Source of the DNA: Spirochaetales bacterium | Lineage (GTDB): Bacteria; Spirochaetota; Spirochaetia; Sphaerochaetales; Sphaerochaetaceae | Assembly (NCBI GenBank): GCA_018433865.1 | Contig: JAHDQJ010000005.1 | Coordinates: forward strand, 1 to 64,000 | Length of the DNA: 64,000 bases | Reading direction: 5' to 3' | Shown: positions 1 through 64,000 of the stretch, one piece after another | Layout of the letters: each line of letters starts with the position of its first letter | Position numbering within the stretch: position 1 is the first letter of the stretch | Notes under the pieces: generated by a model | Seen by the model: only the letters and a program-made list of their open reading frames with translations | The model's database searches: none | Told to the model about the DNA's origin: nothing | Translations under genes and position numbers: made by a program

Positions 1-185
1 CTAAAGATGGGAACCGGCCCCTCGTCTTGTTCTTCCTGCGGCACTATAGCACATTGAGGCACTCGGTTAACCCTGTTCTATACCCCAGTGACAAAGTCCC
101 TTTCATTACCTCAGGACTTTATCACTTCCCAATGAGGCCGTACCAAGGGGATAACAAGAATACTGTTCCCTGCTACGTATTCGCA

Positions 186-194
186 TGGTATACT
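186..194 (+). promoter_or_regulatory. extended -10 promoter for the first small gene
   Basis: TGG followed by TATACT (189-194) forms an extended -10; no good -35 is visible. The predicted start of transcription is near 201, leaving a short leader that holds the AAGGAGG ribosome site at 205-211. Bases 1-185 show no convincing gene on either strand. Confidence 0.45.
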
Positions 195-219
195 CGTGCC
201 GTTCAAGGAGGGGGTGCCG

Positions 220-504
220 ATGACACTGCGTGATATCCGGATGGCTGCGATCGTGAGGATGGATTCAGAGGTCTCACGTCTCATGAAGGATCTTGCGAAG
301 ATGCACACATCCCATGATGCCTTGAAGCAGGCGCTCTTCGACTCGGTGAAGACTCTGCAGGAGAGTCCAAGCTCGGCACAATTGCTGCAGCAGGCGGAGA
401 AGCTGAAGAAGGAAATCTCGGAGATCGTCATCTCGATCCATCACCTCGACGCGAGGATAAGCAAGCTCAAGCATCGGGCGAACCGGCTCAGGCGCTCCAC
501 CTGA
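220..504 (+). CDS. hypothetical coiled-coil protein (94 aa)
   Basis: Small soluble protein of unknown function. The ATG at 220 is chosen over an upstream in-frame ATG at 196 because AAGGAGG lies at 205-211 with normal spacing. The protein is almost entirely amphipathic helix with heptad-like Leu/Ile spacing (VSRLMKDLAKM, LLQQAEKLKKEISEI, ISKLKHRANRL) and ends in a strongly basic tail (KHRANRLRRST). There is no signal peptide, membrane segment or Cys. A dimeric coiled coil, possibly nucleic-acid or partner binding through the basic end, is inference only. It is a single gene with its own extended -10 promoter and about 170 nt of noncoding DNA after it. Confidence 0.6.
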   Translation: MTLRDIRMAAIVRMDSEVSRLMKDLAKMHTSHDALKQALFDSVKTLQESPSSAQLLQQAEKLKKEISEIVISIHHLDARISKLKHRANRLRRST

Positions 505-613
505 TCGTCCATGTCATGTCGCATCGCCTGATACATAAGTGACGCTTTCTGGTATACTATTGTGAACCAGGTGATCTCTTCATGTGCTACATGCTATCAA
601 ATGTGAAAAACCA

Positions 614-622
614 TGCTAGAAT
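614..622 (+). promoter_or_regulatory. extended -10 promoter upstream of the 671 gene
   Basis: TGC-TAGAAT (TAGAAT at 617-622) is an extended -10 in the 166-nt gap 505-670. No clear -35 is present. A TATACT at 552-557 in the same gap could be a second promoter. Confidence 0.35.
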
Positions 623-670
623 CTGCCCACGAGTGGTGCCGAAATCGATTTCTTCGGAGGGGAGGGAAAG

Positions 671-1066
671 GTGCAAGCTGAACATGCAAACATCGCGAGG
701 GCTTTTTCAGAGATGGGACTTTCGTTTCGCACCGTGTTCCCGGATCCCATAGACCGCCTGGAACACTACTGCAATCACCGATGGACAGTCATCAAGACGA
801 AGACCCATCATCTGGTGCATGCGGTTCCCCCAGCTAGTGAGTTCGAGCAATCGTTCTGGGAAAAGTGGTTTTCCGTGAAGGGCGGCCCGGTCATCCATCA
901 CATCCTGTTCGCCAGTGTCCCTCCTGTGCCTTACCACGATATCTACGATGCCCCGTCCCATCCCGATGCGCTGCAACCTCCCGAGGTTGCAAATCGACGC
1001 TGGTACGTCATCGATGATCCGTCGATGTTCGCATGGGGGGTGAAGATTCTCCTTGCCAACCGCTGA
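671..1066 (+). CDS. conserved hypothetical protein (131 aa)
   Basis: Unrecognised soluble protein. The GTG start at 671 follows a very purine-rich ribosome site (GGAGGGGAGGG, about 657-667). The sequence is rich in aromatic residues and His/Pro (HHILFASVPPVPYHDIYDAP) and has no signal peptide, transmembrane segment or Cys. It ends 67 nt before uridine kinase in the same direction, so the two may be co-transcribed. No family is assigned. Confidence 0.55.
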   Translation: MQAEHANIARAFSEMGLSFRTVFPDPIDRLEHYCNHRWTVIKTKTHHLVHAVPPASEFEQSFWEKWFSVKGGPVIHHILFASVPPVPYHDIYDAPSHPDALQPPEVANRRWYVIDDPSMFAWGVKILLANR

Positions 1067-1133
1067 ACCGCTCTTGCCGGTTTTCCCTGCACACGATAGT
1101 ATGGGTTGAAATCATCGGTGGGTGGAGGTGTGC

Positions 1134-1742
1134 ATGGATGTGAAGATCATCGGGATCACGGGTGGTTCCGGTTCAGGAAAGTCGACCATCGTACGAAAGA
1201 TCAGCGAGGTGATCAACGACTTCGTGTTCATCCCCCAGGACAACTATTACCATTCTGCCACCTACATCAGCAACGAGAACATCACTGCCTATAACTTCGA
1301 TCATCCCGATGCATTCGACACGCCGTTGCTTCATCAGCAGCTCAGTGCATTGAAAGCGGGCGAGGCGATCGAGATGCCCCAATACGATTTCGTCCACCAC
1401 CGCAGGAAGGAAGAGCGAATCCACATGGAGCCGAAACCTCTGGTCATCATCGAGGGGCTCATGGTGCTGTACGACAGGCAGATCAGGGATTTGCTGGACC
1501 TCAAGCTCTACGTCGATACCCCCGATGACATCCGCTTCATCCGGCGGTTGAAGCGCGACATGAGCGAACGGGGGCGGACCGTGGAATCGGTGATCAGGCA
1601 ATACATGGAGGTGGTACGACCCGGACACTTCAGTTTCATCGAACCGACGAAGGAGTACGCCGACATCGTCATACCCGAAGGTGGCCACAATGAGAACGCT
1701 CTCAAGGTCCTCATCACCTTCGTGAAGGACATCACCCGCTGA
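1134..1742 (+). CDS. udk: uridine kinase
   Basis: Phosphorylates uridine and cytidine to UMP and CMP in pyrimidine salvage, in the cytoplasm. The P-loop GITGGSGSGKST sits near residues 7-18 and is followed by IPQDNYYHS, the uridine-kinase substrate segment, and VIIEGLMVLYD (Walker B-like). RRLKRDMSERGRT is the usual lid region. The length of 202 aa fits the family. The ATG at 1134 (MDVKIIGI) is preferred over the GTG at 1122 because GGAGG at 1124-1128 is spaced correctly for 1134. It runs tail to tail with yidD, leaving only 11 nt. Confidence 0.93.
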   Translation: MDVKIIGITGGSGSGKSTIVRKISEVINDFVFIPQDNYYHSATYISNENITAYNFDHPDAFDTPLLHQQLSALKAGEAIEMPQYDFVHHRRKEERIHMEPKPLVIIEGLMVLYDRQIRDLLDLKLYVDTPDDIRFIRRLKRDMSERGRTVESVIRQYMEVVRPGHFSFIEPTKEYADIVIPEGGHNENALKVLITFVKDITR

Positions 1743-1753
1743 GCAATCCTCGT

Positions 1754-2107
1754 TCAGGCATCCTTTTCGGAATCTTCTTGCTGTGTTTCCTTTCCTTTCC
1801 CCGAACTCCTGCGACGCCTGAATATGGTGTAGGGAGTGCGTACCGACGCGCATGAGAACTCATCGGGAACCGGATCTGGCCCGCCGATGAAGAAGAGGTG
1901 GTGGCACCGTGCGATGCGTGCGAGACCGAGCATCGTCCCCTTGATCACTCCGTGTTTCCTGACCGATTCCACCATGAACCTGCTGCAGGAAGGTGTGTAG
2001 ATGCATGAGGGCGGCAACCATGGAGAGATGATCAGCCGGTAGAGATGTGTAGGGAGCAATGCGATCTCCCGGATGATCGAGCGAAGTGTTGGCAAGGGAC
2101 GCTTCAT
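1754..2107 (-). CDS. yidD: membrane protein insertion efficiency factor YidD
   Basis: Small membrane-associated protein that aids YidC-dependent insertion of inner-membrane proteins. The family core is clear: LYRLIISPWLPPSCIYTPSCSR, then VRKHGVIKG, GLARIARCHHL and GGPDPVPDEF. It is 117 aa with a basic Arg-rich C-terminus. The ATG at 2107 has no Shine-Dalgarno but sits seven nucleotides after a TACAAT box, so the mRNA may be leaderless. An alternative TTG about 16 codons in (before LPTHLYR) has GGGAG six bases upstream and would give the usual family length. It is not beside rnpA/rpmH, the common location. Confidence 0.85.
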   Translation of the reverse strand: MKRPLPTLRSIIREIALLPTHLYRLIISPWLPPSCIYTPSCSRFMVESVRKHGVIKGTMLGLARIARCHHLFFIGGPDPVPDEFSCASVRTPYTIFRRRRSSGKGKETQQEDSEKDA

Positions 2108-2113
2108 GAGGGG

Positions 2114-2142
2114 ATTGTACGGCAAACGAAAATTCTTTACAA
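2114..2142 (-). promoter_or_regulatory. promoter of yidD with -10 abutting the start codon
   Basis: On the reverse strand TTGTAA (2142-2137), a 17-bp spacer, then TACAAT (2119-2114). Six bases separate the -10 from the ATG at 2107, so the predicted +1 is the A of the ATG. Confidence 0.55.
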
Positions 2143-2170
2143 TAATTTCACGCGTAAGCGGATGGTCCCT

Positions 2171-2199
2171 TTGACGAATCGCCGATGATTTGCTATAGT
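2171..2199 (+). promoter_or_regulatory. sigma-70-type promoter of the 56-aa basic protein gene
   Basis: TTGACG (2171-2176), a 17-bp spacer and TATAGT (2194-2199). Transcription should start near 2206, giving a leader of about 43 nt with GGAGGG before the ATG at 2249. Confidence 0.65.
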
Positions 2200-2248
2200 G
2201 TGCCGTCAGTGATGCGCACGGATATGTAGATGATGGAGGGATACCGAT

Positions 2249-2419
2249 ATGGCAGGTGCAATTTCCAAGAACGCACGTCGTGGTGGTGAGAAGGTACTTA
2301 CCAGCCGCTGGGGTGGCACGATCAAGATGAAGTCGATCTTCGAGAACGGCAAGCTTCGGCATGTCGCGTACTGCGAGAAGAGCGGCAACACCGCCCGCAA
2401 GCCCAAGGATCTCATGTAG
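2249..2419 (+). CDS. small basic protein of unknown function (56 aa)
   Basis: Too short for most gene callers but well supported. A consensus promoter (2171-2199), GGAGGG at 2235-2240, an ATG at 2249, a TAG at 2417-2419 and an intrinsic terminator at 2443-2474 form a complete single-gene transcription unit. The product begins MAGAISKNARRGGEKVL, contains SRWGGTIKMKSIF and a single Cys (AYCEKSG), and is strongly positively charged (Lys/Arg about one residue in four), like ribosome- or nucleic-acid-binding proteins. No known ribosomal protein matches. It lies between yidD (divergent) and an rRNA methyltransferase, which fits a translation-related role but does not prove it. Confidence 0.75.
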   Translation: MAGAISKNARRGGEKVLTSRWGGTIKMKSIFENGKLRHVAYCEKSGNTARKPKDLM

Positions 2420-2442
2420 ATCCGAAGGGTTTCGTGCATCAG

Positions 2443-2474
2443 CCTGTGCGTTTTCACACGTACAGGTTTTTTTT
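2443..2474 (+). terminator. intrinsic terminator after the 56-aa gene
   Basis: CCTGT...ACAGG stem (2443-2466, with one internal mismatch) followed by eight T residues (2467-2474). Confidence 0.75.
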
Positions 2475-2522
2475 CGTCCTGCGAAGAGGCGGGCGACTCA
2501 ATCCACCAGGGGGCAACCACGG

Positions 2523-3758
2523 ATGAACGGGCAGTACAAGATCATACGGATTCGACAGGGAAAGGAAAAGCAGTTGGTGCGGCATCATCCATGGATGTTC
2601 AGCGGAGCTGTCGAGCATGAAAAGTCACCAGAAGAGATCGGGGTAGGCATCGTGCAAATCCACGATTCGCAAGACCGTTTCATCGCCTACGGATGGCATG
2701 ATCCGAAGAGCCACATCCTCGTCCGCCTGCTCAGTTGGGATGCACAGGTGGTTCCCGATGAGACGTGGTGGATCGATATGATCCGCAGTGCGGTCCGACG
2801 ACGGCTGCCGCTGTTCTCGGATGCAAGGCAAACCAACGCATTCAGGCTGATACACGGTGAAGCCGACTTCCTGCCAGGCATCGTGGCCGACCTTTACGGA
2901 AGCACGATCGTCTGCATCATCAGCGCAAGGGTGGGGTGGGATCACCGCCAGGTGGTGGTGACGACGCTCCGCAAATTGCTCAACCCTTCGCGGATCATTG
3001 TCTCCACCGACAGTTCGTTCTGTGGGATCGAGCAGATGAAGGAGACCACCGAGTGGCATGAAGGGGAATCGGTCACGGTTCCTGCCACGGTCGAATCCAT
3101 CCGTTTCCGTGAACTCGGCTTGTTGTACGGGATGGACCCCGTGGAAGGGCAGAAGAGCGGCTTTTTCTGCGATCAGCGCGACAATCGTGCCAGAGTCGGT
3201 ACCTATGCTTCGGGAAGAACCTGTCTCGACGCATTTTCCTACAGTGGTGCATTTTCCCTCAACCTGCTCGCCAGCGGGGCACGGAGCGTGACCGCCGTGG
3301 ACAGTTCGGCCGCAGCGCTGCGGCAACTGGAAGCCAATCTCGAAGCGAATGGCAAGAACCGGCGCATCCAGTCCGATGCCGCATCCCGGCTTACGGTCCG
3401 ACAGGCGGATGTGTTTTCCTTCCTCAGGGAAATGGAAACCGATCGCTACGACCTGATCATCCTCGACCCTCCGAAACTTGCCCAGACGAAAGGCCAGGTG
3501 GAAGGAGCCTTGCGGGCGTACAAGGACCTGAACCGGTTGGCAATCGGCAAGATCAGGCGCGGGGGAATCGTCGCAACCTTTTCCTGTTCATCCGGGGTCT
3601 CCCGGGAGCAATTCAAGACCATGATCGCATGGGCGGCGAAGGATGCGGCGAGGGAGGTCCAGATCCTTGAGACGCTCGGACAGGGCCCGGATCACCCCGT
3701 TCGGCTCTCCTTCCCTGAGTCGGAATACCTGAAGGGCTTCATCCTTGCCGTGTTGTAA
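2523..3758 (+). CDS. class I SAM-dependent rRNA methyltransferase, RlmI-type (23S m5C1962 family)
   Basis: Predicted to methylate C5 of a cytosine in 23S rRNA. The N-terminal PUA-like domain (about residues 1-80: RHHPWMFSGAV, ILVRLLSWD) and the EEHEE-like linker precede the Rossmann methyltransferase. Motif I is LDAFSYSGAFSLNLLASGA, motif IV is LIILDPPKLAQ and the catalytic Cys region is VATFSCSSGVS. The length of 411 aa fits RlmI (about 396). The start at 2523 (MNGQYKIIRI) was chosen because the family begins here; the frame is open further upstream through the terminator of the previous gene. It is monocistronic. Confidence 0.88.
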   Translation: MNGQYKIIRIRQGKEKQLVRHHPWMFSGAVEHEKSPEEIGVGIVQIHDSQDRFIAYGWHDPKSHILVRLLSWDAQVVPDETWWIDMIRSAVRRRLPLFSDARQTNAFRLIHGEADFLPGIVADLYGSTIVCIISARVGWDHRQVVVTTLRKLLNPSRIIVSTDSSFCGIEQMKETTEWHEGESVTVPATVESIRFRELGLLYGMDPVEGQKSGFFCDQRDNRARVGTYASGRTCLDAFSYSGAFSLNLLASGARSVTAVDSSAAALRQLEANLEANGKNRRIQSDAASRLTVRQADVFSFLREMETDRYDLIILDPPKLAQTKGQVEGALRAYKDLNRLAIGKIRRGGIVATFSCSSGVSREQFKTMIAWAAKDAAREVQILETLGQGPDHPVRLSFPESEYLKGFILAVL

Positions 3759-3832
3759 GGGGGGATTTGAGGAAAGTCGACGATAACAGGTAGGATAAAC
3801 ACATTTTTTCTGTATCCAGATTTTCGAGTGTG

Positions 3833-3841
3833 TGTTATAGT
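3833..3841 (+). promoter_or_regulatory. extended -10 promoter of the nucleotidase gene
   Basis: TGT followed by TATAGT (3836-3841) makes an extended -10; the -35 region is weak. It lies 45 nt before the GTG start at 3887. Confidence 0.45.
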
Positions 3842-3886
3842 GGTGATGTATAATGACTCAAAAGAATGTCCATGAGGAGGAAACAC

Positions 3887-6646
3887 GTGAAACGTCTTTC
3901 AAGAAGTCTTATCACGACCCTGCTGGTTGTACTGCTCGCTTTCGTGGTCATCGGTTGCCGAACCACCCCGGAAGTAGAAGTATTCGAACCAGTAACTGAG
4001 ATCACGAAGCCTGAGGCACCAACTCCACCACCAGCGGAAGTTGTTACTCCGCCCGTGGAAGTCGCTCCTGCGGTAGTGACTCCTGAAGCGGCACCGGCAC
4101 CCGCTCCGGCACCGGCACCTGTTGCGGTCGAGCGGAAGGCCCCGACGGCTGACATGGTAGTGAAGTCGAATGACCGGTTCACGGCGTTTGACCTGTATAT
4201 CGCCCACACGAACGACGCGCTTGGCGCGCTTGACGAGGGCATCGGGTATGCGAGGTTGGCGACTGGCGTGAAGTTCGGTCGTTCCCTTACAGACAAGACC
4301 CTGTTGCTTGACGCAGGAAACGTGGCGAGCGGCAGTGCGGTGGTCGAGCAGTTCTACGGCGAGCCCGCTGGCGTGATGCTTGACCTGCTTGGGTACGATG
4401 CGGTGGCTCCGGGACCGGCGGATTTCGCCTATGGTGCCGAGTACCTGATCGAGGCTGCCAAGTATGCCGAGGCGAACACCGGCCTGAAGGTGCTGAGCGC
4501 GAACGTGCTCAATGCCCGTGGCGAATGGGTGTTCCAGCCCTACCAGCTGTACTACTTCAATGACTTTGTGGTGGCAGTGGCTGGCGTGACCGCTCCCCCG
4601 GCGGATGCGGCAGGGCTCTCGTTCCTGAGCCAGGATGTGGTTGACAGTGCGCAGTATGCGGTTGACCAGGTCCGTGCGGTAGCCGATTTCGTGGTTCTGC
4701 TTGGGAACATCGGCAATGTGAACGGGATTACCAGTGAAGTGATTGCGAAGAACATCAAGGGCATCGACCTGATCATCGACGGCAAGGATGCGATGGCACC
4801 GGCGGGCGGCAAGAAGGTCGGCTCCACGGTGATCGTGAATGCCGGCGAGAAGCTGTCGAGCGTTGGCGTGGTTGAGGTGAGCGTGAAGGACGACAAGGTC
4901 GTCAGCGTGACCCCGATCCGGATCAGCGCGGCCGATGTGAACGCTCCTGAGAAGTCCGCCTTGGCGGCATGGGCTGGCATCAGCTATGTTCCTGCCGACG
5001 CAGAGGTGAAGGCCTATGCCGATTCCGTGAAGGCTGCGTACGCGAAGGCGACCGCAAAGCCCGCACCGGCTCCGGCTCCTGCACCCGCTCCTGCAGTGGA
5101 AGTGGCAAAGCCCGCTGTGGCACCCGCTCCGGCAGCTCCTGCGATGCCAGTGGTTGACAAGGACATCATGGTCAAGTCCTATGATGGCGAAAAGAATTTC
5201 AACTTCTATGTCGTGCATACCAATGACGTCCACGGAAGGATCGAAGAGGGTGATGGCATCGGGTATGCCAAGCTCGCCACTCTGGTCAAGATGGGTCGTT
5301 CGGTAACCAACAAGAACCTTCTGCTCGATGCAGGCGATGTTTCGCACGGAACACTCCTCACCAATATGTTCGAAGGTGAGACCAGTGGCGTATTGCTCGA
5401 CATGGTCGGCTACGATGCGGTCGTTCCTGGCAACCATGATTTCAACTATGGCAAGGATCGCTTGATCGAAGCTGCCAAGTTTGCTGAACAGAACACGAAC
5501 ATGCGTGTCCTCGCCGCAAACGTTCTCGATGAGAATGGCAACATGGTGTTCCAGCCTTACCAGCTCTACTATTTCGACGGATTCGTGGTCGGAGTCATCG
5601 GAGCAACCACTCCTGATACCGAGACCAAGACCCACCCGAAGAATGTGCAGGGTCTCTCCTTCATGAGCGACAAGGTTGTCTACGGAGCGCAGGCTCTGGT
5701 CGACCAGGTTCGCGAGCGCGCCGATTACGTGATCGTGCTTGCCCACCTCGGACTTGATGAGGATGGCTCCTATGGAGTGACCAGCAAGTTCGTCGCTGAG
5801 AACGTCAAGGGCATCGACCTGATCGTCGATGGCCACAGCCACACCCTCCTTGAGAACGGCATGGTTGTCGGTGATACCTTGATCGTATCTGCTGGCGAGT
5901 ACATGAAGAGTCTCGGTGTCGTGGAAATCTCGGTTCGCAACGGCAAGGCGACTGGCGAGTATGCGTTCGTGATCCCCGCAAGCGAGGTGAAGGATGCTTC
6001 CACCAGCGATTTGGCCAAGTGGGCCGGAATAACCGAAGTTCCTGCCGATCCGATGGTGACCGCATATGTCGAGTCCCAGAAGAAGAAGCTTGAGGCTATC
6101 ACCCAGGAAGTTGTCGCGTATACTCCTGTCAGGCTTGACGGCGAACGCAACAATGTCCGGACGAAGCCGACCAACCTCGGTAACATGATCGGTGCTGCAA
6201 TGGTCGAAGCGACCGGTGCGGATGCTGCTCTTACCAACGGCGGAGGCATCCGTGCCTCGATCGATGCCGGCGATGTCACTCGCGGAGAGATCATCACGGT
6301 CCTTCCGTTCAACAACACCGTCGTGGTCGTTGAGGTCACCGGACAGGATCTGTATGATGCACTCGAGTGGGGCTATTCACGGCTTCCCGAGAGCAACGGC
6401 GGATTCCCGCAGACCAGCAACATGACCATCGTCTATAGCCGGTTCTCCGATCCTGGCAACAGAATCAAGAGACTGCTGATCAACGGCAAGAGCGTTGACC
6501 GCAATGCGACCTACAAGTTGGCAACAAACGACTTCATGGCTGCTGGCGGAGACGGGTACACGATGCTTGATCGTCCGATCGTGATGTACGGCAGAGGTCT
6601 CGACGAAGTCCTTACCGACTACTTGGTGAAACACAACAAGAAGTAG
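3887..6646 (+). CDS. 5'-nucleotidase-family lipoprotein with duplicated metallophosphoesterase domain
   Basis: Envelope nucleotidase predicted to remove phosphate from nucleotides outside the cytoplasm. The GTG at 3887 is preferred to the ATG at 3866 because GAGGAGG (3874-3880) fits it. A lipoprotein signal ends at VVIGC (Cys about residue 24). An Ala/Pro linker leads to domain 1 (about 101-390), a metallophosphoesterase fold that has lost nearly all ligands (NDALG, DAGNV, PGPADF, DGKDA). After a second Ala/Pro linker, domain 2 (about 438-735) keeps them (NDVHG, DAGDV, PGNHDF, LAHLG, DGHSH). The C-terminal 5'-nucleotidase domain (about 737-919) has NLGNMIGAAM and TNGGGIRAS. At 919 aa it is much longer than usual (about 550). 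Codon use differs between the two halves. It is monocistronic, with a terminator at 6668. Confidence 0.9.
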   Translation: MKRLSRSLITTLLVVLLAFVVIGCRTTPEVEVFEPVTEITKPEAPTPPPAEVVTPPVEVAPAVVTPEAAPAPAPAPAPVAVERKAPTADMVVKSNDRFTAFDLYIAHTNDALGALDEGIGYARLATGVKFGRSLTDKTLLLDAGNVASGSAVVEQFYGEPAGVMLDLLGYDAVAPGPADFAYGAEYLIEAAKYAEANTGLKVLSANVLNARGEWVFQPYQLYYFNDFVVAVAGVTAPPADAAGLSFLSQDVVDSAQYAVDQVRAVADFVVLLGNIGNVNGITSEVIAKNIKGIDLIIDGKDAMAPAGGKKVGSTVIVNAGEKLSSVGVVEVSVKDDKVVSVTPIRISAADVNAPEKSALAAWAGISYVPADAEVKAYADSVKAAYAKATAKPAPAPAPAPAPAVEVAKPAVAPAPAAPAMPVVDKDIMVKSYDGEKNFNFYVVHTNDVHGRIEEGDGIGYAKLATLVKMGRSVTNKNLLLDAGDVSHGTLLTNMFEGETSGVLLDMVGYDAVVPGNHDFNYGKDRLIEAAKFAEQNTNMRVLAANVLDENGNMVFQPYQLYYFDGFVVGVIGATTPDTETKTHPKNVQGLSFMSDKVVYGAQALVDQVRERADYVIVLAHLGLDEDGSYGVTSKFVAENVKGIDLIVDGHSHTLLENGMVVGDTLIVSAGEYMKSLGVVEISVRNGKATGEYAFVIPASEVKDASTSDLAKWAGITEVPADPMVTAYVESQKKKLEAITQEVVAYTPVRLDGERNNVRTKPTNLGNMIGAAMVEATGADAALTNGGGIRASIDAGDVTRGEIITVLPFNNTVVVVEVTGQDLYDALEWGYSRLPESNGGFPQTSNMTIVYSRFSDPGNRIKRLLINGKSVDRNATYKLATNDFMAAGGDGYTMLDRPIVMYGRGLDEVLTDYLVKHNKK

Positions 6647-6667
6647 TCGCTCTCACAGTTACGAATC

Positions 6668-6702
6668 CAGCCGCCCGGTAAAACGGGCGGCTGTTTCAAT
6701 TT
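6668..6702 (+). terminator. intrinsic terminator of the nucleotidase gene
   Basis: Perfect 10-bp stem CAGCCGCCCG / CGGGCGGCTG (6668-6693) with a GTAAAA loop, followed by a T-rich tract. Confidence 0.85.
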
Positions 6703-6729
6703 GTAATATGTTCAACTCTGGTGTACTAT
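6701..6729 (+). promoter_or_regulatory. promoter upstream of the repeat-bearing membrane protein
   Basis: TTGTAA (6701-6706), a 17-bp spacer and TACTAT (6724-6729). It overlaps the tail of the preceding terminator and leaves a leader of about 105 nt before the ATG at 6843. Confidence 0.5.
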
Positions 6730-6842
6730 AGTGACAAGGGGTTTCTCCAAGGTACGGTTGGGCTTCTATGATCATACCTCGATTCCGATGGGAAATTACC
6801 GAATTGCACGTGCAGGAATATCATGCAAGGAGGCTTTTGGTC

Positions 6843-7544
6843 ATGCCAACGTCATTACGCAAGCCAATCATCCGTACCATCGTGCTGCTCGTGGTCCTGG
6901 CGATCATTCTTGTGATCATTGCCAATGGATCGGAAGGAAGTACCATCGCAACGTGGAATCTGTTTTCCATCGTCATCATCCTGGCTCTGATAGCCTTGGT
7001 CTGGTTCAGGCACTTCAGGGGATGCTCTCTGGATTCCAAGGAGACCGCACCTTTGCAAGACAGGCCAGTACAGGTGGTCGCATCGACGCAGGATCGATCC
7101 CAAGGTGACACAGGGAATGGGGAAAAGCCAGAGACCGGATCCGTTGGGGTGGCCGTACCAAGTCCATTGCACCGTAATGGATCACCTGAGGAAGCGGTAG
7201 TCGAAACGGTAACGACGAGGACTGGGCAGACCTGTACCATGTCCGGCGAGTATGTCTGCAAGGAACATCCCGAAAGGACCGTACAGATGGTCGAAGGGAA
7301 ACGGTTTCCTCCGTGTAGGGGAAATGGTTCCGGCCACTCTGCAATCTGGGTGTTGCCAGGAACCCTGGATCCATCCGTAGACGATCCCCTTGCCACGAAG
7401 ACCGGACAGGTCTGTGCCCGTTCCGGACAATACATGTGCAGCATGCATTCCGAGCATACCGTCAGAATGGAAGTCGGCAAGCGGTTTCCTCCGTGCAGAG
7501 GTGACGGGAAAGGTCATTCAGCCCGCTGGGTGAAGATAGAGTAG
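6843..7544 (+). CDS. membrane protein with two tandem Cys/His (zinc-ribbon-like) repeats
   Basis: Function unknown. The ATG at 6843 has AAGGAGG at 6827-6833. Two hydrophobic helices (about residues 9-27 and 37-55) anchor it; the rest is a linker and two repeats of about 50 residues near the C-terminus (about 123-171 and 181-233). Both follow the pattern TGxxCxxSGxYxCxxH, then TVxM, GKRFPPCRGxGxGHSAxWV. Each repeat carries three Cys and two His with regular spacing, which suggests metal binding; that is inference. The second copy ends the protein. Whether the repeats face the cytoplasm or periplasm cannot be decided from sequence. It has its own promoter and is followed by a hairpin at 7584. 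Confidence 0.7.
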   Translation: MPTSLRKPIIRTIVLLVVLAIILVIIANGSEGSTIATWNLFSIVIILALIALVWFRHFRGCSLDSKETAPLQDRPVQVVASTQDRSQGDTGNGEKPETGSVGVAVPSPLHRNGSPEEAVVETVTTRTGQTCTMSGEYVCKEHPERTVQMVEGKRFPPCRGNGSGHSAIWVLPGTLDPSVDDPLATKTGQVCARSGQYMCSMHSEHTVRMEVGKRFPPCRGDGKGHSARWVKIE

Positions 7545-7583
7545 GATGCAGCGTATCCTCAAGTAGGTTCCACACCCACGTCG

Positions 7584-7604
7584 CTTTGCCTGCGGAAGGC
7601 AAAG
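7584..7604 (+). terminator. hairpin, possible terminator
   Basis: CTTTGCC / GGCAAAG stem with a 7-nt loop. No T tract follows, so it may be only a weak or factor-dependent terminator. The rest of the 7545-7720 gap holds the efflux operon promoter. Confidence 0.4.
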
Positions 7605-7662
7605 CCCGTGGTCGTGTGATCCTGGATGAATATCTTCGGAAGGCTTTCCACTGAGCGAACGA

Positions 7663-7691
7663 TTGATTATGTTTTTTCTTGGTTCTATAGT
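7663..7691 (+). promoter_or_regulatory. promoter of the RND efflux operon
   Basis: TTGATT (7663-7668), a 17-bp spacer, TATAGT (7686-7691). Predicted start near 7698, giving a leader of about 23 nt with AAAAGGAA before the ATG at 7721. Confidence 0.6.
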
Positions 7692-7720
7692 TGGATGTAC
7701 GCGAATCAAAAGGAATACGT

Positions 7721-9031
7721 ATGAAATCTGTGCGCTTGATCTTCCTGCTTCTGTGGTGTGTGCTCCCGTTGCGTCTCCCTGCTCAGGCATTGGAGCTGAA
7801 CCTTGATGCCTCGATCGAACGGGCACTCACGCACAACCTGTCCATCCGTTCGAGCCTGATCGATGTACATGCGGCACAGCGGGACAAAGACACCTCGTGG
7901 AACCTGTTCTTGCCTGTGGTGCGTGCGACGTTATCCAATTCGGGACGCAACACGGTGTTCCAGGACTCACCAGTAATCAAGCCCATGATCAAGGGCAACT
8001 CAGGGCTGAGCGCAGGTCTCAGCCTTTCGCTCACGTTGAACCCGGCTTTGCAACAGCAATTGCAATCCTTCGACCTGAACTACCAAGTACAGCAGGTGAC
8101 CTATGCTCAGGCTGCCTTGGAGGTCAAGAGAAACGTGACGAAGCTGTTTTTCTATCTGTTGGCAGAACGGGAAAACCTTCTGCTGCTGCAAAAGGGCATC
8201 GAGCTGGCCCAACAGAACCTCGGGAAGGTACGGGTGAGTTTCGAATCGGGTCACACCTCGGAACTCGAGGTCCTCTCTGCAGAGTTGGGTGTGCAGCGGC
8301 TGCTTCCCTCGCTCGGTCAGAGCCGCAACACGTATCATGCGCAGATGATGGCCTTCAAGGTGCTGCTCGGATTGGATCTCGACGAAGAGGTCGAACTGGT
8401 GGGTGTTCTCCCGATGATCGGCTCCACACCAACTCTCGAAGACCTGAATGCACAGGTCGGTCTCTCTCCGAGATTGCGTCTGATCGACCTGAATGTCCTG
8501 AGCTTGGAGAATTCCGCGAAACTGCAACGTCGGTACGACAGCGGACCTTCGATCACGTTCTCGGGGCAATACGGTATCAGCGTGTGGGACGACAATCCGC
8601 TCTATGCTACGGTGGATTTCATCGATACGATCCAGTACACAGTCTCCGTAGCGATCCCCCTCGATGCCCATATTCCAAACTCGCGTGCCCAGGTGTCGCT
8701 TGCGAAGATCGCAGATTCGATGGAAAAGTTGCAGTTGAGCCGAGCACAAACCGTGCAACAGATGAAGCAATCCTTGCGGACACAACTGGCGACCCTGGAG
8801 AATCTCACCGAGCAGATGGATCTGGCCATGGCGAACAGGAACCTTGCCCAGCGTGTGTATGAGATGACCGCAACACAATACGAGAGCGGCTATGCCGATG
8901 CGCTGGCACTTGCGGATGCACGGAACGATCTGTTGGCGGCAGAACAGAACATGCTGTACCTGCAGTACCAGCATGCGAGTGCCAAGGTCGACCTTGCATA
9001 TGATCTCAATCTTGAACCTGACTTTCTTTGA
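7721..9031 (+). CDS. TolC-family outer membrane efflux protein
   Basis: Outer-membrane channel partner of the pump encoded downstream. The ATG at 7721 (MKSVRLIF) with AAAAGGAA is chosen over an earlier in-frame ATG. A cleavable signal peptide (LIFLLLWCVLPLRLPAQA) precedes a mature protein of long alternating helices typical of the family (IERALTHNLSIRSSLIDVHAAQRDKD near the N-terminus; YESGYADALALADARNDLLAAEQNML near the C-terminus). At 436 aa it is normal length. It is the first gene of a four-gene operon; the gap to the adaptor is 26 nt. Confidence 0.9.
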   Translation: MKSVRLIFLLLWCVLPLRLPAQALELNLDASIERALTHNLSIRSSLIDVHAAQRDKDTSWNLFLPVVRATLSNSGRNTVFQDSPVIKPMIKGNSGLSAGLSLSLTLNPALQQQLQSFDLNYQVQQVTYAQAALEVKRNVTKLFFYLLAERENLLLLQKGIELAQQNLGKVRVSFESGHTSELEVLSAELGVQRLLPSLGQSRNTYHAQMMAFKVLLGLDLDEEVELVGVLPMIGSTPTLEDLNAQVGLSPRLRLIDLNVLSLENSAKLQRRYDSGPSITFSGQYGISVWDDNPLYATVDFIDTIQYTVSVAIPLDAHIPNSRAQVSLAKIADSMEKLQLSRAQTVQQMKQSLRTQLATLENLTEQMDLAMANRNLAQRVYEMTATQYESGYADALALADARNDLLAAEQNMLYLQYQHASAKVDLAYDLNLEPDFL

Positions 9032-9057
9032 TGACACGAGAGGAGTAACTTTGCATC

Positions 9058-10005
9058 ATGGCAGATATTGAAGACAAGAAGAAGTTACGTGCAGGCCTGC
9101 TGGTGCTGCTCGTCCTGATACTCGCGGCGATTGCCCTCGTGGTGATCAATCCGTTCGAATCGCTCGGATCCTCGGTGAAGGGGCAAACGGAAGGATCTGC
9201 AATGCCTGAGGAAATCGCCCGGGAAGTCCCGGTACGTACCGCGACTGTCGGGCGGCTCGACCTGCGTGCCTACATCAGGACCAATGGTGATGTCGTGGAT
9301 ACAACATCGATGGATGTGTATCCGGAGGTGACCGGAAAGATCACGTCCATCGGTACTGAAGTCGGCCAACGGGTGGAAAAGGATGCGGTGCTGGGGAAAA
9401 TCGACCCCTCAAGGCCGGGCATGGTGTACCGTGAGACGGCCGTGAAGGCTCCAGTCGCGGGAACGGTCCTGGCAGTCAACTTCACCACCGGATCCTCGGT
9501 CTCCCCGCAAGCCGTGCTGTTCAGGCTGGGCTTGCTCGGAGAACCGGAGGTGGAGGTTTCGGTACCTGAGCGCCATATCGGGAAGGTTGGTCTGGGATCG
9601 AAGGCAGAGGCCACGTTCGTCGCATATCCGGATATCCTGTTCGAAGGCGAGGTAGTGCGACTTGCTCCCACCCTCAACCCAGCGACCAGGACCATGAAGG
9701 TGGGTATCGCGCTCACCGACCCCGATTCCCTGGTCAAGCCGGGCATGTTCCCCTCCGTGAAGCTCTACACCGAATCCATCACAGGAGCACTGGCGATCGA
9801 ACGTCCTGCGATCCAATACGAGGGCAACCAAGCCTACGTGTTCGTCATCGACTCGCGTGGCGTGGCCCGAAAGAGGGCAGTGACCATCGGACTGGAAGTC
9901 GACGATCATGCACAGATCCTTGAGGGATTGGCAGAAGGAGAGACCTTGGTGACCCAGGGGCAATCGCTATTGACCGACGGATCAATTGTCCGCGTTGTCG
10001 ACTGA
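9058..10005 (+). CDS. RND efflux periplasmic adaptor (membrane fusion protein)
   Basis: Bridges the RND pump and the TolC-like channel in the periplasm. One N-terminal membrane anchor (about residues 12-30, LLVLLVLILAAIALVVI) leads into the barrel-sandwich (lipoyl-like) halves: VYPEVTGKITSIGTEVGQRVEKD and VKAPVAGTVLAVNFTTGSSV. A beta-barrel segment follows (VEGEV-type FEGEVVRLAP, ATRTMKVGI) and a membrane-proximal domain. There is almost no alpha-helical hairpin between the lipoyl halves, so this is a short adaptor of 315 aa. It sits 13 nt before the pump gene. Confidence 0.9.
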   Translation: MADIEDKKKLRAGLLVLLVLILAAIALVVINPFESLGSSVKGQTEGSAMPEEIAREVPVRTATVGRLDLRAYIRTNGDVVDTTSMDVYPEVTGKITSIGTEVGQRVEKDAVLGKIDPSRPGMVYRETAVKAPVAGTVLAVNFTTGSSVSPQAVLFRLGLLGEPEVEVSVPERHIGKVGLGSKAEATFVAYPDILFEGEVVRLAPTLNPATRTMKVGIALTDPDSLVKPGMFPSVKLYTESITGALAIERPAIQYEGNQAYVFVIDSRGVARKRAVTIGLEVDDHAQILEGLAEGETLVTQGQSLLTDGSIVRVVD

Positions 10006-10018
10006 GCAGGAAACACCG

Positions 10019-13000
10019 ATGAGTCTAACCCATACAATCGTACATCGGCCGACGACCATCATCGTCATCTACCTTCTGCTCATTTCCTTGGCATTGGTGG
10101 TACTCCCGATGCTTCCGGTCGAGCTCTTTCCTGAGATGAGCCTGCCGATGATGGTCGTGTTCACCTCATACGATGGCGCAAGCCCCGAAACGGTCGAGCA
10201 GACGGTCACGAAGCGGATCGAGAGCGTCATCTCCAATGTCGGGGGCATCAACACCCTCTCATCCTCTTCGTCGGAGGGGATGAGCATGGTGATGATCCAA
10301 TTCAACTACGGTACTGACCTGGATGAAGCTTCGCGGGCAATCGATGACAACCTGAACCTCATACGGGACATCATGCCTGGGGGGGCGGCATCTCCTACCA
10401 TCTTCAAGCTGAATACGAACATGATGCCTGTGATGAACATCGCGGTGATCGGCTCGAACGGGCAGGATGCCAACGTGCTCAGGCGTATCACGAAGGAGCA
10501 GGTCCAAAACCGCCTGGAGCGTGTCCCCGGAGTCTCCTCGACCAGCCTGAACGGTGGGCAGGACCCCTATGTACTGGTTGCAGTGGACCAGAATCGGTTG
10601 GATGCCTACGGCATCACGCTCTCACAGATAGCCCAATCGCTGTACCCGCAGAACTACCAGATCGGTGCCGGTTCCATCACCGAGGGTGATGTCAATTACC
10701 TCGTGCGTACCGATGGAGAATTCACCTCCGTCGATGAGATACGGGAAACGCTCATCAGTACCATACCGACGTATGACAGGATGGGGAACCTGGTCTCCAC
10801 GACCCGCATCACCCTTGAGGATATCGCCGAGGTATCCCGGGCGTACAAGGAGGCCTCCTCCCGCGTCTATGTCAATGGTGAGAACGGTGTCTATCTCTCA
10901 GTCTCCAAGGAATCGGATGCGAATAGCGTCCAGGTGGCGAAATCGGTGCGCGAGGCGATCGGAGAGTTGAACGGACAATTGCCGGACGGTGTGTCCCTCC
11001 ATGTGACGATCGACACCACGACCATGATCGACAGCACGATGCGGACGGTCTACCAATCGCTTTTCTACGGGATGGTGTTGGTGATGTTGGTGCTGTTCAT
11101 CTTCCTCAGGAGCCTCAAGTCCACATTCATCATCGGCATTTCCATCCCGATCAGCCTGTTGGTCACCATCCTGGTGATGTTCTTTCTCGACTATACGCTG
11201 AACCTGATGACCCTCACGGGGCTGATCCTCGGACTTGGCATGACCGTAGACTGTTCGATCGTGGTCCTGGAGAACATCTTCCGCTACCGTGAGCGCGGTT
11301 CCAAGCTCAAGACCGCTGCGTTGCTTGGTACGAAGGAGATGATCGTTGCCATCTCGGCATCGACACTCACCACCGTGTGCGTCTTCGTCCCGATCGTCAT
11401 GCTGCGCAGCAATCTCGAGATGCTCGGGGAGATTCTCGTACCCATGGCAGGTACCATCATCATCTCGCTCCTTTCATCACTGGTGGTCTCTATCACCCTC
11501 ATTCCCGTCCTCTCCAGTTCGTATGTGAACATCTACACCAGGAAACAGAAACCGCTCAGGATGCGTGTGCTCAGATGGGTCGATGATCACATGGAACGGG
11601 CGTTCGAGGCTCTCGATCGCTCCTACAAGCGTGTGCTCGCCGTGTGCATCGACCATCGGTGGCTGACAATGCTCCTGATCGTCCTGATGCTTGTACTGAC
11701 TTTCCAGGCCTTCGACACCATGCACACGACGCTGTATCCTGCGATGACCGAAAGCTCCGTATCGTTGACGGTAACGATGCCCCAGGGGACTACCTTGGAA
11801 TCCACCGAATCGGTGTTGCGTGAGCTTGAGCGTGTCGCGCGCAGCGAAGTCCGTGGGTATCAGGATATCATCGTCTCCACCGGCGGCGGCGGAATCTTCG
11901 GTACCGGCGGCACCAACAGCGGTACCTTGCAGATATCGCTCGGAGAGGCGAAGGATCAGGTGGATGACATGTTTGCCGTGCAAGAACTATTGCGTCGGCA
12001 CTTCCACCGGTTCCCAGCGGCTTCCTTCTCCTTCTCCACGATGTCCATAGGATTGGGGAACCTGAACCCGGTCGATGTGATCATCAAGTCGGATGACCTT
12101 GCTCTCGCCGTAGCGACGGCGAAGGAGCTCAAGGCGCTCATCGACGAGCATGTGCCGCAAGTGACGGAGCCGACAGTCGATTTCGACGAGGGACTTCCGG
12201 AGATGCGGATCGTCATTGATCGTGAACGGGCCTACGCATACGGACTTTCCATGCAGGCGGTCGCGATGGAGATCAGCAACAGTGTCAACGGCAGGACTGC
12301 AACGCAGTTGAAAGAGGGTGGCACCGACACCGATGTGGTGGTGATGCTGCGCAAGGAGGATCGTGCCGATCTTGCAGATCTGGAGAAACTGTTCGTCCGC
12401 AACCCGATGGGCGAGAAGATACCGCTGTCTGCCTTCGCATCGGTGGAACGTTCGACAGGACCCGTGTCAATCAACCGTGAGGACGAGATGCGTGCCGTGC
12501 ATGTGACCGGAGGTTTGGCAACCGGCTTCACCAGTTCGCTCGCTGAGAGTGCGATCAGGACATTGATCGAGGAAAGATTGACGAAGAACGACGAAGTGAT
12601 CATCGAGTTCGGCGGCGATATCGCAGACATGGACGAGATGTTCACGCATATCGGAATCATCATGATTCTCGCGATCGTACTGGTGTTCGGGGTCATGGCC
12701 AGTCTCTTCGAATCATTCAAGAATCCCTTCATCATCCTGCTCTCCATGCCGTTGATGTTGATCGGAATCGTGGGCATCTACGTGATCACGGGTGAGGCTT
12801 TCAGCCTGATCAGCGCGATCGGAGCGGTCATTCTCGCGGGAATCGTCGTGAACAATGGGATCGTCTTGGTCGATTACATAAACCTGCTGCGGAGGCGGGG
12901 CATGGATATCCGCAGCGCATGCATCGAAGCAGGTGGGAACCGCCTGAAGCCGATACTCATGACCAGCCTGACGACCATCTTCGGCATGATTCCCCTCGCA

Positions 13001-13180
13001 TTCTTCGGAGGCGCAGGCGCAGAACAGATCCAGCCGATCGGACAGACTATTGTCGGGGGCATGGTGGTGAGCACGCTGATGACGATCTTTGTCACGCCGG
13101 TGCTGTACCGGCTGTTCAACAGCGATCGGAAGCGGCGGGATATCGAGAGCGTCGCACGATGGGCATCACAGGAGAACTGA
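10019..13180 (+). CDS. RND-family efflux transporter permease
   Basis: Proton-driven inner-membrane exporter; the substrate is unknown (drug, bile-like or lipid export are all possible). The ATG at 10019 (MSLTHTIVHRPTTI) is used; the first helix (IVIYLLLISLALVVLPML) follows at once. It has two halves, each with a large periplasmic loop and six helices. TM4 carries the family Asp in GLGMTVDCSIVVLENI, and the second half repeats GIVVNNGIVLVDYINLLRRRG. At 1053 aa it is typical. It is preceded by the adaptor and followed one base later by a PII-like gene. Confidence 0.93.
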   Translation: MSLTHTIVHRPTTIIVIYLLLISLALVVLPMLPVELFPEMSLPMMVVFTSYDGASPETVEQTVTKRIESVISNVGGINTLSSSSSEGMSMVMIQFNYGTDLDEASRAIDDNLNLIRDIMPGGAASPTIFKLNTNMMPVMNIAVIGSNGQDANVLRRITKEQVQNRLERVPGVSSTSLNGGQDPYVLVAVDQNRLDAYGITLSQIAQSLYPQNYQIGAGSITEGDVNYLVRTDGEFTSVDEIRETLISTIPTYDRMGNLVSTTRITLEDIAEVSRAYKEASSRVYVNGENGVYLSVSKESDANSVQVAKSVREAIGELNGQLPDGVSLHVTIDTTTMIDSTMRTVYQSLFYGMVLVMLVLFIFLRSLKSTFIIGISIPISLLVTILVMFFLDYTLNLMTLTGLILGLGMTVDCSIVVLENIFRYRERGSKLKTAALLGTKEMIVAISASTLTTVCVFVPIVMLRSNLEMLGEILVPMAGTIIISLLSSLVVSITLIPVLSSSYVNIYTRKQKPLRMRVLRWVDDHMERAFEALDRSYKRVLAVCIDHRWLTMLLIVLMLVLTFQAFDTMHTTLYPAMTESSVSLTVTMPQGTTLESTESVLRELERVARSEVRGYQDIIVSTGGGGIFGTGGTNSGTLQISLGEAKDQVDDMFAVQELLRRHFHRFPAASFSFSTMSIGLGNLNPVDVIIKSDDLALAVATAKELKALIDEHVPQVTEPTVDFDEGLPEMRIVIDRERAYAYGLSMQAVAMEISNSVNGRTATQLKEGGTDTDVVVMLRKEDRADLADLEKLFVRNPMGEKIPLSAFASVERSTGPVSINREDEMRAVHVTGGLATGFTSSLAESAIRTLIEERLTKNDEVIIEFGGDIADMDEMFTHIGIIMILAIVLVFGVMASLFESFKNPFIILLSMPLMLIGIVGIYVITGEAFSLISAIGAVILAGIVVNNGIVLVDYINLLRRRGMDIRSACIEAGGNRLKPILMTSLTTIFGMIPLAFFGGAGAEQIQPIGQTIVGGMVVSTLMTIFVTPVLYRLFNSDRKRRDIESVARWASQEN

Positions 13181-13181
13181 T

Positions 13182-13454
13182 ATGAAGAGAGTGGAGATCA
13201 TGGCTGCCCAGGCGGTCAGGGAAGATATCCTGGAGTCGTTGTCATTGCTTGGCGTGCCATCGCACCATACGATCATTCCGGTCGTCCATGGACGGGGGAA
13301 CACGATGCCGAAGCTTGGTGATGCGGTATGGCCGGAGGAGAATTTCCTGATGATCATATACTGCGAAGATGATGTGGTGCGCCGCATCGAACAGGCAGTG
13401 GAACTTGTCAGGAAGAAGTATGATCATGAAGGGATCGGTCTCTTCGTGCTATGA
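13182..13454 (+). CDS. PG0541-type transporter-associated PII-like protein
   Basis: A 90-aa protein resembling the PII-like family often encoded directly after RND pumps (PG0541 family). It starts one base after the pump stop codon. The ferredoxin-like pattern is visible: MKRVEIMAAQAVREDILESL, then HTIIPVVHGRGN, MIIYCEDDVVRRIEQAVELVRKKY. Members are thought to sense a ligand and modulate the partner transporter, but its ligand is unknown. Its 3' end overlaps the convergent agmatinase gene by 47 bp. Confidence 0.75.
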   Translation: MKRVEIMAAQAVREDILESLSLLGVPSHHTIIPVVHGRGNTMPKLGDAVWPEENFLMIIYCEDDVVRRIEQAVELVRKKYDHEGIGLFVL

Positions 13455-14316
13455 GGGCAATCAGGAAATAGGTCAGTTTCGCCACGGTATAGTCACAATG
13501 ATGAAGATGGCTTTGCGGGGCGAGCTCGACGATATCGGCTCCGATGATCGTCCTTCCCTCGGTCAGCCGTTCCAACAATTCCACCGCTTCCCACCACCCG
13601 AATCCACCCGGATCGGGTGTTCCGGTCGCACTCATCAGTGCTGCATCGAATCCATCCACATCGAATGAGACGTAAAGCTTGCCGGGGAAATCCTGTGGTA
13701 ATGCGAGTGAGCTGAAGTGCTCCTGTGTGTGACGCAGCCGGTTGAGTTGCGAGGCATCATGGTAGGTGACGCCGTGGATCGATCTTGCTTCGAGTTCTTC
13801 TACACTGTAGTTGCGGATTCCCACCTGGTGCAACCGTATGCCCTTTTCCAGTGCTCGTCGCATCACCGAGCCGTGACTGTGTACCGTTCCCTCATACGCA
13901 TGCCGCAGATCCATATGGGCATCGAACTGCAGGATTCCAACCTCACCCGGTGGATGGCACGCAGCGATCGCGGCGATCGCTCCGTTGGTGATGCTGTGTT
14001 CCCCGCCGAGGAGGATCGGTATCGCCTGCAGCGACCATGCGTGGCCGATCCTCCGTGCGATGGATGCGAATACCGTTGCGATAGCATCGGAGGTGCAATC
14101 TATCGGTTCCGTGGTATGGATGCCCAGCGCCCCCGGTTCCCCGTAAGATTCCACGATAGTCTCCAGTTGTGCGGAGGCCTCGAGGATCGCGTGCGGTCCG
14201 GCAGCGGTTCCGCTCCCGTAGGATACCGTCCGCTCCAATGGTACCGGAATGACATGGAAGTATCCCCGTTCTGCGGGACATTCGGGATATTCGGAAGAGA
14301 GAAACCAGGTACGCAT
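13408..14316 (-). CDS. speB: agmatinase (agmatine to putrescine and urea)
   Basis: Ureohydrolase with a di-manganese site: GGEHSI, FDAHMDLR and SFDVDGFD carry the family metal ligands. The start at 14316 (MRTWFLSSEYPE) has AGGAGG about eight bases upstream. At 302 aa it is normal. It is the last gene of the four-gene polyamine operon, 13 nt after the decarboxylase gene. The stop codon lies inside the convergent PII-like gene (47-bp overlap), so the two transcripts are antisense at their ends. Confidence 0.88.
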   Translation of the reverse strand: MRTWFLSSEYPECPAERGYFHVIPVPLERTVSYGSGTAAGPHAILEASAQLETIVESYGEPGALGIHTTEPIDCTSDAIATVFASIARRIGHAWSLQAIPILLGGEHSITNGAIAAIAACHPPGEVGILQFDAHMDLRHAYEGTVHSHGSVMRRALEKGIRLHQVGIRNYSVEELEARSIHGVTYHDASQLNRLRHTQEHFSSLALPQDFPGKLYVSFDVDGFDAALMSATGTPDPGGFGWWEAVELLERLTEGRTIIGADIVELAPQSHLHHCDYTVAKLTYFLIALIARRDRSLHDHTSS

Positions 14317-14329
14317 AGGGCGATCCTCC

Positions 14330-15466
14330 TCAACAAAGGCGTGCACGATACTCCTCATGGCCGAATCGTCTCACCAGGGTCGGCCATCCGTTCTCGAAGA
14401 TGACGATGTCGGGAAGCGCGATGCCGTTGAACATCGTCGTCTTCACCATCGTGTAATGCATCATGTCCTCGAAGACCAATCGCTGACCGATCCTCACCGG
14501 CTCGTCGAACAGATAGTCTCCCACCCAATCGCCCGCGAGACAGGAAGCACCTCCGAGCCTGATGCGGTAGCCATCGCCCGCATCGGAAGAGGCTTCGATG
14601 ATCCTGGCTCCACGGACCCGGGGAGTGTAGGGCATCTCAAGGCAATCGGGCATGTGGGTTGCGAACGAGGTATCGAGCATTGCCGTCATCATCGGACCAT
14701 TCTTCACGATATCGAGTACCGTGGCGACCAATACCCCGGTCTCCCAGGCAAATGCGGCACCCGGTTCCAAGATCAGTTCGATGTGGGGATGGCGTGCATG
14801 AAAATCCTGCAACGCGTTCGTCAGGATGTCGATGCGGTACCCCTTGCGTGTCACCAGGTGTCCCCCTCCGAGATTCAGGAAGGAAAGCGACTCGAACAGG
14901 TGTCCGAACAACTGTTCGATCCTTTCCAATGTTGCTGCCGAGTGCTGTGCATCACTTTCGCAGAGGTTGTGGGCGTGCAGTCCTGTCACTCCTGGGGGCA
15001 ACTTTCTTAGATCCGTCTCCGATACACCGAGTCGGGAACCCGGGGCGCAAGGATTGTAGAGATCGGTTGCCACGGGCGAGTACTCCGGGTTTATCCTCAG
15101 CGCTATGTGCTGCCGGTCAAGAACGTTCCGATACCGCTCATGTTCGGCTATTGAATTGAAGGTGACATGCTTCGCGATCTTTGCGATCGCGGGGAACTCC
15201 CGTGGCAGATACGCGGGAGCATATGCATGCACCTCGTCGAAGAACTCATTCGCCAGGAGTGCCTCGTTCAAGCTGCTCGCGGTCGCACCGCGAACCGCCT
15301 TGGCAACGAGGGGAAACACCGCATGCATCGCAAAACCCTTCAGTGCCAGCAGGAAAGTGACGGGAGCGCTTTCCTGGAGGTCCTTGATGACCTCCAGGTT
15401 TCTCTGTAGCGCCTCATGCTCCAGCACGAATGCCGGAGTCCGCTCCACACGATCGACGTCGATCAT
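14330..15466 (-). CDS. nspC: carboxy(nor)spermidine decarboxylase
   Basis: PLP-dependent fold-III decarboxylase converting carboxyspermidine (or carboxynorspermidine) to spermidine (norspermidine). The PLP lysine is in LLALKGFAM near the N-terminus; INPEYSPV, LHAHNLCESD and LNLGGGHLVTRKGY are family landmarks, and DWVGDY precedes the C-terminal sheet. At 378 aa it matches NspC/CASDC. It lies 2 nt after the dehydrogenase gene. Because arginine decarboxylase and agmatinase are in the same operon and would supply putrescine, spermidine is the likely main product. Confidence 0.9.
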   Translation of the reverse strand: MIDVDRVERTPAFVLEHEALQRNLEVIKDLQESAPVTFLLALKGFAMHAVFPLVAKAVRGATASSLNEALLANEFFDEVHAYAPAYLPREFPAIAKIAKHVTFNSIAEHERYRNVLDRQHIALRINPEYSPVATDLYNPCAPGSRLGVSETDLRKLPPGVTGLHAHNLCESDAQHSAATLERIEQLFGHLFESLSFLNLGGGHLVTRKGYRIDILTNALQDFHARHPHIELILEPGAAFAWETGVLVATVLDIVKNGPMMTAMLDTSFATHMPDCLEMPYTPRVRGARIIEASSDAGDGYRIRLGGASCLAGDWVGDYLFDEPVRIGQRLVFEDMMHYTMVKTTMFNGIALPDIVIFENGWPTLVRRFGHEEYRARLC

Positions 15467-15468
15467 CG

Positions 15469-16689
15469 TCACTCTCCGCAGGGCAAGAACGCCAACTTCC
15501 CGTCGACTATGATCTCCCAAGGCAACCCGAGGGACGGAAGAAGCTCCATGAACGGATCGGGGTCGAATTGTTCCATGTTCCATACCCCCGGAGCCTTCCA
15601 CACATCCGTTGCGATGAGTGCAGCTCCGATCGCCGCGGGAACGCCTGTGGTATAGCTGACGCCTTGCGCCTTGGTATCCCGGTAGGCGCTCTGGTGGCTG
15701 CAGTTGTTGTAGATGTAGACCGTACGCTCCTTGCCTTCCTTGACACCTCGGATCTGGCAACCGATCGAGGTCTCTCCCGAATAATTCTCACCCAAGGAGG
15801 AGGGTTCGGGAAGGACTGCCTTGAGAAACTGCAGGGGCTGGATCTGCATGCCTTGGTACTCGATAGGCTCGATGCTCGTCATCCCCACGTTCCGCAGCAC
15901 CTGCAGATGGTTGATGTACTGTGGCGAGAAGGTCATCCAGAACCGTGCGCGGCGGATGGTGGGGAAGTGCTTCACCAAGGATTCCAATTCCTCATGGAAG
16001 AGGAGGTAGGACTCGCGCGCTCCGATCCTCGGATACTCCACCGGTTGATGTATCTCGAGCGCCTCGGTGCTTCTCCACGCTCCATCCTCCCAATAACGTC
16101 CGCGCTGGGTGATCTCCCTGATGTTGATTTCCGGATTGAAGTTGGTGGCGAAGGCCATGCCGTGGTCGCCGGCATTGCAATCCACGATATCGAGACAATG
16201 GATCTCATCGAAATAGTGCTTCGCGGCATAGGCGGTGAAGACATTGGTGACTCCTGGATCGAACCCGCTGCCAAGCAATGCCGTCAAGCCGGCCTCTTGG
16301 TACCGTTCGTGGAATGCCCACTGCCAGGAATATTCGAACTCAGCCTTGTCCTTCGGCTCGTAATTCGCGGTATCCACATAGTGTACGCCTGTTGCAAGGC
16401 AAGCTTCCATGATCGGGAGGTCCTGGTAGGGGAGTGCGACGTTGATCAACAGATCAGGTCTGAACTCTCCGATAAGCCGCATCAACTGCGGTACATCATC
16501 TGCATCGACTTGTGCCGTCCGCACGGGAACGGGTCCGGCTTCGGCGGCGATCGCGTCGCACTTGGATTTCGTCCGGCTTGCGAGCATGATCTCCTCGTAG
16601 AGATGATCCATGCGCGCGCTTTTCTTCACCACGACGGTACCGACGCCTCCTGCTCCGATGATCATCAATCGTTTCCTTGCACTGCCCAT
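15469..16689 (-). CDS. carboxy(nor)spermidine dehydrogenase/synthase
   Basis: Saccharopine-dehydrogenase-like enzyme that condenses aspartate semialdehyde with putrescine (or diaminopropane) and reduces the imine with NAD(P)H. A Rossmann GAGGVGTVVVKK motif opens the protein; HYVDTANYEP and LGSGFDPGVTNVF are characteristic of this branch. At 406 aa it is typical. The gene is flush with speA (no gap) and 2 nt from nspC. SAM decarboxylase and spermidine synthase are not seen in the window, so this is the alternative spermidine route. Confidence 0.9.
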   Translation of the reverse strand: MGSARKRLMIIGAGGVGTVVVKKSARMDHLYEEIMLASRTKSKCDAIAAEAGPVPVRTAQVDADDVPQLMRLIGEFRPDLLINVALPYQDLPIMEACLATGVHYVDTANYEPKDKAEFEYSWQWAFHERYQEAGLTALLGSGFDPGVTNVFTAYAAKHYFDEIHCLDIVDCNAGDHGMAFATNFNPEINIREITQRGRYWEDGAWRSTEALEIHQPVEYPRIGARESYLLFHEELESLVKHFPTIRRARFWMTFSPQYINHLQVLRNVGMTSIEPIEYQGMQIQPLQFLKAVLPEPSSLGENYSGETSIGCQIRGVKEGKERTVYIYNNCSHQSAYRDTKAQGVSYTTGVPAAIGAALIATDVWKAPGVWNMEQFDPDPFMELLPSLGLPWEIIVDGKLAFLPCGE

Positions 16690-18609
16690 TCAATCCTCCT
16701 GATCGGTTTCGTAGTAGGTATACCCTCGCAATCCTGCGGTGTATGCACTGATGATCTTTCTCCGTTGCTGGGCGGTTATCCGGCCCTCGCGCACGGCGAT
16801 CTCCGCCTTCGTCCGGATCATCGCCTCCAGCTTCTTCGGATCATACTCCACGTAGCTGAGCACATCGGCGACCGTGTCGCCGTCAAGCTCATGATGGAGA
16901 AGGAATTCCCCGTTCTCTCCGTAGGTGATGCTGACGACGTTCGTGTCGCCGAGGAGATTGTGCAGGTCCCCGAGCGTCTCCTGGTAAGCTCCTACCAAAA
17001 ACACGCCGAGGATGTAGTCCTCGTCCTCGGGAGGCACGTGGAGCGGGAGCGTAGAGTTCACTTCGGCACGACCGATGAACTTGTCGATCCTCCCCTCGCA
17101 ATCGCACGTGATGTCGGAAAGGATCGCCCTGCGTTGTGGTCGCTTGTCGAGGTGGTGTATCGGCATGATGGGAAAGAGTTGGTCGATTGCCCAGACATCG
17201 GGAAGGGACTGGAAGAGACTGAAATTCCCGTAGTAGATGTCGGAAATCCGGCGGTCGATCCGCTTCAGGTCGGAAGGAACGAACTCCATGTGTTCCACGA
17301 TCTTCGCGATATCGGCCATGATCGACCAATAGAGATGTTCGGCAGCCGCACGCTGGCGCATGTTCACCCGCCCATAGAGAAACTTGATCCTGATCTCCTC
17401 ACGATAATAATCGAGGTCGTTCAAGCACTCCTGCACGTTCTTCGGATTGAGCGTCTTCTTCACATACAGAAGATTCTCAAGCATCGGTTGCAGATCCTTG
17501 GGAATCTCCTCATCTCCTTGGGGAAGGAATACATTGGTGTCGAGGATGTTCATGAGCAGTACGGAATAGTAGGCTACCAATGCGCGCCCCGACTCGCTGA
17601 TGATGGTGGGATGGCTCACTTGGGTCTCCGTACAGATCGTCATGATCTCCTCCACCACGTCGATGCAGTACTCCTGCATCGTGTAGTTGCGGCTGCTGGA
17701 CGAATTGCTGCTGCTTCCGTCGTAATCGATCGCGAGACCGCCTCCGATATCGAGCAGGCCCATCGGAGCGCCTTCCTGGACAAGTCCGACATAGAACCGT
17801 GCAGCCTCGGTTGCTCCCATGCGTATGTCGTGTATGTTCGGGATCTGCGAGCCGAGATGGTAGTGGAGGAGCTGGAGACAATCGAGCATCTTCTCTCTCC
17901 TGAGCAGGTCGACGAGACTGATGATCTGTGTCGTGTTCAGGCCGAATGCGCTGCGGTCTCCACCGCTGTCGGTCCAGTGGCCGCTGGCGACCGTGGAGGG
18001 TTTCATCCGGACTCCGATGATCGGCTTTACGTCCAGAGCCCGTGCCCGTTCGACGATGATGGAAGCCTCCCCGGGCATTTCCACCACCAGGACCGTCCTG
18101 AGGCCGAGCATCAGTCCCTTAAGGGCAAGATCGATGTATTCCTCATCCTTGTAGCCGTTGCAGATGATGTATGCTTCGGGATCATCGACATACGCGAGCG
18201 CGGCGATCAACTCGGCCTTGCTTCCTGTCTCCAGTCCGTGGTGGTACTGTTTGCCGAAGTGACAGATCTCCTCGATCACCTGTTGCTGTTGGTTCACCTT
18301 GATCGGATAGACACCGCGGTATGAGCCTTGGTAGCCTGTCTCCCGGATCGCATGTGCGAAATTTTCATTGATGTATTGGATCCTGTCGTCCAGGATATCG
18401 CTGAAACGCAGAAGCACCGGCATCTTCAGGCCCCGCTCCTGCAGCCCATTCGCAATCGCCATGAGGCTGATCGTCGAGTCGGAGTTCTTCCCCTTCAGGC
18501 TGACCAGGACTTCACCGGATTCGTTGATGGTGAAGTATCCGTTTCCCCATTCCTGCACCCTATACAATTCATTCGCATCCCCGATGCTCCACGGAGCACG
18601 CTTTTCCAT
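16690..18609 (-). CDS. speA: biosynthetic arginine decarboxylase
   Basis: PLP enzyme making agmatine from arginine, the first step of the operon's pathway. The start at 18609 (MEKRAPWSIGDANEL) has AAGGAAGG upstream. The PLP lysine is in RGVYPIKVNQQ; LLDIGGGLAIDYDG and ISESGRALVA are family motifs, and VWAIDQLFPIMPIHHL is typical of SpeA. At 639 aa it is the normal size. The next gene begins at the base after its stop, a sign of tight translational coupling. A stretch of Ser/Asn (about 40% into the protein) follows the Gly-rich loop, as in other members. Confidence 0.95.
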   Translation of the reverse strand: MEKRAPWSIGDANELYRVQEWGNGYFTINESGEVLVSLKGKNSDSTISLMAIANGLQERGLKMPVLLRFSDILDDRIQYINENFAHAIRETGYQGSYRGVYPIKVNQQQQVIEEICHFGKQYHHGLETGSKAELIAALAYVDDPEAYIICNGYKDEEYIDLALKGLMLGLRTVLVVEMPGEASIIVERARALDVKPIIGVRMKPSTVASGHWTDSGGDRSAFGLNTTQIISLVDLLRREKMLDCLQLLHYHLGSQIPNIHDIRMGATEAARFYVGLVQEGAPMGLLDIGGGLAIDYDGSSSNSSSSRNYTMQEYCIDVVEEIMTICTETQVSHPTIISESGRALVAYYSVLLMNILDTNVFLPQGDEEIPKDLQPMLENLLYVKKTLNPKNVQECLNDLDYYREEIRIKFLYGRVNMRQRAAAEHLYWSIMADIAKIVEHMEFVPSDLKRIDRRISDIYYGNFSLFQSLPDVWAIDQLFPIMPIHHLDKRPQRRAILSDITCDCEGRIDKFIGRAEVNSTLPLHVPPEDEDYILGVFLVGAYQETLGDLHNLLGDTNVVSITYGENGEFLLHHELDGDTVADVLSYVEYDPKKLEAMIRTKAEIAVREGRITAQQRRKIISAYTAGLRGYTYYETDQED

Positions 18610-18646
18610 TCCTGCTGACCTTCCTTTCCCTGATGATGGAATTGCC

Positions 18647-18675
18647 AGTATACCAGATACCGGCATTACTTTGAA
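18647..18675 (-). promoter_or_regulatory. promoter of the polyamine operon
   Basis: Reverse strand TTCAAA (18675-18670), a 17-bp spacer, then TGG-TATACT with -10 at 18652-18647. The leader to speA is about 30 nt and contains the ribosome site. Confidence 0.55.
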
Positions 18676-18683
18676 GCGTCCGG

Positions 18684-19946
18684 TCAGTTCGGAAAGAGTG
18701 TCTGCAAGATCCGTGCGTAGGAATCACGTATCGCCCGTTCATCCACGGTAGTGCAAGAGCCGTCGAAAAGGACGAACCGACCGTTTATCATCAGGTGGCG
18801 TACCAGCGAACGATGGCCCCATGTGATCAGGTTGTCGGGCACTGTCGAGAATCCTGTGTTTCCGATCAGCGGACCTGCTTCCCATTCATGACGGAGGAAG
18901 CAGAGGTCGGCACGATGTCCGCACGCGATTACTCCGCTATAGGCCACTTGCCGGCCAACCGGTTGCGCATATCGCGTAGCCATCGAGAAGACCAGCGAAG
19001 GCACATCGTGCATCCGTGATGGTGAAGCCGACAATGATGTGGCCAAGAACCGCATGGAGTCCCAGATGTCATGATCGGGGAAATCGGTACCGAGGACCAA
19101 ATTGATGCCACGCTCACGCATCCTCATGACCGGCATCATTCCCTCTCCGATCCGCATGGTGGATACCGGACAGCAAACGGCAGTCGCTTTGCTCATCGCA
19201 AGCAATTCAATGTCGTCTTGCGAGACATCGATGCAATGGAACAACAGGGAACGGTCATCGAGCAGTCCGTGCTCGTGCATGAGCCGAACGGTCGACTTGC
19301 CGAATTTCCTGAGGATCTCATCGACTCTCCAACGGTTCTCCTGACAATGGGTCATCAGCGTCGCCTGCGGTCTCTCCCGCTTGCGACGAACCGCATCCTC
19401 CAGCAACGTTTCCGTGAGGTCTTCCTCCTCCGGAAGATGCTGTCCGATCGCGATTCTCGCACACCCGCTCTCTTCTGTCGGCAACTCGTCGTACCAATCG
19501 ACCAACGCTTTCAACCCGATGCGTTCTGCGCATGAGGCAAGTATCTTGTGGGAATCATCGGCTTGGCCGGTCTCCACGATGAAGCCTACTCCGTTGTGCA
19601 AATACGTAAGGTAGGAGAAGAGCACGAGAGTCTCGAAGTCCTCGCTCCCCACAGCATGGTCAAGATACTCGAACAATTGTGCTTGCATGCGTCCTTGCGG
19701 TAGGTCGTTGCACCAGTGCTCCATCTCCACTCCGGTGAACAAACCCCTGAGCAGGGTGTCCGGCGAGTGGACATGGCAGTCGGCAAGTGCCGGGAGGATC
19801 AGCAAGGCGCTGCAATCCAGGTCACTCTCGCCATCAACTCTCCGAAGGTGATCGCCTATGTCGACAATCGTCTCATCTTCGATCCTGATGTCTTTGTGGT
19901 GAAGAGTAAGGTCTTCTCCGATGAATCGGGTATTGGTCAGTAACAT
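18684..19946 (-). CDS. amidohydrolase-superfamily deaminase/hydrolase (Atz/Trz, SAH-deaminase-like)
   Basis: Cytoplasmic metal-dependent hydrolase, probably acting on an amino-purine, pyrimidine or related ring; the exact substrate cannot be told. The beta-strand ligand pair is DCHVHSPD (about residues 57-64); TLMTHCQE and LLFHCIDVS give the later His ligands and GTDFPDHDIW the catalytic Asp. At 420 aa it fits the family. The ATG at 19946 has no Shine-Dalgarno; it is the seventh base after a TATGCT box (19958-19953), so the mRNA may be leaderless. It is a single gene, ending just before the speA promoter. Confidence 0.8.
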   Translation of the reverse strand: MLLTNTRFIGEDLTLHHKDIRIEDETIVDIGDHLRRVDGESDLDCSALLILPALADCHVHSPDTLLRGLFTGVEMEHWCNDLPQGRMQAQLFEYLDHAVGSEDFETLVLFSYLTYLHNGVGFIVETGQADDSHKILASCAERIGLKALVDWYDELPTEESGCARIAIGQHLPEEEDLTETLLEDAVRRKRERPQATLMTHCQENRWRVDEILRKFGKSTVRLMHEHGLLDDRSLLFHCIDVSQDDIELLAMSKATAVCCPVSTMRIGEGMMPVMRMRERGINLVLGTDFPDHDIWDSMRFLATSLSASPSRMHDVPSLVFSMATRYAQPVGRQVAYSGVIACGHRADLCFLRHEWEAGPLIGNTGFSTVPDNLITWGHRSLVRHLMINGRFVLFDGSCTTVDERAIRDSYARILQTLFPN

Positions 19947-19952
19947 GGATAG

Positions 19953-19981
19953 AGCATACCATGGGGAACAGTCACGGCCAA
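19953..19981 (-). promoter_or_regulatory. promoter of the amidohydrolase gene abutting its start
   Basis: Reverse strand TTGGCC (19981-19976), a 17-bp spacer, TATGCT (19958-19953), then six bases to the ATG at 19946. The -35 is only a four-of-six match. Confidence 0.45.
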
Positions 19982-20023
19982 TGGATTGCAGCCTGTCTGT
20001 GTCGCAGTCATGGCAAGTCCTGT

Positions 20024-20989
20024 TCAGATCACAAGGCTTTTCGTCTCCGACAGTTCGATGCCCGCCATGCTTCCCGTCTCCTGGAAGCTGATGCGACCGG
20101 CATGATCGCTCACGGAGAGGGCAATCGTTCCGGTGATGCTCTCGGTGATCATCCGCTCCATGGTTCCTCCTTGCGGAGCGACCAACGGGGATGCGATTCC
20201 CAGTTGTCCGAGGAACCGAATGGTCTCCTTGCGGGTCCGGATCGTTACCTCACACCGTTGCGCATCATGTTCAATCTTTTCAATCCGGGCTCCTGTGTAG
20301 GTGGCGAACCTGATCAACCGCTTGCCGATCAGCACGAATCCGAGAAACCCGGTGAACGATCTGCCGAGGAAGGGAATGCGTGCCACCGAAAGCATGCATG
20401 AGACATCCCCCGAAGGGAACCGGTTCGATTGCATCCACACCCAGGCACTGGGAAATGAGGTTCCCCAGTCTTTTTCGATATACCCCGTACCATGCAACAA
20501 ACTGATCTGTTGGCCATTCAAGGAAACCGTTCCGGAAAGCTTGTGGTGCATCGACACCACACCATGGAAACACTCCATCCTCGGAACATAGGCATACCAT
20601 CCCATGATGCCCGGTGAGGTGAGCGTGACCGGAAACTCTCTCGGATCGATGTGTCCGATGATTCCCTTCAGTGAGATTCCGGCATCCTCGATGTCCAGTG
20701 AGATGCCCTCCAGGGAGAACGTACTGTTACCGATGGAGACGGCGAAGCGGTCCTGCTCAGCCTTGAACTGATCGGCAGGATACCGGACATACCAACTCTC
20801 ACGCGTGCTGCTGATGACCTGGATGAACGCGTGGGAATCATCTGCGGACTTCGATATTCCGGGAATGATTGCCAGGACCATGCCGTCGTCTCCTGGCAAG
20901 GCCATCTTGAAATACCACCCTTCGAAATAGGAGCTCTGCTTGCCGTGGCCTTGGAACCATGATGGATTCAATACGTTGCGAATTCCCAC
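20024..20989 (-). CDS. tocopherol-cyclase-like family protein
   Basis: Protein with the signature of the tocopherol cyclase-like family: NPSWFQGHGKQSSYFEGWYFKM at the N-terminus and GYIEKDWGTSFPSAWVWMQSN centrally. Members outside plants and cyanobacteria have no known substrate; a lipocalin-like barrel acting on a hydrophobic molecule is the usual view. It is 321 aa with no clear signal peptide. The GTG at 20989 is preferred to the ATG at 20995 because GAGGAGG directly touches that ATG but lies six bases before the GTG. It is a single gene, with TGC-TACAAT at 21039-21031 as a likely extended -10. Confidence 0.8.
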   Translation of the reverse strand: MGIRNVLNPSWFQGHGKQSSYFEGWYFKMALPGDDGMVLAIIPGISKSADDSHAFIQVISSTRESWYVRYPADQFKAEQDRFAVSIGNSTFSLEGISLDIEDAGISLKGIIGHIDPREFPVTLTSPGIMGWYAYVPRMECFHGVVSMHHKLSGTVSLNGQQISLLHGTGYIEKDWGTSFPSAWVWMQSNRFPSGDVSCMLSVARIPFLGRSFTGFLGFVLIGKRLIRFATYTGARIEKIEHDAQRCEVTIRTRKETIRFLGQLGIASPLVAPQGGTMERMITESITGTIALSVSDHAGRISFQETGSMAGIELSETKSLVI

Positions 20990-21235
20990 GGACATCCTCC
21001 TCGCTTCGATGCAATCGTGTTGGTGAGACGATTGTAGCAATAGTACCCTCAAGTTGCACGAAAAATCACAGTCGATGTTGCAAGCGGGAATTGTCAGGGC
21101 ATGAGGGCATCACCATGAAACGTACGTAATGGTGACGAAGCGGGGCGAACCTGCATGCCAGGTACCGCGGTTCCGTTCGGGTGAGGTGCAATGGATGAGG
21201 GTGATTCCGTTGGATTCGGCGTCCTTTTCCTGTGT

Positions 21236-21279
21236 AAAAATGAAAAAGGCAATTCCTTATATTAAAAGGAATTGCCTTT
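21236..21279 (-). terminator. intrinsic terminator after tRNA-Asn
   Basis: A perfect 14-bp stem (21245-21258 with 21266-21279) with a 7-nt AT-rich loop and U-rich flanks on the reverse strand. The stem is symmetrical enough to act in both directions. Bases 21040-21235 show no other feature. Confidence 0.85.
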
Positions 21280-21280
21280 C

Positions 21281-21353
<73 letters not shown>

Positions 21354-21383
21354 ATGCTCAACACAGTCGTGCGAACAATGGGT

Positions 21384-21412
21384 AATCTATCGGATTCATC
21401 ATTTCCTGTCAA
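21384..21412 (-). promoter_or_regulatory. promoter of tRNA-Asn
   Basis: Reverse strand consensus TTGACA (21412-21407), a 17-bp spacer and TAGATT (21389-21384), about 30 bp before the mature tRNA. Confidence 0.75.
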
Positions 21413-21427
21413 TACGTTTCTGCTCGT

Positions 21428-22411
21428 TCAACCATTTTTCCGGGCAAGGGGTTCATACACCCGCCAGGTGGATTCGATGATCGTGTCGAGATCGCTGTAG
21501 CGAGATTGCCATCCGAGGATCTCCTTCGCCTTCGCTGAGGAAGCCACAAGCTTCGCAGGATCTCCGGGACGTCTTCCGACCGTCTCCTCGGCGATCGGTC
21601 TTCCGGTGATCCTCCTGGTCGCGTCTATGATCTGCCTGACGCTCAATCCCGTCTCGCTTCCGAGATTCACGATCACACAATCACGTCCATGGTACAGATG
21701 ATCGGCGGCACGTACATGCGCGTCGGCAAGATCGGTGACATGGACATAGTCCCGCACCCCGGTTCCATCCTCAGTGGCATAGTCGTCACCGAAGACTTGG
21801 ATCTTGCTTCGCATTCCTGATGCGACTTCCATGACCACGGGAATCAGGTTGGCGGGGTTGCGCTCCAACCCGGTCATCTTTCCGGACGGATCGTATCCGG
21901 CGGCGTTGAAATACCTGAGAGACACATACCGCAAGCCCTTGAGCGTGGCGAACCACGCAAGATTCTCCTCGATCGCCAGCTTGGTGTATCCATAGTAATT
22001 CTCGGGACGGGTAGGGTGCTTTTCGTCGATCGGCAGGTATGCGGGTTCTCCGTAGACCGCAGCTGACGAGGAGAGGATGAAACGCCTGATTCCATGCTCC
22101 GCGCATGATGCGATCAGGTTCAATGAGCCGCTGATATTGTTCTGGGCATACTTTGCCGGGTCGAGCATCGACTCTCCGGCAGCCTTGAAAGCTGCGAGGT
22201 GTATGACTACGTCCCACCCTTCGCTGAGTACCGCGTCCAACGCCGCCCGATCAAGGATGCTCCCCTCGAAGAAGCGTGAACTCTTGTGCAGGTTCGTGCG
22301 AAGTCCGCTGGAGAGATTGTCGAATATTCCGACCTCATCACCCCGTTCCAAGAATGCCATGGCAACATGTGTGCCGATATAGCCTGCACCACCGCAGAGC
22401 AAAGTTTTCAT
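21428..22411 (-). CDS. galE: UDP-glucose 4-epimerase
   Basis: Extended short-chain dehydrogenase interconverting UDP-glucose and UDP-galactose. The NAD site is GGAGYIGTHVA at the N-terminus; the catalytic Ser is in LSSSAAVYG and the Tyr/Lys pair in YYGYTKLAIE. RNPANLIPVVMEVASG and the RPGDPAKLVASS segment near the C-terminus are typical of GalE. It is 327 aa. It is the last of three genes read in one direction with a phosphohexomutase (19-nt gap), a plausible sugar-nucleotide or polysaccharide unit. Confidence 0.93.
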   Translation of the reverse strand: MKTLLCGGAGYIGTHVAMAFLERGDEVGIFDNLSSGLRTNLHKSSRFFEGSILDRAALDAVLSEGWDVVIHLAAFKAAGESMLDPAKYAQNNISGSLNLIASCAEHGIRRFILSSSAAVYGEPAYLPIDEKHPTRPENYYGYTKLAIEENLAWFATLKGLRYVSLRYFNAAGYDPSGKMTGLERNPANLIPVVMEVASGMRSKIQVFGDDYATEDGTGVRDYVHVTDLADAHVRAADHLYHGRDCVIVNLGSETGLSVRQIIDATRRITGRPIAEETVGRRPGDPAKLVASSAKAKEILGWQSRYSDLDTIIESTWRVYEPLARKNG

Positions 22412-22430
22412 GGAAAGCCTCCCGGAACCG

Positions 22431-23768
22431 TCAGCTGAAGCTGCGGATGATCGCCGATATCTCTGCTACCTTCTCATCAAGGAGTTCTTTTGTCTTCGCC
22501 TCAGCCACGAGACGCAAATACGGTTCGGTATTGGACTTGCGTACGTTGAACCACCAATCTTCGTATTCGATGCGATATCCGTCGAAATCGAAGACGGCAG
22601 TAGGCTTCTTTCCGGTCACATAGGCGTCGTACAGCGCAGCCATCGCCGCATCCTTGCGATCGAGCTTGAAGTTGGTCTCTCCGCTGTTCGCGTAAGTGAT
22701 GATCGAGTCCATGAACGAGGAGAGCGTCTTGCCTTGCGCGTGAAGTTTCGCCACGACCTGCAGTACGATCAACGCCGCGAGCATCCCCGAGTCGCAGTTA
22801 TAGAAGTCCCTGAAGTAATAGTGCCCTGCCAGCTCCCCGCCGAAGATGCCGTCGATCTCGCGGAGCTTCATCTTCGCATATGCGTGGCCGACCTTCCAGG
22901 TGGTCACCTTACCGCCCTTCTTCTCGAGATATTCGGTGGTGGACCTGCTGGTCCGGATGTCCTGCAAGACGTTGCCAGGTCCTTTTTCCAGGTAGTACTC
23001 CCCGATAAGCGCGGTGATGTAGTCGGGTTGGATGAACCGGCCCTTCTCATCGATGAACATGACCCGGTCGGCGTCGCCGTCGAAGATGACTCCCACGTCG
23101 CTCTTGTTTGCCAAGACCGCGTCGATGATGTCCTTGCAGTTCTCCACCTCGAGAGGATTCGGCTCGTGTGCCGGGAACGTCCCGTCCAAATGGTCATACA
23201 GGTAATGATGGTCGGGACCAAGGAGATCCTTTGCAAGCAGGTTGGCCATCCCATGGGACAAGTCGATGCTCAGGTTCAGTCCGCTCAAATCGGGCACATA
23301 GGTCCTGAGGAAATCCAGATACGCATCCCGTATCGGTTTCGACAGTACACTGCCTTTGTGTGAAGCGATGGTGACCGACCCTTCCCGGGTCATTCGTTCG
23401 AGCTCGCGCAATCCCGAGTCCTCACCGACAGGAAGCGCTCCCTTGCGAGAAATCTTCAGTCCGTTGTAGATCGCGGGGTTGTGACTCGCCGTGATCTGCA
23501 CCGATCCTCCCGCTTCGAGATATGCCGTGGCGAAATAGACCATCGGAGTGGTGGCGAGTCCGATATCCCAGACATCGCAACCGCTGTCGGTGATTCCCTT
23601 GCACAGGTACGCGAAAATCTCATCACTGGAGGACCGTACGTCCCTGCCGACTATGATGTGGTCGCACTGTAGCAAGGAGGGGAGGAAGAAGCCGATCTTG
23701 TAGACCAGGTGCTTGTCGAAATCCTTGTTATAGATGCCTCTGATGTCATACGCCTTGAACGCGCCCAT
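22431..23768 (-). CDS. phosphomannomutase/phosphoglucomutase
   Basis: Alpha-D-phosphohexomutase moving phosphate between C1 and C6 of glucose or mannose. The catalytic phosphoserine loop is QITASHNPAIYNG; metal binding is FDGDADRVMF; the sugar loop is GGELAGHYYF and the phosphate loop RKSNTEPYLRL. The start at 23768 (MGAFKAYDIRG) has AAGGAGG spaced by six bases. It is 445 aa, close to AlgC/ManB. Its start overlaps the upstream hypothetical gene by 23 nt, so the two are probably translationally coupled. Confidence 0.92.
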   Translation of the reverse strand: MGAFKAYDIRGIYNKDFDKHLVYKIGFFLPSLLQCDHIIVGRDVRSSSDEIFAYLCKGITDSGCDVWDIGLATTPMVYFATAYLEAGGSVQITASHNPAIYNGLKISRKGALPVGEDSGLRELERMTREGSVTIASHKGSVLSKPIRDAYLDFLRTYVPDLSGLNLSIDLSHGMANLLAKDLLGPDHHYLYDHLDGTFPAHEPNPLEVENCKDIIDAVLANKSDVGVIFDGDADRVMFIDEKGRFIQPDYITALIGEYYLEKGPGNVLQDIRTSRSTTEYLEKKGGKVTTWKVGHAYAKMKLREIDGIFGGELAGHYYFRDFYNCDSGMLAALIVLQVVAKLHAQGKTLSSFMDSIITYANSGETNFKLDRKDAAMAALYDAYVTGKKPTAVFDFDGYRIEYEDWWFNVRKSNTEPYLRLVAEAKTKELLDEKVAEISAIIRSFS

Positions 23769-24231
23769 CCATGCCCTCCTTGATGGCTTTCGTGAATTCC
23801 TTGTGATTGATGAGTTCGAAGAACATTGCCGGTCCGTCACTCAGCACTACACGGGTGACCAAGGGACTGAATATGCGCTGCAGACCATTAGCCGGGGCGA
23901 TCATCTCCTGTTTTTTCATCCCTTGGGCACAGGAGAGTGCTTGTGGTTTCGTCACCACCGTGATGCTCTTGATCGAGCTTGCGGAGAATGATCCCTCCAG
24001 CTTGACGTAGGGAGGCAGACTTTTCCTCGGTTTGATCGCAAATCCGAAAAGGGAGGGCTTGCGCTCGAAATCCTCGTAGTGGAACTTGCCGTTGATCTCG
24101 AAGATGAATACTCCGAATTCCCGTACCACACCGTCTTCGGAAGCGAACCAAGTGCTGTATGTCCTGTAGCCTACCGGACCGCCGAAGCGATTCTCAAGAT
24201 TTTCGATGAATTGTTTCGCATCGTCTTCCAT
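23746..24231 (-). CDS. conserved hypothetical protein (161 aa)
   Basis: Unrecognised soluble protein, first gene of a three-gene set with the phosphohexomutase and galE. The ATG at 24231 has GAGGAAAG upstream. The N-terminal half has STWFASEDGVVREFGVFIFEINGKFHYEDFERKPSLFGFAIKPR, summarised as a beta-rich, charged-aromatic domain; one Cys (SCAQG). There is no signal peptide or membrane helix. The C-terminal end overlaps the next gene by 23 nt. No function is assigned. Confidence 0.65.
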   Translation of the reverse strand: MEDDAKQFIENLENRFGGPVGYRTYSTWFASEDGVVREFGVFIFEINGKFHYEDFERKPSLFGFAIKPRKSLPPYVKLEGSFSASSIKSITVVTKPQALSCAQGMKKQEMIAPANGLQRIFSPLVTRVVLSDGPAMFFELINHKEFTKAIKEGMDGRVQGV

Positions 24232-24270
24232 TGGCTTTCCTCTTCACTATCTTTTTTTTACTTTATCATA

Positions 24271-24276
24271 TATACT
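24271..24276 (+). promoter_or_regulatory. -10 element upstream of the RlmK-like gene
   Basis: TATACT box in a very T-rich stretch; no clear -35. Six bases later an ATG (24283) opens a 17-codon frame that overlaps the methyltransferase start, the same geometry seen at leaderless genes in this window. Confidence 0.4.
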
Positions 24277-24304
24277 CCCGCGATGAAAGGCAATCGGGAA
24301 GGTG

Positions 24305-26377
24305 ATGGACGAGTACGTAGCGAAGGATTTTGGTAAATTGTTGAAGCGCAATGCTCTGAGCATGCGAAGGTTGATGCTCAAGCAAGAGACGGATGTCATG
24401 CGCGTGTATGATCGCAACCTCGTCGAGCTTCCCATCTCAGTCGATCTGTACGGACCCTACGCCAGGATCACCGATTACGGAGATCAGGACCTGGATGATG
24501 ATGCACTGGATCGGGTACGCGATATCGCATCAAGGATGCTCTATGTCGAACCGGCCAAGGTAGTGTATCATTACCGGAAGAAGCGTCAGGGCAAGGAACA
24601 ACACGATCTGCAGGATGATGATTCCCTGCTGGTCACGGTCAAGGAGAATGGATTGGAGTTTCTCGTCGACCTGACCAAGAGGATCGACACCGGGTTGTTT
24701 CTTGACCAGATGGTCTCACGACTTGCCATCAGGGAGAAAAGTGCGGGATTGCATGTATTGAATCTGTTTTCATACACAGGTTCGTTCAGTGTCTATGCCG
24801 CTTCGGGAGGTGCGAAGAGCGTCACCTCCATCGATTTGTCGTCTACATACACACAATGGTGTGAGAAGAATCTGGCCGCGAACGGATTTTCAGGGGGTGC
24901 GTATCCCTGTGTTTCCCAAGATGCTGGAGAGTATATACGGAACGCTGTGAAAGAACGGAGGAAGTTCGATCTGATAATCTTCGACCCTCCGAGTTTTTCC
25001 AACAGCAGGAAAATGGAGCATGATTTTGATGTGCAACGGGACTACATCCACTTCATTAGGCTCCTCAACGGATTATTGGTTGATGGTGGAACTCTGTTGT
25101 TCTCGACGAACCTAGGAAAGTTTCGATTCGAAAAAGGCAGGATCCGCGGCTATGATGTGCGAGAGATCACCAGGGATATCGCGGCCCCCGGTTTCTCCGC
25201 AAGAAAGAGTACTCTAAGGAGTTGGATTTTGGAAAAGATTGATGATGTGAAAGTGCCTCTGGAGGAAGAGGTGCGTATCGTGGCCCCCACCGAAGAGGTG
25301 GTCGAGGCCGACACCGAGGCGATGGAGCCTCTGCTGGACCTGCAAGAAGAAGAGCATGCCACCGATGAGACCGATGAGGATTTCGACGAGGAATTCGGTG
25401 AGGACTTTGATGAAGAGAGCGACGAGGAAGATGATACCTTCGTATTGGAGTGGGATGACTCCGATGAAGATACGGCTCCGGTAACGGAAGCTTCCGAAGA
25501 GCAGAAGAATGCAAAGCAGAGACGATTCGAGAGAAGGCATCCTGGTGAGACCGCCGCACCGGTGAGCAAAGAAGAGCCCAAGCAGGAACGTGATCGCCAG
25601 GATCGACCTGATTCGGCTCCCCGCTCATATGATGGCGAGAGAAGGCGTGATGACCGGGATCGTCCTCCCAGAAGGTTCGACAACGACCGTCCGAGAAGCG
25701 ACCGCCCGTTCGATCGCGACCGTCCGCCGAGGAGGTTCGACAACGACCGCCCGCGGGATGACCGCCCGTTCGACCGCGACCGTCCGCCGAGGAGGTTCGA
25801 CAACGACCGTCCGAGAGGTGACCGCCCGTTCGACCGCGACCGTCCGCCGAGGAGGTTCGACAACGACCGTCCGAGTGGCGACCGCCCGTTCGACCGCGAC
25901 CGTCCGCCGAGGAGGTTCGACAACGACCGCCCGAGAGGCGACCGCCCGTTCGACCGCGACCGACCGCCGAGGAGGTTCGACAACGACCGTCCGCGGGATG
26001 ACCGTTCGTTCGACCGCGACCGTCCGCCGAGGAGGTTCGACAACGACCGTCCGAGAGGCGACCGCCCGTTCGACCGCGACCGTCCGCCCAGGAGGTTCGA
26101 CAACGACCGTCCGAGGGATGACCGTTCGTTCGACCGCGACCGTCCGCCCAGGAGGGTCGACAACGACCGTCCGAGGGATGACCGTTCGTTCGACCGCGAC
26201 CGTCCGCCGAGGAGATTCGACAACGACCGTCCGAGAGAAGATCGTTCTTTCGATAGGGATCGCCGGTCGACCGGTGGGCCGAAGCCCTATGGGTATGATC
26301 GGTTCAAGCCGACCCGCTCCCGTGGTGGTGAGGAAGAGACGTTCTTCCGCCTCGATGATGAGATCAAGAAAGACTGA
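24305..26377 (+). CDS. RlmK-like 23S rRNA methyltransferase domain with acidic linker and RD-repeat tail
   Basis: The first 315 residues or so match the C-terminal RlmK half of bacterial RlmKL (m7G2069 methyltransferase of 23S rRNA): LKRNALSMRRLMLKQETDVMRVYD region, TGLFLDQMVSR, LNLFSYTGSFSVYAASGG (SAM motif I), FDLIIFDPPSFSNSRKM (motif IV) and FSTNLGKFRF. The RlmL half and THUMP domain are absent. Then come an acidic Asp/Glu linker (about 318-389), a low-complexity segment and ten 20-residue repeats (about 451-650) of the DRPPRRFDNDRP type; the C-terminus is basic. At 690 aa it is about twice the catalytic domain. The start is uncertain: ATG 24305 or GTG 24302, both with poor Shine-Dalgarno spacing. 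Confidence 0.85.
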   Translation: MDEYVAKDFGKLLKRNALSMRRLMLKQETDVMRVYDRNLVELPISVDLYGPYARITDYGDQDLDDDALDRVRDIASRMLYVEPAKVVYHYRKKRQGKEQHDLQDDDSLLVTVKENGLEFLVDLTKRIDTGLFLDQMVSRLAIREKSAGLHVLNLFSYTGSFSVYAASGGAKSVTSIDLSSTYTQWCEKNLAANGFSGGAYPCVSQDAGEYIRNAVKERRKFDLIIFDPPSFSNSRKMEHDFDVQRDYIHFIRLLNGLLVDGGTLLFSTNLGKFRFEKGRIRGYDVREITRDIAAPGFSARKSTLRSWILEKIDDVKVPLEEEVRIVAPTEEVVEADTEAMEPLLDLQEEEHATDETDEDFDEEFGEDFDEESDEEDDTFVLEWDDSDEDTAPVTEASEEQKNAKQRRFERRHPGETAAPVSKEEPKQERDRQDRPDSAPRSYDGERRRDDRDRPPRRFDNDRPRSDRPFDRDRPPRRFDNDRPRDDRPFDRDRPPRRFDNDRPRGDRPFDRDRPPRRFDNDRPSGDRPFDRDRPPRRFDNDRPRGDRPFDRDRPPRRFDNDRPRDDRSFDRDRPPRRFDNDRPRGDRPFDRDRPPRRFDNDRPRDDRSFDRDRPPRRVDNDRPRDDRSFDRDRPPRRFDNDRPREDRSFDRDRRSTGGPKPYGYDRFKPTRSRGGEEETFFRLDDEIKKD
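25658..26257 (+). repeat. ten tandem 60-bp in-frame repeats
   Basis: Exactly periodic 60-bp units inside the RlmK-like gene. Each encodes 20 residues of the form DRPPRRFDN-DRPRxDRxFDR; variation is mostly at codon 14 (S, D, G, E) and codon 17 (P or S), with one RV for RF. Near-identity at DNA level points to recent expansion by slippage or recombination and makes copy-number variation likely. Confidence 0.95.
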
Positions 26378-26402
26378 TTTCCTGAAATGAGCTGATTGTG
26401 CG

Positions 26403-26430
26403 AGAGGCTTCCTGTGAAAGGGAAGCCTCT
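26403..26430 (+). terminator. intrinsic-type hairpin after the RlmK-like gene
   Basis: AGAGGCTTCC / GGAAGCCTCT stem with a short loop, followed by a weak T-containing tail. The remainder of 26378-26594 shows no convincing gene or RNA. Confidence 0.55.
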
Positions 26431-26594
26431 TGTCACTATATCGGTGATGCCTCGATTCCATTGCCGGATGGTAACTACCGGACCTTGCGGTATTCCGTCT
26501 ATGATGTCCGATCCATCCAACCGGGAATCCCTTGGTGGTGCAGAGCTCCTCATCCTCAGACACGTGTCGGAGACAAGTCTCTCTGCATGTCGGA

Positions 26595-27878
26595 TCAGGA
26601 ATCGAGCCCGAGGAAACGCATCGGATTCGTACAGACAAACAGTTCGATCTCATCATCGGTGAACTCGCTGGATTCAAAAATCCTCAGGTAATTGGTATAG
26701 GATTCGACCTTCGCGAGGTTGACCGTGAAGTCGGAGCCGAACATCGATCGCTCGAGAATCCTGCGGGCAACCTCACCATCCTTTTGTTCCTGGATGAACG
26801 CATGCAAATCCTTGTAGAAATCAACGCTGGTACCGCTGAATGAGAAATCTGCGTAGACATGATCGAACCTCTGCATCAGCTCGATGATCTGGGTGAACCA
26901 AGGATCGTTCGTGAACGAGCGGTCCAGAAGTACCTTCAGCGGAGATTTTCCGATCGGATTGTATTGTCGTCCGTAGTGGGCGAAATCGAGTTTCAGTGCG
27001 GGAAAATGCTCAAGCACTGCTATCCAAGAGGCGGGATCGGTGTACTGTTGTGCTTTTTTCGCCGGAACCCCACGGAATCCCTGGTCGTCACAGTGGGTGA
27101 TCAGCGCCAGATTGTTTGCTTCGCAGAACTGATAGATGTGCCGTACTTTCTCCAGCTTCCTCTTGTCAGAGGGCCAAGGGGCGGTTCCCAACGGAGGATA
27201 GAACTTCACTCCCCTGAACCGTTTCGGAGACTTGATCTTCCGGGGACCCCACTCGGTCGAACTGTCGGTTCTCACATAGGTGGTCAGCAGATCATCGATG
27301 AACGCGAGAGTATGGACCTCGGGATTGATACCGAGGAATGGAAAGAACTCAAGCAGTCCGTAGGGACGGACGCTCCGGTACCACTCGATTCCATCCAGGG
27401 TATCCTTCACATAGGCGAGGATCTTCTCCTGCTGTTCGCTGGTGTAGTAGGACTTGCTGTCCTCATCTCCTGACATGCGTGAGAAATCCATCACCAAGGG
27501 GACCAGTGCGTAGCGGTCGAACGTCATCGACCTGAAGTGGAATTTCCCTTCCCTGATGTAGGGGTGTTCGGGGTACATCAGGTTTGCCGGCATCTTCCCC
27601 TTTATGGTTCCTTGGTGATGCCTGAACGAGCCGGAGAGATCTTCCTCCATCAACGAGAAGATCTCACCGATCGGCCGCTCGAACACGCTGAACATGTTCA
27701 GCAACGTGACCAGCCCTTGCTGACCACGGTTGGAGGGAGTGAGAAGGTATCCGGGGGAGAGTGCTCCGCTGGTGACGAACTCCGTCAGGTTGTCGGCGAC
27801 GGAGTCGACGAAGGAGACGAAGTTCGGGTGGGTGAGGTTCATGGCATGCATGTGTGAGTCGAAGAAATATCGGGGCAT
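26595..27878 (-). CDS. amidohydrolase-fold (TIM-barrel) protein of unknown substrate
   Basis: Metal-dependent hydrolase fold: DSHMHAMN at the start (first metal pair), ALITHCDDQGF and LDFAHYGRQYNP mid-protein (His ligands), and MFGSDFTVNL near the end (catalytic Asp region). It is 427 aa, longer than related amidohydrolase-2 proteins, with an insertion after residue 60 or so. No signal peptide is seen despite many aromatic residues. The ATG at 27878 has no Shine-Dalgarno and sits seven bases past TGC-TATACT, so a leaderless mRNA is likely. It stands alone downstream of glnS. Confidence 0.75.
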   Translation of the reverse strand: MPRYFFDSHMHAMNLTHPNFVSFVDSVADNLTEFVTSGALSPGYLLTPSNRGQQGLVTLLNMFSVFERPIGEIFSLMEEDLSGSFRHHQGTIKGKMPANLMYPEHPYIREGKFHFRSMTFDRYALVPLVMDFSRMSGDEDSKSYYTSEQQEKILAYVKDTLDGIEWYRSVRPYGLLEFFPFLGINPEVHTLAFIDDLLTTYVRTDSSTEWGPRKIKSPKRFRGVKFYPPLGTAPWPSDKRKLEKVRHIYQFCEANNLALITHCDDQGFRGVPAKKAQQYTDPASWIAVLEHFPALKLDFAHYGRQYNPIGKSPLKVLLDRSFTNDPWFTQIIELMQRFDHVYADFSFSGTSVDFYKDLHAFIQEQKDGEVARRILERSMFGSDFTVNLAKVESYTNYLRIFESSEFTDDEIELFVCTNPMRFLGLDS

Positions 27879-27884
27879 GCGATC

Positions 27885-27912
27885 AGTATAGCAGAAACAA
27901 AGGGGCCGTCAA
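27885..27912 (-). promoter_or_regulatory. promoter of the amidohydrolase gene, nested in the glnS terminator
   Basis: Reverse strand TTGACG (27912-27907), a 16-bp spacer, TGC-TATACT (-10 at 27890-27885), then six bases to the ATG at 27878. The -35 lies in the loop and stem of the glnS terminator. Confidence 0.65.
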
Positions 27913-27927
27913 TCTGAAGACGGCCCC
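27893..27927 (-). terminator. intrinsic terminator of glnS
   Basis: Nine-bp stem GGGGCCGTC / GACGGCCCC (27902-27927) with an 8-nt loop and the run TTTGTTT on the reverse strand. Confidence 0.8.
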
Positions 27928-27935
27928 CATGCACG

Positions 27936-29639
27936 TTACTCGAGCTTCGCTGCCTTCTTGCTCCAGGAATCCTTGAGCGTGACGGTCCGGTTGAAGACCG
28001 GCTTTCCCTCCGCATGATCCCGGGAATCTGCCATGAAGTATCCGTTGCGGATGAACTGCAGGTACTCGCCGGGTCTTGCATCCTTGAGTGAGGGCTCAAG
28101 CTTCGCTGTGGATACCACCACGAGCGAGTCCGCATTCAGGTCGTCGAGATAATTGCCTGTCCGAGCTCCAGGGTACTCAGCAGAGAACAGCTTGTCATAG
28201 AGACGGATCTCTCCCTCGATCGCATGTGCTGCACTTACCCAGTGGCTCGTTCCCTTGACCTTCCGCTTGTCTTCCGTCGTCCCGCCCCTTGACTGCGGAT
28301 CGTAGGTGCAATGGATCTCCTTCACATTGCCCTGTGCATCCTTGATGACGCCGGTGCACGTCACATAGTACGCATGCTTGAGACGCACCTCGTTGCCAGG
28401 ATAGAGACGGTGGTATCCTTTTGGCGGAACCTCCATGAAATCCTCACGTTCGATGTACAGCTCGCGGGAAAAGGGAATCTTCCTGGTTCCCGCATCGGGA
28501 TCCTCGGGATTGTTCTCTGCGTCGAACCATTCGGTCTCTCCCTCCGGATAATTGGTGATCACCAGCTTCAGCGGATCGAGTACCACCATTACCCGCTTGG
28601 CCCGCTTGTTCAGGTCCTCGCGGGCGCAGAACTCGAGCAGATTGTAATCGACGACGCTCTCGACCTTAGCCACGCCGACCCGGGCAACGAAGTCCTTGAG
28701 CGACTCGGGGCTGTAGCCGCGCCGCCTGATTCCCGTGATGGTGGGCATGCGGGGATCATCCCAACCCGAGACGATGCCGAGTTTCACCAGATTGAGAAGC
28801 CTGCGCTTGCTCATGAGCATGTAGTTGATGTTCAACCGTGCGAATTCATACTGATGCGGAGTATGCCCGATGCCATCGATCGAGGTCGCCCAATCGTATG
28901 CGGGGCGATGGTCCTCGAACTCAAGCGTGCAGATTGAGTGGGTGATTCCCTCGATCGCGTCGCTGATGGGATGGGTGAAGTCATACATCGGGTAGATGCA
29001 CCACTTGTCACCGGTCCTCGGATGGCTTGCGAACTTGATCCTGTACAATGCGGGATCCCGCATGTTTATGTTGGGGCTGGCCATGTCGAGCTTTGCCCGC
29101 AGTACGTAGGATCCTTCGGGGTGTTTTCCCTGTCGCATCTCTTCGAACAGGCGCAGATTCTCCTCGATCGGACGATCGCGGTCGGGGCTGTTCCGTCCTG
29201 GGGTCGTCAACGTGCCGCGGTACTCTTTCACCTGCTCGGCAGTGAGGGAATCCACATAGGCCATTCCCTCCTCGATGAGGTTGACCGCAATGCGGTGAAG
29301 CTGATCATAGTAATCGCTGGCATGGTAGAGATGATCGCCCCAATCGAATCCAAGCCACGTGATGTCCCGCTGGATGGCTTCGATATATTCGATCTCCTCC
29401 TTCTCCGGATTCGTATCATCCAATCTGAGGTGGCAGCGTCCGCCGTACTTCTCGGCAAGCCCGAAATTCAGGCAGATCGACTTGATGTGGCCGATATGCA
29501 GGTACCCGTTCGGCTCAGGAGGAAAACGGGTGACGATGAGGTTGTCGGGAACCCTCCCGTTCGCCAGGTCGTCCTCGATGATGCGCTCGAGAAAGTTGAG
29601 GCTGCGCTCTTCTTTCCTCTCCATGTCGTTCATATCCAT
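27936..29639 (-). CDS. glnS: glutaminyl-tRNA synthetase
   Basis: Class I synthetase charging tRNA-Gln directly. The HIGH motif is PPEPNGYLHIGHIKS (near residue 40) and the KMSKS equivalent is MLMSKRRLLNLV. GFDWGD and HYASDYYDQLH-type residues bind the acceptor end. At 567 aa it is close to the E. coli enzyme (554). Presence of GlnRS implies that this organism need not rely on GatCAB for Gln-tRNA-Gln. It is a single gene with a promoter-like TTTCTC-N17-TAGAAT at 29715-29687 and a terminator. Confidence 0.97.
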   Translation of the reverse strand: MDMNDMERKEERSLNFLERIIEDDLANGRVPDNLIVTRFPPEPNGYLHIGHIKSICLNFGLAEKYGGRCHLRLDDTNPEKEEIEYIEAIQRDITWLGFDWGDHLYHASDYYDQLHRIAVNLIEEGMAYVDSLTAEQVKEYRGTLTTPGRNSPDRDRPIEENLRLFEEMRQGKHPEGSYVLRAKLDMASPNINMRDPALYRIKFASHPRTGDKWCIYPMYDFTHPISDAIEGITHSICTLEFEDHRPAYDWATSIDGIGHTPHQYEFARLNINYMLMSKRRLLNLVKLGIVSGWDDPRMPTITGIRRRGYSPESLKDFVARVGVAKVESVVDYNLLEFCAREDLNKRAKRVMVVLDPLKLVITNYPEGETEWFDAENNPEDPDAGTRKIPFSRELYIEREDFMEVPPKGYHRLYPGNEVRLKHAYYVTCTGVIKDAQGNVKEIHCTYDPQSRGGTTEDKRKVKGTSHWVSAAHAIEGEIRLYDKLFSAEYPGARTGNYLDDLNADSLVVVSTAKLEPSLKDARPGEYLQFIRNGYFMADSRDHAEGKPVFNRTVTLKDSWSKKAAKLE

Positions 29640-29686
29640 AGATCATTCCCTTTCCCCTTCCAAAGGGGGCTTTTCGTGATGTGCCG

Positions 29687-29715
29687 ATTCTACCATAGAG
29701 GTGCCCACAGAGAAA
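29687..29715 (-). promoter_or_regulatory. candidate promoter of glnS
   Basis: TTTCTC (29715-29710), 17 bp, TAGAAT (29692-29687) on the reverse strand. The -35 is weak. Confidence 0.4.
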
Positions 29716-29755
29716 AGTCCGACGGCCTTTGCTTGCAATTCATTGCAGTTTCGGG

Positions 29756-29784
29756 GTGACTATTCGCCGGACAATCGGTACTAT
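29756..29784 (+). promoter_or_regulatory. candidate promoter of the MATE gene
   Basis: GTGACT (29756-29761), a 17-bp spacer, TACTAT (29779-29784), seven bases before the ATG at 29792. There is no Shine-Dalgarno. Confidence 0.45.
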
Positions 29785-29791
29785 GGAACCT

Positions 29792-31144
29792 ATGGGACAT
29801 CAGGATCGCTCCTCATTGCCGAAACAACTCATGTTGCTCTCCATGCCGATCATGGCATCGAATCTCCTGCAGACGCTCTACAACATGGCTGATGCCTATT
29901 TCCTCGGCAAGCTGGGAAAGGAGGCGATCAGCGCTCCCTCGATCACGATGAACGTCAGCAATTTCCTCATCGTGTTCGGCGCCGCATTCTCGATCGCAGG
30001 GACGACGATGCTCAGCCAAGCCTACGGTGCGAACCGCGAGAACCGCGCGAGACATGACTTTCTCGCATCGCAGATTTTCCTGATGAACTCGCTCATGTCG
30101 ATCGTCGTCACCGTTGCCGGAGTACTTCTTACCAAACCGCTGCTCATGCTGATGCACGTCCCCTCGGGCATCACCTTCGACTATACCGTGCAATACATGA
30201 CGATCACATTCCTCACGATGCCGTTCCTCTTCGGCGACTTCATCCTCAGGGGCATCCTCCAGGGAATCGGCGACTCGCTTACGCCACTGTATGTCCAAGG
30301 CGTCGCAGTCATCCTGAACGTCGTGTTGGACCCCATCTTCATCTTCGGGTGGGGACCGATTCCCGCGATGGCCGTGGAGGGTGCCGCATGGGCGACGTTC
30401 ATCAGCCGTGCGCTGAGCAGCATCGTCTCGATGATTCTCCTCTTCGGTGGATTCAAAGGGGTGCGGGTCTCCCTGAGACTGCTGAAACCCGACAAGCGGA
30501 CCTTGGCGGTCATGACACGGATCGGATTGCCCGCCTCGATCGGGCAGTCGGTCTCTTCGCTCGGATTCGCGGTGATACAGGGTGTGGTGAACTCCTTCGG
30601 TCCTGCGGTCATCGCCGCGTTCGGTATCGGCAATCGTATCCAATCATTGTTCAACATGCCGGCCCAAGGGATCAGCCAAGGCACTGCAGTCCTCGTGGGC
30701 AAGAAGCTCGGGGGCCGTCAGGACGAGGAGGCTGCGGCGGTCGCCAGGTACGGCATGCTGATCAGCGGGCTGTTCATCTCCATCGGCATGAGCCTGGTCC
30801 TCCTCTTCGGCAGCCATGTGATCAGATTCTTCGTCGATGATCCGGATGTGGTCGTCCATGGAATAGACATGTTCCGATTCACCTCTTTCGGCGTGATCTG
30901 CTTCGCCATCTACACCGTGATCCTCGGTGCATTCCAGGGAGGAGGAATGACCAGACCCGTGATGATCATGAACATCGTGCGACTTTGGGTCATCCGGGTT
31001 CCCTTGAGCTACCTCCTTCCCCTGACTTTCGGCATGGGCTCCACAGGCATCTGGGTAGCCATGCTGGTCAGCAACCTGCTGGTCACCACGTGGGCATTCA
31101 TCCTGTTCGGCAAAGGCTCCTGGAAGGTCACCCTGGAAGCGTGA
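29792..31144 (+). CDS. MATE-family multidrug/cation efflux transporter
   Basis: Inner-membrane antiporter with about 12 helices in two related halves. N-terminal PIMASNLLQTLYNMADAYFLGKLG is the diagnostic MATE opening, repeated in form at LPASIGQSVSSLGFAVIQG. At 450 aa it is typical. The start is taken at ATG 29792 (MGHQDRSS) since an upstream ATG (29783) overlaps the predicted -10; either gives the same first helix. The exported substrate cannot be inferred. It is a single gene, followed 75 nt later by htrA. Confidence 0.92.
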   Translation: MGHQDRSSLPKQLMLLSMPIMASNLLQTLYNMADAYFLGKLGKEAISAPSITMNVSNFLIVFGAAFSIAGTTMLSQAYGANRENRARHDFLASQIFLMNSLMSIVVTVAGVLLTKPLLMLMHVPSGITFDYTVQYMTITFLTMPFLFGDFILRGILQGIGDSLTPLYVQGVAVILNVVLDPIFIFGWGPIPAMAVEGAAWATFISRALSSIVSMILLFGGFKGVRVSLRLLKPDKRTLAVMTRIGLPASIGQSVSSLGFAVIQGVVNSFGPAVIAAFGIGNRIQSLFNMPAQGISQGTAVLVGKKLGGRQDEEAAAVARYGMLISGLFISIGMSLVLLFGSHVIRFFVDDPDVVVHGIDMFRFTSFGVICFAIYTVILGAFQGGGMTRPVMIMNIVRLWVIRVPLSYLLPLTFGMGSTGIWVAMLVSNLLVTTWAFILFGKGSWKVTLEA

Positions 31145-31219
31145 TTCCATACACCCTGTCGGTGTACAGAGACCGGGAAACGGGGTACACTGTCAGACGC
31201 AATGCGATCGGAGGAAGGT

Positions 31220-32515
31220 TTGGATAACGGCACTCGTTTGAAGCGGCATCCTGTGTGGAACACTGTCCGTATCATGGCAATAGCGGTGTTGGCATTGTTG
31301 TTGGCGATAGCCATCATCGTATGGACCCGCTCACTGCAGAAAAAGGAAAAAATCGAACAACAACGCGAGGTCCTCGCCGAGGTGCTGGGCAGGGAGGGCG
31401 AGCAGGGCTTGCTCGAGCTCGCCGGTGTCACCGTGAACGAGATCTTCTACGGTGAGCAGGGTGTCTCCGTCTTCCTCGGAGACATGGCTTCCTACCGCTA
31501 CAGTGCGGAGGAAATGCGCAACATCGCAATCTATGAGAAGGCGAACAAGAGCGTCGTCCACATCACCACCATCTCACTCAGCCTCAATACATTCCTCGAA
31601 GTTCTCCCAGTCCAGGGCACCGGATCAGGCATCATCATCAGCGAAGATGGCTACATTCTCACCAACGCACATGTGGTCGACAAATCGACGGACATGAGCA
31701 TCAGCCTGCATGACGGCAGCATCCACGAGGCGACCTTGGTGGGTACCGACAAGGAGAACGACTTGGCGGTCCTGAAGATCCAATTGCCTCCCGGTATCCT
31801 CCTCGAACCGATTTCCTTCGGTACCGCGAGAAGCCTGAAGGTAGGACAGAAAGTCTTGGCCATCGGAAATCCTTTCGGATACGACAGGACGATGACCATC
31901 GGTACGATCTCAGGCCTCGGCCGGCCGGTCCGCACCGAGGGGAACACCGTCATCAACGGGATGATCCAGACCGATGCGGCGATCAATCCGGGCAACTCGG
32001 GAGGACCTTTGCTCAACAGTTCCGGCGAGATGGTCGGCATCTGCACGACCATCCACTCGACGACCGGCTTATCGCAAGGCATCGGGTTCGCCATACCCGT
32101 CGATACCGTGGTAGCGGTCATTCCCGACCTGATACGGTTTGGAAAGGTGATGCGCGGTTGGTTCGACATCACGATGGTGCAGCTCGATCCCAGCATTGTT
32201 GCCTACGCGGGGCTCCCGATCGATCGCGGACTGCTGGTCTCCCAAGTGAAAGCGGGAGGCAAGGCTGAGAAAGGGGGCCTCAAGGGCGGCTCGCAACAGG
32301 TCCAATACGGCTCTTCGATCATCTATCTCGGAGGAGACGTGATCATCTCGGTCAACGGAGAACAGGTTACTGAGTATGCAGACCTCTATGGAGCACTGGT
32401 CTCCACGCAACCGGGACAGACTGCAACGGTCGAGGTCATCAGGAAAGGGGAACGCAAGCAATTGCAGATTGAGTTGGTCGAACGGCCTGAGGGGATGGAA
32501 TGGACGGTGCGATGA
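31220..32515 (+). CDS. HtrA/DegP-type trypsin-like serine protease with PDZ domain
   Basis: Envelope quality-control protease anchored by one N-terminal helix (about residues 15-35). The catalytic triad is visible: His in YILTNAHVVD, Asp in ENDLAVLKI, Ser in NPGNSGGPLLN. A PDZ domain follows (GLLVSQVKAGGKAEKGGL, GDVIISVNGEQV). It is 431 aa from TTG 31220, which has GGAGG five bases upstream; the in-frame ATG 31202 has no Shine-Dalgarno and would add six residues. The stop codon overlaps the start of uvrB, so the two are translationally coupled. Confidence 0.9.
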   Translation: MDNGTRLKRHPVWNTVRIMAIAVLALLLAIAIIVWTRSLQKKEKIEQQREVLAEVLGREGEQGLLELAGVTVNEIFYGEQGVSVFLGDMASYRYSAEEMRNIAIYEKANKSVVHITTISLSLNTFLEVLPVQGTGSGIIISEDGYILTNAHVVDKSTDMSISLHDGSIHEATLVGTDKENDLAVLKIQLPPGILLEPISFGTARSLKVGQKVLAIGNPFGYDRTMTIGTISGLGRPVRTEGNTVINGMIQTDAAINPGNSGGPLLNSSGEMVGICTTIHSTTGLSQGIGFAIPVDTVVAVIPDLIRFGKVMRGWFDITMVQLDPSIVAYAGLPIDRGLLVSQVKAGGKAEKGGLKGGSQQVQYGSSIIYLGGDVIISVNGEQVTEYADLYGALVSTQPGQTATVEVIRKGERKQLQIELVERPEGMEWTVR

Positions 32516-34512
32516 CCAGCCGACGCTTCAAGGTCGTATCTGAATATGATCCGTCGGGAGATCAGGCCGATGCGATCGAGCTGTTGGCAGCAGGTGTGGA
32601 ATCGGGATTCGAACGGCAAACGCTCAAGGGAGTGACCGGATCGGGGAAGACCTTCACGATGGCGAAGATCATCGAGAAGGTGCAACGACCCACGCTGGTG
32701 CTGAGCCACAACAAGACACTTGCCGCACAGCTGTTCAGGGAGTTCAAGTCCTTCTTCCCCGAGAATGCTGTCGGATACTTCGTCTCGACATACGATTATT
32801 ACCAACCGGAGGCATATGTTCCCGGCAAGGATCTCTACATTGAAAAGGATGCGGATATCAACGAGGAGATCGACCGGTTGCGCCTCTATGCATCATTCGC
32901 CCTCATGGAGCGAAGGGATGTGATCATCGTTGCAACGGTCAGCTGCATCTTCGGATTGGGCAACCCGGTATCGCTTCGAGACATGGTGAAGCAATTCGAG
33001 GTAGGCCAACGGTTCGACCACAAGGTCGACCTCGAGCATATGGTCCGCATGCAATACGAACGCAACGACATGATCTTGCAGCGCGGTGCATTCCGTGTCC
33101 GCGGCGATGTGGTGGAGATCTGCCCCTCATACATGGAAACTGCGCTCAGGATCAGCATCAACTGGGATGAGATCGGGAAGATCGAGTGGTTCGACCCCAT
33201 CTCCGGCCAGGTGCTGGAATCGGTTCCGTCTGTGAGTCTCTATCCCGCGAAACAGTTCGTCATGCCTCCCGAACAGGTCCACGCGGCGATCGGGAGGATC
33301 CGCGAGGAGATGGAGCAGCAGTACAACCGGTTCATGCAGGAGGGGAAGTTGCTCGAGGCCGAACGGATCAAGACCAGGGTCGAGTACGATCTCGAGATGC
33401 TGCAGGAGCTGGGATACTGTTCGGGAATCGAGAACTATTCCCGTCCGCTGGGAAACCGGGAGGAGGGAGAAGCCCCTCCGGTGCTCCTCAACTATTTCCC
33501 CAAGGGATTCTTGACCTTCATCGACGAATCCCACGTCACCATCCCCCAGATCGGTGCGATGTACGAGGGGGATCGCAGCAGGAAGCTGAACCTCGTGAAC
33601 TACGGGTTCCGGCTTCCCTCGGCGCTCGACAACCGTCCGTTGAAATACGATGAATTCGACAAGACCTGCGGCCAGCGCATTTATGTTTCCGCCACGCCGA
33701 CACCTCGGGAGATCCGAGAGTCCTCCCAGGTCGTGGAACAGATCATCCGTCCCACGGGACTCCTTGACCCGGTGGTCGAAGTCCGTCCGACCGAAGGCCA
33801 GATGGAAGATCTCTATGGAGAGATCCGCAAGACGGTTGCGAAGAAGGAGCGTATTTTGGTCACGACGTTGACCAAGCGCATGGCTGAGGACCTGACCGAT
33901 TATCTGGCAAACCTCGGACTGCGAGTCCGCTACCTCCACTCGGAGATCGAAACGATCGAGCGTGTGGAACTCTTGCGGGACCTCAGGTTGGGAACCTACG
34001 ACGTGCTGGTAGGCATCAACCTCCTTCGTGAAGGACTCGATCTTCCCGAAGTCTCGCTGATCGCGATCCTCGACGCGGACAAGATCGGATTCCTCAGGTC
34101 AGCCACCTCGCTCATCCAGACCATAGGCCGTGCGGCCCGCAATGTCGACGGTAGGGTAATCATGTATGCCGACCGCCGCAGTGATGCGATGGAGGAGGCA
34201 ATCAGGGAGACGGAACGAAGAAGGAAGATCCAACAGGAGTACAATGAAGAGAACGGCATCACGCCGAAGACCATCATCAAATCGATCCAGGACCTGATCA
34301 TCAGGGAGAAGATCGACAAGGAAGAGATCCAGAAGGGTGATATCGCAGTCCTGAAAAGCAAGTACAACCTTTTGCAAGCCTCCGATAGAAAACACTACAT
34401 CCGCGATCTTGAGCGGGAGATGCTCGAACATGCCAAGAACCTGGAATTCGAACAGGCAGCTCTCTTGCGTGATGAGATCGAAGCGGTGCGGAACATGCAG
34501 ATCAGTCGTTGA
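32500..34512 (+). CDS. uvrB: excinuclease ABC subunit B
   Basis: Helicase-like damage-verification subunit of nucleotide excision repair. Walker A is GVTGSGKTF; the beta-hairpin contains YDYYQPEAYVP; helicase motifs include IDESHVTIPQ (DEAD-like) and QTIGRAARNVDG (motif VI). A C-terminal UVR motif (LEREMLEHAKNLEFEQAALLRDEI) contacts UvrC. It is 670 aa. The ATG at 32500 has GAGGGG five bases upstream; ATG 32512, four bases into the htrA stop (ATGA), is the alternative. Confidence 0.97.
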   Translation: MDGAMTSRRFKVVSEYDPSGDQADAIELLAAGVESGFERQTLKGVTGSGKTFTMAKIIEKVQRPTLVLSHNKTLAAQLFREFKSFFPENAVGYFVSTYDYYQPEAYVPGKDLYIEKDADINEEIDRLRLYASFALMERRDVIIVATVSCIFGLGNPVSLRDMVKQFEVGQRFDHKVDLEHMVRMQYERNDMILQRGAFRVRGDVVEICPSYMETALRISINWDEIGKIEWFDPISGQVLESVPSVSLYPAKQFVMPPEQVHAAIGRIREEMEQQYNRFMQEGKLLEAERIKTRVEYDLEMLQELGYCSGIENYSRPLGNREEGEAPPVLLNYFPKGFLTFIDESHVTIPQIGAMYEGDRSRKLNLVNYGFRLPSALDNRPLKYDEFDKTCGQRIYVSATPTPREIRESSQVVEQIIRPTGLLDPVVEVRPTEGQMEDLYGEIRKTVAKKERILVTTLTKRMAEDLTDYLANLGLRVRYLHSEIETIERVELLRDLRLGTYDVLVGINLLREGLDLPEVSLIAILDADKIGFLRSATSLIQTIGRAARNVDGRVIMYADRRSDAMEEAIRETERRRKIQQEYNEENGITPKTIIKSIQDLIIREKIDKEEIQKGDIAVLKSKYNLLQASDRKHYIRDLEREMLEHAKNLEFEQAALLRDEIEAVRNMQISR

Positions 34513-34518
34513 GAATCG

Positions 34519-35481
34519 TTACCACCGATCGCTGAAGAGGACCATGTCGAGCGGACCTTGCACCGTCATGGGCGTATGGCGAGATATGTCTGCCCGGACC
34601 AGCCGATACACATCGCTCACGGTGATGCTTCCCTGTTTCAACGAAGGGATGTCTGCATCCGGAAGGAGTTGCCCATCCACCTCGGTGATCACGTCGTTCG
34701 CATCGATCTGTTCACCCGTTCCATCTCCGTGGTCCCAGCCGAGTGCTTCGAGGAATGCACTCGTGAATGCACCGTGGATATGGTTGCGCGGGTCATTGAA
34801 GGGTTTCGACGGATCATAACCTACATACGGGTAGTCCAATAGGATTGCGATCTCCTGGGATGTCTCATCTCCCCGTGCCGCGGAAACGGTGAGTCTTCTG
34901 GGATTGTAGGATGTGGTCGTCCCAGGATCGAACAACCCTTCGCTTGGATACTCGCCTACATACAGTCCGCTATAGCAGGAATCGAGGACCACCATCACAT
35001 TTCCCTGCACTACGGTATCCAAGGCCTCGAGAAACTCGGTACGTGGAAATTCCACGTAGGATGCGTCATTGGTGGGATGTGCGACAGCCAAATTGCCACT
35101 CGTCTCCATGCCATGTCCAGCATAGTAGACGAACAGCACATCGTTCTCGCGCACTTGCGTCCCGATCTCAGCGATCTTCGCCAGGATATGTGCCTTTGTC
35201 GGATACTCCGCACTGCTTGCCCCCGGATCGGATCCCTCCTGGAACATCCTTACCGGCAGATACTCCTGATCAAACCGTCGGGCCAATGCGCCGAGCGCCT
35301 CATCCAACTCCTTCGCATCCCGGATGGTTCCGTAAAGTCGGTTTCCGGGGGAATCATGATAATCCAGCGCGATGAACAACGCATGGATCCTCGGTCTCGC
35401 AGGTTTTTCAAGCAGGAGCTCACAGGAGATGAATACCAAGGAAAGGAGCAGCAGGCTGATGAAAAGGGCGATTCTCTTCAT
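34519..35481 (-). CDS. caspase-fold (peptidase C14) lipoprotein
   Basis: Exported caspase/metacaspase-like cysteine peptidase. A lipoprotein signal ends at LVFISC (Cys20). The p20-like domain has LFIALDYHDSPGNRLYG, the catalytic His in YYAGHGM (His123) and the catalytic Cys in LDSCYSG (Cys169). Tight spacing of the His and Cys motifs is normal for the family. A Gly/Asp-rich C-terminal part (HGAFTSAFLEALGWDHGDG) completes 320 aa. The start at 35481 has AAGGGAG upstream and overlaps the previous stop by four bases (ATGA). The substrate is unknown; periplasmic location is unusual for a domain linked to cell death in other contexts. Confidence 0.85.
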   Translation of the reverse strand: MKRIALFISLLLLSLVFISCELLLEKPARPRIHALFIALDYHDSPGNRLYGTIRDAKELDEALGALARRFDQEYLPVRMFQEGSDPGASSAEYPTKAHILAKIAEIGTQVRENDVLFVYYAGHGMETSGNLAVAHPTNDASYVEFPRTEFLEALDTVVQGNVMVVLDSCYSGLYVGEYPSEGLFDPGTTTSYNPRRLTVSAARGDETSQEIAILLDYPYVGYDPSKPFNDPRNHIHGAFTSAFLEALGWDHGDGTGEQIDANDVITEVDGQLLPDADIPSLKQGSITVSDVYRLVRADISRHTPMTVQGPLDMVLFSDRW

Positions 35482-36083
35482 GGTTGTGCTCCCTTGACCC
35501 GCTTCGCGACGCGCCACTTCAAGCCGACTCCTGCAGTGAGGGAAAGATAATCCTTCCTGACATCCAAGGAGACGGGGGCATACAGGATCAGCCGGTTCTT
35601 CCCGTCCCTGGGCAGCAATGCATAACCAGAAGAGACCGTGAACCGAAGCATCGGGTGCAATTCCAACGTCTGGGTATAGAGACCGGCCATCACCGAAATC
35701 GCAAAAGCGGTGGAGAACCGCTCATCCCATGCCAACGCATATTCGACCGTGGGACCGATCGCGAGAAACGGCCTCCACACCGTGACACCGTAGACAAGCG
35801 AGCGGGTCGTGTAGTAGGTTGCGATTCCTGCCGAGATCTCCTGATTCGGGCCGATCGTGAACACACTCGGAGAAAGCGTTCCCCCGAAGGTAAGGTGGGA
35901 ACGGACGGGCAGGTCGTCTTGGTGGAATGCGCTGGGGATGCTTCCGTACCAGCCGGCATCAAGTCCGATGCCGAACGAATCACGGGAAGTGGCACCATGA
36001 AGGAGAAGCGTACCGAGGACGAGGAAGCACAACACTGTGATGAGCAATCTTTGAACCGGTACGGACCGTTTTCCTCTTACCAT
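35478..36083 (-). CDS. exported hypothetical protein, beta-barrel-like (201 aa)
   Basis: First gene of a two-gene unit with the caspase lipoprotein (4-nt ATGA overlap). A signal peptide (about LLITVLCFLVLGTLLLHGATS) leads to a mature protein with alternating hydrophobic and polar strands ending in aromatic residues (FGIGLDAGWYGSIP, ISAGIATYYTTRSLVYGVTVW, YLSLTAGVGLKWRV), like a small outer-membrane barrel. There are no Cys and no known domain. The start at 36083 has no Shine-Dalgarno; a TATATT box lies nine bases upstream. Confidence 0.65.
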   Translation of the reverse strand: MVRGKRSVPVQRLLITVLCFLVLGTLLLHGATSRDSFGIGLDAGWYGSIPSAFHQDDLPVRSHLTFGGTLSPSVFTIGPNQEISAGIATYYTTRSLVYGVTVWRPFLAIGPTVEYALAWDERFSTAFAISVMAGLYTQTLELHPMLRFTVSSGYALLPRDGKNRLILYAPVSLDVRKDYLSLTAGVGLKWRVAKRVKGAQP

Positions 36084-36191
36084 CGTGAGATCAATATACT
36101 GCAATATCGTGTCGGTCGTCATCCTCTTTGCATTCCCTTCACCATATAACCCACGAAGGTGGAGAAACGCTTCAGATTTCGTTCACTTTTT

Positions 36192-37256
36192 TCAGTTCAC
36201 CACGATACCGTCGACATACTCGATCAGATCGGATACGCGGACCCCGAGCACGACCTTCTCATGCTTCGGCCTGAACCGGCTGTACGCGAGGATCGAATGA
36301 CCGTTCCAATCGCATTCCAACAGATACCGTCCCCCTTGGTACTCGCAGTTGATGATGCGAGCCTTGTTGAACCGCAGGTGGGGAAGAAACTCGGGAAATG
36401 CAAGTGCCAGGTTGTCGTGGACGATCACCCGCTCGGGGCGGAAGAATATCTGGCGTGACTCCCCGGAACTGCGGAAGACCACCGTCTCGGGCCCCTTGTC
36501 GATGGACACGAGAGTCTGGGGAATCAACGCGTGCGGGAGCAGTGTCCCCTCTCCCATGAACTTCGCGGCATAGAGGGTCGAAGGGTGTGTATAGATTTCC
36601 TCCGGGGTGGCGAACTGTTCCATCCGTCCCTCCTGCATGACCACGATACGGTCGCTGATGGTCAGCGCCTCCTCCTGGTCGTGCGTCACATAGATGGTGG
36701 TGATGCCCGTCGCTTCGTGGATCTTCCTGATCTGCTGACGCAATCGCTTGCGCATCTTTGCATCGAGCGCACTGAGCGGTTCATCCAGCAGCAGCATCTG
36801 CGGTTCGGCGGCCAAGGCTCGCGCGAGTGCGATCCTTTGTCGTTCCCCTCCGCTCAACTGCGAGATCTTCCGCTTGCCGTACCCTTCAAGCCCCACCAAT
36901 TCCAGCAGTCGGGAGACCCTGGCAGTGCGTTCGTTTTTCCTGATTTTCTTCAGCTTCAGGCTGTATGCGATGTTCTGGGCGACATTGAGATGAGGAAACA
37001 GCGCATAATCCTGAAACACCATGCCGATGTTCCGCTCCCATACCGGCATGTGCGTGATGTCCTTTCCGTTGAGGCTGATGGAGCCTTCCTCACACGGAAT
37101 CAACCCGGTGATCAGCTGCAGCGAAGTACTCTTGCCACAACCGGAGGGACCGATGATGCTGACAAGCTCTCCCTGTTCGATCGAGAGATCGAGTGTCAGG
37201 GTGAACTCAGGATATGTGACCCGTACATGAGAACAGACCAACCCGGCTTCAGACAT
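36192..37256 (-). CDS. ABC transporter ATP-binding protein of the thiamine uptake system
   Basis: Powers import by the ThiB/ThiP-like proteins encoded upstream. Walker A is GPSGCGKST, the Q-loop is MVFQDYALFPHL, the signature LSGGERQRIALARAL, Walker B LLLDEPLSALD and the H-loop VTHDQEEAL. At 354 aa it is longer than E. coli ThiQ (232) because of a C-terminal TOBE-like region (FFRPERVIV and after), as in iron and polyamine importers. It starts at 37256 with GGAG five bases upstream and overlaps thiP by 8 nt. The assignment to thiamine rests on the operon's TPP riboswitch. Confidence 0.85.
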   Translation of the reverse strand: MSEAGLVCSHVRVTYPEFTLTLDLSIEQGELVSIIGPSGCGKSTSLQLITGLIPCEEGSISLNGKDITHMPVWERNIGMVFQDYALFPHLNVAQNIAYSLKLKKIRKNERTARVSRLLELVGLEGYGKRKISQLSGGERQRIALARALAAEPQMLLLDEPLSALDAKMRKRLRQQIRKIHEATGITTIYVTHDQEEALTISDRIVVMQEGRMEQFATPEEIYTHPSTLYAAKFMGEGTLLPHALIPQTLVSIDKGPETVVFRSSGESRQIFFRPERVIVHDNLALAFPEFLPHLRFNKARIINCEYQGGRYLLECDWNGHSILAYSRFRPKHEKVVLGVRVSDLIEYVDGIVVN

Positions 37257-38928
37257 AGCGGCTCCTGTGGATGGATTCGGTGATCGCGAACACAACGGCA
37301 CACACAGCGATCAGTACGGTCCCGAGTGCACATGCCCCCGCGAAGTTGTAGGATCCTATCAAACGGTACATGACGATCGGGATCGTGACAAGGTTCGAAT
37401 CGGAGAGCACGAGCGTCGCATTGATCTCTCCCATCGAGATCGCGAACGAGAATGCCGCTCCTGTCGCCATTGCCGAGCGCAAGAGGGGCAGTTCGACCTT
37501 CCTGAAAGTCTGCGATACCGTCGCTCCCAATGTGAGGGACGCTTGCGTATAGCTGAACGGAATCTTGCGGAACTCGGGGAGGATTGAACGGAGCACGAAC
37601 GGGCTGGCGATCACGACGTGGGCCAGCACCACCAATGCGGTACGGAGCGACCTGCTTCCGGGAAAGATATTGGACACCAGATAGTACCCAAGTCCGACCA
37701 CGACCGAGGAGACGGCCATCGGAAGCATGGCGAACAACTCCATGGTCAGTTCCTTGGATCCGCTTCGGGTACGGAGCCTCGCCGCAAGCATCGTGGCGAA
37801 CAGCAAGGAGAGGCACGCGGTGACCGCTGCGATGATGAGGCTGAGGATGATCGCCGAACCGGCGACCGAGAACGCCGATCCCGCCACCTCCTCCAGTCCG
37901 AACAGTTGCCGGTACCACCTGAGCGAGAACTCCGAATCGCCCGATCGTGAGACCGGGACCTGCACGGAGCGGTAGATGATGCCAAACAGCGGCCCGAGGA
38001 CGAACAGTGCGGTGGTCAACGCATAGAGCGGAAGGACAATCCTAGCCATCCGGGATTCAGGTCGTCTTTCCAATCTTCTTTGCCCCGGCGACTCCATCTC
38101 CTCCTGGTGTGCCATCGCCCGTTGTGCCCACAGGTGGAGTGCGACGAGCAGGAGGGTGACGGCTATGGAGAGAAGGCTGAGCGCGGCAGCTCCCTCCACG
38201 TCCATCGTCATCCTGGCGCGTCGGTAGATCTCCACCTCGAGGGTCGTGAACCTCGGACCGCCACCGAGCACGAGGATGATCGCGAAGCTGCTGAAACAAA
38301 AGAGAAAGATCAGCGTCGAAGCGCTGAGGATCGCAGGAACCAGTCGGGGGAGGGTGACAGTCCTGAAGACGGTGAACCGCTTGGCACCCATCGTCATCGC
38401 CGCCTGCCCGTACCGCGACGGCAACTGTTCCCAGAACGAGGAGATCAGCCCGAGGGCAATCGGGAAATTATAGAAGGCATGCGCGAGGATCACGGCACCG
38501 AAGGTATAGAGGATCCGCAAAGGCGGCTCTTCTGATCCGCTGATCATCCGAAGCAGGTTGTTCACGATACCATTGTTCCCATAGAAGATGACGAATCCGA
38601 GAACCACGAGAATCGACGGCAGGACGAAGGGGATCGTACAGATCGCCTTGATGATCCGCTTCCCAGGAAATCGGTAGGTCGCAAGCACATATGCGCCGGG
38701 CAACCCGAGAGCTACGGATACGACCGTACTCACCAGAGCCTGCACCAGCGTGAAGCGGAGGATTCTCCAGGTATAGGCATCGGTGACCAGCAATGCCAAC
38801 CGTTCCAAGGAGAACCCTCTGTCGATGCCGACGAATGCCTTGCTGAGGATGATCGACAAGGGGATCAGGAACAGGAAGGTAAGCAACACCACAGCCGGTG
38901 TGCTCAGCGCATGATAAAACCGGGACAT
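37249..38928 (-). CDS. thiP: thiamine/TPP ABC transporter permease
   Basis: Two fused six-helix permease halves, each with an EAA-type loop (LTLGATVSQTFRKVELPLL in the second; AAMTMGAKRFTVFRTVTLPRL in the first). It is 559 aa, as in ThiP (536). The start at ATG 38928 (MSRFYHALSTP) is taken; an upstream ATG at 38991 would add residues lying within thiB. It follows thiB by 38 nt and overlaps the ATPase gene by 8 nt. Fe(III) permeases of the FbpB type look alike, so specificity comes from the riboswitch. Confidence 0.87.
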   Translation of the reverse strand: MSRFYHALSTPAVVLLTFLFLIPLSIILSKAFVGIDRGFSLERLALLVTDAYTWRILRFTLVQALVSTVVSVALGLPGAYVLATYRFPGKRIIKAICTIPFVLPSILVVLGFVIFYGNNGIVNNLLRMISGSEEPPLRILYTFGAVILAHAFYNFPIALGLISSFWEQLPSRYGQAAMTMGAKRFTVFRTVTLPRLVPAILSASTLIFLFCFSSFAIILVLGGGPRFTTLEVEIYRRARMTMDVEGAAALSLLSIAVTLLLVALHLWAQRAMAHQEEMESPGQRRLERRPESRMARIVLPLYALTTALFVLGPLFGIIYRSVQVPVSRSGDSEFSLRWYRQLFGLEEVAGSAFSVAGSAIILSLIIAAVTACLSLLFATMLAARLRTRSGSKELTMELFAMLPMAVSSVVVGLGYYLVSNIFPGSRSLRTALVVLAHVVIASPFVLRSILPEFRKIPFSYTQASLTLGATVSQTFRKVELPLLRSAMATGAAFSFAISMGEINATLVLSDSNLVTIPIVMYRLIGSYNFAGACALGTVLIAVCAVVFAITESIHRSRYV

Positions 38929-38966
38929 GTCCAGGATGCCGTACGTTCCCGATCCCTTTCCTTGTC

Positions 38967-39995
38967 TCACTTGCTCATGACCTCCACCCATTCAGTAAGC
39001 CATGTGTCGCGATTTTTTGCAATGCGTTCACTCTCCAGCATGAGGGAAACCTGCGGTTTCGGTGCGAAATCGAACGCAGCGGGGAGTTCTACCGTCTGAT
39101 TCACCGGATACATGATATTCGCGACCGCGATGTCCGCTTGCGCTTCAGTGAGGAGGAAATCGATGAACTGCTTTGCCGCATCGATGTTCCGTGAACTTCT
39201 CAAGATCCCCGCACCTTCGATCACAGCCATGTTTCCTGCATCGAAGACCACTGCCCGGTACCGATCGGAATCTTCGTACAGTACGTGGTAGACGGGACTC
39301 GTGGTATAGCTGATGACCAACGGAGCCTCTCCTTCGGTGAACAGTCCATACCCGCTGGACCAACCGTCCGCGATCGTGAGGACATTCGGCTTCACCTTTT
39401 TCCACCACTCGAGCCAGGCGTCCCCATAAGCCGCGACAGTCCACTCGAGCAGTCCCATGCCGACACTCGATGTTCTCGGATCCATCAGGATGATGCTCTT
39501 GCTCCATCTGGGATCGAGCAAGTCATCGAGCGAACGGGGTACTTCGGTGACCTTCGCCGAGTCATAGACGAATGCGTAGTTCCCGTAGTTGAACGGAAGC
39601 AATGCGTAGGTGGGATCGAAATGGAGGAACGCAGGTACCTGTGAGAGTGCCGCCGACTCATACGGAAGCAACAGGTCGGAGGCCACGGTCTCGCTGAGCA
39701 ACTCGTCGGAGATGCCGATCACCACATCGGCCTGCGGCCTGTTGCGCTCAAGGACCAACCGTGAGAGCAACTCCCCTCCATTACCCGCGGAAACCAGGTT
39801 CACCGCAATCCCGGTCTTCTTCTCGAACGCGGGAACCACGAGCGGACCGGGTCCCCACTCGGAGACAAACGAATCGTAGGCATAGACCGTGATGCTTTGC
39901 CGTGCATCTTCCGATTGTTCGGACTTCCCTCCCGCCCAGATGGTTGCGGGAATCAACAGGACAGCCAGAACCAGTGACAAACAGTGCTTCTTCAT
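38967..39995 (-). CDS. thiB: thiamine ABC transporter substrate-binding protein
   Basis: Periplasmic binding protein with signal peptide (MKKHCLSLVLAVLLIPATIWA, then a GGKSEQSED mature start). Type-2 periplasmic-binding features include ITVYAYDSFVSEWGPGPLVVPAFEKKTG, which corresponds to the ThiB opening, and GYGLFTEGEAPLVISYTTSPVYH. It is 342 aa. GAGGAGG lies eight bases before the ATG at 39995. It is the first gene after the TPP riboswitch, and thiP and the ATPase follow. Substrate may be thiamine, TMP or TPP. Confidence 0.9.
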   Translation of the reverse strand: MKKHCLSLVLAVLLIPATIWAGGKSEQSEDARQSITVYAYDSFVSEWGPGPLVVPAFEKKTGIAVNLVSAGNGGELLSRLVLERNRPQADVVIGISDELLSETVASDLLLPYESAALSQVPAFLHFDPTYALLPFNYGNYAFVYDSAKVTEVPRSLDDLLDPRWSKSIILMDPRTSSVGMGLLEWTVAAYGDAWLEWWKKVKPNVLTIADGWSSGYGLFTEGEAPLVISYTTSPVYHVLYEDSDRYRAVVFDAGNMAVIEGAGILRSSRNIDAAKQFIDFLLTEAQADIAVANIMYPVNQTVELPAAFDFAPKPQVSLMLESERIAKNRDTWLTEWVEVMSK

Positions 39996-40050
39996 GTCAG
40001 CACCTCCTCATGTGGATTCTGTCTGTGGGGATTGGTCTGCGAGTTTACGT

Positions 40051-40128
40051 GCCTCCCTTCGCTGGCATTACCCAGATCAGGTTCAACGGGTGTAATCTCA
40101 GGCCGATCGGAACCGGCCACCCCAAGAC
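40051..40128 (-). promoter_or_regulatory. TPP (THI-box) riboswitch
   Basis: On the reverse strand the aptamer core is plain: GGGGTGG at the 5' side, GGCCTGAGATTACACCC (the CUGAGA pyrimidine-binding element), then CCTGATCTGGGTAATGCC and GCGAAGGGAGG. It sits between a consensus promoter (40163-40135) and thiB, so TPP should lower expression of the transporter. The switch mode (transcription or translation) is not decidable; the thiB GAGGAGG is about 40 nt downstream and could be sequestered. Confidence 0.95.
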
Positions 40129-40134
40129 ACTCCA

Positions 40135-40163
40135 ACGGTAGTCAATACGGGCCGGTCTGTCAA
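40135..40163 (-). promoter_or_regulatory. promoter of the riboswitch-thiB operon
   Basis: TTGACA (40163-40158), a 17-bp spacer, TACCGT (40140-40135) on the reverse strand, just upstream of the aptamer and just after the metal transporter gene end. Confidence 0.65.
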
Positions 40164-40170
40164 GCCGCTC

Positions 40171-40974
40171 TCAATCGAGCAGACCCAATTGCCGTCCGTT
40201 GTACTCGAGCACATCGAGGATGGAACGGGCGCCGAACGGACCGGGGAAGTTGATCAGCTGTACGTAGGACCGTTCGGACGTGGCAAACGACTGCCCTTGT
40301 ACGCTGTGCCAATTGTCTATGATCGTATCAGGATTCAGCTCATCAACCTTTCTCAGGTCGTTGAGCGTCAGTTCCTGCGGACCGAACACATACACGACAT
40401 CGTATCCGAGATATCGGGCGAGGTTCTGATGATGGAACTGCACCGCAGCCCTCTTCTTGGTGTTCTCTTGTCCGGCCGATGCAGCGAGCAGGCGGGAGGC
40501 CAACACATCAAGTTCCTCTTTCCACGCGACATACCGATCGCTGGTATCGAGAAGCTGCGCGATGGCCTCTACACTTTGTGCCAGTTGGTCCGGAGCATTG
40601 TTCGTGTTCACCTTCACCAAACGTTCCTCCCCGATGCCCGCAGCCTTGGCAAGGTTCTTGACGAATCCCTCATACCCCGCCCACAGCACAAGATCAGCCT
40701 GGGACGCGCTGATGATATCCTTTGGCGAGAAATCGTACTCTGGCGGGTGACGCAGTTCCACAGGCGCGAGCACCTGCACCTGCGATGCCCCGGCAGCCTC
40801 GGCAATCGCACCGACCCAACTGGTCGAGGCAACGATCTTCGGCCCCATGGGGGTCTTTCCCGCATACGAATCGTATCGCGAGGCTGCGGAGGCCTCATCC
40901 GCTCCCTGTGCGAACAGGAACAGCGGCAAGCTGATGAGGATGAGAATCAGTGTGTAGGACCTTTTCATGCGCAT
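40171..40974 (-). CDS. metal ABC transporter substrate-binding protein (TroA/ZnuA-like)
   Basis: Periplasmic cluster A-I metal receptor. A signal peptide (residues 1-23) is followed by IVASTSWVGAIAEAAG, the usual ZnuA/TroA opening. Candidate ligands are His76 (ELRHPPEY), His181 or His182 (VQFHHQNL) and Asp220/His223 (IIDNWHS). There is no His-rich loop as in many ZnuA. It is 267 aa. AAGGAG lies six bases before ATG 40974. It is the last gene of a four-gene unit led by a NikR-like regulator. The metal (Zn, Mn, Ni or Fe) is not decidable from sequence alone. Confidence 0.82.
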   Translation of the reverse strand: MRMKRSYTLILILISLPLFLFAQGADEASAASRYDSYAGKTPMGPKIVASTSWVGAIAEAAGASQVQVLAPVELRHPPEYDFSPKDIISASQADLVLWAGYEGFVKNLAKAAGIGEERLVKVNTNNAPDQLAQSVEAIAQLLDTSDRYVAWKEELDVLASRLLAASAGQENTKKRAAVQFHHQNLARYLGYDVVYVFGPQELTLNDLRKVDELNPDTIIDNWHSVQGQSFATSERSYVQLINFPGPFGARSILDVLEYNGRQLGLLD

Positions 40975-40998
40975 GTGTGTCTCCTTGTGTTTTCCATG

Positions 40999-41814
40999 TC
41001 ATGTATGCCGGGTCGTCAAGAGCACGATACCCAACAGGATTGTCGAAACCATCGCGGCGCTTGCTCCGACCGGGAGGTCAAGCAGCAACGCTCCCAGGAA
41101 CCCGAACGTGGCGACTGCGAAACCGAACAGGGATGAGAGCAGGAGGGCTGATCCGAATCCCCGTGCCAGGCGGAGTGCTCCCATCGCCGGCAAGAGGATG
41201 ATCGCATCCACGAGCAAGGCTCCCACCAGACGAAGGACCGTGGCAATCCCCAGGCCGAGCAAGATGAACAAGCCTGCGATGATCGACTGTACCGGGACTC
41301 CGAGCACCACCGCCAGCTCCCGGTCAAGCAATACCAATTGGATCTCACGGTATGCGGTGGCAAAGACTGCCACGATGAGCAGACCGATCGCACCGGTGGC
41401 GAGGACGTCGGTGCGGGTCATCATCAGGATGTTTCCGGCGAAGATGTCGAACACCTGCATCGCCGGCACACCGGTCGCAGCGAGCAAGAGGAACGCTCCG
41501 GCCAGAGACCCGGTCATGAATATCCCGCTGACCGAGCTTGCGGAAACTGCCCTCCGGTTGACCAGCAGTCCCATGACCAGCGATGTGAGGATCACGAGCG
41601 TGAATGCTCCGAGCGAGCTGGAGAAGCCCAATGCAAGACCGGAAGCGGCTCCGAGCAATCCCACGTGCATGAGGGTGAATCGGATCGCGGTGAGATGGAG
41701 GGATACGATGATCACCCCCAGCAGCGAAAGGGTCGATCCTGCGATGACCATCGCGATGAACGCATGACGGATCAACGGGATGGAGAACGCTTCGTACAAC
41801 GTGTCGATTATCAT
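40999..41814 (-). CDS. metal ABC transporter permease (ABC-3 family)
   Basis: Membrane channel of the ZnuB/TroC type with about eight helices. HAFIAMVIAGSTLSLLGVIIVSLHLTA at the N-terminus and GIATVLRLVGALLVDAIILLPAMGALRLARG near the C-terminus are family landmarks. It is 271 aa. Its start overlaps the ATPase stop by 4 nt (ATGA) and it is followed 24 nt later by the binding-protein gene. Confidence 0.88.
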   Translation of the reverse strand: MIIDTLYEAFSIPLIRHAFIAMVIAGSTLSLLGVIIVSLHLTAIRFTLMHVGLLGAASGLALGFSSSLGAFTLVILTSLVMGLLVNRRAVSASSVSGIFMTGSLAGAFLLLAATGVPAMQVFDIFAGNILMMTRTDVLATGAIGLLIVAVFATAYREIQLVLLDRELAVVLGVPVQSIIAGLFILLGLGIATVLRLVGALLVDAIILLPAMGALRLARGFGSALLLSSLFGFAVATFGFLGALLLDLPVGASAAMVSTILLGIVLLTTRHT

Positions 41815-42503
41815 GATCCGCTATCCTCCTCACGTATCCGCCCGTTCTCCATGTGCAGGTGTCTGTCTACGGCAAGAGTGCCCAGTTGCTCGTGACTCAC
41901 CATGACCAAGGTGAATTGCAGGGCTCCGTGCAACTCACCCAACCGCAACAACAATTCTTCTTTCGCCGCGGTATCGAGATACGTGGTCGGTTCATCCATC
42001 AGGATCATCGCGGGATCCTTGACCAATGCCCTGGCGAGCGCCACCCGCTGCCGCTGTCCGCCGCTGAGGGTCCTGATGTCCCGGTCCGCCACATGTGCCA
42101 TGCCGACCATTTCGAGTCGGGAGGCAACCTGCTCCCGGTCGTCCTGGTCGGGCCTTCCGGTCCATGCAAACCGTTTTCCCCAGAGCCCGAGAAGCACACT
42201 CTCCCGGACGGTCAAGGGAATCTGCGGATCCTGTTGGACCTGCGTGAGAAATCCGATCTTCTGGCGTACCCGCTGACGATTGGCGATGGAATCCAATTCG
42301 GTACCGAGGACGGCAACCGAACCTTCGGTGGGAGTGAGGGTGCCGCAGATCACTCGCAGGAGCGTACTTTTCCCACTGCCGTTCGGTCCGGTGATCACGA
42401 CACGCTCGCCTCGGCGGATGTCCAGCGATACCGACTCCAGGACCTTGACTTTCCCATATCCTGCGCTGATCGAGCGTACCTCGACATCGATCATCCCATT
42501 CAT
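41811..42503 (-). CDS. metal ABC transporter ATP-binding protein
   Basis: Energises the metal importer. Walker A is GPNGSGKSTLL, signature LSGGQRQRVALARAL, Walker B ILMDEPTTYLD, H-loop MVSHEQ. It is 230 aa. It overlaps the NikR-like gene upstream and the permease downstream by four bases each, so the first three genes of the unit are all coupled. His-rich tails found in some ZnuC are absent. Confidence 0.88.
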   Translation of the reverse strand: MNGMIDVEVRSISAGYGKVKVLESVSLDIRRGERVVITGPNGSGKSTLLRVICGTLTPTEGSVAVLGTELDSIANRQRVRQKIGFLTQVQQDPQIPLTVRESVLLGLWGKRFAWTGRPDQDDREQVASRLEMVGMAHVADRDIRTLSGGQRQRVALARALVKDPAMILMDEPTTYLDTAAKEELLLRLGELHGALQFTLVMVSHEQLGTLAVDRHLHMENGRIREEDSGS

Positions 42504-42919
42504 GGGCGCAGTTGCTCATACAATCGGTCGGTCGCCGCCACCGTCATGTTTCCGACCACCAGTTTCTGCCCAAGGATGCAATCGGCCCATTGGCGGACCT
42601 CCACTGACTTGCCACTGACAATCAGGACCTTGATCACGATGTCTTTCTCCAGGTGCATCTGCAAGTTGGTGGTAAGCTTCAATGAAGGATAATCCGAGAG
42701 CGGCACCCGGGCCAGCGTCGTTCCGTAATGGAAGATGAGTGAGATGATGGCAGTGACGGAGGATTCGGGATCCTCCGAACCTTCGAGCAAGACCTGGTGC
42801 CTGACCATCGCTCGGATCGTTTCGCTGCGGTTCGGATGATTATGGGTTTCCGTCAGCTCATCGAGAAGCGAGACCAGTTGCCTGTCCATGGATACACCGA
42901 ATCGGACGATCTCGGACAT
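42500..42919 (-). CDS. NikR-like ribbon-helix-helix regulator lacking canonical Ni ligands
   Basis: A 139-aa protein with an N-terminal ribbon-helix-helix DNA-binding domain (VRFGVSMDRQLVSLLDEL, NRSETIRAMVR) and a C-terminal ACT-like NikR domain (VTAIISLIFHYGTTLA, NLQMHLEKD, KVLIVSGKSVEVRQWADCILGQKLVVG). NikR from E. coli binds Ni through His76, His87, His89 and Cys95. Here the same positions read Asp76, Gln87, His89 and Val95, so only one ligand remains. It is the first gene of the metal ABC operon (4-nt overlap) and presumably regulates it; a 27-bp dyad lies just upstream (42944-42970). The sensed metal or ligand is unknown. Confidence 0.82.
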   Translation of the reverse strand: MSEIVRFGVSMDRQLVSLLDELTETHNHPNRSETIRAMVRHQVLLEGSEDPESSVTAIISLIFHYGTTLARVPLSDYPSLKLTTNLQMHLEKDIVIKVLIVSGKSVEVRQWADCILGQKLVVGNMTVAATDRLYEQLRP

Positions 42920-42943
42920 GGTGTTTCCTCCTCATGTAAATCG

Positions 42944-42970
42944 TAGCACGAATATCATTGTTTGTGCTAC
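42944..42970. promoter_or_regulatory. dyad operator candidate for the NikR-like regulator
   Basis: GTAGCAC (42944-42950) and its perfect inverse GTGCTAC (42964-42970) are separated by 13 bp; the symmetry extends to ten bases per arm with one mismatch. This wide half-site spacing (20 bp centre to centre) resembles NikR operators (E. coli has 22). It lies 24 bp upstream of the regulator start and 15 bp before the -35 of the divergent nnr gene. Confidence 0.65.
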
Positions 42971-42985
42971 CACTATCGGAGGCAA

Positions 42986-43014
42986 TTGACCGCTGCGCCG
43001 CTAGGGGGTACTAT
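42986..43014 (+). promoter_or_regulatory. promoter of the NAD(P)HX repair gene abutting its start
   Basis: TTGACC (42986-42991), a 17-bp spacer, TACTAT (43009-43014), then six bases to the ATG at 43021. The predicted +1 is the A of the start codon. Confidence 0.7.
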
Positions 43015-43020
43015 CTGAAT

Positions 43021-44601
43021 ATGGAGACGCTCGTCAGCACACAGACGATGGAGAGTATCGACGCACGGGCACAAAGTGAATTCCTGATGCCCGCGATCCT
43101 GCTCATGGAGCAGGCTGGCGTTCGCGCGTGGCGGGCGTTTTGTGAGTTCGCCCGGGATCGGGGAATCGAATACAGCAAGGTCCTGTTCATCGCCGGAGGG
43201 GGCAACAACGGAGGGGATGCGCTTGTCATGGCCCGAGAAGCCTTTTTCAGCGGATCGGACCGGTTCTCCATCCTCTTGGTCGGATCGCGTGTCTCGAACT
43301 CCTGTTCCGTACAGCGCAATATTTGCCGGAAACTCGGCTTTCCGATCTTCGAGGCGGAGAATGCCGACGGCTTGCTCTCCTCAGAGACCGTGAATCTGAT
43401 CGCAGAGTCGGATCTGATCATCGACGGGATCGCGGGCACGGGTCTCAGGGGAGTGCTGGGCGGAACCACTGCGGAAATCGTGAAACTGATCAACGCCCGT
43501 CGTGCGGACGGCGCATTCATCCTCTCCGTGGACATTCCGTCGGGATGCAGCGACAGCATGAGCGTCTCCGGAATCCGGGTCCAAGCGGACCTCACCGTGA
43601 CGATGGGCTTGCGCAAGGGTGCCGCATATCATCCGGCATGCAGGTCGGGGTGGGGGACCATCCTCCGGGTGAATCCTTCGTTCCCTCCATCCCTGTTGAA
43701 GAATTCGGTGGCGGTGGCTACGCTCAGCGATCTTTCCGACCTGCATGTCGCGCGTTTCGGTGAGGATGCCTACAAGTACAAGCGGGGACACTTGGCGCTG
43801 TTGGCCGGAAGTCCAGCCTACACCGGTGCGGCACGACTTGCAGCGCGATCAGCGTTCCACAGTCGCTGCGGGCTGGTAAGCCTCTGCTGTGACCGGGAAG
43901 TCGCCGCGATCGCCGCAACCGAATCGCCTTCGGTGATCATCCAGTCGATCGAGAAGGGCAAGCTCTTCACCGCCAGCCAACTTGCACAGACCTTCCAGGC
44001 GATCGCAGCAGGACCGGGGTGGGGAGAACTGCGTGAGGATCAGGTCATCGAGCTGATGCAAAGCGGCTTGCCGATGGTCCTCGATGCCGATGCGATCGGA
44101 GCATTTTCCCGCGTTGTCGGCGAACACCGCGTGCAAGGAACCGCCCACGGTCCGCTGGTGCTCACTCCGCACCCTGGGGAGCTCCACCGCATGCTTGAAA
44201 GTCTTCACATGCCGTTGCTGGCCCAGGAGAGTGGTCCCATGGGTACGTTCGAGTCCTTCGTCGAATCGCTGAGGCGCGTATCCGTGGCCTTGGAGGCGGT
44301 GCTGGTTCACAAGAGCCACGTGGTATGGATCTTCGACGGGAGGGTCCCCGGGAATCTTCCCATCGTCATCGATGGCATGAACAATGCACTGGGTGTCGCC
44401 GGCAGCGGAGACGTGCTCACGGGAATCATCGGTGCGTTGCTTGCGCAAGGGTACGATGCCGCGCATGCTGCATGCACCGGAGTCCTTATCCACCAGGAGG
44501 CAGGAGCGCGTGCGCGCAAGGAAAACGGTTGGTTCGATGCGGAGACACTCGTCTCCCACGTCGGTGTCGTCTGCCGGTGGGCAGAGGATGGAGCCACGTG
44601 A
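43021..44601 (+). CDS. nnr: bifunctional NAD(P)HX epimerase / ADP-dependent NAD(P)HX dehydratase
   Basis: Repairs hydrated NAD(P)H. The N-terminal YjeF-type epimerase domain (about 1-215) has MESIDARAQSEF, AGGGNNGGDALVMAR and DGIAGTGLRG. The C-terminal kinase-fold dehydratase (about 230-526) has KRGHLALLAGSPAYTGAARLAARSA, AAGPGWGE, LTPHPGELHRM and the nucleotide loop NNALGVAGSGDVLTG. It is 526 aa. ATG 43021 has no clear Shine-Dalgarno (a GGGGG run lies inside the promoter spacer); it coincides with the predicted +1. The stop overlaps the next start (GTGA). Confidence 0.93.
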   Translation: METLVSTQTMESIDARAQSEFLMPAILLMEQAGVRAWRAFCEFARDRGIEYSKVLFIAGGGNNGGDALVMAREAFFSGSDRFSILLVGSRVSNSCSVQRNICRKLGFPIFEAENADGLLSSETVNLIAESDLIIDGIAGTGLRGVLGGTTAEIVKLINARRADGAFILSVDIPSGCSDSMSVSGIRVQADLTVTMGLRKGAAYHPACRSGWGTILRVNPSFPPSLLKNSVAVATLSDLSDLHVARFGEDAYKYKRGHLALLAGSPAYTGAARLAARSAFHSRCGLVSLCCDREVAAIAATESPSVIIQSIEKGKLFTASQLAQTFQAIAAGPGWGELREDQVIELMQSGLPMVLDADAIGAFSRVVGEHRVQGTAHGPLVLTPHPGELHRMLESLHMPLLAQESGPMGTFESFVESLRRVSVALEAVLVHKSHVVWIFDGRVPGNLPIVIDGMNNALGVAGSGDVLTGIIGALLAQGYDAAHAACTGVLIHQEAGARARKENGWFDAETLVSHVGVVCRWAEDGAT

Positions 44602-45062
44602 TCCTCCAGGTCTATCTCCTCACCATAGGATACCTGTTGCTTGGAGCGGGAGCTCTTCTGGTCGATGAGTATGGGGGACAGTACATCCTGCTGCTCCGAC
44701 TTCGGCACAATCTCTCCCGTTCCTCGCTGATTCCCTTGCTTCTGTGCATCTTGGGGCTGTCCCTCTCGATCTGCAAGGTCCTGTTCCCCGTTTCTCCCGG
44801 ACCCGTGCTCATCGGCGATTTCGTACCTGTGCTCAGCCTTGCGATCCTCGCGACCTATCATGCGACCCAGTCGGTCAAGCTCGGCAAGGCTCGACGCCGC
44901 AGGACGCAGGAAGCCGGGGAACAGTCGTTCTCAAGTTCTTCCCAGGATGATATGCTGCAGAAGACAGGAACGTTGATCGAGACGCACAAGCGGAACCTCG
45001 GGTTCTTCATGCTCTTTTGTGCGGTGCTTCATTTCCTGTTTCCCGGAGCGGTATTGTTATAG
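44598..45062 (+). CDS. membrane protein of unknown function (154 aa)
   Basis: Starts at GTG 44598, overlapping the nnr stop by four bases, with GGAG four bases upstream. Predicted helices lie at about residues 3-20 (VYLLTIGYLLLGAGALLV), 42-60 (SLIPLLLCILGLSLSICKVLF), 70-85 and 134-152 (FFMLFCAVLHFLFPGAVLL). A basic loop (KLGKARRRRTQEAG) follows the third helix. No family is recognised. It is followed 14 nt later by a Nudix gene in the same direction. Confidence 0.7.
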   Translation: MILQVYLLTIGYLLLGAGALLVDEYGGQYILLLRLRHNLSRSSLIPLLLCILGLSLSICKVLFPVSPGPVLIGDFVPVLSLAILATYHATQSVKLGKARRRRTQEAGEQSFSSSSQDDMLQKTGTLIETHKRNLGFFMLFCAVLHFLFPGAVLL

Positions 45063-45076
45063 GAGCGTCAACGCAG

Positions 45077-45484
45077 ATGGAAACGACGATGCAAAGGATC
45101 ACGACGGCCGGCGTGCTGTTCGAGTCTGGCAGGTATTTCGTGGCACGAAGGAAATCAGGTGGGCAGATCGGCGGACTTTGGGAGTTTCCCGGAGGCAAGC
45201 ATCGTTGGGGAGAGACCCCCGAGCAATCCTTGGCAAGGGAATTCATGGAAGAGTTCAACCTTCCCGTCACGGTGGGCAGCTGTTTCCTCCTGCATGATTT
45301 CGTACACAAGCAGACGCTCTTCCACTTGCGTGCCTTTTGGGTGGAGCCGGTAGGTCCCGTACGCTATGAGCTGAACGAGCATGAGGAGGCCCGATGGGTA
45401 ACCATGGAGGAGCTGCTCGAGCTCCCCCTGGTTCCATCCGACATGGCCGTGCGTGACAAGCTGGAGGAACTCTCACTCGCCTGA
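45077..45484 (+). CDS. Nudix hydrolase (MutT-like)
   Basis: Nudix box is complete: GGKHRWGETPEQSLAREFMEEFNL (Gx5Ex7REUxEE pattern). The flanks are MutT-like (TTAGVLFESGRYFVARR, GLWEFPGG), which fits cleaning of oxidised dGTP or a related nucleotide, though other NDP substrates are possible. It is 135 aa from ATG 45077; a second ATG (45089) is possible. It is the third gene of the nnr unit and is convergent with glgC across 19 nt. Confidence 0.87.
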   Translation: METTMQRITTAGVLFESGRYFVARRKSGGQIGGLWEFPGGKHRWGETPEQSLAREFMEEFNLPVTVGSCFLLHDFVHKQTLFHLRAFWVEPVGPVRYELNEHEEARWVTMEELLELPLVPSDMAVRDKLEELSLA

Positions 45485-45503
45485 GCAGTTCCCCAAGATG
45501 AAA

Positions 45504-46799
45504 TCAGAGGATCGATCCATGCGGTATGATCGCATTCTTGTGAATGACGATGATGCCATCGTGGATCGAGTAGTTGGCGTAATCTCCCTCTTCGCGGTGG
45601 ATATCGTCGATACCGATCCTGCACCCGTCGCCGATCCGTGCATTCTGGTCGATGATCGCTCTCCGTATGATGGAAGCGCGACCGATTCCGATGTTCGGGA
45701 TCTTCCGCCTGGCGTTCTCCGCCTTTTCCTCCGGGGTCTCATAGTGGGAAGCTCCCATGCAGTAGACTCCATCGAGGCTGGCACCCGATTCGATCAGTGT
45801 CCGGACTCCGATGATCGAGTTAACGATGTAGGCGTTCGTGATGATCGAACCTTCGCTTGTCAACGAGCAACTGATGTTGCAGAAATTGACTTTCGTCGCA
45901 GGCAAGTGTCTTCTGTGGGTGTAGATCGGCATCTCCTCGTTATAGAAATTGAACGCCGGAGTGACCGATGCAAGGTCGATGTTCGTGTCATAGAATGCCT
46001 TGATCGTTCCGATATCCTCCCAGAATCCGTCGAACACATAAGTCGCCACTTTCTGCGTCTTGATCACTTCGGGGATGATCTCCTTTCCGAAGTCGGTCGA
46101 GGTGCTGCTCTCGAGCAATTCCTCCATCGCCCGTGCGTCGAAAATGTAGATGCCCATGGAGGCCAGGTATTCGTTGCTATCGTTCGGTTTCTGGTTGAGT
46201 GCATCTTTCAACAGCCTCGCGGGTACGCGATATTCGGAGATATCGAGATCCGGAGCCGGTTTCTCATAGAATTTCTTGATGATTCCATGGTCATCGGCGC
46301 CGATGATGCCCAGTCCCGTGGCCTGTTCCCGTGAGATCGTCTTCGCTGCGATGGTCAACACCGCGCCGCTTTCGACGTGGGTCTTGAGCATCTCGCGATA
46401 ATCCATCCGATACAGCTGGTCTCCCGAGAGTATGATGTAGTAGTCGGCATTCTGGTCAGCGAAGTGCTTCAGGTTCTTTTTCACCGCGTCGGCCGTGCCT
46501 TGGTACCAATCGTTGTTGTGGAATGTCTGTTCCGCAGCGAGGATCTCGACGAATCCGTTTGAGAACGTGTCGAAGATGTAGGTGTTGGCAATATGGTTGT
46601 GCAACGATGCCGAGTTGAACTGGGTGAGGATGTAAATCTGCTTGACCTCACTGTTGATGCAGTTTGAAATCGGTATGTCAACCAAACGGTACTTGCCTGC
46701 GAATGGGACTGCCGGTTTCGATCTGTCCTTGGTCAAGGGATACAATCTTGTCCCTTTCCCTCCTCCCAATACGATTGCGATAGCTTTCTTCTTACCCAT
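45504..46799 (-). CDS. glgC: glucose-1-phosphate adenylyltransferase
   Basis: Makes ADP-glucose for glycogen. GGGKGTRLYPLTKDRSKPAVPFAG contains the nucleotide loop; DIPISNCINS, LSGDQLYRMDY and FYEKP are substrate motifs; the C-terminus is a left-handed beta-helix (IIGVRTLIESGASLDGVYCMG). It is 431 aa, typical of allosteric GlgC. It lies 5 nt after glgA, so the two steps of ADP-glucose synthesis and chain extension are co-transcribed. Confidence 0.96.
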   Translation of the reverse strand: MGKKKAIAIVLGGGKGTRLYPLTKDRSKPAVPFAGKYRLVDIPISNCINSEVKQIYILTQFNSASLHNHIANTYIFDTFSNGFVEILAAEQTFHNNDWYQGTADAVKKNLKHFADQNADYYIILSGDQLYRMDYREMLKTHVESGAVLTIAAKTISREQATGLGIIGADDHGIIKKFYEKPAPDLDISEYRVPARLLKDALNQKPNDSNEYLASMGIYIFDARAMEELLESSTSTDFGKEIIPEVIKTQKVATYVFDGFWEDIGTIKAFYDTNIDLASVTPAFNFYNEEMPIYTHRRHLPATKVNFCNISCSLTSEGSIITNAYIVNSIIGVRTLIESGASLDGVYCMGASHYETPEEKAENARRKIPNIGIGRASIIRRAIIDQNARIGDGCRIGIDDIHREEGDYANYSIHDGIIVIHKNAIIPHGSIL

Positions 46800-46804
46800 T
46801 CCGG

Positions 46805-48250
46805 TTACCCCTTGTGTATCTTGGAATACACATGCATATACGCTTCGGCCGAATTCATCCAGGTGAAATCGACCGCCATACCGCGCTTCCGTATGGCTGA
46901 AACCAATTGTGTGTCTCCGTAATACAGGTCAACGGCCTGCCTGACCGCATCGTGAATTGCCACACCGGTCATCGAATCGAACAATATGCCCGTCCCCTCG
47001 GGAGAGCCGATATCCACGATGGAATCGGCCAGTCCGCCTGTCCTGCGTGCGATGGGAATCGTCCCGTACCGCAACGAGTACATCTGGTTCAGTCCGCAAG
47101 GTTCGTAGCGACTGGGCATCAAGAAGAAATCGCTGCCCGCCTCGACCAAGTGGGCCGCCTCATTGCTGAAAATCAAGTTCACCGAGAGGTTCGGGTGCAA
47201 TTCTGCGAGGGTCGTCAGCTTCTCCTCGATCGCCTTGTCTCCCGTACCGATGATCACGAGCTGGACCGGAAGGTCGGTGACGATCTGCTCCAGCGTGCAA
47301 GGAGAACCTTGGCACAACTCGACGAATCCTTTCTGCTCCGCAATCCTGCTGATCATGCCGATGACCGGGACCGAATCGTCGATAGGCAGGGAGAAACGTT
47401 TTTGCAGCCTGTTCTTCAGGACAGCCTTCCCGGAAAGATCGGCGGATGAGTAGTGGACATCGAGCAACGCGTCCTTCTCGGGACTCCACTCATCGGTATC
47501 GATGCCATTGAGGATTCCCGTGAGGACCGCCGAGCGGGAACGGAGCAGTGCATCGAGTCCGCACCCTTGCTCCTCGCCTTGGATCTCCTTCGCATAGGTA
47601 GGACTCACGGTGGTGATGATGTCGGCACTCTCGAGAGCCGCCTTCATCATGTTCGCTTTCTTGTGTAATCCGGATCCTGCGAGCATCTTCGCCGATACCG
47701 GAATATCTGCGAGGAGGAGGTCACATCGCGAGAATTCTCCCTGGTACGCGAGATTGTGGATCGTGAACACTGTCTTGGTGTGTGCGAATGTCTTCTGCGG
47801 ATCATCCTTCGCAAGCGCCGGGAGGAATCCGGCCGTCCAATCATGTCCATGGAGGATGTCAGGTATCCAGCCGATCTCCTTGCACAAAGCGAGAGCGGCC
47901 TTGGAGAGCAAGGTGTAGCGCAACAGGTTGTCGGCATACGGAGCGAACGAAGTGTCTCCGTAGATGCCCTTCCTGGTGGTGAAAGAGGGATGCGTTACCA
48001 GATAGACCGTGATGCCGGAATGCTGTTTCTGCAGGTATCCGACAGTCTCCGACCTCGATGAGATGGGAAGTTCCAAGCGGACCGGCATCTCGGTGAATGC
48101 CGAATCATCGGTCGATCCATAGCATGGCAAGATCAGGCGTACATCGTTGCCGAGGCCCGCCAATGCCATGGAGAGTGAAGTTGCGACATCCGCGAGTCCT
48201 CCTGACTTTGAGAAAGGAACCGCTTCGCTTGAGACCATCAATATTCTCAT
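46805..48250 (-). CDS. glgA: glycogen synthase (ADP-glucose)
   Basis: GT5 glycosyltransferase extending alpha-1,4-glucan. SKSGGLADVATSL (the ADP-glucose site) is at the N-terminus; HGHDWTAGFLPAL, VSPTYAKEI and the C-terminal PSRYEPCGLNQMYSLRYGTIP are diagnostic. It is 481 aa. There is no Shine-Dalgarno before the ATG at 48250; it is the seventh base after a TCTAAT box with TTGACG 18 bp further up. No branching enzyme or phosphorylase is in the window. Confidence 0.95.
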   Translation of the reverse strand: MRILMVSSEAVPFSKSGGLADVATSLSMALAGLGNDVRLILPCYGSTDDSAFTEMPVRLELPISSRSETVGYLQKQHSGITVYLVTHPSFTTRKGIYGDTSFAPYADNLLRYTLLSKAALALCKEIGWIPDILHGHDWTAGFLPALAKDDPQKTFAHTKTVFTIHNLAYQGEFSRCDLLLADIPVSAKMLAGSGLHKKANMMKAALESADIITTVSPTYAKEIQGEEQGCGLDALLRSRSAVLTGILNGIDTDEWSPEKDALLDVHYSSADLSGKAVLKNRLQKRFSLPIDDSVPVIGMISRIAEQKGFVELCQGSPCTLEQIVTDLPVQLVIIGTGDKAIEEKLTTLAELHPNLSVNLIFSNEAAHLVEAGSDFFLMPSRYEPCGLNQMYSLRYGTIPIARRTGGLADSIVDIGSPEGTGILFDSMTGVAIHDAVRQAVDLYYGDTQLVSAIRKRGMAVDFTWMNSAEAYMHVYSKIHKG

Positions 48251-48256
48251 GATTCA

Positions 48257-48286
48257 ATTAGACCACTGTTCTTGGAGGCGCGTCAA
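48257..48286 (-). promoter_or_regulatory. promoter of glgA-glgC abutting the start codon
   Basis: Reverse strand TTGACG (48286-48281), an 18-bp spacer, TCTAAT (48262-48257), six bases before the ATG at 48250. Confidence 0.6.
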
Positions 48287-48321
48287 GGGAATTCGTCTTG
48301 ATGGAGAGCTGGAGAAATCAT

Positions 48322-48349
48322 AAAAAAACCCGTCGAAATGACGGGTTTT
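48322..48349 (-). terminator. intrinsic terminator of the trxB unit
   Basis: Ten-bp stem AAAACCCGTC / GACGGGTTTT (48325-48349) with a 5-nt loop; on the reverse strand it is followed by a run of U. Confidence 0.9.
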
Positions 48350-48379
48350 CCACATATTTTGTATCTAATTCACTATCTA

Positions 48380-49330
48380 TCAAACGTATGCCTGGCCTTT
48401 GAGCTCATCGATGTACTCGGCAGCTGCATGAGCCGCTACCGCACCATCGGATGCCGCGGTGATCACCTGACGGAAGGGAGTGTTCCGCACATCGCCCACC
48501 GCATACAGCCCCGGGACGCTCGTACGCATCACCTCGTTGGTGACCAGATACCCCGAATCGTCCGTTTCGGCGAACGGAACCAGCTTGGTCCGCGGATCTG
48601 CACCGATGAAGACGAAGACCGCATCGAACTGTTCCTCGTAGTCGCGGTCCTGTGCGATGTCATGCAAGGAGACGCTGGTCACCCGCTTGCCATCCCCCTT
48701 GATCTCGTTTGCCGTATGGAGGAAACGTGTTTCGATATGTTCGTCGTGTTCCACCATCCCGGCGATGCTCCGCTGGGCCCTGAACCGATCCTTCCGGTGG
48801 ATGATCACGATATCTCCGGTGAGTTTGGAGAGGAACAGCGATTCCCCGCATGCCGCATCTCCTCCACCGACCACGAGTATCCGCTTTCCCTTGAAGAACG
48901 GACCATCGCAGGTCGCACAGTATGATACACCCTTGCCCTGGTACTCATGTTCTCCCGGAATTCCCAGCTCGCGGCGCTTCGCCCCGGTAGCGATGATCAC
49001 CACGGGAACCGTGAACGTCCCGTCTCCGGTTTCGATCGTGAACGAACCGTCTTCATTGTGCTGCACCGAATCGACGGTGGCATAATGGATGACCGCACCG
49101 AACCGCTCGGCTTGCTTGGCAAGCTTGTCCGACAATTCGAAACCGCTGATCGGTTCATCGAACCCAGGATAATTCTCCAGTTCATCGACGATCAGGATCT
49201 GTCCTCCGGGAGCCAACTCCTCGAATACATGGGCTTGCAATCCTGCCCGTGCCGCGTACTGTGCGGCCGATAAGCCTGCAGCTCCGCCGCCGATGATGAT
49301 GATGTCAGGCTGTTTCTGTTGTTCACTCAT
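48380..49330 (-). CDS. trxB: thioredoxin-disulfide reductase
   Basis: FAD flavoprotein that reduces thioredoxin with NADPH. FAD site GGGAAGLSAAQYAARAG at the N-terminus, redox CATC in YCATCDGPFF, NADPH site VVGGGDAACGESLFLSK, and C-terminal YAVGDVRN. It is 316 aa. It is the last gene of the TPR-tsaE-tsaB-trxB set, 4 nt after tsaB. A matching small thioredoxin lies at 57.4 kb. Confidence 0.95.
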   Translation of the reverse strand: MSEQQKQPDIIIIGGGAAGLSAAQYAARAGLQAHVFEELAPGGQILIVDELENYPGFDEPISGFELSDKLAKQAERFGAVIHYATVDSVQHNEDGSFTIETGDGTFTVPVVIIATGAKRRELGIPGEHEYQGKGVSYCATCDGPFFKGKRILVVGGGDAACGESLFLSKLTGDIVIIHRKDRFRAQRSIAGMVEHDEHIETRFLHTANEIKGDGKRVTSVSLHDIAQDRDYEEQFDAVFVFIGADPRTKLVPFAETDDSGYLVTNEVMRTSVPGLYAVGDVRNTPFRQVITAASDGAVAAHAAAEYIDELKGQAYV

Positions 49331-49334
49331 GTCT

Positions 49335-50042
49335 CTACCTCTCCGATACCAAGTTCAGTTTCTCTTCCAAAGATACTTCGGCATCGCTCTTTCGGATATA
49401 GGTCGGACCGCTGGCAATATCGTCAGGTCCCGACTGGTCAAGCAAATTCCTGCCGAGTATTATCATGGATTCCCCATAATCACGGAATTTCAGCTCATCA
49501 AGAAGTAATTTCGTGTGCAAACCGCGCTTCGTGACTTCATCACCCAAGAGGGGAAGCGCACGAGCGGCATCCGGTCCTGCCAACAGGACGGCCGGATATG
49601 GCGCCACCATGTCCGCCATCATCCCGATCGTCGCGTCGGTATCCTTCACGATGCGATTGCCGTGATCGAAAAGCGCACCGTAGAAACGATGTTTCTTTGC
49701 GTCGAGCACACAGAGTACCGGAATACCTGCGTGCCGAAGCGGAAAGGCATGGATCTCCATCGTGCTGAGACTCACCAGCGGTATGTCGGCCGCGAGTGCT
49801 ATGCCTTTTGCTGCCGACATGCCGACCCGCAGGCCGGTGAAGGAACCGGGACCGTTAGAACAGACCACGAACGACAGGTCCTTCAGCCTGATGTGTGCCT
49901 CCTCGCAGAGGGCCTTCATCCTGGGGACCAGCTCTTCGCTGAATTTCCGGCCGATGGTATGTGTGTGCGAAATGTACTGTTCTGGTGTTTGCAGCGCGAT
50001 ATGCAATGTGTCGGAGGCACTCTCCACCGCGAGTATGTTCAT
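49335..50042 (-). CDS. tsaB: tRNA threonylcarbamoyladenosine biosynthesis protein TsaB
   Basis: Pseudo-ASKHA partner of TsaD and TsaE in t6A37 synthesis. MNILAVESASDTL at the start and CSNGPGSFTGLRVGMSAAKGIALA are the TsaB signature. It is 235 aa. The start at 50042 overlaps the tsaE stop by four bases, and trxB follows after 4 nt. TsaD is not in the window. Confidence 0.93.
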   Translation of the reverse strand: MNILAVESASDTLHIALQTPEQYISHTHTIGRKFSEELVPRMKALCEEAHIRLKDLSFVVCSNGPGSFTGLRVGMSAAKGIALAADIPLVSLSTMEIHAFPLRHAGIPVLCVLDAKKHRFYGALFDHGNRIVKDTDATIGMMADMVAPYPAVLLAGPDAARALPLLGDEVTKRGLHTKLLLDELKFRDYGESMIILGRNLLDQSGPDDIASGPTYIRKSDAEVSLEEKLNLVSER

Positions 50043-50470
50043 GGTTCGACTCCCGTTACCGTGATGGTTCGGCTTCCGTCGGATTCGATGGCGATGGAGA
50101 GGCGGACCGTATGGGCCGGGAGGATCGGTTCGATCTTCTCGCTCCATTCGATGAGGGTGATGCCCTCCCCATACAGGAGTTCCTCGCCGCCGATACCCCC
50201 GAATTCCTCGACACCATCGATGCGATACAGGTCCATGTGATGCAAATGCATGGACCCCTCATACTCCTGCACGAGCGTGAACGTGGGGCTGACGATCGCT
50301 TCGGTGATACCCAGTGCTTCGGCAACACCTTTCGCGATCACCGTCTTGCCCGCACCCAGCGGTCCACGAAGCGATATCACGGTACCGCTCGCACAGGTGT
50401 TTCCCAATCTCCGTCCGATCTCCTTGGTCTCATCCTCGGAATAGCTGCGATATATGGTGGTGCTAGCCAT
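50039..50470 (-). CDS. tsaE: tRNA threonylcarbamoyladenosine biosynthesis ATPase TsaE
   Basis: Small P-loop ATPase needed for t6A formation. Walker A is GPLGAGKTV, then VSPTFTLVQEYEG, HMDLYRID and LIEWSEKI, all typical of TsaE. It is 143 aa from ATG 50470. Two other in-frame ATGs (50479, 50482) lie closer to the GGGAGAGG ribosome site, so the start could be three or four codons earlier. It overlaps the TPR gene by 8 nt and tsaB by 4 nt. Confidence 0.92.
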   Translation of the reverse strand: MASTTIYRSYSEDETKEIGRRLGNTCASGTVISLRGPLGAGKTVIAKGVAEALGITEAIVSPTFTLVQEYEGSMHLHHMDLYRIDGVEEFGGIGGEELLYGEGITLIEWSEKIEPILPAHTVRLSIAIESDGSRTITVTGVEP

Positions 50471-51614
50471 CGATGACATCATCCTCTCCCGCAAGTTCGG
50501 CGCTTCGTGCGGCGAGTTCCCGTGCAAGGTGCTTGACCGCAGGATCCTCGGGGTCGATGGCCCGGGCTTTCAACAACAGCTCATGCACCCTGTTGTAATT
50601 CTCCTCGCGAAGATTCAGGAATGCCAGGTTGCTCAGCAGTTTCACATTCTGCTCATCGAGTTCAAGCGCGATCTCCAGGTAGTCCTTGGAGAGCTCCGGC
50701 TCACCCATCTCCAGCGCACAGATGGACAGTTCGTTGTAGATATCGGCATTCCGTTCACCGAGCTCGAGACATCGCAGGAAAGCCTCTTGTGCCTGGCCAT
50801 AATCACCCAATCGGCGATGGGCCCAACCCTTGATGAACCATCCCGACCACGTATCCTTGTTCGTGGCCAGGAATGTCTCGATGAGGCGCAGGGCCTGCTC
50901 CTCATTGTTCATCTGCATCTCATCGAATGCCTCGTGGAGGGTACGGTCCTGCTCCAGACGGGCACTGAGTTCGCGCACGTGCTTCTCGATGAGTTGCCGT
51001 TTTTCCCCTTCCTTGGCAATCCTCAGGTAGGAAGAGAGCTGTTCGAGTGCAATCTCGTCGTTCCCGAGGAACAGATGGAGCATCCCCGACTCTGCGAGAA
51101 GCAGTTCGGAGAGGGGATTGTGTTCCAAGGCGCGCCTGAGCACATTGACCTGAAGTCCGATCGCCTCGTCGTATGCGTCTTGGTTGTCCGAATCCATGGC
51201 TGATCGGGCCCGCTGTCCATAGAGCACGGAGAGATTCACGAAGAGCTCGGGAATGTGGGGATTGAGATGGCTCGCGGCGAGAAAGAGTTCCTCGGCGAAC
51301 TCGAGGTCCTGCTGGTTGGCCTTCGCGACCGCAGCTACCTGCAACTCCTGTACGACATCCGGTTGCAAGGCGGTGAGGACCGATCGGTAGTAGGCGAAGT
51401 GCTCATGAGTGGGGTCATGGGCAATCACCTTGATCAATCCCGCGGCGATCATCTCGACCCGGATGCCCTCTGACGGTTCGATGGTCTGTTTGCCGTCGGG
51501 CAATTGCACGGGGAGGGGTATGGCCGGATCCAAGGTGAATCCATCATACTCAGTGGCCAACGAGGCGGGGAGGGTGATGAATACGATATCATCAAGGGAA
51601 AAGCGTTTGGTCAT
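50463..51614 (-). CDS. TPR-repeat protein
   Basis: A 383-aa cytoplasmic protein made of tetratricopeptide helices in its C-terminal two thirds (for example TWSGWFIKGWAHRRLGDYGQAQEAFLRCLELG, NVKLLSNLAFLNLREENYNRVHELLLKARAIDPEDPAV). A beta-rich N-terminal segment (DDIVFITLPASLATEYDGFTL) has no known homologue. TPRs suggest a protein-interaction scaffold; the partner is unknown. It overlaps tsaE by 8 nt, and its start lies 33 nt after the 6S RNA, so it may be read through from that promoter. Confidence 0.8.
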   Translation of the reverse strand: MTKRFSLDDIVFITLPASLATEYDGFTLDPAIPLPVQLPDGKQTIEPSEGIRVEMIAAGLIKVIAHDPTHEHFAYYRSVLTALQPDVVQELQVAAVAKANQQDLEFAEELFLAASHLNPHIPELFVNLSVLYGQRARSAMDSDNQDAYDEAIGLQVNVLRRALEHNPLSELLLAESGMLHLFLGNDEIALEQLSSYLRIAKEGEKRQLIEKHVRELSARLEQDRTLHEAFDEMQMNNEEQALRLIETFLATNKDTWSGWFIKGWAHRRLGDYGQAQEAFLRCLELGERNADIYNELSICALEMGEPELSKDYLEIALELDEQNVKLLSNLAFLNLREENYNRVHELLLKARAIDPEDPAVKHLARELAARSAELAGEDDVIDG

Positions 51615-51647
51615 CTCTGTGGTTCCTTAGTCCAGGTGATAAGAAAA

Positions 51648-51830
51648 GGGCCCGCGGTGCCGTTCGAAGGATATCTCTTGAACCGTCGGTTCAAGGGGGA
51701 AACTAGGTGCCGAGCATTCTGTTCCCTCACAAGAGGCGAACCTCCCGGGATCAATTCAACTCGGCTATACCGAATCCCAATGATATTGTTTGAGCCAAGA
51801 GAACTGTCTCCTCACGAACACCGCAGGCCC
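51648..51830 (-). ncRNA. ssrS: 6S RNA
   Basis: On the reverse strand the sequence begins GGGCCTGCGGTG and ends CACCGCGGGCCC, forming the closing stem, then TTTTCTTAT. Inside, CTTGAACCGACGGTTCAAG matches the conserved 3' hairpin of 6S (E. coli CTTGAACCAAGGGTTCAAG), GAATGCTCGG matches its central segment, and GTTCGTGAGGAGACAG with TTGGCTC fits the 5' half. Length is about 183 nt (E. coli 184). 6S RNA binds the housekeeping RNA polymerase holoenzyme as a promoter mimic. This explains an otherwise geneless gap between the TPR gene and rplT unit. Confidence 0.88.
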
Positions 51831-51862
51831 AACTTGTACATGGCAATGCTACCATAACCGGT

Positions 51863-51892
51863 AAAAAAACGGAACCATCTCTGGTTCCGTTT
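51863..51892 (-). terminator. intrinsic terminator of the infC-rpmI-rplT unit
   Basis: Perfect stem AAACGGAACC / GGTTCCGTTT (51867-51892) with a 6-nt loop and a run of seven U on the reverse strand, just upstream of the 6S RNA. Confidence 0.92.
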
Positions 51893-51916
51893 CGCCCAAT
51901 TGCGTCGGGTACTTGG

Positions 51917-52258
51917 TTATCGGACCAAGTCGTCGAGCGAGACCTCGTCGATGGCGAGACCTGCGCCGCCGGTAAATTGATCCGCAGTCTCAAGATCACC
52001 CGAGAGACTGTCCAGCACTTCGATGTCATCGAGTCCCTGGATGGAACCGAGATGGTCGAGTGCGTTGTTGATGCTCTCCTCAATCAGCTTGCTGTCGGCA
52101 CTGAAGTTGTCGGCATAGCGCTGCAACTCCTCGTTGTGTACGGAGAGGACTTCCACCTCATCGTTCAATTCCTCGATTTTCTTTTCGAGGTTCCTGATCA
52201 ACACAGTGGCTTTGATGATCCGCTGTTCCAACAACTGAACTTTATCGAGAGTCGTCAC
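51917..52258 (-). CDS. coiled-coil protein (113 aa)
   Basis: Starts with GTG at 52258, AAGGAGG six bases upstream. Residues 5-60 are a strong coiled coil (VQLLEQRIIKATVLIRNLEKKIEELNDEVEVLSVHNEELQRY) resembling ZapB-like cell-division scaffolds, but without a firm match. The C-terminal half is acidic and ends SLDDLVR. It is the last gene of the infC-rpmI-rplT unit (27-nt gap after rplT). A division or structural role is inference. Confidence 0.75.
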   Translation of the reverse strand: MTTLDKVQLLEQRIIKATVLIRNLEKKIEELNDEVEVLSVHNEELQRYADNFSADSKLIEESINNALDHLGSIQGLDDIEVLDSLSGDLETADQFTGGAGLAIDEVSLDDLVR

Positions 52259-52285
52259 TGGACACCTCCTTGTGTCTACAAAGAC

Positions 52286-52642
52286 TTAGTTCAAGACCGA
52301 CTTGACTTGTGCGATCAGCTGGGAGAATGCGACCTTGTCCTCAATTGCCATGTTGGAAAGAGCCTTCCGGTTGATCTCGATGTTGGCGAGTTTCAACCCG
52401 TGCATGAACTGTGAGTAATTGAGACCCTCAGCTTGCACTCCGGCGGAAATCCTGGCAATCCACAGGGAACGGAAGTCCCGTTTTCTCCGCTTGCGGTCAC
52501 GGTAGGCATATTGGCCTGCCTTGGCGACAGCATCCTTGGCGATCCGGTAGTTGGTGCTTCTGCGGCCCCAGTACCCCTTCGCCTGCTCGATGATCTTCTT
52601 TCTCCGGTCCTTGTGTTTCGTTCCGTCTACTGCTCGTGGCAT
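52286..52642 (-). CDS. rplT: 50S ribosomal protein L20
   Basis: Early assembly protein of the large subunit; the basic N-terminus (KHKDRRKKIIEQAKGYWGRR) and LNYSQFMHGLKLANIEINRKALSNMA are diagnostic. It is 118 aa. In other bacteria L20 also represses its own operon (infC-rpmI-rplT) by binding leader RNA. Gap to rpmI is 14 nt. Confidence 0.98.
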   Translation of the reverse strand: MPRAVDGTKHKDRRKKIIEQAKGYWGRRSTNYRIAKDAVAKAGQYAYRDRKRRKRDFRSLWIARISAGVQAEGLNYSQFMHGLKLANIEINRKALSNMAIEDKVAFSQLIAQVKSVLN

Positions 52643-52656
52643 GCGTCAATCCTCCC

Positions 52657-52857
52657 TTAGAATGCGTACGGGAGCAAGACTTTGACTTTCTTGACTTCCG
52701 CTTCGCTCAGAATGCCAGTGTGGCGGAGATCCCGCTTACGCTTGGTATTCTTCTTCGTGAGGATGTGCCGGAGACCCTGCTTCTTGTAGCGGACCTTTCC
52801 GGTACCGGTGACCGAGTACCGCTTCGCAGCGGACTTTCTTGTTTTCATTTTTGGCAT
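52657..52857 (-). CDS. rpmI: 50S ribosomal protein L35
   Basis: 66-aa basic protein: [21 protein letters not shown], then [17 protein letters not shown], the L35 signature. It stands between infC and rplT, as in most bacteria. Confidence 0.98.
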
Positions 52858-52933
52858 GAATTACCTCTTTTGCGCCCACAAGGAACAAGAACCCCTTGGA
52901 GCTGCTGTATACGCTCATCCCAACGGGATGGTT

Positions 52934-53464
52934 TTACCGTTTCGCTTTCGAGGGGCTGATGATGAGACTCATCATGCGCCCTTCCATCATTGCAGGCTTG
53001 TCCAGATTGAACGTGACCTCTTTCTCTGTCAGGATCTGGAGGATGGTGTCCAACACCACCTTGCCCAATTCCGTGTGGGCAAGCTCCCTTCCGCGGAACC
53101 TGACGGAAATCTTCACCTTGTTTCCATCCTCAAGGAATTCCGCGATCGCCTTGGTCTTGAACTCCATGTCATGGCGATCAATCTTCGGTTGCATCCTGAT
53201 TTCCTTCAGCTTGACGATGGTCTGGTTCTTCTTGGCCTCGCGATTGCGCTTCTCCTGCTCGTACCGATACTTTCCGAAATCCAGTATCTTGCACACAGGA
53301 GGATTCGCGTTCGGCGACACCTCCACCAGGTCAAGTCCCGACTGCTCCGCAAGTTCCAAGGCGGCGAACACGTTCATCACGCCCTGCTGGTTGCCTTCGG
53401 CGTCGATGACGAACACCTCTCGGGCCCGGATCTGCCGGTTGATTCTCAATTCTTTCGTAGCCAA
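52934..53464 (-). CDS. infC: translation initiation factor IF-3
   Basis: Prevents premature subunit joining and proofreads the initiator codon. The N-terminal domain has LRINRQIRAREVFVIDAEGNQQG and SPNANPPVCKILDFGKYRYEQ; the C-terminal domain has IVKLKEIRMQPKIDRHD and KVKISVRFRGRELAH. It is 176 aa. The start is TTG (53464) with AAGGAG five bases upstream. infC commonly uses a poor start codon so that IF-3 represses its own translation, and TTG fits that logic. It heads the infC-rpmI-rplT operon. Confidence 0.97.
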   Translation of the reverse strand: MATKELRINRQIRAREVFVIDAEGNQQGVMNVFAALELAEQSGLDLVEVSPNANPPVCKILDFGKYRYEQEKRNREAKKNQTIVKLKEIRMQPKIDRHDMEFKTKAIAEFLEDGNKVKISVRFRGRELAHTELGKVVLDTILQILTEKEVTFNLDKPAMMEGRMMSLIISPSKAKR

Positions 53465-53508
53465 TCGTTCTCCTTGTGTCTCGACGAAACCGCAATGATG
53501 GATTTGTC

Positions 53509-53524
53509 AGGGGGGAAACCCCCT
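53509..53524 (-). promoter_or_regulatory. GC hairpin in the infC leader
   Basis: AGGGGG / CCCCCT stem with a 4-nt loop in the leader between the predicted +1 (near 53527) and the infC ribosome site. It is a possible target for operon autoregulation by L20 or IF-3; function is inference. Confidence 0.4.
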
Positions 53525-53533
53525 ACCCAAAAG

Positions 53534-53563
53534 ACTATAGCACAAGGTTCCCCCGTACGTCAA
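53534..53563 (-). promoter_or_regulatory. promoter of the infC operon
   Basis: TTGACG (53563-53558), an 18-bp spacer, TATAGT (53539-53534), preceded by TGC. The -35 lies in the loop of the fbaA terminator hairpin. Confidence 0.6.
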
Positions 53564-53577
53564 AGGGGGAACCTTGT
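53542..53577 (-). terminator. terminator hairpin after fbaA
   Basis: Perfect 13-bp stem ACAAGGTTCCCCC / GGGGGAACCTTGT with a 10-nt loop. No U-run follows directly on the reverse strand, so termination may be imperfect. Confidence 0.65.
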
Positions 53578-53595
53578 CTTTTCACGTACTGATGT

Positions 53596-54588
53596 TCACC
53601 CTTGGTTTGCCGAACCGAGCACGTTGAGATTCTTGTGCATGTACATCTCTTTCAACGCAGCACGGGCGGGACCGAGATACTTGCGGGGATCGAACTCCCC
53701 GGGTTTCTCGGAGAGGGTCTTGCGGATCAGGGCGGTCATGGCGAGCCGGCCATCACTGTCGATGTTGATCTTGCACACCGCGGACTTCGCAGCCTTGCGC
53801 AGCTGCTCCTCGGGGATTCCCACCGAGTCCTTCAACTTCCCGCCGAACTCGTTGATCATCTTCACATACTGCTGCGGAACCGATGAGGCACCATGCAGGA
53901 CGATGGGGAATCCGGGGAGTTTCTTCTCGATCTCCTCGAGGATGTCGAACCGAAGCGGAGGAGGAATCAGGATGCCCTCGGCGTTGCGGGTGCATTGCTC
54001 GGGCTTGAACTTGTTCGCTCCATGACTCGTACCGATCGATATGGCCAGCGAATCGACACCTGTCTTGCTCACGAAGTCGATCACCTCGGAGGGTTGGGTG
54101 TAGGTGGAATGCTCGGCGACGACATCATCCTCGATGCCCGCGAGAACTCCGAGCTCGCCCTCTACCGTCACGCCGTGTGCGTGGGCGTATTCGACGACCT
54201 TCTTGGTAAGCGCGACGTTCTCTTCATAGGGGAAGTGGGAACCGTCGATCATGACGGAAGAGAAGCCGTTGTCGATGCACTCCTTGCAGGTTTCGAAGGA
54301 GTCGCCGTGGTCAAGGTGGAGGACTATCGGGATCCGGTGTCCGAGCTCCGCGGCATACTCGGATGCGCCTTTGGCCAAATTGCGCAACAGGTTGAGGTTC
54401 GCGTAGTCCCGCGCTCCCTTGGAAACCTGGAGGATCACCGGGCTCTTCGTCTCGACGCAAGCCTGGATGATCGCCTGCAATTGCTCCATGTTGTTGAAGT
54501 TGTAGGCGGGAATCGCGTAACCGCCTTTCACGGCTTTTGCGAACAACTCTTTGGTGTTTACCAGTCCGAGTTCTTTGTAGGATGTCAT
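53596..54588 (-). CDS. fbaA: class II fructose-bisphosphate aldolase
   Basis: Zn-dependent cleavage of fructose-1,6-bisphosphate in glycolysis. AIPAYNFNNMEQLQAI at the N-terminus, metal His in VLHLDHGDS, IDGSHFPYEEN, VEGELGVLAGIEDD and SLAISIGTSHG are class II landmarks; the C-terminal HGASSVPQQY holds the phosphate. It is 330 aa. It is a single gene with the promoter TTGACC-N18-TAGATT (54661-54632). Confidence 0.96.
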   Translation of the reverse strand: MTSYKELGLVNTKELFAKAVKGGYAIPAYNFNNMEQLQAIIQACVETKSPVILQVSKGARDYANLNLLRNLAKGASEYAAELGHRIPIVLHLDHGDSFETCKECIDNGFSSVMIDGSHFPYEENVALTKKVVEYAHAHGVTVEGELGVLAGIEDDVVAEHSTYTQPSEVIDFVSKTGVDSLAISIGTSHGANKFKPEQCTRNAEGILIPPPLRFDILEEIEKKLPGFPIVLHGASSVPQQYVKMINEFGGKLKDSVGIPEEQLRKAAKSAVCKINIDSDGRLAMTALIRKTLSEKPGEFDPRKYLGPARAALKEMYMHKNLNVLGSANQG

Positions 54589-54631
54589 AGGATTTTCACT
54601 CCTTTCCTAGGGTTTGGTTAGTATCTCCTTG

Positions 54632-54661
54632 AATCTACTTCTTTTGCAATCTGTTGGTCAA
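54632..54661 (-). promoter_or_regulatory. promoter of fbaA
   Basis: Reverse strand TTGACC (54661-54656), an 18-bp spacer, TAGATT (54637-54632). The leader of about 40 nt has AAAGGAG before the ATG at 54588. Confidence 0.6.
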
Positions 54662-54691
54662 CCGACCGGATGGGAAGCGGCCAGGCTTTTG

Positions 54692-54720
54692 TTGACCACA
54701 CGAGGCCGACTTGCTAGAGT
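54692..54720 (+). promoter_or_regulatory. promoter of the 54727 gene abutting its start
   Basis: TTGACC (54692-54697), a 17-bp spacer, TGC-TAGAGT (-10 at 54715-54720). The predicted +1 coincides with the ATG at 54727. Confidence 0.65.
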
Positions 54721-54726
54721 ATGTTC

Positions 54727-55620
54727 ATGCTTCGTCGCCGTTTCCCTTGGTATGCCCAGCTATCCATCCTCCTACTCTTGGCAGCGGTTTCCCTGGTCGG
54801 GTGGCTGTTCGCCCCGACACGTGCGCAGGTTTTGCTTGCGATGGATCCGTTCTACCAGCAAAGCTCCATGCCCTTCCTCCGTCGCATGGACATGCGATAC
54901 CGCCTTGCAACGAAGCGGTATACCCTGGTGATCCTCAATCTGGATCTTGCCACGATCTCGGATGCGCAAACCTTGGCCGCTACGCTCGCGCGTTCCGTCG
55001 GGAACAAGACGGAACTGTTGGTCACCACGCCATTGGTATCCCAAGGTTTGCAGGAAATCGGGATGTTGCCAACACTGGAGGAACAAGAGTTGCGAATCGT
55101 GGGCATGGGAACGGCAACGTCGGTATTGTTCGACCACAAGCTGGTACGCAATCGTCCTGACCAGGGGTGGGCTTCGGCCGCCGAGCGCGTCTTGCAAGCC
55201 CTGCAGGGCAATCCGCTGCCTACAGCGGTGCTCTTCGAAGCCACCGATTCCCAGGCAGTCTCCGATGCCGATCTGTTCCTGTCACGATTTTCCGCATCTG
55301 GGGTACGCATGGTTCCTGTCACATCCCAATCGGAGATGCAGGCGCGCGCGACCATGGAACAGCTCGATGCGGAGAACGTCATGATGGTGGTGGTGCCTTA
55401 CGTGAGAAATCTCGACCGGTATGTCGGCTCACCCTCGGCAGAAGGCATGCGATGGGTCGTCGATGATGCCTATGCCGAATTGATCGGTGATGGCTCCCTT
55501 GAGGGAACGGTCACGGACGATCTGTTTCTCTCGGTGTTGCCGCTTCTTGGCAACGAACACCCGCCTGTCTCCCATGAGCTTCCCCTGGTCAGGACCTATC
55601 GCAGAGCCGGTCGAAATTGA
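54727..55620 (+). CDS. membrane-anchored hypothetical protein (297 aa)
   Basis: Unrecognised. One N-terminal membrane helix (YAQLSILLLLAAVSLVGWLFA) precedes a periplasmic domain with alternating beta/alpha pattern (YTLVILNLDLATISDAQTLAATL, LPTAVLFEATDSQAVSDADLFLSRF, ENVMMVVVPYVRN), like a type-1 periplasmic-binding fold. It has no Cys in the domain. An ATG at 54721 precedes, but no ribosome site is present for either, and 54727 matches the predicted +1. The 3' end overlaps the convergent tatD by 32 bp. Confidence 0.65.
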   Translation: MLRRRFPWYAQLSILLLLAAVSLVGWLFAPTRAQVLLAMDPFYQQSSMPFLRRMDMRYRLATKRYTLVILNLDLATISDAQTLAATLARSVGNKTELLVTTPLVSQGLQEIGMLPTLEEQELRIVGMGTATSVLFDHKLVRNRPDQGWASAAERVLQALQGNPLPTAVLFEATDSQAVSDADLFLSRFSASGVRMVPVTSQSEMQARATMEQLDAENVMMVVVPYVRNLDRYVGSPSAEGMRWVVDDAYAELIGDGSLEGTVTDDLFLSVLPLLGNEHPPVSHELPLVRTYRRAGRN

Positions 55621-56368
55621 TCCTGATCGCCTCGATGAGCTCTGCACGATCCATGCAACGCACATGCGCCGCCGTGTCATAGATCTCTTGCATGCGCAAG
55701 GGAGTATTGGGCCGACCCCTGAAAGGCTCTGGGGAAAGGTACGGGCTGTCGGTTTCCAGCAATAGGCTTTGCAACGGTACGCGGGCGAGCAACTCTCGCA
55801 ACCGTGAATTCTTCCGGTAGGTGATCGGGCCGGCGAATGAGATGCAAAACCCCGCATCAAGGGCACACTCGAGCAATTCCTCGCTCGAGGAGAAGCAGTG
55901 CATGATCCCTCCGTCCTTCCACTGGTGTGCACGCAAGATCGCCTGCATGTCGGCATCGGCGTCACGGTTATGGATGATCACCGGTTTTCCGAGCCGGAAG
56001 GCGAACAGGATTTGCGCTTCGAACAGGTCCCTCTGTCTTGCGGGAGTGCCGTAGTTCCAGTGATAATCCAAGCCAATCTCTCCGATGAAATCGAATAAGA
56101 TGTCGGCGGTATGCTGCTCAAGACGGGCCATTATTTCGACAACCGGTTCGACGGAGTCCGCGATCCACGGTCCGGATCCGGCAGCGAGCCTGATCTCAGG
56201 ATAGGGGGAGGCCAACGCATACCGGGAAGCGAGGTCCTCCGGTGCGACCCCGATGTCTATGCCGCCGCCCCACGAGGATGCGTGCAATCGTCCAAGGAGT
56301 TCTTCGACATCCAAGCCTTTCTTTTGCATCTCGAGCAGATGGAAGTGGGAATCGATCAGACCATGCAT
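55589..56368 (-). CDS. TatD-family metal-dependent hydrolase/DNase
   Basis: TIM-barrel deoxyribonuclease family: DSHFHLLE at the start, GEIGLDYHWNYG, IIHNRDAD, GIMHCFSSS and LLLETDSPYLSP supply the metal ligands in order. It is 259 aa. It is convergent with the 54727 gene (32-bp overlap) and followed on its strand by nothing else. TatD members act in DNA repair or tRNA/RNA processing; which applies here is not decidable. Confidence 0.9.
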   Translation of the reverse strand: MHGLIDSHFHLLEMQKKGLDVEELLGRLHASSWGGGIDIGVAPEDLASRYALASPYPEIRLAAGSGPWIADSVEPVVEIMARLEQHTADILFDFIGEIGLDYHWNYGTPARQRDLFEAQILFAFRLGKPVIIHNRDADADMQAILRAHQWKDGGIMHCFSSSEELLECALDAGFCISFAGPITYRKNSRLRELLARVPLQSLLLETDSPYLSPEPFRGRPNTPLRMQEIYDTAAHVRCMDRAELIEAIRINFDRLCDRS

Positions 56369-56437
56369 CTGTCAATCCTACAGACAAGATGCGACTCGCG
56401 CAAGTGGCACCTCCCGGAGACGAAGCAGATGAAGACG

Positions 56438-56466
56438 GAGGGCCCGGTGCTTGTGACCGGACCCTC
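56438..56466 (-). terminator. hairpin after the peroxiredoxin gene
   Basis: GAGGGCCCGGT / ACCGGACCCTC stem with one G-U-type mismatch and a 7-nt loop. No U-run follows, so a weak or factor-dependent terminator is likely. Confidence 0.5.
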
Positions 56467-56487
56467 CCGCAACGTGTGACGGTCGCC

Positions 56488-57165
56488 TTATTTCTTCTCG
56501 CGCTTGAAGCACATGAACCAGTCGAGACAGTAGGTGTCATCGCTCTTGCTCTCCATGCGCTCCTTTGCAGTACCGCACGAACCGGCGGTAGGAACGATCA
56601 CATCATCGCCGGGTCTCCAGTCGGCAGGAGTGGCAACCTGGTCCGCATCCGCTTTCTGGAGGGCAAGGATGATCCGCTTGATCTCATCGAAATTGCGTCC
56701 GGTCGTGAGAGGGTAGTAGAGGATCGTCCGGATGATCCCCTTCGGATCGATCACGAACACCGCGCGTACCGCTTGGGTGTTCGACTGTGAGGGTTGGATC
56801 ATGCCGAACTTGTTGGCCACATCCATCTTGATGTCCTCGATCAGCGGGAAGGTGACTTCCACATCCTTCATCCCTTTCCACTCGAGCTCCTTGATCTTCC
56901 GCAGCCAAGCGATGTGTGCGTATAGGGAATCCACGGAAAGCCCGATCAGCTCGGTGTCCAACGCCTTGAAATCCTCCTGCATCGAAGCGAAGGTCATGAA
57001 CTCGGTGGTGCATACCGGAGTGAAATCGGCGGGGTGGGAAAAGAGGATCACCCACTTGCCCTTGTAGTCGGCAGGGAAATTGATTTTCCCTTGGGTGGTC
57101 ACCGCACTGAACTCGGGGGCGGGATCTCCGATCAGCGGCATCTGGTTTCTCTTGGTTTCTTCCAT
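56488..57165 (-). CDS. peroxiredoxin, Prx6/archaeal-type with C-terminal Cys pair
   Basis: Thiol peroxidase. The peroxidatic Cys52 is in FTPVCTTEF with HPADFTP before it. Long C-terminal arm with further Cys at 197, 213 and 219 (SCGTA, YCLDWFMCF). The 213/219 pair spaced by six residues is as in archaeal Prx6-like enzymes, where it takes part in the catalytic cycle. It is 225 aa. The promoter (57264-57236) has an AT-rich palindrome between -35 and -10 that resembles the boxes at the feo genes, so expression may be iron- or redox-controlled. Confidence 0.9.
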   Translation of the reverse strand: MEETKRNQMPLIGDPAPEFSAVTTQGKINFPADYKGKWVILFSHPADFTPVCTTEFMTFASMQEDFKALDTELIGLSVDSLYAHIAWLRKIKELEWKGMKDVEVTFPLIEDIKMDVANKFGMIQPSQSNTQAVRAVFVIDPKGIIRTILYYPLTTGRNFDEIKRIILALQKADADQVATPADWRPGDDVIVPTAGSCGTAKERMESKSDDTYCLDWFMCFKREKK

Positions 57166-57235
57166 GTCGTGTATCTCCTTCTGTATGGCCCCCGGTTCAG
57201 GTTACCTGATCAATGGGGTGCCTATTGCTAAATCA

Positions 57236-57264
57236 ATAATAGTAACTATTACTAATAATGTCAA
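57236..57264 (-). promoter_or_regulatory. peroxiredoxin promoter with operator-like palindrome in the spacer
   Basis: TTGACA (57264-57259), a 17-bp spacer, TATTAT (57241-57236) on the reverse strand. The spacer contains TTAGTAATAGTTAC (57255-57242), an 11-of-14 match to the TTAGCAATAGCTAA box before feoB. TTAGCAATAG lies just below it (57231-57222). Confidence 0.65.
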
Positions 57265-57391
57265 CGACACATTCCCCTGTTCGCCATCAGGAACGTGATA
57301 TTGTCACATACGAATGGAGCCGTCTGCACTATGTTGTAGCATATGGACATGACCGGGAGAGGAACATCATCCCGCTGCAAAAGGAGAACAT

Positions 57392-57709
57392 ATGATAGTG
57401 CATGTGACCGAAGATACATTCAAGGGTGAAGTGCTGGAATCGAAGGTCCCGGTATTGGTCGATTTCTGGGCCGGATGGTGCGGCCCTTGCCGGATCCAAG
57501 GGGAGATCCTCGATGCGTTCGACCGGGACATCACCAATGAGGACGCGAAGATCTGCAAGGTGGATGTGGATATCGAACGCGGATTGGTCAGCGAGTATCA
57601 GATCATGAGCATACCGACCATGATCGTGTTCAAGGACGGCAAACCGGTAAGCACCCAGGTCGGTGTTCGCAACGAGTCGATGTTGCGAAAGTTGCTCGGC
57701 ATCGCGTGA
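57392..57709 (+). CDS. trxA: thioredoxin
   Basis: Small dithiol reductant: active site WAGWCGPC (Cys30, Cys33) and cis-Pro in SIPTMIVF. It is 105 aa with AAAAGGAG before the ATG. The residue matching E. coli Pro40 is Glu (CRIQGEIL), which is uncommon. It is convergent with the Crp/Fnr regulator (3-nt gap). A nearby trxB (48.4 kb) can reduce it and the peroxiredoxin can use it. Confidence 0.92.
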   Translation: MIVHVTEDTFKGEVLESKVPVLVDFWAGWCGPCRIQGEILDAFDRDITNEDAKICKVDVDIERGLVSEYQIMSIPTMIVFKDGKPVSTQVGVRNESMLRKLLGIA

Positions 57710-57712
57710 CTA

Positions 57713-58387
57713 TCAGGTAAGTGCGGTAAGTGCATCCCGATCGACCAATGTGATGCCTCCGCGTGAAAGGCTTACCAGCCGGTCGTCCTGGAACCGGCTG
57801 AGCATGCGGGTCACGACTTCCCGTGCAGTTCCGAGGTCCCTGGCGATCGCTTCATGGGTGATCGACAGGGAGTCCTCTCCCGCGATCGCCGCTTGTTCGA
57901 GCAGGTGCATCGCAATCCGTCTGTCCAAGCTCATGAACACGACCTGTTCGACTACCCACATGACATCGCTGAATCGCGAGGAGACCAGCTGGTTGGTGAA
58001 ATCCTGCACGTGGGGATTCGACTTGCCCACTTGCTGATAGGCATCCGTGGCGATACGAAGCATCGTGGTCTCCCGTTCGGCCATGACATGTACGTCGAAC
58101 GTGATGTTCCGTATCAGGCAGGAGGCGGAGAGGATGCACACATCGCGGTCGAAAAGCCGGTACAGGGTGATCTCCTTGCCGGTCTCGCTGATGATGTAGA
58201 CGCGCAACTGTCCCGTAACCACCAGAAGCAACCCGGTGCACTTGTTGCGGTCCTCGTGCACGATATCGCCCTTCGCATGGGTGAACCTGATCGTACCGTC
58301 GATCAGGACTTGCCGCTCCTGGTCGGTGACGCGTTTCCAGAACGGAAGGTTCTCTTCAAACGATTGCAGGTCTCTCTGTTCAAGCAT
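57713..58387 (-). CDS. Crp/Fnr-family transcriptional regulator
   Basis: Cyclic-nucleotide-type sensor domain (about 20-140, GDIVHEDRNKCTGLLLVVTGQLRVYI, EITLYRLFDRDVCILSASCL) and a C-terminal winged HTH (SITHEAIARDLGTAREVVTRMLSRFQDDRLVSLSRGGI). It is 224 aa from ATG 58387 with AGGAGA. Cys are present but not the FNR four-Cys pattern; the effector is unknown. It is followed by the convergent thioredoxin and preceded by the feo terminator. Confidence 0.88.
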   Translation of the reverse strand: MLEQRDLQSFEENLPFWKRVTDQERQVLIDGTIRFTHAKGDIVHEDRNKCTGLLLVVTGQLRVYIISETGKEITLYRLFDRDVCILSASCLIRNITFDVHVMAERETTMLRIATDAYQQVGKSNPHVQDFTNQLVSSRFSDVMWVVEQVVFMSLDRRIAMHLLEQAAIAGEDSLSITHEAIARDLGTAREVVTRMLSRFQDDRLVSLSRGGITLVDRDALTALT

Positions 58388-58416
58388 GCATGATCTCCTG
58401 CAATCCATGATAACGG

Positions 58417-58446
58417 AAAAGGGGAGCACCACACAAGGCGCTCCCC
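58417..58446 (-). terminator. intrinsic terminator of the feo operon
   Basis: GGGGAGCACC / GGCGCTCCCC (58421-58446) with a 6-nt loop, followed by TTTT on the reverse strand. Confidence 0.8.
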
Positions 58447-58467
58447 GATACATTTTGGAATCCGGAC

Positions 58468-58620
58468 TCACCGGCTTTCGGTTTTCTTCTCACATGCGAA
58501 GGGGCAGGTCCCACACCCGCTGTGGCAGCCGGTCTTTCCCTTGTGCTTGCTGCTGACCATGCTGCGGATGATCAAACCCAATGATCCGAAGACGATGATT
58601 CCCACGATGATGTTTGCCAT
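58468..58620 (-). CDS. FeoB-associated Cys-rich membrane protein (50 aa)
   Basis: Too short for most callers. ATG 58620 has GAAGGAGGG upstream. One membrane helix (about 4-22, IIVGIIVFGSLGLIIRSMV), a Lys-rich link, then C-x3-C-x2-C-x3-C (Cys32, 36, 39, 43) and a short tail. This is the pattern of FeoB-associated Cys-rich proteins encoded next to feoB. It follows feoB by 12 nt and precedes the operon terminator. A role in Fe-S or metal handling during Fe(II) uptake is likely but not shown. Confidence 0.9.
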   Translation of the reverse strand: MANIIVGIIVFGSLGLIIRSMVSSKHKGKTGCHSGCGTCPFACEKKTESR

Positions 58621-58632
58621 TCCGACCCTCCT

Positions 58633-60651
58633 TCAGAAAATCAGCGAGCCGATCTGGTAGACCAGCAATGCCGCTGCATAGGCGATCCCCGTCTGGAAGA
58701 GGATCGCAGCCCAGGTCCACCGTGCACTCTGCATCTCACGCCTGGTCGCTCCGATCGCCGCTGCACACGGTGCGGCGAAGAGGGTGAACACCATGAATGC
58801 ATAGGCACTGACAGGGGTGAAGAACGTTCCGATCGATGCAAGCAGATTCGGATCCCCCTCGGCGACGTTGCCCAGCCCGAGGACGATCCCGAATGTCGCG
58901 ACGATCGTCTCCTTGGCAAGCAAGCCGGTGATCGTGGCTACCGCGACCTCCCAAGTACCGAACCCCAGCGGAACGAACAGTGGTGCGATGAGCCGTCCGA
59001 GCGAGGCGAGGATGCTCTGCTGTGTCTCGACCAGCTGGAACGACCAGCTCGTCGATTGGAGAATCCAGATCGCGGCAGAGGCCACAGCGATGATCGTGCC
59101 CGCTTTCTTGATGAATTGCTTGCCACGTTCCCACATATGGATGAACACGCCCTTCATGCGTGGCATGTGGTATGCGGGAAGCTCCATGACGAACGGTGCA
59201 GGATCTCCTGCGAAAGCCTTGGTCTTCTTCAGCACGATGCCCGAGAGGATCACCGCGATGATGCCCACGAGATACATGGAGGAGGCGATCCATGCGCTGT
59301 TCGGGAAGAACGCACCGACAAGAAGGGCGAACACCGGCAGCTTCGCGCCGCACGGGATGAAGGGAGTGAGCATCACGGTCATCCTCCGGTCCCTCTGGTT
59401 CTCGATCGTCCGGCTGGCCATGATCGCAGGCACGGAACAACCGGTCCCGATGAGCATCGGGATGAATGACTTGCCGCTGAGGCCGAATTTCCTGAAGATC
59501 CGGTCCATGATGAATGCGACCCGCGCCATGTACCCGCAATCCTCCATGAGCGAGAGGAAGAAGAAGAGGATCATCATCTGGGGTACGAAGGTGAGCACCG
59601 ATCCGACGCCGGCGATGATGCCGTCCACGACGAGGCCCGTGAGCCACGGGGAGGTGCCGATCATGGAGAGCCCCAAGGCTACGTTCGCTCCGATGAGATC
59701 GACGAACAGCCACTCGATCCACCCGATGAACAGATCGCCGACACTCTGGATCGCGATGTAGTAGATGCCCCACATGAGGAGGAAAAAGAGCGGGAGTGCG
59801 AGCCACCTGTTGGTGACGACACGATCGATGCGGTCGCTGGCGGACAGGTTTCCCTTTTTCTTCGCCTGCCTATGGGTTCTCATGGTGATCGCACTGAGGT
59901 ACTCGTAGCGATCGTTGGTGACCAAGCCCTCGGAAGCATCATCTGTCTCCGACTCCACCTGCAGGATGATGGTTTCGATCTCCTGCAACCGCGTCTCGCC
60001 AAGGTTTAGTCGTGCCAAGACCTTGCCATCCCGCTCGAAGAGCTTGATCGCATACCAGCGGAGCGTCTCTGGAGGCACACTGCCTTCGAGGAATGCCCCG
60101 ATCTTTCCCAAGGCGTATTCGACCGGTTTGGAAAACGTGGCCGTCTTCGCAACGCTCTGTGCCTTTTCGATCATCTGTAGCGCTACCCTGACCAGCTCCT
60201 TCAATCCGTCTCTCGTGACCGCGGAAGTAGGCACTACCGGGCAACCGAGGGAATGGGAGAGGGCAAGGACATCGATCACATCACCCCGTTTCTCCGTGAT
60301 ATCCATCATGTTCAGTGCGATCACGACGGGAATGCCCGTCTCGATGAGTTGGGTGGTGAGATAGAGATTTCGCTCGAGGTTCGTAGAGTCGACCACATCG
60401 ATGATCAGGTCGGGACGACCGTCCAGCAGGTAGTCACGTGTGACCACCTCTTCCAGCGTGTAGGGGGAAAGGGAATAGATACCCGGCAGATCGACTATCA
60501 GATACCGCTTGTCATGCTTCAGGTGGCCTTCCTTCTTTTCGACGGTCACTCCCGGCCAGTTCCCCACATACTGGGTACTGCCGGTAAGCTCGTTGAACAG
60601 TGAGGTCTTTCCTGAGTTGGGATTGCCGGCCAAGGCAATGGTGTGGGCCAT
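58633..60651 (-). CDS. feoB: ferrous iron transporter B
   Basis: Fe(II) importer with an N-terminal G domain: G1 GNPNSGKTS, G2 GVTVEKKEG, G3 DLPGIYSL, G4 NMMD. The membrane part has about 10 helices with GCSVPAIMASRTI and the FIPCGAKLPVF motif (Cys pair region conserved). It is 672 aa. AAGGAG lies before ATG 60651. It follows feoA by 56 nt, a gap carrying the palindrome GTTAGCAATAGCTAAC (60664-60679). Confidence 0.96.
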   Translation of the reverse strand: MAHTIALAGNPNSGKTSLFNELTGSTQYVGNWPGVTVEKKEGHLKHDKRYLIVDLPGIYSLSPYTLEEVVTRDYLLDGRPDLIIDVVDSTNLERNLYLTTQLIETGIPVVIALNMMDITEKRGDVIDVLALSHSLGCPVVPTSAVTRDGLKELVRVALQMIEKAQSVAKTATFSKPVEYALGKIGAFLEGSVPPETLRWYAIKLFERDGKVLARLNLGETRLQEIETIILQVESETDDASEGLVTNDRYEYLSAITMRTHRQAKKKGNLSASDRIDRVVTNRWLALPLFFLLMWGIYYIAIQSVGDLFIGWIEWLFVDLIGANVALGLSMIGTSPWLTGLVVDGIIAGVGSVLTFVPQMMILFFFLSLMEDCGYMARVAFIMDRIFRKFGLSGKSFIPMLIGTGCSVPAIMASRTIENQRDRRMTVMLTPFIPCGAKLPVFALLVGAFFPNSAWIASSMYLVGIIAVILSGIVLKKTKAFAGDPAPFVMELPAYHMPRMKGVFIHMWERGKQFIKKAGTIIAVASAAIWILQSTSWSFQLVETQQSILASLGRLIAPLFVPLGFGTWEVAVATITGLLAKETIVATFGIVLGLGNVAEGDPNLLASIGTFFTPVSAYAFMVFTLFAAPCAAAIGATRREMQSARWTWAAILFQTGIAYAAALLVYQIGSLIF

Positions 60652-60663
60652 GATCTCTCCTTA

Positions 60664-60679
60664 GTTAGCAATAGCTAAC
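60664..60679. promoter_or_regulatory. palindromic operator between feoA and feoB
   Basis: GTTAGC-AATA-GCTAAC, a perfect 6-4-6 inverted repeat 12 bases before the feoB start, shares its arms with the box at 61203. The form resembles binding sites of DtxR/IdeR-family metal repressors; the protein is not in the window. Confidence 0.75.
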
Positions 60680-60707
60680 ATTCATGCATAAAAAAACAGG
60701 GTCTCGC

Positions 60708-60932
60708 TCATTCGGCGTCGACTACGATGTTCGATGCATCGGATTTCCTGAGGGTCAGTTCATACCCCCGTACGGTCACTTCGATCGGATCTCCGAGCGG
60801 AGCCACCTTGCGGATCGTCACCGCGCAGCCTTTGGTGATCCCCATGTCCATGATCCTGCGCATGGTGGGACCTTCGCCTCCTACCTTGCGGACCATGACC
60901 ACGCTTCCGGGACGTACTTCAGAGAGGGTCAT
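60708..60932 (-). CDS. feoA: FeoA-domain protein (second copy)
   Basis: 74-aa SH3-like cytosolic partner of FeoB: MTLSEVRPGSVVMVRKVGG, then MRRIMDMGITKGCAVTIRKVAPLGDPIEV. Many feo operons with two feoA genes need both. It is 27 nt after the first copy and 56 nt before feoB. Confidence 0.92.
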   Translation of the reverse strand: MTLSEVRPGSVVMVRKVGGEGPTMRRIMDMGITKGCAVTIRKVAPLGDPIEVTVRGYELTLRKSDASNIVVDAE

Positions 60933-60959
60933 GGCATATTCCTCGCTTGTCGGAATGAT

Positions 60960-61169
60960 TCATACCTGGATCCGTTGCGCCATGGAACGGTCGAGCGCTA
61001 TCCTGGAGTCCCTGATCGAGAGGATCAGGTTCCCCCCGTTCTCCGATACCACGGTGACCGACTCTCCGGCAGTGAATCCGAGACTGCCGAGAAACCGGCG
61101 TGTCTCATCCTTGCCGAGAACCATCTTGATCGAAGCCGATTCACCCACTTTGACGAATGTCAATGGCAT
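60960..61169 (-). CDS. feoA: FeoA-domain protein (first copy)
   Basis: 69-aa SH3-like domain: MPLTFVKVGESASIKMVLGKDETRRFLGSLGFTAGESVTVVSENGG region. ATG 61169 is chosen over the in-frame ATG 61211, as AAGGAG lies seven bases upstream of 61169. It heads the operon; its promoter (61260-61232) carries the palindrome at 61203-61220 near +1. Confidence 0.9.
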   Translation of the reverse strand: MPLTFVKVGESASIKMVLGKDETRRFLGSLGFTAGESVTVVSENGGNLILSIRDSRIALDRSMAQRIQV

Positions 61170-61202
61170 AGCTTTTCTCCTTGTCGCAGACCCCATGATC
61201 GC

Positions 61203-61220
61203 AGTTAGCAAATGCTAACT
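61203..61220. promoter_or_regulatory. palindromic operator at the feo promoter start site
   Basis: AGTTAGCAAATGCTAACT, perfect inverted repeat of eight bases with an AA centre. It lies right after the -10 of the feo promoter, covering the likely +1 (61225), a usual place for a repressor. Confidence 0.82.
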
Positions 61221-61231
61221 CTGACGTGCAC

Positions 61232-61260
61232 ATTTAACTACGTAAGGTTTGCTTTGTCAA
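61232..61260 (-). promoter_or_regulatory. promoter of the feo operon
   Basis: TTGACA (61260-61255), a 17-bp spacer, TTAAAT (61237-61232) on the reverse strand. Confidence 0.72.
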
Positions 61261-61379
61261 TATGGTTTTCCAAGATTTCGAAGAAAGGTTTCGGACTACG
61301 GGACCTCTCGGCCTGCCAAGATGGACGGGCAGGGGAGGACATGCAACCTGGAACCCATCGTGCATGACCGGCATCCTTA

Positions 61380-61408
61380 TTGAGTTTTTCCCCGATTGCG
61401 GTTACCAT
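61380..61408 (+). promoter_or_regulatory. promoter of tRNA-Leu
   Basis: TTGAGT (61380-61385), a 17-bp spacer, TACCAT (61403-61408), about 18 bp before the mature tRNA. Bases 61262-61379 hold only a small GGCAGG-type hairpin. Confidence 0.55.
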
Positions 61409-61426
61409 GACCTCCTGGAATCCCAA

Positions 61427-61510
61427 GCCGAAATGGTGGAACAGGTAGACACAAGGGACTTAAAATCCCTTGTCCGTAAGGACGTGCGGGTTCGATTCCC
61501 GCTTTCGGCA
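61427..61510 (+). tRNA. tRNA-Leu (TAA anticodon)
   Basis: 84 nt: acceptor GCCGAAA / TTTCGGC with discriminator A, anticodon loop CTTAAAA in a stem AGGGA/TCCCT, a long variable arm (GTCCGTAAGGAC) as in class II tRNAs, T-arm GCGGGTTCGATTCCCGC. CCA is not encoded. Confidence 0.95.
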
Positions 61511-61524
61511 GTCACTAGCTCAGT

Positions 61525-61719
61525 TCAATGCGTGAACAGCCAATACAATCCATACAGAACCAAGATCATGCCCAGGATGACCGGAGTGAAGACCAGGAAT
61601 GCACTGATGAGCATGGCAAGGAAATCACCCTTTTCCAACCTTTCCTTCGGCTCCTGCGTATGTTTCCTTTCCACGTCCTCTACGTCCAGGACCCGTTTAA
61701 TCTTGCGTGGGAACAGCAT
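61525..61719 (-). CDS. small membrane protein (64 aa)
   Basis: One hydrophobic helix (about 33-60, AMLISAFLVFTPVILGMILVLYGLYWLF) after a charged N-terminus ([26 protein letters not shown]). The start at 61719 overlaps the end of the ABC ATPase gene by 23 nt. An AAGGA lies about ten bases upstream. It could be a small accessory subunit of the oligopeptide transporter, but no match is recognised. Confidence 0.6.
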   Translation of the reverse strand: MLFPRKIKRVLDVEDVERKHTQEPKERLEKGDFLAMLISAFLVFTPVILGMILVLYGLYWLFTH

Positions 61720-63283
61720 CCGGTACGTCCTTGCTTCTGGTCAGGGGATGATGGCAGGCAACGAAGTGCCCTGCTTCCAATTCACGCCACAGGGGTACGA
61801 CATGGGTACATATCTCAGTCTTGTACCGGCAGCGCGTATGGAACTTGCACCCCTCGGGAGGCTTGATGGGAGACGGTATGTCTCCCTCGAGCAGAATCAT
61901 CTTGCCCTGGTCGGTCCGATCCGTCGTGGGTATGGCAGCGAGCAATGCTTCGGTGTAGGGATGGAGCGTATCGGTGAAAATCATCCGGGCCGGAGCAAGT
62001 TCGACGAAATTTCCCAGGTACATCACCCCGATGCGGTCGCTGATGTACTTGACCACTGCCAGGTCATGGGAGATGAACAGATAGGTCAGATTCGACTTTT
62101 CCTTCAGATCGCGCAACAGGTTGATGATCTGGGCCTGGATGGAAACATCGAGGGCGGAAACAGCTTCATCACATACGACAAACTGCGGTTTGAGGGCCAA
62201 GGAGCGGGCTATGCCGATTCTCTGGCGCTGGCCTCCTGAAAACTGGTGCGGATAGCGATGGATCATGTAGGGGGCCAAGCCGCACTCCTCCATCACGCCC
62301 ATCACGTAAGCTTGCATCTCTTCCCCGTCCCGCTTGAAGAACCGGTGGGCCAGCAGTCCTTCCCCGATGATCTGCCCGACGGTCATTCGTGGATTCAGGG
62401 AAGAGTAGGGGTCTTGGAAGATCAGTTGCATGTCCTTGCGCAATACACGTATCTCGGAGAAGGTGAGACGCGAGAGGTCGATGCCGTTGTCCCGCAGCCG
62501 CTCGTGCGTCTCAAACTCCTCGTTGCCACTCCATTCCTTGCGTGCGTCATCCAGCAGTCGGTTGGCCTTGGCAAGATCCTGTGCCACGCGTTCTTGCGTT
62601 GCCGAAATTCCCCGGATTTTTTCCTGCAACTGTGACAGGCGTCTCTCTTTGGTGCCCGTCGACCTGTTTCCCTTCTGTGCATGCCTGATGGATCGCTGCA
62701 CCTCCTCCACCTCAAGCTGGAGAGCTGAGAGCAAGCCTTGCAGTCGGTGTTGCTCCGAGCTCTGTTGGAATGCATCGAGCAACAACGGAGTGATCTGGGA
62801 AGGATCTTCGACGATGATGAATCCGCCGATCAACTGCACGATATCCAGATAGGCATTACGATAGCGTTTTTCCGCCTCCTGCGAAGCATTGAGCGCTTCA
62901 TAGACGGCCTGAACCGATTGGCTGTCGTCCTCTTTCAACTGCTCATGCAACGCAGCACTGTCCTGATAATCTTTCTGCAGGTCTGCAAGGCGCTGTTTGT
63001 ACTTCGAGAGATTGACCAGCGTTTCCTTCACATAGGCGGGAGCCAACGATTCCAAGGATTGGCCGTAGTACAGGGTCTTGCCATCGGTCTGTCGATAGAG
63101 CTGGAGCAACACCCTGCCGAACGTGGATTTCCCACATCCGCTCTCCCCGACCAATCCCAGCGTCTCGCCCCGGAAAATCTGTACATCGACACCATTGACC
63201 GCTTTTACTGTCAGCCCTTTGGTCTTCAACGGAAAGTGTTGTTTCAGGTTGCTGATCTTGAAGAGTATCTTATCATCGCTCAT
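61697..63283 (-). CDS. oligopeptide-type ABC transporter ATPase with large coiled-coil insertion
   Basis: OppF/DppF-like: Walker [10 protein letters not shown] (47-54), Q-loop [16 protein letters not shown] (Gln290), signature [15 protein letters not shown], Walker [13 protein letters not shown]-loop ISHDLAVV and the C-terminal oligopeptide domain with [14 protein letters not shown]. Ordinary OppF is about 320 aa; this is 528. The excess is a segment of about 185 residues (about 78-265) between Walker A and the Q-loop, mostly helical ([43 protein letters not shown]). Start 63283 overlaps the OppD-like gene by 11 nt. Confidence 0.88.
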
Positions 63284-64000
63284 GACGTGCCGCCTTCTCC
63301 GGGTAAAAACAACGAATGGTATGATTCTCAGCAATGTTCCTGAGCGTAGGATGTTCTTGCTGACACAAGGTGGTTGCATACTTGCAACGGGGAGCGAAGA
63401 AGCAACCCGTCGGCAAGTCCAGCGGATGGGGAACCGTCCCCGATATCATCTCAAGTTTCGCGGTCGTTGCGGTGTCCAACCGGGGGATGGAGGCCATGAG
63501 ACCTTCCGTGTAGGGATGCGCATGTGCCACCGACGAGAAGATCGTTTCCACCGGAGCCAATTCCACCACCTCGCCGCTATACATGACCGCTACATCGTCA
63601 GCCATCTGGTTGATCACTCCCAGGTCATGGGTGATGAACAATATGGCAGTCCCTTTCTCTTTCTGCAGATCTTTCATCAGTTTCAGGATCTGTGCTTGGA
63701 TGGTGACATCCAATGCCGTGGTAGGTTCATCGGCGATCAACAGGTCCGGCTTGCATGCAAGTGCCATCGCGATCATCACCCGCTGGCGCATGCCACCGGA
63801 GAGTTGGTGGGGATATTGCCTGGCCACTTGTTCCGGATTGGGGATCTTGACATCCGTGAGCATCCTGATCGCCTCGCGGGCAGCCTCCTTCTTGTCCATG
63901 TCCTGATGGACCATGAAAGCTTCACCGATTTGTTTCTCAATGGTGAAGACGGGATTGAGGCTGGTCATCGGCTCCTGGAAAATCACTGAGATCGCATTGC
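63273..64000 (-). CDS. oligopeptide-type ABC transporter ATPase OppD-like, cut by window edge
   Basis: The C-terminal part from just before the Q-loop ([13 protein letters not shown]) is present: signature [15 protein letters not shown], Walker [14 protein letters not shown]-loop ITHDLGVI and the C-terminal [14 protein letters not shown] domain. The N-terminus and Walker A lie beyond 64000. Permease and binding-protein genes are presumably further on. No insertion is present between the motifs visible here, unlike its partner. Confidence 0.88.

Follow-up and report, generated by a model that had tools for sequence, protein, structure and literature searches.

The lipoprotein gene and its surroundings

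The window (the whole stretch of DNA analysed here, 64,000 nucleotides) is part of contig C38 of genome G000 (2.9 Mb), a Spirochaetales bacterium of the family Sphaerochaetaceae. Close to its left end lies a gene whose reading frame is open throughout, with three in-frame start codons (ATG 3866, ATG 3872 and GTG 3887). The relatives share a conserved start, MRRKHVKRLS, which aligns with ATG 3872; hence, this codon is probably the best start, giving a protein of 924 aa, and the GTG 3887 of the original prediction probably lies five codons late. A signal sequence with a lipobox (LLAFVVIGC) can be read directly from the sequence, and the lipobox is common to the relatives: the product is a predicted bacterial lipoprotein. 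The features at this locus are as follows.

3872-6646, plus strand: lipoprotein gene, 924 aa, in the order signal/lipobox, linker, D1, linker, D2, 5'-nucleotidase C-domain (open frame, start aligned with relatives, orthologues at a syntenic locus)
3947-3958, plus strand: lipobox VIGC, with the predicted lipidated Cys at 3956-3958 (sequence; VISC, FIGC or LVGC at this place in relatives)
3956-4135, plus strand: N-terminal linker of 60 aa, rich in Pro, Ala, Glu and Val (27% Pro, 18% Ala)
4136-5056, plus strand: D1, catalytically dead metallophosphoesterase domain (profile match of 470 bits at 4136-5068; motif columns; Fisher p 7.8e-5)
4208-4225, plus strand: D1 motif I, TNDALG, Asp kept and His lost (motif reading)
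4307-4324, plus strand: D1 motif II, LDAGNV, ligand Asp replaced by Asn, as in 19 of 22 dead domains (motif reading)
4409-4426, plus strand: D1 motif III, PGPADF, Asn and catalytic His lost (motif reading)
4700-4714, plus strand: D1 motif IV, LGNIG, His replaced by Asn and the next loop shortened (motif reading)
4778-4792, plus strand: D1 motif V, DGKDA, both His lost (motif reading)
5042-5161, plus strand: D1-D2 linker of 40 aa, rich in Pro and Ala (28% Pro, 40% Ala)
5162-6088, plus strand: D2, live metallophosphoesterase domain with a complete metal set (Metallophos PF00149, E 2.6e-13; DHDNHDHHH; UshA 1ush)
6113-6571, plus strand: 5'-nucleotidase C-terminal, substrate-binding domain (PF02872, E 3.8e-45, residues 743-895 in the 919-aa reading)
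6668-6693, plus strand: terminator-like hairpin 3' of the gene, a 10-pair stem with 9 G-C pairs (a consensus match only, equally frequent in shuffled sequence)

Two tandem metallophosphoesterase domains had been predicted here from ten motifs, and all ten are present; the Ala/Pro linkers said to flank the first of them, D1, are there as well. D1 itself had been placed at 4180-5060. A domain does lie there, but its exact extent is slightly wider, as listed above.

The uridine kinase gene, a YidD-like gene and the lipoprotein gene follow each other in the same order in the window and in nine further genomes (G003, G022, G004, G024, G023, G006, G025, G148 and G134), and in G123 the YidD-like neighbour also stands beside the lipoprotein; the YidD label is a reading of the sequence, not a database match. 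Downstream in the window, positions 7691-13180 hold TolC-like, membrane-fusion and RND efflux genes, with nothing that ties them to the lipoprotein. One transpeptidase is encoded in genome G000, so that the binding of cell wall by D1, suggested in the original prediction, is not to be dismissed with an argument from a lineage without a cell wall.

D2 carries the motifs TNDVHG (5219), LDAGDV (5324), PGNHDF (5426), LAHLG (5738) and DGHSH (5828), and its residues at the nine motif columns make up the full metal and catalytic set, in line with the original prediction. Compared with solved structures, D2 and the C-domain align over their whole length with UshA (1ush, E 7.3e-52) and with CD73 chains (E about 1e-41). 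Judged by sequence, they form an ordinary UshA-type 5'-nucleotidase.

Ligands, fold and selection in D1

An alignment of D1 with D2 over 316 columns gives 49.7% identity. The residues of D1 at the nine motif columns are DLNPADNKA, and the first Asp is the sole metal or catalytic position left, exactly as predicted. The Asp of PGPADF also remains; from established knowledge of UshA, we take it not to be a metal ligand. Of the columns at which 22 live domains all agree, 7 are ligand columns, and D1 has retained 1 of these vs. 34 of the 37 others (the Fisher p given above); four further dead domains show the same pattern in this test (p 0.0003-0.004). Ligand loss as a by-product of average divergence is thereby rejected. 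The active-site loops are cut as well: the loop next to motifs III-IV counts 7-11 residues in all 22 dead domains vs. 15 in live ones (12 in one live domain), and the loop next to motifs IV-V counts 6-8 residues in 22 of 22 vs. 9-11. Even with a cut-off as loose as E<=1, Pfam yields no Metallophos match to D1. No PF02872 match lies 3' of D1, where the linker and D2 come next.

A profile of the dead family matches UshA among PDB sequences (E 3.6e-18). An AF2 model of D1, built from seven sequences, is of modest confidence (pLDDT 58, pTM 0.65), with residues 53-134 poor; in Foldseek, its best neighbours are UshA-type 5'-nucleotidases (UshA 1oie, E 8.5e-12, probability 1.00, TM 0.53). Profile and model both point to a retained metallophosphoesterase fold. 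The model of the full-length lipoprotein (pLDDT 32) is too low in confidence for the domain packing to be read.

No stop or frameshift was seen among the intact lipoprotein relatives, which excludes decay of D1 by such lesions there. In pairs that are not saturated at synonymous sites, dN/dS is 0.05-0.12 for D1 and 0.03-0.12 for D2: 0.050 and 0.028 for G149-G148, 0.117 and 0.035 for G024-G127, 0.080 and 0.080 for G004-G131, and 0.049 and 0.037 for G006-G025, respectively. Synonymous distances reach about 0.9, with dN/dS well under 1. Relative to D2, D1 is at most mildly relaxed. The pairs that include the D1 of the window are saturated at synonymous sites, and for this copy, the evidence therefore consists of amino-acid identity (83% to G003, 76% to G022) and open frames throughout. 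The ligand loss is shared by the orthologues; together with the open frames and the low dN/dS, this firmly argues for D1 being a pseudoenzyme under purifying selection, as had been proposed from the window.

Tandem copies and a second host protein

The search covered 139 genomes of the Sphaerochaetaceae and 395 of the class, and motifs were read in the fetched loci. Dead-live lipoproteins occur in at least 23 genomes, Sphaerochaetaceae in every case. When the dead domain is counted in either the lipoprotein or the barrel-like protein described below, it is present in about ten genera (g1, g2, g3, g4, g5, g6, g18 and g21, truncated in g16 and as a single-domain lipoprotein in g17). In the class genomes outside the Sphaerochaetaceae, all matches read keep their ligands, except for two degenerate ones with different losses, NSDNLEHHP in the second gene of L034 and DHDNNDHFH in L152. 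The former (L034:2942-4405, genome G042) is the second of two adjacent full-length 5'-nucleotidase genes and has kept its C-domain. In other families of the class (L141, L143-L148), split 5'-nucleotidases are found, with the live metallophosphoesterase domain and the C-domain as separate adjoining ORFs.

The number of dead domains varies: the live enzyme is preceded by a single one in G022, G024 and G129, by two in G004, G127, G145, G148, G150 and G123, and by three in G149. Copies in the same gene are nearly identical in DNA (869/870 bases in G004; 870/870 in G145, G148 and G150; 869-870/870 in G149; 899/900 in G123), those of G127 being less alike (823/870). The genomes with several copies mostly consist of one to three contigs, closed genomes included, and the arrays are therefore not a short-read artefact. 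In G003, two dead copies, 98% identical, lie on either side of an N gap. In G001 and G002, both of the genus of the window, contigs break off within D1, at the same codon in both; the following contig of G001 restarts near the end of D1, and the middle of the domain is missing. Draft contigs that start or end inside D1 are G001:C67, G001:C21, G002:C87, G007:C2 and G005:C20. Such breaks are as expected for unresolved near-identical tandem copies, and the single D1 of the window may itself be a collapsed array.

Other arrangements are found in the same slot. Unrelated modules of about 100 aa occupy it in G013 (one), G021 and G011 (two each) and G085 (at least eight); the loci with such modules before a live 5'-nucleotidase are L105 (G085), L020, L021 and L028. 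In L098 (G123), the linkers are long (EKAAA)n stretches, predicted to be rigid helices, in place of Pro/Ala. G134 holds the order dead-live-C-live-C within one frame. G023 has a recent, near-identical live-live tandem with no second C-domain, in which the first copy carries Glu for Asn at one metal position, possibly an early stage toward a dead domain. Two single-domain lipoproteins without C-domain, L109 (G018) and L110 (G094), read DHGDSDHHH (partly degenerate) and DSNESDNGE (fully degenerate); they branch separately from the other dead domains and probably represent an independent loss.

The dead domain was also found in a second, barrel-like protein, in G000 (contig C24), G001, G002, G003, G005, G007, G022, G036, G126, G019, G034, G122 and G123. 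In this protein, the dead domain lies in the linker that joins an N-terminal domain to a C-terminal half, which measures about 400-900 aa; the copies with the dead domain carry no 5'-nucleotidase. The copy of G000 (L041:2932-7665, 1578 aa), in which Pfam finds no domain, lies between a TtcA-like gene and mutL, as does every copy that was read with its flanks (G000, G001, G003, G007, G022 and G019), these neighbour names being readings of the sequence. Homologues without a metallophosphoesterase domain stand at the same place in G021, G024 and G006, in G023 (mutL side) and in G129 (both sides). In the C-terminal half, the beta-strand alternation reaches z 2.9-7.3 vs. -1.5 to -0.5 for D1, D2 plus C-domain and RND, a signal that TolC also gives (3.9). 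The last residue is Phe or Tyr in most copies, though not in all; no match to this half was found among PDB sequences. The pattern is suggestive of a putative outer-membrane beta-barrel. In G123, the barrel-like part lies in an overlapping, adjoining frame, and this gene copy may be frameshifted or split.

In a tree of 46 domains, the 22 dead ones all lie to one side of a weakly supported branch (67/94). They form three sub-clades: one of lipoprotein copies from Sphaerochaeta and its relatives, and two with copies from both proteins, in genus g18 and in the group of the window. The tests reject a tree in which all barrel-protein copies form one clade (p-AU 0.011, an indicative value as the groups were chosen after the first tree), and also one in which the window-type D1 joins its own D2 while the barrel-protein copies stay outside (p-AU 0.0007); the barrel-protein copy of G007 falls among the lipoprotein copies. 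A single vertical insertion into the barrel-like protein is hence rejected, with the same reservation on the choice of groups; the tests indicate that the dead domain either entered this protein repeatedly or was exchanged between the two. A lineage-by-lineage grouping of dead with live domains is not rejected (p-AU 0.42-0.58). One loss of catalysis and several losses are thus both compatible with the tree.

Possible roles of the dead domain

The reading that we prefer, with modest conviction, is that D1 is a folded spacer, a stalk module demoted from an enzyme domain. The N-terminal metallophosphoesterase domain of a UshA-type lipoprotein would have been duplicated in frame without the C-domain. 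Such a duplicate, deprived of its substrate-binding partner, would have been of little use as a nucleotidase, and it could have lost its ligands and active-site loops without losing the fold. When isolated, the N-domain of E. coli CpdB cleaves C-domain-dependent substrates much less, although some others are still hydrolysed (PMC7922932); hence, the use of a duplicate without C-domain would be reduced but not necessarily zero. On the presumed surface or in the periplasm, D1 and its Pro/Ala linkers would hold D2 and the C-domain away from the lipid anchor, and recombination between near-identical copies would lengthen or shorten the stalk. Repeated copying would have brought the same module into the linker of the barrel-like protein, between the N-terminal domain and the barrel-like half.

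A role as spacer or in docking fits the data better than the binding of nucleotide, of cell wall or of the catalytic half put forward in the original prediction, none of which is supported, because D1 has no C-domain of its own, its loops are cut, its copy number varies, unrelated modules can substitute for it, and its second host is free of nucleotidase. Two observations count against a bare spacer: purifying selection acts near the level of the live domain, and the dead domains show fair conservation of Asp in the first ligand column and of Asn in the third and fourth. These columns may represent a retained binding site.

The main rival to a spacer function, rather unlikely on the present evidence, is docking. 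The dead domains of the lipoprotein and of the barrel-like protein would bind each other or share a partner and, in this way, form an outer-membrane complex for nucleotide scavenging. Six genomes (G000, G001, G003, G007, G022 and G123) do carry the dead family in both proteins, the dead domains cluster by lineage across the two (the rejected groupings and the G007 copy in the tree), and the dN/dS of about 0.1 also speaks for this reading. However, lineage clustering would also arise from gene conversion or repeated copying alone, and G024 and G129 have dead domains in the lipoprotein and none in the protein between ttcA and mutL, so the pairing is not obligatory. A broader formulation, which we consider possible but rather doubtful, describes the dead domain as a mobile cassette of variable length that was duplicated, homogenised and copied at least twice into the barrel-like protein, and that may dock the two.

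Regulation in cis is improbable. Many pseudoenzymes act as cis regulators, and in the lipoproteins, the dead domain is always N-terminal of the live one, so D1 might regulate or stabilise the catalytic half as an allosteric pseudoenzyme, or bind nucleotide and feed it to D2. The variable copy number, the substitution by unrelated modules in other genera, the presence of D1 in nucleotidase-free proteins, the missing C-domain for base binding and the shortened loops all speak against such roles.

A different chemistry or an alternative metal site in D1 is very improbable. The comparatively conserved Asp and Asn columns would favour it, but no His ligand is left, positions 43 and 252 vary more than most columns of the dead domains (88th and 90th entropy percentile), and the replacement residues differ between sub-clades (DLNPADNKA, DNNAIQDNS, NKNAGDNAD). 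The other residues of D1 did not reveal a replacement metal site, although a weak one is conceivable. That D1 is a decaying duplicate or an assembly artefact, as mostly draft host genomes and the contig breaks inside D1 of near relatives might suggest, is hardly conceivable given its occurrence in one- and two-contig genomes and in about ten genera, its open frames and a dN/dS well under 1.

Several known systems can be compared with the lipoprotein. In UshA/CD73-type 5'-nucleotidases (PF00149 plus PF02872), to whose N-domain D1 is homologous, nothing corresponds to the extra ligand-dead metallophosphoesterase domain that stands in front in the lipoprotein, without a C-domain of its own. Nucleotidases of the YfkN / PRK09419 type, to which NCBIfam matches were obtained, also have more than one metallophosphoesterase unit per exported chain, but their units are complete, catalytic and equipped with C-domains, whereas the first unit of the lipoprotein is dead and lacks one, and the NCBIfam scores are far under the cut-offs. 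The B-subunits of eukaryotic replicative DNA polymerases, like D1, keep the calcineurin-like fold without the metal ligands and have a structural role; D1, on the contrary, belongs to an unrelated lineage and is exported, lipid-anchored, repeated in tandem and shuffled into a second protein. Tandem-repeat surface stalks, such as those of Ig-like domains, share the near-identical in-frame repeats between anchor and head, the variable number and the Pro-rich linkers, but here, the repeat, of about 300 residues, was once an enzyme and is a homologue of its head.

The UshA-type enzyme, the inactive metallophosphoesterase domain and the repeat stalk are thus each already known. New is their combination, in which a onetime enzyme has been multiplied as almost identical DNA copies and has moved into another protein; no description of such a case was found in the open-licence literature searched. 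No paper pairing "pseudoenzyme" with "metallophosphoesterase" was found there either, a weak sign of novelty given the limited scope. A survey of ushA lists Sphaerochaeta with ushA-like genes; the words tandem, lipoprotein and inactive are absent from it.

A pseudoenzyme is usually taken to regulate a live sister; the pattern described here suggests instead demotion to a repeatable construction module. Living relatives present a series, from live-live (G023) through one, two and three dead domains before the live one to insertion into another protein, that allows the loss of catalysis, the retention of the fold, tandem expansion and module shuffling to be studied jointly. Pfam is blind to the dead domain, which leads to wrong descriptions of such proteins, and this domain is a place where short-read assemblies break and may collapse.
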